A stretch of 10,175 bases of DNA from Paracoccaceae bacterium (lineage in GTDB: Bacteria > Pseudomonadota > Alphaproteobacteria > Rhodobacterales > Rhodobacteraceae): contig NVUP01000011.1 of NCBI GenBank assembly GCA_002401945.1, positions 38,674 to 48,848 on the forward strand, read 5' to 3'. The notes under the pieces were generated by a model that saw only the letters and a list, made by a program, of their open reading frames with translations, was not told the DNA's origin and made no database searches. This document shows positions 1-10,175 of the stretch, piece by piece. The position numbers and the translations under genes were made by a program. How positions within the stretch are numbered: position 1 is the stretch's first letter; every line of letters starts with the position of its first letter.

Positions 1-41
1 GCAAATACAGAGCTCAAAGCGGCTTCCTTCCTATTTTTATT

Positions 42-1064
42 TCAAGTCTTGCAAGCTTGAAGGAGCGCTCCGGCCATCCGGGCCAAAGACACTTGTTTTT
101 GTGCAGCTCCGGTCTGCCAGGCAACACGAGGCATGCCGTAAACAACAGAGCTTTTTTCATCTTGAGCAAAGGTGGTCGCCCCGGCCTTTCGCAGTTCCAG
201 TAGGCCCTTGGCGCCATCTTGTCCCATTCCGGTTAAGATTGTTGCTACAATATTCTTGGCCAAGGGCACTGCCGAGCTGAACAGAGCATCCACAGACGGC
301 GTGTGTCCCGAAATCGCGGGCCCATCTTTCAAACGGGTGCGGTGCGGCTTGCGCGGTGTCAGGCCAAGATGCTGGCTTTGACCGGCGGCAATGTGCACGG
401 TTCCAGGCAGCAGTTGGATATTGTCCTGGGCGGCGACAACTGAAGCAGCGCAAATCCGATCGAGCAGAGACACCAGGCCAGGTCCAAAATTCTTGCCGGT
501 ATGCTGCACAATCACTGTAGGAGGGCAATTGGCGGGAAACCCAACCAACAGGCTGCGCAGGGCCTCGACCCCACCGGTGGATGAACCGATCAGGATGATT
601 TTATCAGTGGTATTGGCGGCGGTGGATTGCGCTCCGTTTGAAGACGGGCGACGGTCGATTTCATTGCGCCGCGGGGCTTTTACCATCATATCGAAATACT
701 GCACGAATTGAACCGGATGGTCAGATTTGCTCAATTCAAAGATGCCTGCGCCGCGGTCCAGCAGGGGGTTCGATTTGCGCGCCGGTGCCGCCGAATGGCT
801 GTCCATCACCGACACCCAACGGGTATCCAGCGCAGAAAACAGCGCCATCATCATTTCAAACTCCGGTAATTTGGTAAACCCGTCCTCAATAAAAGCAAAG
901 GTCGGTTGCACCGATTCAGCCTGATTATAGGCCGTCATCAGATTATTGGCCAAAAGAACCTGCATGCCTGGATAGGCCGATTCCATATGACTTTGTAATG
1001 ACCGGGCAAACCCTCGATCCAAAGTTACGATCAAAACACTCAAGGAAGACAATGATTTACCCAT
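42..1064 (-). CDS. cheB: CheB-type protein-glutamate methylesterase with degenerate receiver domain
   Basis: This 340-aa protein is a CheB-family methylesterase/deamidase, which removes methyl groups from MCP glutamates in the cytoplasm to reset receptor sensitivity. The catalytic domain spans about residues 154-338. Its triad is visible as Ser162 in IGSSTGG, His188 in VQHTGKNF and Asp283 in LTGMGQDG. The N-terminal part (about 8-125) has the length and position of a CheB receiver domain but lacks its hallmarks. The acidic pair after strand 1 reads IVTLDRGF instead of a DD motif, and the phospho-Asp position reads FIEDGF, so Glu60 seems to replace the aspartate. Lys113 may be the conserved lysine. 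The gene lies 97 bp downstream of the MCP gene on the same strand. No Shine-Dalgarno is visible before the ATG. The methylesterase call is firm; loss of phosphorylation control is inferred from the missing residues. Confidence 0.93.
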   Translation of the reverse strand: MGKSLSSLSVLIVTLDRGFARSLQSHMESAYPGMQVLLANNLMTAYNQAESVQPTFAFIEDGFTKLPEFEMMMALFSALDTRWVSVMDSHSAAPARKSNPLLDRGAGIFELSKSDHPVQFVQYFDMMVKAPRRNEIDRRPSSNGAQSTAANTTDKIILIGSSTGGVEALRSLLVGFPANCPPTVIVQHTGKNFGPGLVSLLDRICAASVVAAQDNIQLLPGTVHIAAGQSQHLGLTPRKPHRTRLKDGPAISGHTPSVDALFSSAVPLAKNIVATILTGMGQDGAKGLLELRKAGATTFAQDEKSSVVYGMPRVAWQTGAAQKQVSLARMAGALLQACKT

Positions 1065-1075
1065 TCATAATTGCG

Positions 1076-1092
1076 TGGTTGAACGTCAACCA
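1076..1092 (-). promoter_or_regulatory. 7-3-7 palindrome in the cheB leader
   Basis: TGGTTGA and TCAACCA are perfect 7-bp inverted arms around a 3-base centre. They end 11 bases before the cheB ATG. As DNA this could be an operator; as RNA it would be a small hairpin beside the ribosome-binding region, where no Shine-Dalgarno is visible. The inverted repeat is seen directly; any function is inference. Confidence 0.4.
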
Positions 1093-1102
1093 GTTTCAAG
1101 GA

Positions 1103-1156
1103 GCCGGAGCCGGTTGCTGTTTCGGGTGTCACCCAAAATACGCAATCGGCTCCGGC
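1103..1156. repeat. Imperfect 15-bp inverted repeat between the MCP gene and cheB
   Basis: GCCGGAGCCGGTTGC (1103-1117) pairs with GCAATCGGCTCCGGC (1142-1156), with one mismatch (a G-U wobble if read as plus-strand RNA). The 24-base loop contains a smaller GGGT-GTC-ACCC inverted repeat. No T-run follows on either strand, so it does not look like a simple intrinsic terminator. It could stabilise the end of the MCP message, attenuate read-through into cheB, or mark an mRNA processing site. The structure is visible; the role is inferred. Confidence 0.55.
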
Positions 1157-1161
1157 CGAGG

Positions 1162-3513
1162 TTAAAAATCCTGCCAGACCTTAGTTGGGTCTGGGCCTTC
1201 GTTCGCGGCCACCGCACGCGGCTGTGCCTCGGGCTCGATGTCCCAGTCCGACCCATGTGCTGTAGGGCTGGAAAACTCGACCACGTTGCTGGTGGCAGGC
1301 TGCTGGCTTGCACTGCCGCCGATGTTGAAATGGGACACCAATTTGGACAGTTTGGTGGCGTCGCTGTTCAGCAAATGGCTGGCCGCAGTGGCCTGTTCCA
1401 CCATGGCCGCGTTTTGCTGAGTCACCTGGTCCAGTTGGGTGACACCGATGTTAATCTCACCCAAGCCAATGGATTGTTCTGCCGATCCCACAGCCATTTC
1501 CGACACCAACTGCGAGATATGATCAACCCGATTAACGATGCTGTTTAGGGCCTCGCCAGCTTTGCCGACCAATTCAACCCCTTGTTCAACCTGTTTCGAG
1601 CTGTCGCTGATCAATGTCTTGATCTCCATCGCCGCATCCGAGGATCGTTGCGCCAGGGCGCGCACCTCTGATGCAACCACTGCAAACCCGCGGCCTGCTT
1701 CGCCCGCTCGGGCGGCCTCGACGCCGGCGTTAAGCGCCAGCAAGTTGGTCTGAAAGGCGATGTCGTCGATCACTCCGATGATCTGGCTGATATGACGGGC
1801 CGAGTGCTCTATCTCGGTCATGGCCGCCACCGCGTGCTGCACCACCTTGTCGCTTTCCTCTGCCTCGGCTTTGGCTTCTCCCATGATCGATTCGACACGG
1901 GTTGCGCCCTCGGCGGCAGATTTGACACTGGCGGTCATCTCGTCCAGCGCTGCCGCGGTCTGCTCTAGCGTCGCCGCCTGGCTTTCAGTGCGGCGTGACA
2001 GATCATCTGAAGCCTGGCTGATTTCAGTAGCACCGTCGCGAATACTGGCGGCCGAGCTGATGACATCGACAATGGTTGAGCTGAGCGTTTCCAGGGTGCG
2101 GTTAAAGTCACTTCGCAACTGCTCATGGTTGGCAGAGAACTGTTCCACCAACGGCTTCGAGAAATCGCCATTGGCTAAGTTGACCAAGCCATGGCTCAGC
2201 TGTTCGACAACATGCTCTTGCTCACGTTGCTGCGTGGCGCGGTCTTCCTCGGCACTGCGTGCCCGTTTCAAATCTTCCTGCAAACTGACCAGCGATTTGC
2301 CGATCTGCCCCAACTCATCGTTGCGCTCAGCCGAAGGTATTTCACCGTCTAAGTCACCAGAGGCCACCGCATCCATACTCTCGCTGATTCTCGCAATCGG
2401 ACGGGTAATGCTGCGAGCAAACAACCAACCCAACAGCGACATCACTGCTGCGCAGAACAGGGATGCAATCAACATCTTATTTCGCTCTGCTATCACTGGC
2501 GCCATGACTTCTGCCCAGTCCTGTTCGGCGACTAAGGCCCAGTGACCTTCATGGAATGAAATGCTGTCAGAAAAGGCTATTACTTTCTGGCCATTTATGC
2601 CGATGGCGTCATGATAAAATACTTTACGGTCATCTAACGCAGACAGGATTTGTTCAGATCGGTTTAACTGTTCTAAAACTTGGAACCCACCGTCAAAACG
2701 CGACGTGGTGCGGGCCAGTAGATCCTCGCCGACCAAAAATATCTCGACAGTCTCACCCAGACCGTCTGAGTTATTGGTGACGTTGGTAAGCAAGTCTACA
2801 GGAAGCTGAAAGGCAAGCACTCCGACTGTTTTGCCGCCTTCGCCTACGATGGGCGTTGACACAAATGCCGCTGCATCACCGTTGCTGGGCGCATATCCTT
2901 TTAGATCAGAAAGATGTACTTCTCCCTGCGTCCCGTTGGCGGCAGCGCGGAACACTTCTGCCAAACCAGAATTTTTGTAGATGCCATTCAACAGGTTGGT
3001 GCCATAGTCGGCCTCTTTGAACACCGAGTAAACAATGTCCCCCTCCGTGTTGATCATAAAGACATCATAATATCCTTTTTGTTCCATCAAGGTCCGGAAC
3101 GCCGGATGAAATTTTTCATGCTGCAAGTGGTAAGGAGATTCTCCGGGTGCTCGGGTCAGCATATGCTTTTGACCCACCGGATTTGGGTTATCATTCACGT
3201 ATGCTTGGCGCAGAACCTGCCCGGAATCGCCATCGATGGCCCGCCAGGTCATGGTGAGCCGTTCCAAAGCCGCTGCCGTCGAAGGCACTGCTGCCATGGT
3301 CAAGATGTCAGCATCAACATTTTTCATAAAGGTCTTCAAGGCCAACTCACGGTCAGCAACAAGAGATTTGAAATGATCTTCACTGCTCGCAATTGTGTTC
3401 TTTTTAAAGCTCATGTTGCTAAGCAAAACGAGGGTTACAGTCATCAGAACACCGAAGCCGACGACAAATAGTGGCAGCTTAAGTGCCAGTTTAAGATTTT
3501 TCAGAGCCTTCAT
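1162..3513 (-). CDS. Transmembrane methyl-accepting chemotaxis protein, Cache-like sensor, C-terminal VWQDF tail
   Basis: This 783-aa receptor passes external chemical signals to the CheA-CheW kinase complex. It has a first membrane segment (about 13-33) and a periplasmic sensor region of about 310 residues. The sensor contains QKGYYDVFMINTEGDIVYS and FKEADYGTNL, typical of Cache-like sensors. A second membrane segment follows (about 346-366), then a HAMP domain (about 367-420) and a second HAMP-like stretch (about 438-480). The cytoplasmic signalling domain spans about 480-725, with the kinase-binding hairpin tip around 582-618 (IDDIAFQTNLLALN, EAARAGEAGRGFAVVASEVR). A flexible linker (about 731-778) leads to the terminal VWQDF, which resembles the CheR/CheB-tethering pentapeptide NWETF of E. 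coli Tar/Tsr. The start is supported by AGGAGGG (3518-3524 on the minus strand) four bases before the ATG. The ligand cannot be told from sequence. It may be co-transcribed with the following cheB. Confidence 0.96.
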   Translation of the reverse strand: MKALKNLKLALKLPLFVVGFGVLMTVTLVLLSNMSFKKNTIASSEDHFKSLVADRELALKTFMKNVDADILTMAAVPSTAAALERLTMTWRAIDGDSGQVLRQAYVNDNPNPVGQKHMLTRAPGESPYHLQHEKFHPAFRTLMEQKGYYDVFMINTEGDIVYSVFKEADYGTNLLNGIYKNSGLAEVFRAAANGTQGEVHLSDLKGYAPSNGDAAAFVSTPIVGEGGKTVGVLAFQLPVDLLTNVTNNSDGLGETVEIFLVGEDLLARTTSRFDGGFQVLEQLNRSEQILSALDDRKVFYHDAIGINGQKVIAFSDSISFHEGHWALVAEQDWAEVMAPVIAERNKMLIASLFCAAVMSLLGWLFARSITRPIARISESMDAVASGDLDGEIPSAERNDELGQIGKSLVSLQEDLKRARSAEEDRATQQREQEHVVEQLSHGLVNLANGDFSKPLVEQFSANHEQLRSDFNRTLETLSSTIVDVISSAASIRDGATEISQASDDLSRRTESQAATLEQTAAALDEMTASVKSAAEGATRVESIMGEAKAEAEESDKVVQHAVAAMTEIEHSARHISQIIGVIDDIAFQTNLLALNAGVEAARAGEAGRGFAVVASEVRALAQRSSDAAMEIKTLISDSSKQVEQGVELVGKAGEALNSIVNRVDHISQLVSEMAVGSAEQSIGLGEINIGVTQLDQVTQQNAAMVEQATAASHLLNSDATKLSKLVSHFNIGGSASQQPATSNVVEFSSPTAHGSDWDIEPEAQPRAVAANEGPDPTKVWQDF

Positions 3514-3939
3514 ATTGCCCTCCTAAGGAACACGGCCTGGTAAGCCGCGTATGAGTGAGCCCATTAATCATCCATCGGGAGTTAATTTGGACCTTACAAG
3601 CGACATGTTTTTCCATATTTTGAAATTCAATCTGACAATAATTACTGCTAACCGGCGTCATTGCATTACCGAAAGAGTGAGGCCGAGGCCGCAATAAGTG
3701 CTCCCTATAGTATAAGGTGTATTCTGCTTGTGATTTATACGGCCAGCTAAACGTGTGGCAGGTATCCCTGCAATACGTCCAAAATTCTCATAAAATACGG
3801 GGATAATTGGACGCGTAAGATCTGTGATGATTCTTGGAGACAGGTAAGTTTCGGCAATCAATTGTTAAGGCACGCCGCATATGTGTTTTGCATCGAAGTC
3901 CAACACGTCGCCGACAAACGGGGGTGCGAATCGCTGCAT
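3514..3939. other. Divergent, AT-rich intergenic region between the MCP gene and the che operon
   Basis: The spacer separates the minus-strand MCP start from the plus-strand che operon, so promoters for both directions are expected here. No convincing -35/-10 pair was found. Weak candidates are a minus-strand TTGTCA (3633-3638), a TATAGT/TATAAG cluster at 3706-3716 and a plus-strand GATAAT at 3802-3807; none has a good partner at normal spacing. An inverted repeat CGTCCAA/TTGGACG lies at 3776-3782 and 3807-3813. Short open frames on both strands have no recognisable product and no ribosome-binding site. Confidence 0.6.
3518..3524 (-). promoter_or_regulatory. Strong Shine-Dalgarno of the MCP gene
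   Basis: Read on the minus strand this is AGGAGGG, four bases upstream of the MCP ATG. It is a near-perfect anti-16S match and fixes that start codon. Confidence 0.85.
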
Positions 3940-4227
3940 ATGACGACTGAACCACACACGCATGTTTTGGATTTGCCAAATGCATTTTCTGAGCTAACGC
4001 CGCTGATCTCGTTCCTGGATGGGGCCAGGTCCCAACCGATCGAAATTGATTGCAGCAAGGTAGCGATGCTGCCGTCCCGCTGCCTGCAATTATTGCTTGG
4101 AGCGGAACAACAATGGCGATCCGAAGGCCTTGGCTTTTCGGTCACCAATATCACCGAAGGCTGCCGCCGGGCTTTGTCCCTCATGGGGGTCGATGCCAAC
4201 CGATTTGAAGATGAGGACACAGTATGA
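3940..4227 (+). CDS. Small STAS-domain protein at the head of the che operon (CheS-like)
   Basis: This 95-aa soluble protein fits a single STAS domain. It has strand IEIDCSKV (34-41), then LPSRCLQLLLGAEQQW (44-59), where SpoIIAA/MlaB-type proteins have their Ser/Thr-bearing loop and first helix, and an FSVTNI strand (66-71). Alphaproteobacterial che operons commonly start with such a protein. In Sinorhizobium meliloti the 97-aa CheS in the same position before cheY1 binds CheA and speeds CheY1-P dephosphorylation. Equating this protein with CheS rests on size, fold and gene position, so it is inference. The ATG at 3940 gives the usual family length; a TTG at 3862 in the same frame would add 26 residues without domain character. 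The upstream GGGGGTG is distant, so the ribosome-binding site is weak. The stop overlaps the cheY1 start by four bases (ATGA), implying translational coupling. Confidence 0.8.
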   Translation: MTTEPHTHVLDLPNAFSELTPLISFLDGARSQPIEIDCSKVAMLPSRCLQLLLGAEQQWRSEGLGFSVTNITEGCRRALSLMGVDANRFEDEDTV

Positions 4228-4598
4228 AAACCAAAGTTTTGGCAATTGATGATTCCCGCACTATTCGGAATTTGCTTGCGGCCTGTCTGGAAGAGGCCGG
4301 GTTTGAATACCACAGCGCCGTTGATGGTCGCGAAGGGGTGGATATCTACCCTGACGTTGCACCAGATGTGGTGATCACTGACATCAACATGCCCAATCTT
4401 GATGGGTTTGGCGTAATCGAAGAACTGCGTGGAGACGGCATCAACTCCAAGGTTCCGATCTTGGTGCTGACCACAGAGAGTTCTGCTGATTTGAAGGCTC
4501 GTGCCCGCGCTGCCGGCGCCACTGGCTGGATCACCAAACCGTTTGACGATGAATCTCTGATCTTTGCGCTCAAGCGGGTAACAGGGGCGGTCGCATAA
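4224..4598 (+). CDS. cheY1: CheY-type single-domain response regulator (CheY1 position)
   Basis: This 124-aa protein is a complete receiver domain that takes a phosphoryl group from CheA. All key residues are present: acid pair Asp9-Asp10, phospho-acceptor Asp53 in TDINMP, Thr83 and Lys105 in KPF. Trp102 (GATGWITKPF) replaces the tyrosine of E. coli CheY Tyr106. No output domain follows. Lying directly between the STAS gene and cheA, it matches the position of S. meliloti CheY1. There CheY1 drains phosphate from CheA rather than turning the motor, so a phosphate-sink role is likely but inferred. It overlaps the upstream gene by four bases and ends one base before cheA. Confidence 0.93.
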   Translation: MKTKVLAIDDSRTIRNLLAACLEEAGFEYHSAVDGREGVDIYPDVAPDVVITDINMPNLDGFGVIEELRGDGINSKVPILVLTTESSADLKARARAAGATGWITKPFDDESLIFALKRVTGAVA

Positions 4599-4599
4599 A

Positions 4600-6768
4600 A
4601 TGACGGGTTCGATCATGGATACATTCTTTGAGGAGTGCGAAGAGCTCCTTGAAGCAATGGATGCGGGTCTGGCTGCCATCGAAGAAGGCGACCAGGATCC
4701 CGAGACCGTCAATGCGGTGTTTCGTGCTGTGCATTCCATCAAAGGCGGCGCCGGGGCGTTTGGCCTGGATGAACTGGTGGCCTTTGCGCATAATTTTGAA
4801 ACCGTTTTTGACGATGTACGCTCCAACAAGCTGGAGCTGGATGAAAAGCTGATTCAGCTTTTGTTCCGAGCCAGTGACCACTTGGCTGACTTGGTGACCT
4901 GTGCTCGGGACGGAGGTCAGGTCGACCAGGCGCATCATGATGTGCTGATCGCGGCGCTGGCTGAGTACATGAGTGAGGAGGAAGAAGACCTGACCTTTGA
5001 GCCGATGGGCATGGGCGCAGCGTTTGACCCTGCCCCGCTTTCTGCGGCTCAAGAGATCAGCTACGATATTCGTTTCCATCCCCTCAAGGAAATGTTTGCC
5101 ACCGGCAACGAACCCTATTTTCTGTTTCAGGCGCTGTCAGATCTTGGTGCTCTCTCGGTAAAGCTGGATGACAGCGAACTGCCTGGGTTTGATGCGATGG
5201 AAGATGGCGAAAGCTATCTGTCCTGGGAACTGACCCTGGTGACCGGCGAACCCCGTTCGGCAATTGAGGCTGTTTTTGAATTTGTGGAAGGCCTGTGCGA
5301 ACTGTCGATCAGTGCCGACGGGGACGTCGAAGCAGAGGCTGATGCGCTGGCAGCATTGAACGCTGCCTTTGGCATGGCTCCTGCGGAGGAAGAAAACGCG
5401 GTGGTTGCCCCTTTGGAACAGTCGGCGCCTGAACCGGTCGAAACCCCCGCTCCTGCGGAAGTTGAGGTCGATGAAGCGCCAGAAGTTCCAGTGGAAGCAG
5501 CCGCTGACAAGGCTCCTGCGGCCAAAAAGGATGCCGCAAAAACGAGCGGTCCCAAACCAACCCTGCGGGTTGAACTTGACCGAGTGGACCGCCTGATCAA
5601 CGCAGTGGGTGAGCTGATCATCAACCATTCCATGCTGGCGCAGCAAATCGCCAACCTGGATGCCAGTGACACCCGCGATGTCGAGACCGAGTTGGAAGGC
5701 TTCAAAACCCTGGCGCGCGACATTCAAGAAGGTGTGATGGCGATTCGCGCACAACCGGTGAAACCCCTGTTTCAGCGCATGGCTCGTATTGTTCGTGAGG
5801 CCTCGGCCGCCACGGGTAAAACGGCCAAGCTGGTCACCATTGGTGAGACCACCGAAGTCGACAAGACGGTGATTGAACGCCTGGCTGACCCCCTGACTCA
5901 CATCCTGCGCAACGCGGTGGATCACGGGATCGAACTCCCCGAAAATCGGGCCGCTGCGGGCAAGAATCCAGTCGGAGAAATCCGTTTGACGGCAGCCCAT
6001 CGGTCGGGCTCGGTCTGCATAGAAGTCAAAGATGACGGGGCGGGATTGAACCGCAAAAAAATCCGCCAGATTGCCATCGACAAGGGGTTGGTCCCAGAAG
6101 ATGTCGAACTGACCGACAGTGAAATCGACAACCTGTTGTTTTTGCCAGGCTTCTCAACAGCCAAGGAAATCTCCAACCTATCGGGGCGGGGCGTTGGCCT
6201 GGATGTGGTTAAAAACGCGGTAACTGCGCTTGGTGGTCGGGTCAATATCTCCTCCACTCCCGGTGAGGGGTCGATGTTCTCGATTATCCTGCCGCTGACG
6301 CTGGCGGTGATGGACGGCATGGTGGTCTCGGTGGCCGGGCACACCATGGTGGTTCCAATCACCGCGATTGTAGAGACGATGCGTGGCAATGCCGACATGA
6401 TCAACAGCCTCGGCTCGGATGGTACTCTGTTGTCCATTCGTGGCAGTTTTGTTCCGATCTGTGATGTTGCCAGCAGCCTCGGCCTGCGCAGCAGCTCACA
6501 TAATGAACCAGCTGGGGTTTACCTCTTGGTGGAAACCGAAAACGGGGATCGTTGTGCCCTGGCCGTCGATGACATTCATGATCAACGCCAAGTGGTGATC
6601 AAAAGTCTGGATGGCGTCTGTGGCAATGTCCCTGGCGTTTCTGCCGCAACCATTCTGGGGGACGGCAAGATTGCCATGATCCTTGACCCAGAAAGCATCG
6701 TAACGGCGTCGTCCTCGGCAGCCGTCTTTGACACCGATCGGAGGATGAGCAATGCAATTGCAAGCTGA
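4600..6768 (+). CDS. cheA: Chemotaxis histidine kinase CheA
   Basis: This 722-aa protein is the central kinase of the array. It autophosphorylates under MCP/CheW control and passes phosphate to the CheY proteins. Domains in order: P1 phosphotransfer (about 6-115) with His45 in AVHSIKGGAGAFG; a P2-like segment (about 153-240, SYDIRFHPLKEMF to IEAVFEFVEGL), probably for regulator binding; an Ala/Pro/Glu-rich linker (about 260-320); P3 dimerisation helices (about 322-385); the P4 ATPase domain with N-box Asn438 in LRNAVDHGIE, G1 DDGAGL (478-483) and G2 GRGVGL (529-534); and a CheW-like P5 domain (about 570-715). All catalytic motifs are intact. The ATG at 4600 is one base after the cheY1 stop; an in-frame ATG at 4615 (DTFFEECEELLEAM) is a plausible alternative start. 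The 3' end overlaps cheW by 17 bp. Confidence 0.97.
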   Translation: MTGSIMDTFFEECEELLEAMDAGLAAIEEGDQDPETVNAVFRAVHSIKGGAGAFGLDELVAFAHNFETVFDDVRSNKLELDEKLIQLLFRASDHLADLVTCARDGGQVDQAHHDVLIAALAEYMSEEEEDLTFEPMGMGAAFDPAPLSAAQEISYDIRFHPLKEMFATGNEPYFLFQALSDLGALSVKLDDSELPGFDAMEDGESYLSWELTLVTGEPRSAIEAVFEFVEGLCELSISADGDVEAEADALAALNAAFGMAPAEEENAVVAPLEQSAPEPVETPAPAEVEVDEAPEVPVEAAADKAPAAKKDAAKTSGPKPTLRVELDRVDRLINAVGELIINHSMLAQQIANLDASDTRDVETELEGFKTLARDIQEGVMAIRAQPVKPLFQRMARIVREASAATGKTAKLVTIGETTEVDKTVIERLADPLTHILRNAVDHGIELPENRAAAGKNPVGEIRLTAAHRSGSVCIEVKDDGAGLNRKKIRQIAIDKGLVPEDVELTDSEIDNLLFLPGFSTAKEISNLSGRGVGLDVVKNAVTALGGRVNISSTPGEGSMFSIILPLTLAVMDGMVVSVAGHTMVVPITAIVETMRGNADMINSLGSDGTLLSIRGSFVPICDVASSLGLRSSSHNEPAGVYLLVETENGDRCALAVDDIHDQRQVVIKSLDGVCGNVPGVSAATILGDGKIAMILDPESIVTASSSAAVFDTDRRMSNAIAS
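6740..6744 (+). promoter_or_regulatory. Shine-Dalgarno of cheW inside cheA
   Basis: GGAGG lies seven bases upstream of the cheW ATG at 6752, within the last codons of cheA. It selects this start over the out-of-frame ATG at 6745. Confidence 0.8.
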
Positions 6769-7219
6769 AACCAAACACACGGAACAAAGTGAGTTCGTCA
6801 GTTTCACCGTCGCAGGCCAGGCATTTTGTCTGCAAATAACTCAGATTCGCGAGATTCGGCGCTGGTCACCGGTGACGGTACTACCGCATGCGCCGGCTGA
6901 TGTGCTGGGGGTTATGAACCTGCGCGGTGCGGTTATCCCGATCTATGATCTATCGGCCCGATTTGGGTTGCAACAGACCGAAGCCAGCGAACGTAATGTT
7001 GTGATCGTGGTCTCGGTAAATGACAAGCCGGTGGGCCTGCTGGCCGAAGCAGTGTCTGAAATCATTTCGATCGACCCGGACGATATTCAGGAGACACCTC
7101 AGGTGGACAGCCGCAACACGATGGACTTCATCCAAGGGATCATCTCTCAGAATGACGAAATGGTGCGGATCATCAACCTCAAGGCAGTGATCTCTTCGCC
7201 GGAGCAAGTGGCCCTGTGA
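6752..7219 (+). CDS. cheW: CheW coupling protein
   Basis: This 155-aa protein links MCP signalling tips to CheA in the cytoplasmic array. The whole length is one CheW domain (about 13-147), beginning EFVSFTVAGQAFCLQI. It contains the family motif NLRG at 56-59 (VMNLRGAVIPIYDL), where the arginine takes part in receptor/CheA contacts in known CheWs, and Glu34 in IREIRRW in the conserved position. The length is normal. The gene starts inside the 3' end of cheA with a good GGAGG site and ends in a GTGA overlap with cheR, so its expression is probably coupled to both. Confidence 0.96.
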   Translation: MQLQAETKHTEQSEFVSFTVAGQAFCLQITQIREIRRWSPVTVLPHAPADVLGVMNLRGAVIPIYDLSARFGLQQTEASERNVVIVVSVNDKPVGLLAEAVSEIISIDPDDIQETPQVDSRNTMDFIQGIISQNDEMVRIINLKAVISSPEQVAL

Positions 7220-8076
7220 CCTTCGCCAGTCCAATAGACCCCGGGGCGGGTCAATTCACCCTGTCAGATCAGGATTTTGACGCTATCGCCAAGTTTGCCC
7301 ACAAGAATTTTGGGCTGGCTTTGTCGAGCAACAAGAAACCCCTGGTCTCCTCGCGTCTGTCGCGGCGGTTGAACCGGCTAAATGTGCGGAATTTCGACAG
7401 CTATCTGGCCAGCCTAGATAAGCCTGGTGGGGAAGGCGAGCGCAGTGAATTGCTATCGTTGCTGACCACCAATGTGACGCAGTTCTTTCGCGAACCGCAT
7501 CACTTCGAAACCCTGCGCGAAAAAGTTCTGCCGCCGCTGATCGAAAAGGCGCGCAGCGGTGGTCGAGTGCGGTTGTGGTCGGCGGGCTGCTCCAATGGGC
7601 AGGAACCCTATACCATGGCCATGGTGCTGAATCAGATGTGCCCGGATGCAGGCCGGTTGGACATCAAAATCCTGGGAACAGACATCGACCCGGTGGTGGT
7701 CCGCACCGCGCAGGCAGCGCAATACCCCGACGATGAACTGGCGCAAATACCAGCCAAATACCGGGTCAAACCTGGCAAGGAAGACGGCAATCAAATGCCC
7801 GAAGTGATCCGCTCTATGGTCAGTTTTGGCATCTTGAACCTCATTGAACCGTTTCCGTTCCACGGTAAGTTTGATGCCATTTTCTGCCGCAATGTGGCGA
7901 TCTATTTTGACACACCAACCCAGCAAAAAGTCTGGGCGGCGTTTCAAAAATCGCTGAACCCAGATGGCTATCTGTTCATTGGCCACTCGGAACGCATGTC
8001 CGGTCCCGCTGCCACACATCTGCAAAGCGCCGGAATTACAACCTACATCAACTCTTCTGCCGGTCCTCGCACCTGA
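7216..8076 (+). CDS. cheR: Chemotaxis methyltransferase CheR
   Basis: This 286-aa enzyme transfers methyl groups from S-adenosylmethionine to MCP glutamates and works against CheB. The N-terminal helical domain (about 18-90) carries LLTTNVTQFFREPHHF, the signature joining the two CheR domains. The SAM-binding motif is WSAGCSNGQEPYT (121-133), followed by GTDID (154-158) and FCRNVAIYF (223-231). A segment around 170-205 could form the beta-subdomain that grips a receptor tail, in keeping with the VWQDF tail of the neighbouring MCP, but this cannot be decided by eye. The start is a GTG overlapping the cheW stop (GTGA), with GGAG at 7201-7204 in front; no ATG in frame gives a full domain. The length is usual for the family. 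Confidence 0.96.
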   Translation: MTFASPIDPGAGQFTLSDQDFDAIAKFAHKNFGLALSSNKKPLVSSRLSRRLNRLNVRNFDSYLASLDKPGGEGERSELLSLLTTNVTQFFREPHHFETLREKVLPPLIEKARSGGRVRLWSAGCSNGQEPYTMAMVLNQMCPDAGRLDIKILGTDIDPVVVRTAQAAQYPDDELAQIPAKYRVKPGKEDGNQMPEVIRSMVSFGILNLIEPFPFHGKFDAIFCRNVAIYFDTPTQQKVWAAFQKSLNPDGYLFIGHSERMSGPAATHLQSAGITTYINSSAGPRT

Positions 8077-8112
8077 CTTACCGGCAAAGACGGAACTACA
8101 AGGAACTAAAAA

Positions 8113-8499
8113 ATGAGCCTCAAAGACTCGCTGCGCGTTATGGTTGTTGATGACATGTCCACCAGCCGTGGAATTCTGACCCAATGTCTGGATGAACTGG
8201 GCATCAAGAATTATATGGTTGAAAACAATGGCCAATCGGCCTTCCAGAAAATCAACTCCAATCCAGTGCATCTGGTGCTGTCGGATTATAACATGCCCGG
8301 TATGGATGGTCTGGGCCTGCTGAAATGCCTGCGCGAAAATCGCATGACTCAACGCACAGGTTTCATTCTGGTGACCGGCAAACCGACGCCCGAAGTGATC
8401 GAGGTTGGTCGCCGTCTGCAAATGAACAACATCATTCGCAAGCCGTTTACCGTGGCCACCATGAAACAGGCGATCGAACAAGTTGTAGGGCGCCTGTAA
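8113..8499 (+). CDS. cheY2: CheY-type single-domain response regulator (CheY2 position)
   Basis: This 128-aa protein is a receiver domain with Asp13-Asp14, phospho-acceptor Asp58 in SDYNMP, Thr88 in LVTGKP and Lys110 in RKPF, so it should be phosphorylated by CheA. The position equivalent to E. coli CheY Tyr106 appears to be Ile107. It differs clearly from the first CheY in the window. From its place after cheR and by analogy with S. meliloti CheY2, it is the better candidate for the motor-binding regulator; this is inference. The 36-bp gap after cheR contains AGGA eight bases before the ATG. Most of that gap is a repeated GGAACTA (8092-8098 and 8102-8108). Confidence 0.92.
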   Translation: MSLKDSLRVMVVDDMSTSRGILTQCLDELGIKNYMVENNGQSAFQKINSNPVHLVLSDYNMPGMDGLGLLKCLRENRMTQRTGFILVTGKPTPEVIEVGRRLQMNNIIRKPFTVATMKQAIEQVVGRL

Positions 8500-8501
8500 A
8501 C

Positions 8502-8828
8502 ATGGAGAGGAATGGCAAATCCCTGACTGATCTCTGCGCGGTGTCCGCCCGTGAAATGTCCCACTTACAAGCCCAGGTGCAGAGGCTTGAAGATGTGGTG
8601 TTTACCATTCTCGAAAGCGATACCAAGCCGACAAGCAAAGACCGTCAGGCGCTGCAGGATTTTGATGTCATCGTGCAGACTCTGGCCGGGCTGGCTGGGT
8701 TCTTTCAACGCTTGCAGTTGCAAAGTGCCGACAACGGCGACACCGACGTGATGCAGGCCTCCGAAGCAATCACTTTGCAAAAATTGCGTGAGCGCCTGCG
8801 CGATACTGCCGAAGTGATTACCTTCTGA
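8502..8828 (+). CDS. Small helical che-operon protein with a DxxxQ motif (candidate CheT/CheZ-like phosphatase)
   Basis: This 108-aa protein starts two bases after the cheY2 stop and is the last gene of the operon. It looks almost wholly helical, with one helix at about 16-39 (REMSHLQAQVQRLEDVVFTI), one at 46-74 and one at 88-105. The second contains LQDFDVIVQTLAGLAGFF with Asp55 and Gln59 spaced as D-x-x-x-Q. In CheZ the Asp/Gln pair of QDFQDLTGQ drives CheY-P dephosphorylation. In S. meliloti the operon protein CheT is reported to carry such a motif, to dephosphorylate CheY1-P and to bind CheR. Full homology to either is not visible by eye, so the phosphatase role is inference. The ATG at 8502 has only AGGG (8487-8490) at a long spacing, suggesting coupling to cheY2; Met19 is an alternative start. 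Confidence 0.75.
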   Translation: MERNGKSLTDLCAVSAREMSHLQAQVQRLEDVVFTILESDTKPTSKDRQALQDFDVIVQTLAGLAGFFQRLQLQSADNGDTDVMQASEAITLQKLRERLRDTAEVITF

Positions 8829-8838
8829 TTGACGGCAA

Positions 8839-8874
8839 GATGCCGCGCTGCCCTACTTTTGGGTGGCGCGCATC
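8839..8874 (+). repeat. Hairpin just after the che operon
   Basis: The arms GATG-CGCGC-TG-CCC and GGG-TG-GCGCG-CATC pair over about 14 bp, with a single-C bulge and two G-U wobbles, around the loop TACTTTT. It starts 10 bases after the last che stop codon. No T-tract follows, so it is more likely a 3'-end stabilising or processing hairpin than the terminator itself. Confidence 0.5.
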
Positions 8875-8897
8875 CTGCAAAACTGATCGTCCTGTAC

Positions 8898-8930
8898 AAA
8901 CCGTGATCAGGGTGGTCACGGTTTTTCTTT
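8898..8930 (+). terminator. Rho-independent terminator of the che operon
   Basis: AAACCGTGATCA (8898-8909) and TGGTCACGGTTT (8913-8924) pair over 12 bp with one G-U wobble and a GGG loop. A T-rich tract, TTTTTCTTT (8922-8930), overlaps the end of the stem and continues past it. This is a strong intrinsic terminator for plus-strand transcription. It lies between the last che gene and the caspase-like gene, so the two are probably separate transcription units. Confidence 0.85.
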
Positions 8931-8960
8931 CTCTTTATGGGCTGGACGCGATAGACTGAC

Positions 8961-8972
8961 TACCAATTGGTA
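8961..8972. promoter_or_regulatory. Perfect 12-bp palindrome upstream of the caspase-like gene
   Basis: TACCAATTGGTA is its own reverse complement and lies 22 bases before the ATG at 8995. Its position between terminator and start codon suits a dimeric repressor operator. No flanking -35/-10 pair is convincing, and no regulator can be named. Confidence 0.4.
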
Positions 8973-8994
8973 TTTGGTTTGTTGAGGTCCGGTT

Positions 8995-10175
8995 ATGACT
9001 GCTATTTGGCGGATATTCTGTGTAATAGTCTGGTTGCTTGCGCCTGCTCTTGGTCAGGCTGACAGCCGCCGAATTGCCCTGGTGATGGGCATGTCTGAGT
9101 ATCAGGCCCTGCCCTTTCTGGAAAACACCAAAAACGACGCCACTGCAATGGCGGAAATGCTCACCAGAATTGGCTTTGAGGTCACGCTGTCGGTGGATGC
9201 TGGAGTGGCCGAAGTTGAACAATTGCTCGATGATTTTGCTTTCCGCTCTGAGGTGGCAGATCTGGCGCTGATCTATTTTGCCGGCCATGGCATCGAGGTT
9301 CAGGGCGAGAATTTTCTGATCCCGGTGGATGCTGCGGTGAAGAGCAACCGTGACGTGCAGCGGCAGTCGATGTCACTGAAACGATTGCTGGCAGCGGTGG
9401 ATCGCGCCCGAAAAATGCGCATCGTTATCTTGGACAGTTGCCGCAACAATCCGCTGGGAGATGCCATCGCACTGGAGGGCGGAAGCGTCGAGACGGCCAG
9501 TGTCGCTGGCACCCGTGGCGGTGGCGGCGGTATGGCGGCTGCGGACCCTGACCGTGGCACATTGGTGGCCTTTGCTGCACGTGACGGTCAGGTGGCGCTG
9601 GACGGCAATGGTGAAAATAGCCCCTATGCCGTTGCCCTGATAGAAAAAATGGCCCAGCCAGGACTTGAGATCAGCCTGATGTTTCGGCAGGTTCGTGACC
9701 GGGTGCTACAACAGACCGGCAATCTGCAAGAGCCGCATACCTATGGATCTTTGACCGGGGTGCCGTTCTATCTGGCTGGGGCTGCCGAAGGTCAGGTTGA
9801 TGTCGCCTCGGCGGCGGCAATCGACGCTTGGGCAGCGCTGCGCCCCGATCAAGAGGAGCAATTGCTGGCTCTGGCCGATCAGGGCGATACCCGTTCGATG
9901 TTGGGTCTGGCCTACATCCGGCTGAATCCTAATGAGGGCCGGTTTGACCCCAAGGCAGCGGTGGCTTTCCTGCAGCGCGCCTCAGATGCCGGCTCTCCCG
10001 AGGCACAGTTTGAACTGGCCAAATTGTATGAACGCGGCACCGGAGTGGCGGTGGATCATACGCGCGCGCTGGTCCTGTACCGCGCCGCCGCCGAACAGGA
10101 TTTTTCCGATGCAATCAACGACCTCGGATTTCTACATTATCAGGGTGGCTTGGGGCTGCCGGCCGACCCGCAAAA
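8995..10175 (+). CDS. Exported caspase-like (peptidase C14) protein with Sel1-like repeats, cut by the window end
   Basis: At least 393 residues are encoded, open to the window end. Residues 1-22 look like a signal peptide (hydrophobic WRIFCVIVWLLAPALG, likely cleaved near Ala22). A caspase-like domain spans about 25-262. It has IALVMGMSEY, NTKNDATAMAEML and the catalytic His98 in YFAGHGIEVQGENFLIPVD. The catalytic Cys149 lies in VILDSCRNNPLG, and FAARDGQVALDG and GENSPYAVAL follow. Both catalytic residues are present, so it should be an active cysteine peptidase; bacterial members usually cleave after Arg or Lys. From about 290, Sel1/TPR-like repeats follow, clearest at 334-368 (EAQFELAKLYERGTGV), and probably mediate protein contacts. 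A loop at about 170-178 holds five consecutive glycines. GAGG at 8984-8987 is seven bases before the ATG. The substrate is unknown; the upstream terminator argues against a link to chemotaxis. Confidence 0.9.
   Translation, partial: MTAIWRIFCVIVWLLAPALGQADSRRIALVMGMSEYQALPFLENTKNDATAMAEMLTRIGFEVTLSVDAGVAEVEQLLDDFAFRSEVADLALIYFAGHGIEVQGENFLIPVDAAVKSNRDVQRQSMSLKRLLAAVDRARKMRIVILDSCRNNPLGDAIALEGGSVETASVAGTRGGGGGMAAADPDRGTLVAFAARDGQVALDGNGENSPYAVALIEKMAQPGLEISLMFRQVRDRVLQQTGNLQEPHTYGSLTGVPFYLAGAAEGQVDVASAAAIDAWAALRPDQEEQLLALADQGDTRSMLGLAYIRLNPNEGRFDPKAAVAFLQRASDAGSPEAQFELAKLYERGTGVAVDHTRALVLYRAAAEQDFSDAINDLGFLHYQGGLGLPADPQ

Follow-up and report, generated by a model that had tools for sequence, protein, structure and literature searches.

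A divergent CheT-family gene, putatively for CheY-P dephosphorylation, is the last gene of a chemotaxis operon in Rhodobacteraceae

The gene that follows cheY2 in a chemotaxis operon of the Rhodobacteraceae is a real, conserved, unannotated and divergent member of the CheT family, and we hold with good confidence that it encodes a helical-hairpin protein of that family, putatively speeding CheY-P hydrolysis. The nearest named relatives of the organism are Parasedimentitalea, Leisingera and Phaeobacter, and the family name, which is inferred, is used here in its wide sense. In the window, by which we mean the whole stretch of 10,175 nucleotides that was analysed, Pfam places cheB and a methyl-accepting chemotaxis protein gene on the minus strand, and a STAS gene, cheY1, cheA, cheW, cheR and cheY2, in that order, on the plus strand. 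The open reading frame of interest (8502-8828, plus strand; ATG at 8502, TGA at 8826-8828) encodes 108 amino acids, begins 2 nt past the cheY2 stop codon, and has no Pfam match above the cut-off. On its 3' side lies a 12-pair terminator-like hairpin (8898-8924) with a T-rich tail. Because of the 2-nt spacing and the terminator-like hairpin, we take the frame to be the operon's last gene, as the initial annotation had proposed. The coding sequence is under constraint, with a dN of 0.129 and a dS of 0.87 relative to the homologue on a Parasedimentitalea psychrophila plasmid, the same comparison giving 0.045 and 0.79 for cheY2. The features are as follows.

42..1064, minus strand: cheB, methylesterase domain (Pfam)
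1162..3513, minus strand: methyl-accepting chemotaxis protein with C-terminal VWQDF, a CheR-tether-like pentapeptide (Pfam)
3940..4227, plus strand: STAS protein (STAS_2) at the position of rhizobial cheS (Pfam)
4224..4598, plus strand: cheY1, 59.5% identical to Shinella CheY1 (Pfam, pairwise comparison)
4600..6768, plus strand: cheA (Pfam)
6752..7219, plus strand: cheW (Pfam)
7216..8076, plus strand: cheR (Pfam)
8113..8499, plus strand: cheY2, directly upstream of the CheT-like gene, receiver residues conserved (Pfam)
8502..8828, plus strand: CheT-like gene, 108 aa, last in the che operon (ORF, NCBIfam, profile homology, census)
8634..8735, plus strand: predicted helix 2 of the hairpin, residues 45-78 (AlphaFold2)
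8655..8657, plus strand: Q52, invariant in the family census and Q in 81/83 of the wider alignment
8664..8666, plus strand: D55, putative catalytic Asp, corresponding by motif to E. coli CheZ D143 (conservation)
8676..8678, plus strand: Q59, putative catalytic Gln, corresponding by motif to E. coli CheZ Q147 (conservation)
8811..8825, plus strand: C-terminal EVITF, a drifted form of the family tail G-[DE]-phi-[DE]-phi-F
8898..8934, plus strand: terminator-like hairpin and T-rich tail, putative operon end

Past the operon, a caspase-domain gene with a Sel1 repeat (8995-10175, plus strand) runs out of the window, and on plasmid pQS-2 of P. psychrophila a caspase-family gene likewise comes after the che operon. 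In P. psychrophila (pQS-2) and Phaeobacter inhibens M636 the che cluster as a whole is plasmid-borne, and the two plasmids belong to the same replicon cluster. On pQS-2 type VI secretion genes are close by, and the receptor gene is missing, with only about 0.8 kb left between cheB and the STAS gene.

The protein drew attention through a DxxxQ motif, D55 and Q59 within LQDFDVIVQ, placed in a predicted amphipathic helix, a description with which the translation of the frame, the AlphaFold2 helix spanning residues 45-78 and the hydrophobic moment all agree. Could such a motif be a coincidence in an unrelated small helical protein? The initial annotation had itself cautioned that a short match can arise by chance, and rightly so, as 66% of 20,000 shuffles of the 108-residue protein contain DxxxQ. 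The motif alone does not rise above chance, and the case is therefore made by conservation. Q52, D55 and Q59 are kept in all 67 aligned members of a 198-genome census, in which plain leucines are the next most conserved well-filled positions, and the 68th member, truncated by a contig end, reads by hand as LQHIDLITQ. These three residues are the only invariant columns in an alignment of 19 relatives, and when 83 sequences, accepted CheT proteins among them, are aligned jointly, only D55 and Q59 are invariant, with Q at position 52 in 81 rows and H in the other 2. The check on relatives that had been proposed for Asp55 and Gln59 thus finds both residues kept, in 68/68 census members and in 83/83 rows of the joint alignment. 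All 80 rhizobial CheT proteins that were fetched have the motif as well. A chance origin is refuted by this conservation, and we give it practically no weight.

The census covered 198 genomes of the window's family. A search with the single sequence at an E value of 0.01 gave 19 matches, including the window's own; a CheY2 homologue ends no more than about 80 bases upstream of the chosen start in 18 of them, and about 0.7 kb upstream in the remaining one (L020). When the alignment of these 19 (profile A1) was used to search the same genomes again, the gene was found in 68/198. CheA (PF02895) occurs in 92/198, and every one of the 68 gene carriers is CheA-positive, so that by profile the gene is present in 68/92 CheA genomes. 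In 65 cases CheA lies upstream of it on the same strand, no more than 6 kb away; for the other three, the contig has no CheA on the gene's strand. Profile A1 found no match in the 24 other family genomes with CheA, from which 30 CheA loci were fetched. In nine of these loci, from nine genomes, CheY2 is at least 40% identical and the sequence is readable beyond it, and a Q-x2-D-x3-Q frame follows CheY2 in 9/9, a count that comes from a pattern test and is weaker than the profile search. One further locus stops at a contig edge inside CheY2, five with a distant CheY2 (30-37% identity) yielded no motif-bearing frame, and the remaining 15 showed no close CheY2 in the sequence that was fetched, which for several of them ends at a contig edge. 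Together, the profile and pattern results tie the gene to one operon type and indicate that it is not universal. A second che operon type is present in the family (L257, L258, L259, L264), with cheR followed by cheB and a CheY2 that is 31-37% alike; no CheT-like frame was found near it.

The initial annotation had left a choice between a Rhodobacteraceae CheT and an independent minimal phosphatase. In NCBIfam the top match of the window protein is CheT (NF047973; E 0.0017, 18.4 bits), far from the equivalog cut-off of 200 bits that the Shinella CheT passes with 223.5 bits, and the gap between 18.4 and 200 bits places the protein on a distant branch and not with the rhizobial equivalog. Within the window's own genome, NF047973 matches this gene (E 0.0076) and, weakly, one other (E 0.52), and among ten further relatives seven are matched below E 0.1 and three are not matched. 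The Shinella gene order is MCP, STAS, cheY1, cheA, cheW, cheR, cheB, cheY2, cheD, cheT, fliF, and with Shinella CheT as query 80 named loci were fetched, mostly from Rhizobiaceae. Position and fold are the basis for identifying the window's STAS protein as CheS; it and its Shinella counterpart are both STAS_2, yet pairwise similarity between them was not found.

Twenty-three rhizobial CheT sequences, the Shinella protein as first row and 22 from the 80 loci, were aligned as A2. Comparing A1 with A2, hhalign returned 97.6% (E 2.7e-12, score 72.7, 103 columns), whereas the highest score among 150 column shuffles of A2 was 19.6 and the reversed A2 scored 12.5. D55 and Q59 align without gaps to D63 and Q67 of CheT. 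Another alphaproteobacterial order contributed 18 loci, found in 16/150 genomes, with CheY2 upstream in 16/18, CheB ahead in 12 and CheD found in 12. Sixteen of these loci were aligned as A3, in which the D and Q are again invariant, and in profile comparison A3 bridges the A1 and A2 groups at 99.6% and 98.9%; reversed, it gives 48% over 34 columns, as against 99.6% over 117 columns forward. Judged from its sequence, the window gene belongs to the CheT family taken broadly, as it has profile homology, an aligned DxxxQ and a late position in a two-CheY operon. The top NCBIfam match, the controlled profile homology, the operon position and the invariant D and Q all support the first of the two proposals, a Rhodobacteraceae CheT, and with homology supporting that reading the independent minimal phosphatase is not needed.

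A shortened, diverged CheZ would have the same motif on a similar helix face and in the second helix of a hairpin, with a short tail at a similar distance; the Q lies a median of 58 residues from the C-terminus in the 67 census frames, compared with 67 in E. coli CheZ. No trace of common descent was recovered, however. Profile A1 compared with 12 CheZ sequences reaches only 1.0% in hhalign, inside the shuffle range, the CheT profile compared with CheZ gives 0.8%, and the invariant FQDxTGQ context of CheZ is missing from the CheT-like family. CheZ by descent, for which there was no Pfam match either, was rejected, and we consider a diverged CheZ very improbable. The likeness to CheZ is at most one of plan, comprising the motif, the helix face and the distance from the Q to the C-terminus. 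Classical CheZ is indeed absent from the window, as first reported, with none among its nine proteins by Pfam, and the same scan of the nine found no CheC or CheX. None of the three was found in the window's assembly, which is 85% complete, and CheZ (PF04344) was found in 0/198 genomes of the family compared with 70/190 in the class.

What, then, might the CheT-family protein do? In CheZ, D143 helps to hold CheY and Q147 places the attacking water. The source study on S. meliloti CheT is reportedly Agbekudzi et al. 2024. In DxxxQ chemistry of the CheZ kind, the acid and the amide coordinate the attacking water (PMC3510030), and S. meliloti CheT, with its DXXXQ motif and an AlphaFold model that resembles CheZ, is described as speeding dephosphorylation for just one of the two CheYs (PMC12654446). 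Because of this CheZ chemistry and the reported activity of CheT, the window protein most likely speeds the dephosphorylation of a CheY, by analogy with those two proteins. We found no report in the literature of activity for any member of the window's CheT-like family.

Two AlphaFold2 models agree on a hairpin of helices 8-38 and 45-78 followed by two short helices, the one built on the deeper alignment (80 rows) having a pLDDT of 87.5 and a pTM of 0.74. By a helix-wheel estimate made on the sequence, D55 and Q59 point outward from the helix, which speaks against the concern that the pair might be buried: measured from the hydrophobic face, D55 stands at 109-138 and Q59 at 149-178 degrees, and in CheZ the same estimate puts D143 at 106-150 and Q147 at 146-170 degrees. 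Fold searches with the models returned common helical matches at noise level, and CheZ (1kmi) was not listed; DHp chains of the kinase HK853 were among the weak structural matches, which is noise level for helical models. We envisage that the antiparallel helices 8-38 and 45-78 probably dimerise through their hydrophobic faces to give a CheZ-like four-helix bundle, and that Q52, D55 and Q59, turned outward on helix 2, would meet the phospho-Asp of CheY, where D55 would help to hold CheY and Q59 would place the attacking water, as their CheZ counterparts do. Such a phosphatase would end the CheA signal where CheZ, CheC and CheX were not found. Both CheY1 and CheY2 of the window keep the receiver-domain residues that we take to be the important ones, CheY1 being the clear counterpart of Shinella CheY1 (59.5%) and CheY2 37.5% identical to Shinella CheY2. 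The tight linkage of the gene to CheY2 hints at CheY2 as the substrate, although this is suggestive only.

In most relatives, a short peptide at the C-terminus, joined through a loose linker, probably serves to dock a partner, either CheR or CheY, and in the window's own clade this peptide has drifted. A relaxed version of the tail, an F/W/Y/L end with a nearby acid, is present in 54/67 census sequences, 13/16 of A3 and 23/23 of A2. The GDF[ED]xF tail of rhizobial CheT is absent from the window protein, which ends in AEVITF; near relatives end in SFSAR and SAAQE, and two (L004, L005) are without any such tail. In the second model the last residues of the window protein form a small bridge with residues 80-81, and a structural role for them is possible. 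CheD tails are similar. CheD ends in F/W/Y in 81/81 rhizobial, 12/12 other-order and 11/14 further readable sequences, and CheD C-termini (IEFF, VELF, VTLF) fit phi-[DE]-x-[FWY] in 100/105 of those fetched. The same pattern ends 79/80 rhizobial CheT, 9/16 of A3 and only 21/67 census sequences, and 0/411 other che proteins from the fetched loci, all these tail counts being of sequences that include non-independent relatives and, in some loci, the same gene twice. The cheD gene of the window's assembly lies just beyond the window start (L235:743-1291, minus strand), and its product has a tail of this kind too.

The receptor pentapeptide is aromatic at positions 2 and 5, and its other places are mostly taken by acids (PMC7390727). 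A W-x-x-F end is found in 4/9 receptor matches of the window's genome, including the operon-adjacent VWQDF receptor, and rhizobial CheT tails such as DFEAF and DFDFF fit the pentapeptide rule; in the census family, tail position 2 is mostly occupied by an aliphatic or some other residue. S. meliloti CheT forms complexes with CheR (PMC12654446), and the tail could explain that binding. A CheT-family homologue might then serve mainly in adaptation, binding CheR (or CheB or CheD) to tune receptor methylation and using the D and Q for binding, not catalysis. The CheR complex, the resemblance of the family tail to the CheR-tether pentapeptide and the similar tail of CheD would all suit such a role; however, the residues that do not change are the CheZ catalytic pair and not the tail, which is lost in the window clade, and CheR is also present in che loci that yielded no such gene. 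We think a chiefly adaptive function unlikely, and prefer CheY-P dephosphorylation as the function of the protein. A more speculative idea, which we put forward tentatively and would not expect to hold on present evidence, is that the unrelated CheT and CheD share a phi-[D/E]-x-F tail that imitates the NWETF-type CheR tether and docks both on CheR or a common partner, and that the Leisingera/Phaeobacter/Parasedimentitalea clade, to which the window is assigned by similarity, has unplugged its CheT while keeping the catalytic pair. If true, the shared tail would couple the ending of the signal to adaptation across CheT-bearing Alphaproteobacteria. We found no paper in the literature on a CheD tail of this kind.

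A practical gap concerns how Rhodobacteraceae, in which CheZ was not found, end the chemotaxis signal, and this gene is a candidate to fill it; its product is probably the off-switch in bacteria where no CheZ was detected, and D55 and Q59 are two residues to mutate. By tblastn, 84 plasmid records contain a match, of which 76 belong to Phaeobacter or Leisingera, and among the matches listed the gene is annotated as a hypothetical protein in 40/40. The P. inhibens M636 plasmid has eight che-type genes besides the receptor (CheD, CheB, STAS, two response regulators, CheA, CheW and CheR), after which comes the homologue, labelled a hypothetical protein. In P. inhibens, a marine species in use for motility genetics, eight chemotaxis genes on a 262-kb chromid are lowered in CtrA-phosphorelay mutants (PMC12363192). 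Since M636 has eight che-type genes plus a homologue labelled hypothetical, the CheT-like gene is probably not among the eight of that study. PMC12654446 mentions CheT homologues in rhizobia, Caulobacter crescentus and Hoeflea, and we found none reported in the literature for Rhodobacteraceae; the CheT family is now extended from rhizobia into another large group.

Of the known systems, CheT of the Rhizobiaceae is the closest, sharing profile homology over 103 columns, the LQxxDxxxQ signature, a late position in a two-CheY che operon and, in most relatives, a C-terminal F. Yet identity is only about 20%, and the window protein falls far below the NCBIfam cut-off. The Shinella cheT gene follows cheY2 and cheD, whereas the window gene comes directly after cheY2, with cheB and cheD of its assembly upstream on the opposite strand, and in the window clade the C-terminal tail has drifted. 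The window protein resembles the plan of CheZ, in which helical hairpins that also have a linker and a C-terminal helix form a dimer (PMC7750401), and both proteins carry D-x3-Q on an amphipathic helix, facing outward. Unlike CheZ, however, the window protein is half the length and has no DDIDxLL-type tail, and sequence homology between the two is undetectable. HisKA_3 kinases such as NarX also have a DxxxQ phosphatase motif (PMC3510030). Unlike these kinases, the window protein has neither a phospho-accepting His before the Asp nor an ATPase domain; what it would share with them is a DxxxQ borne on a helical hairpin in contact with a receiver domain.
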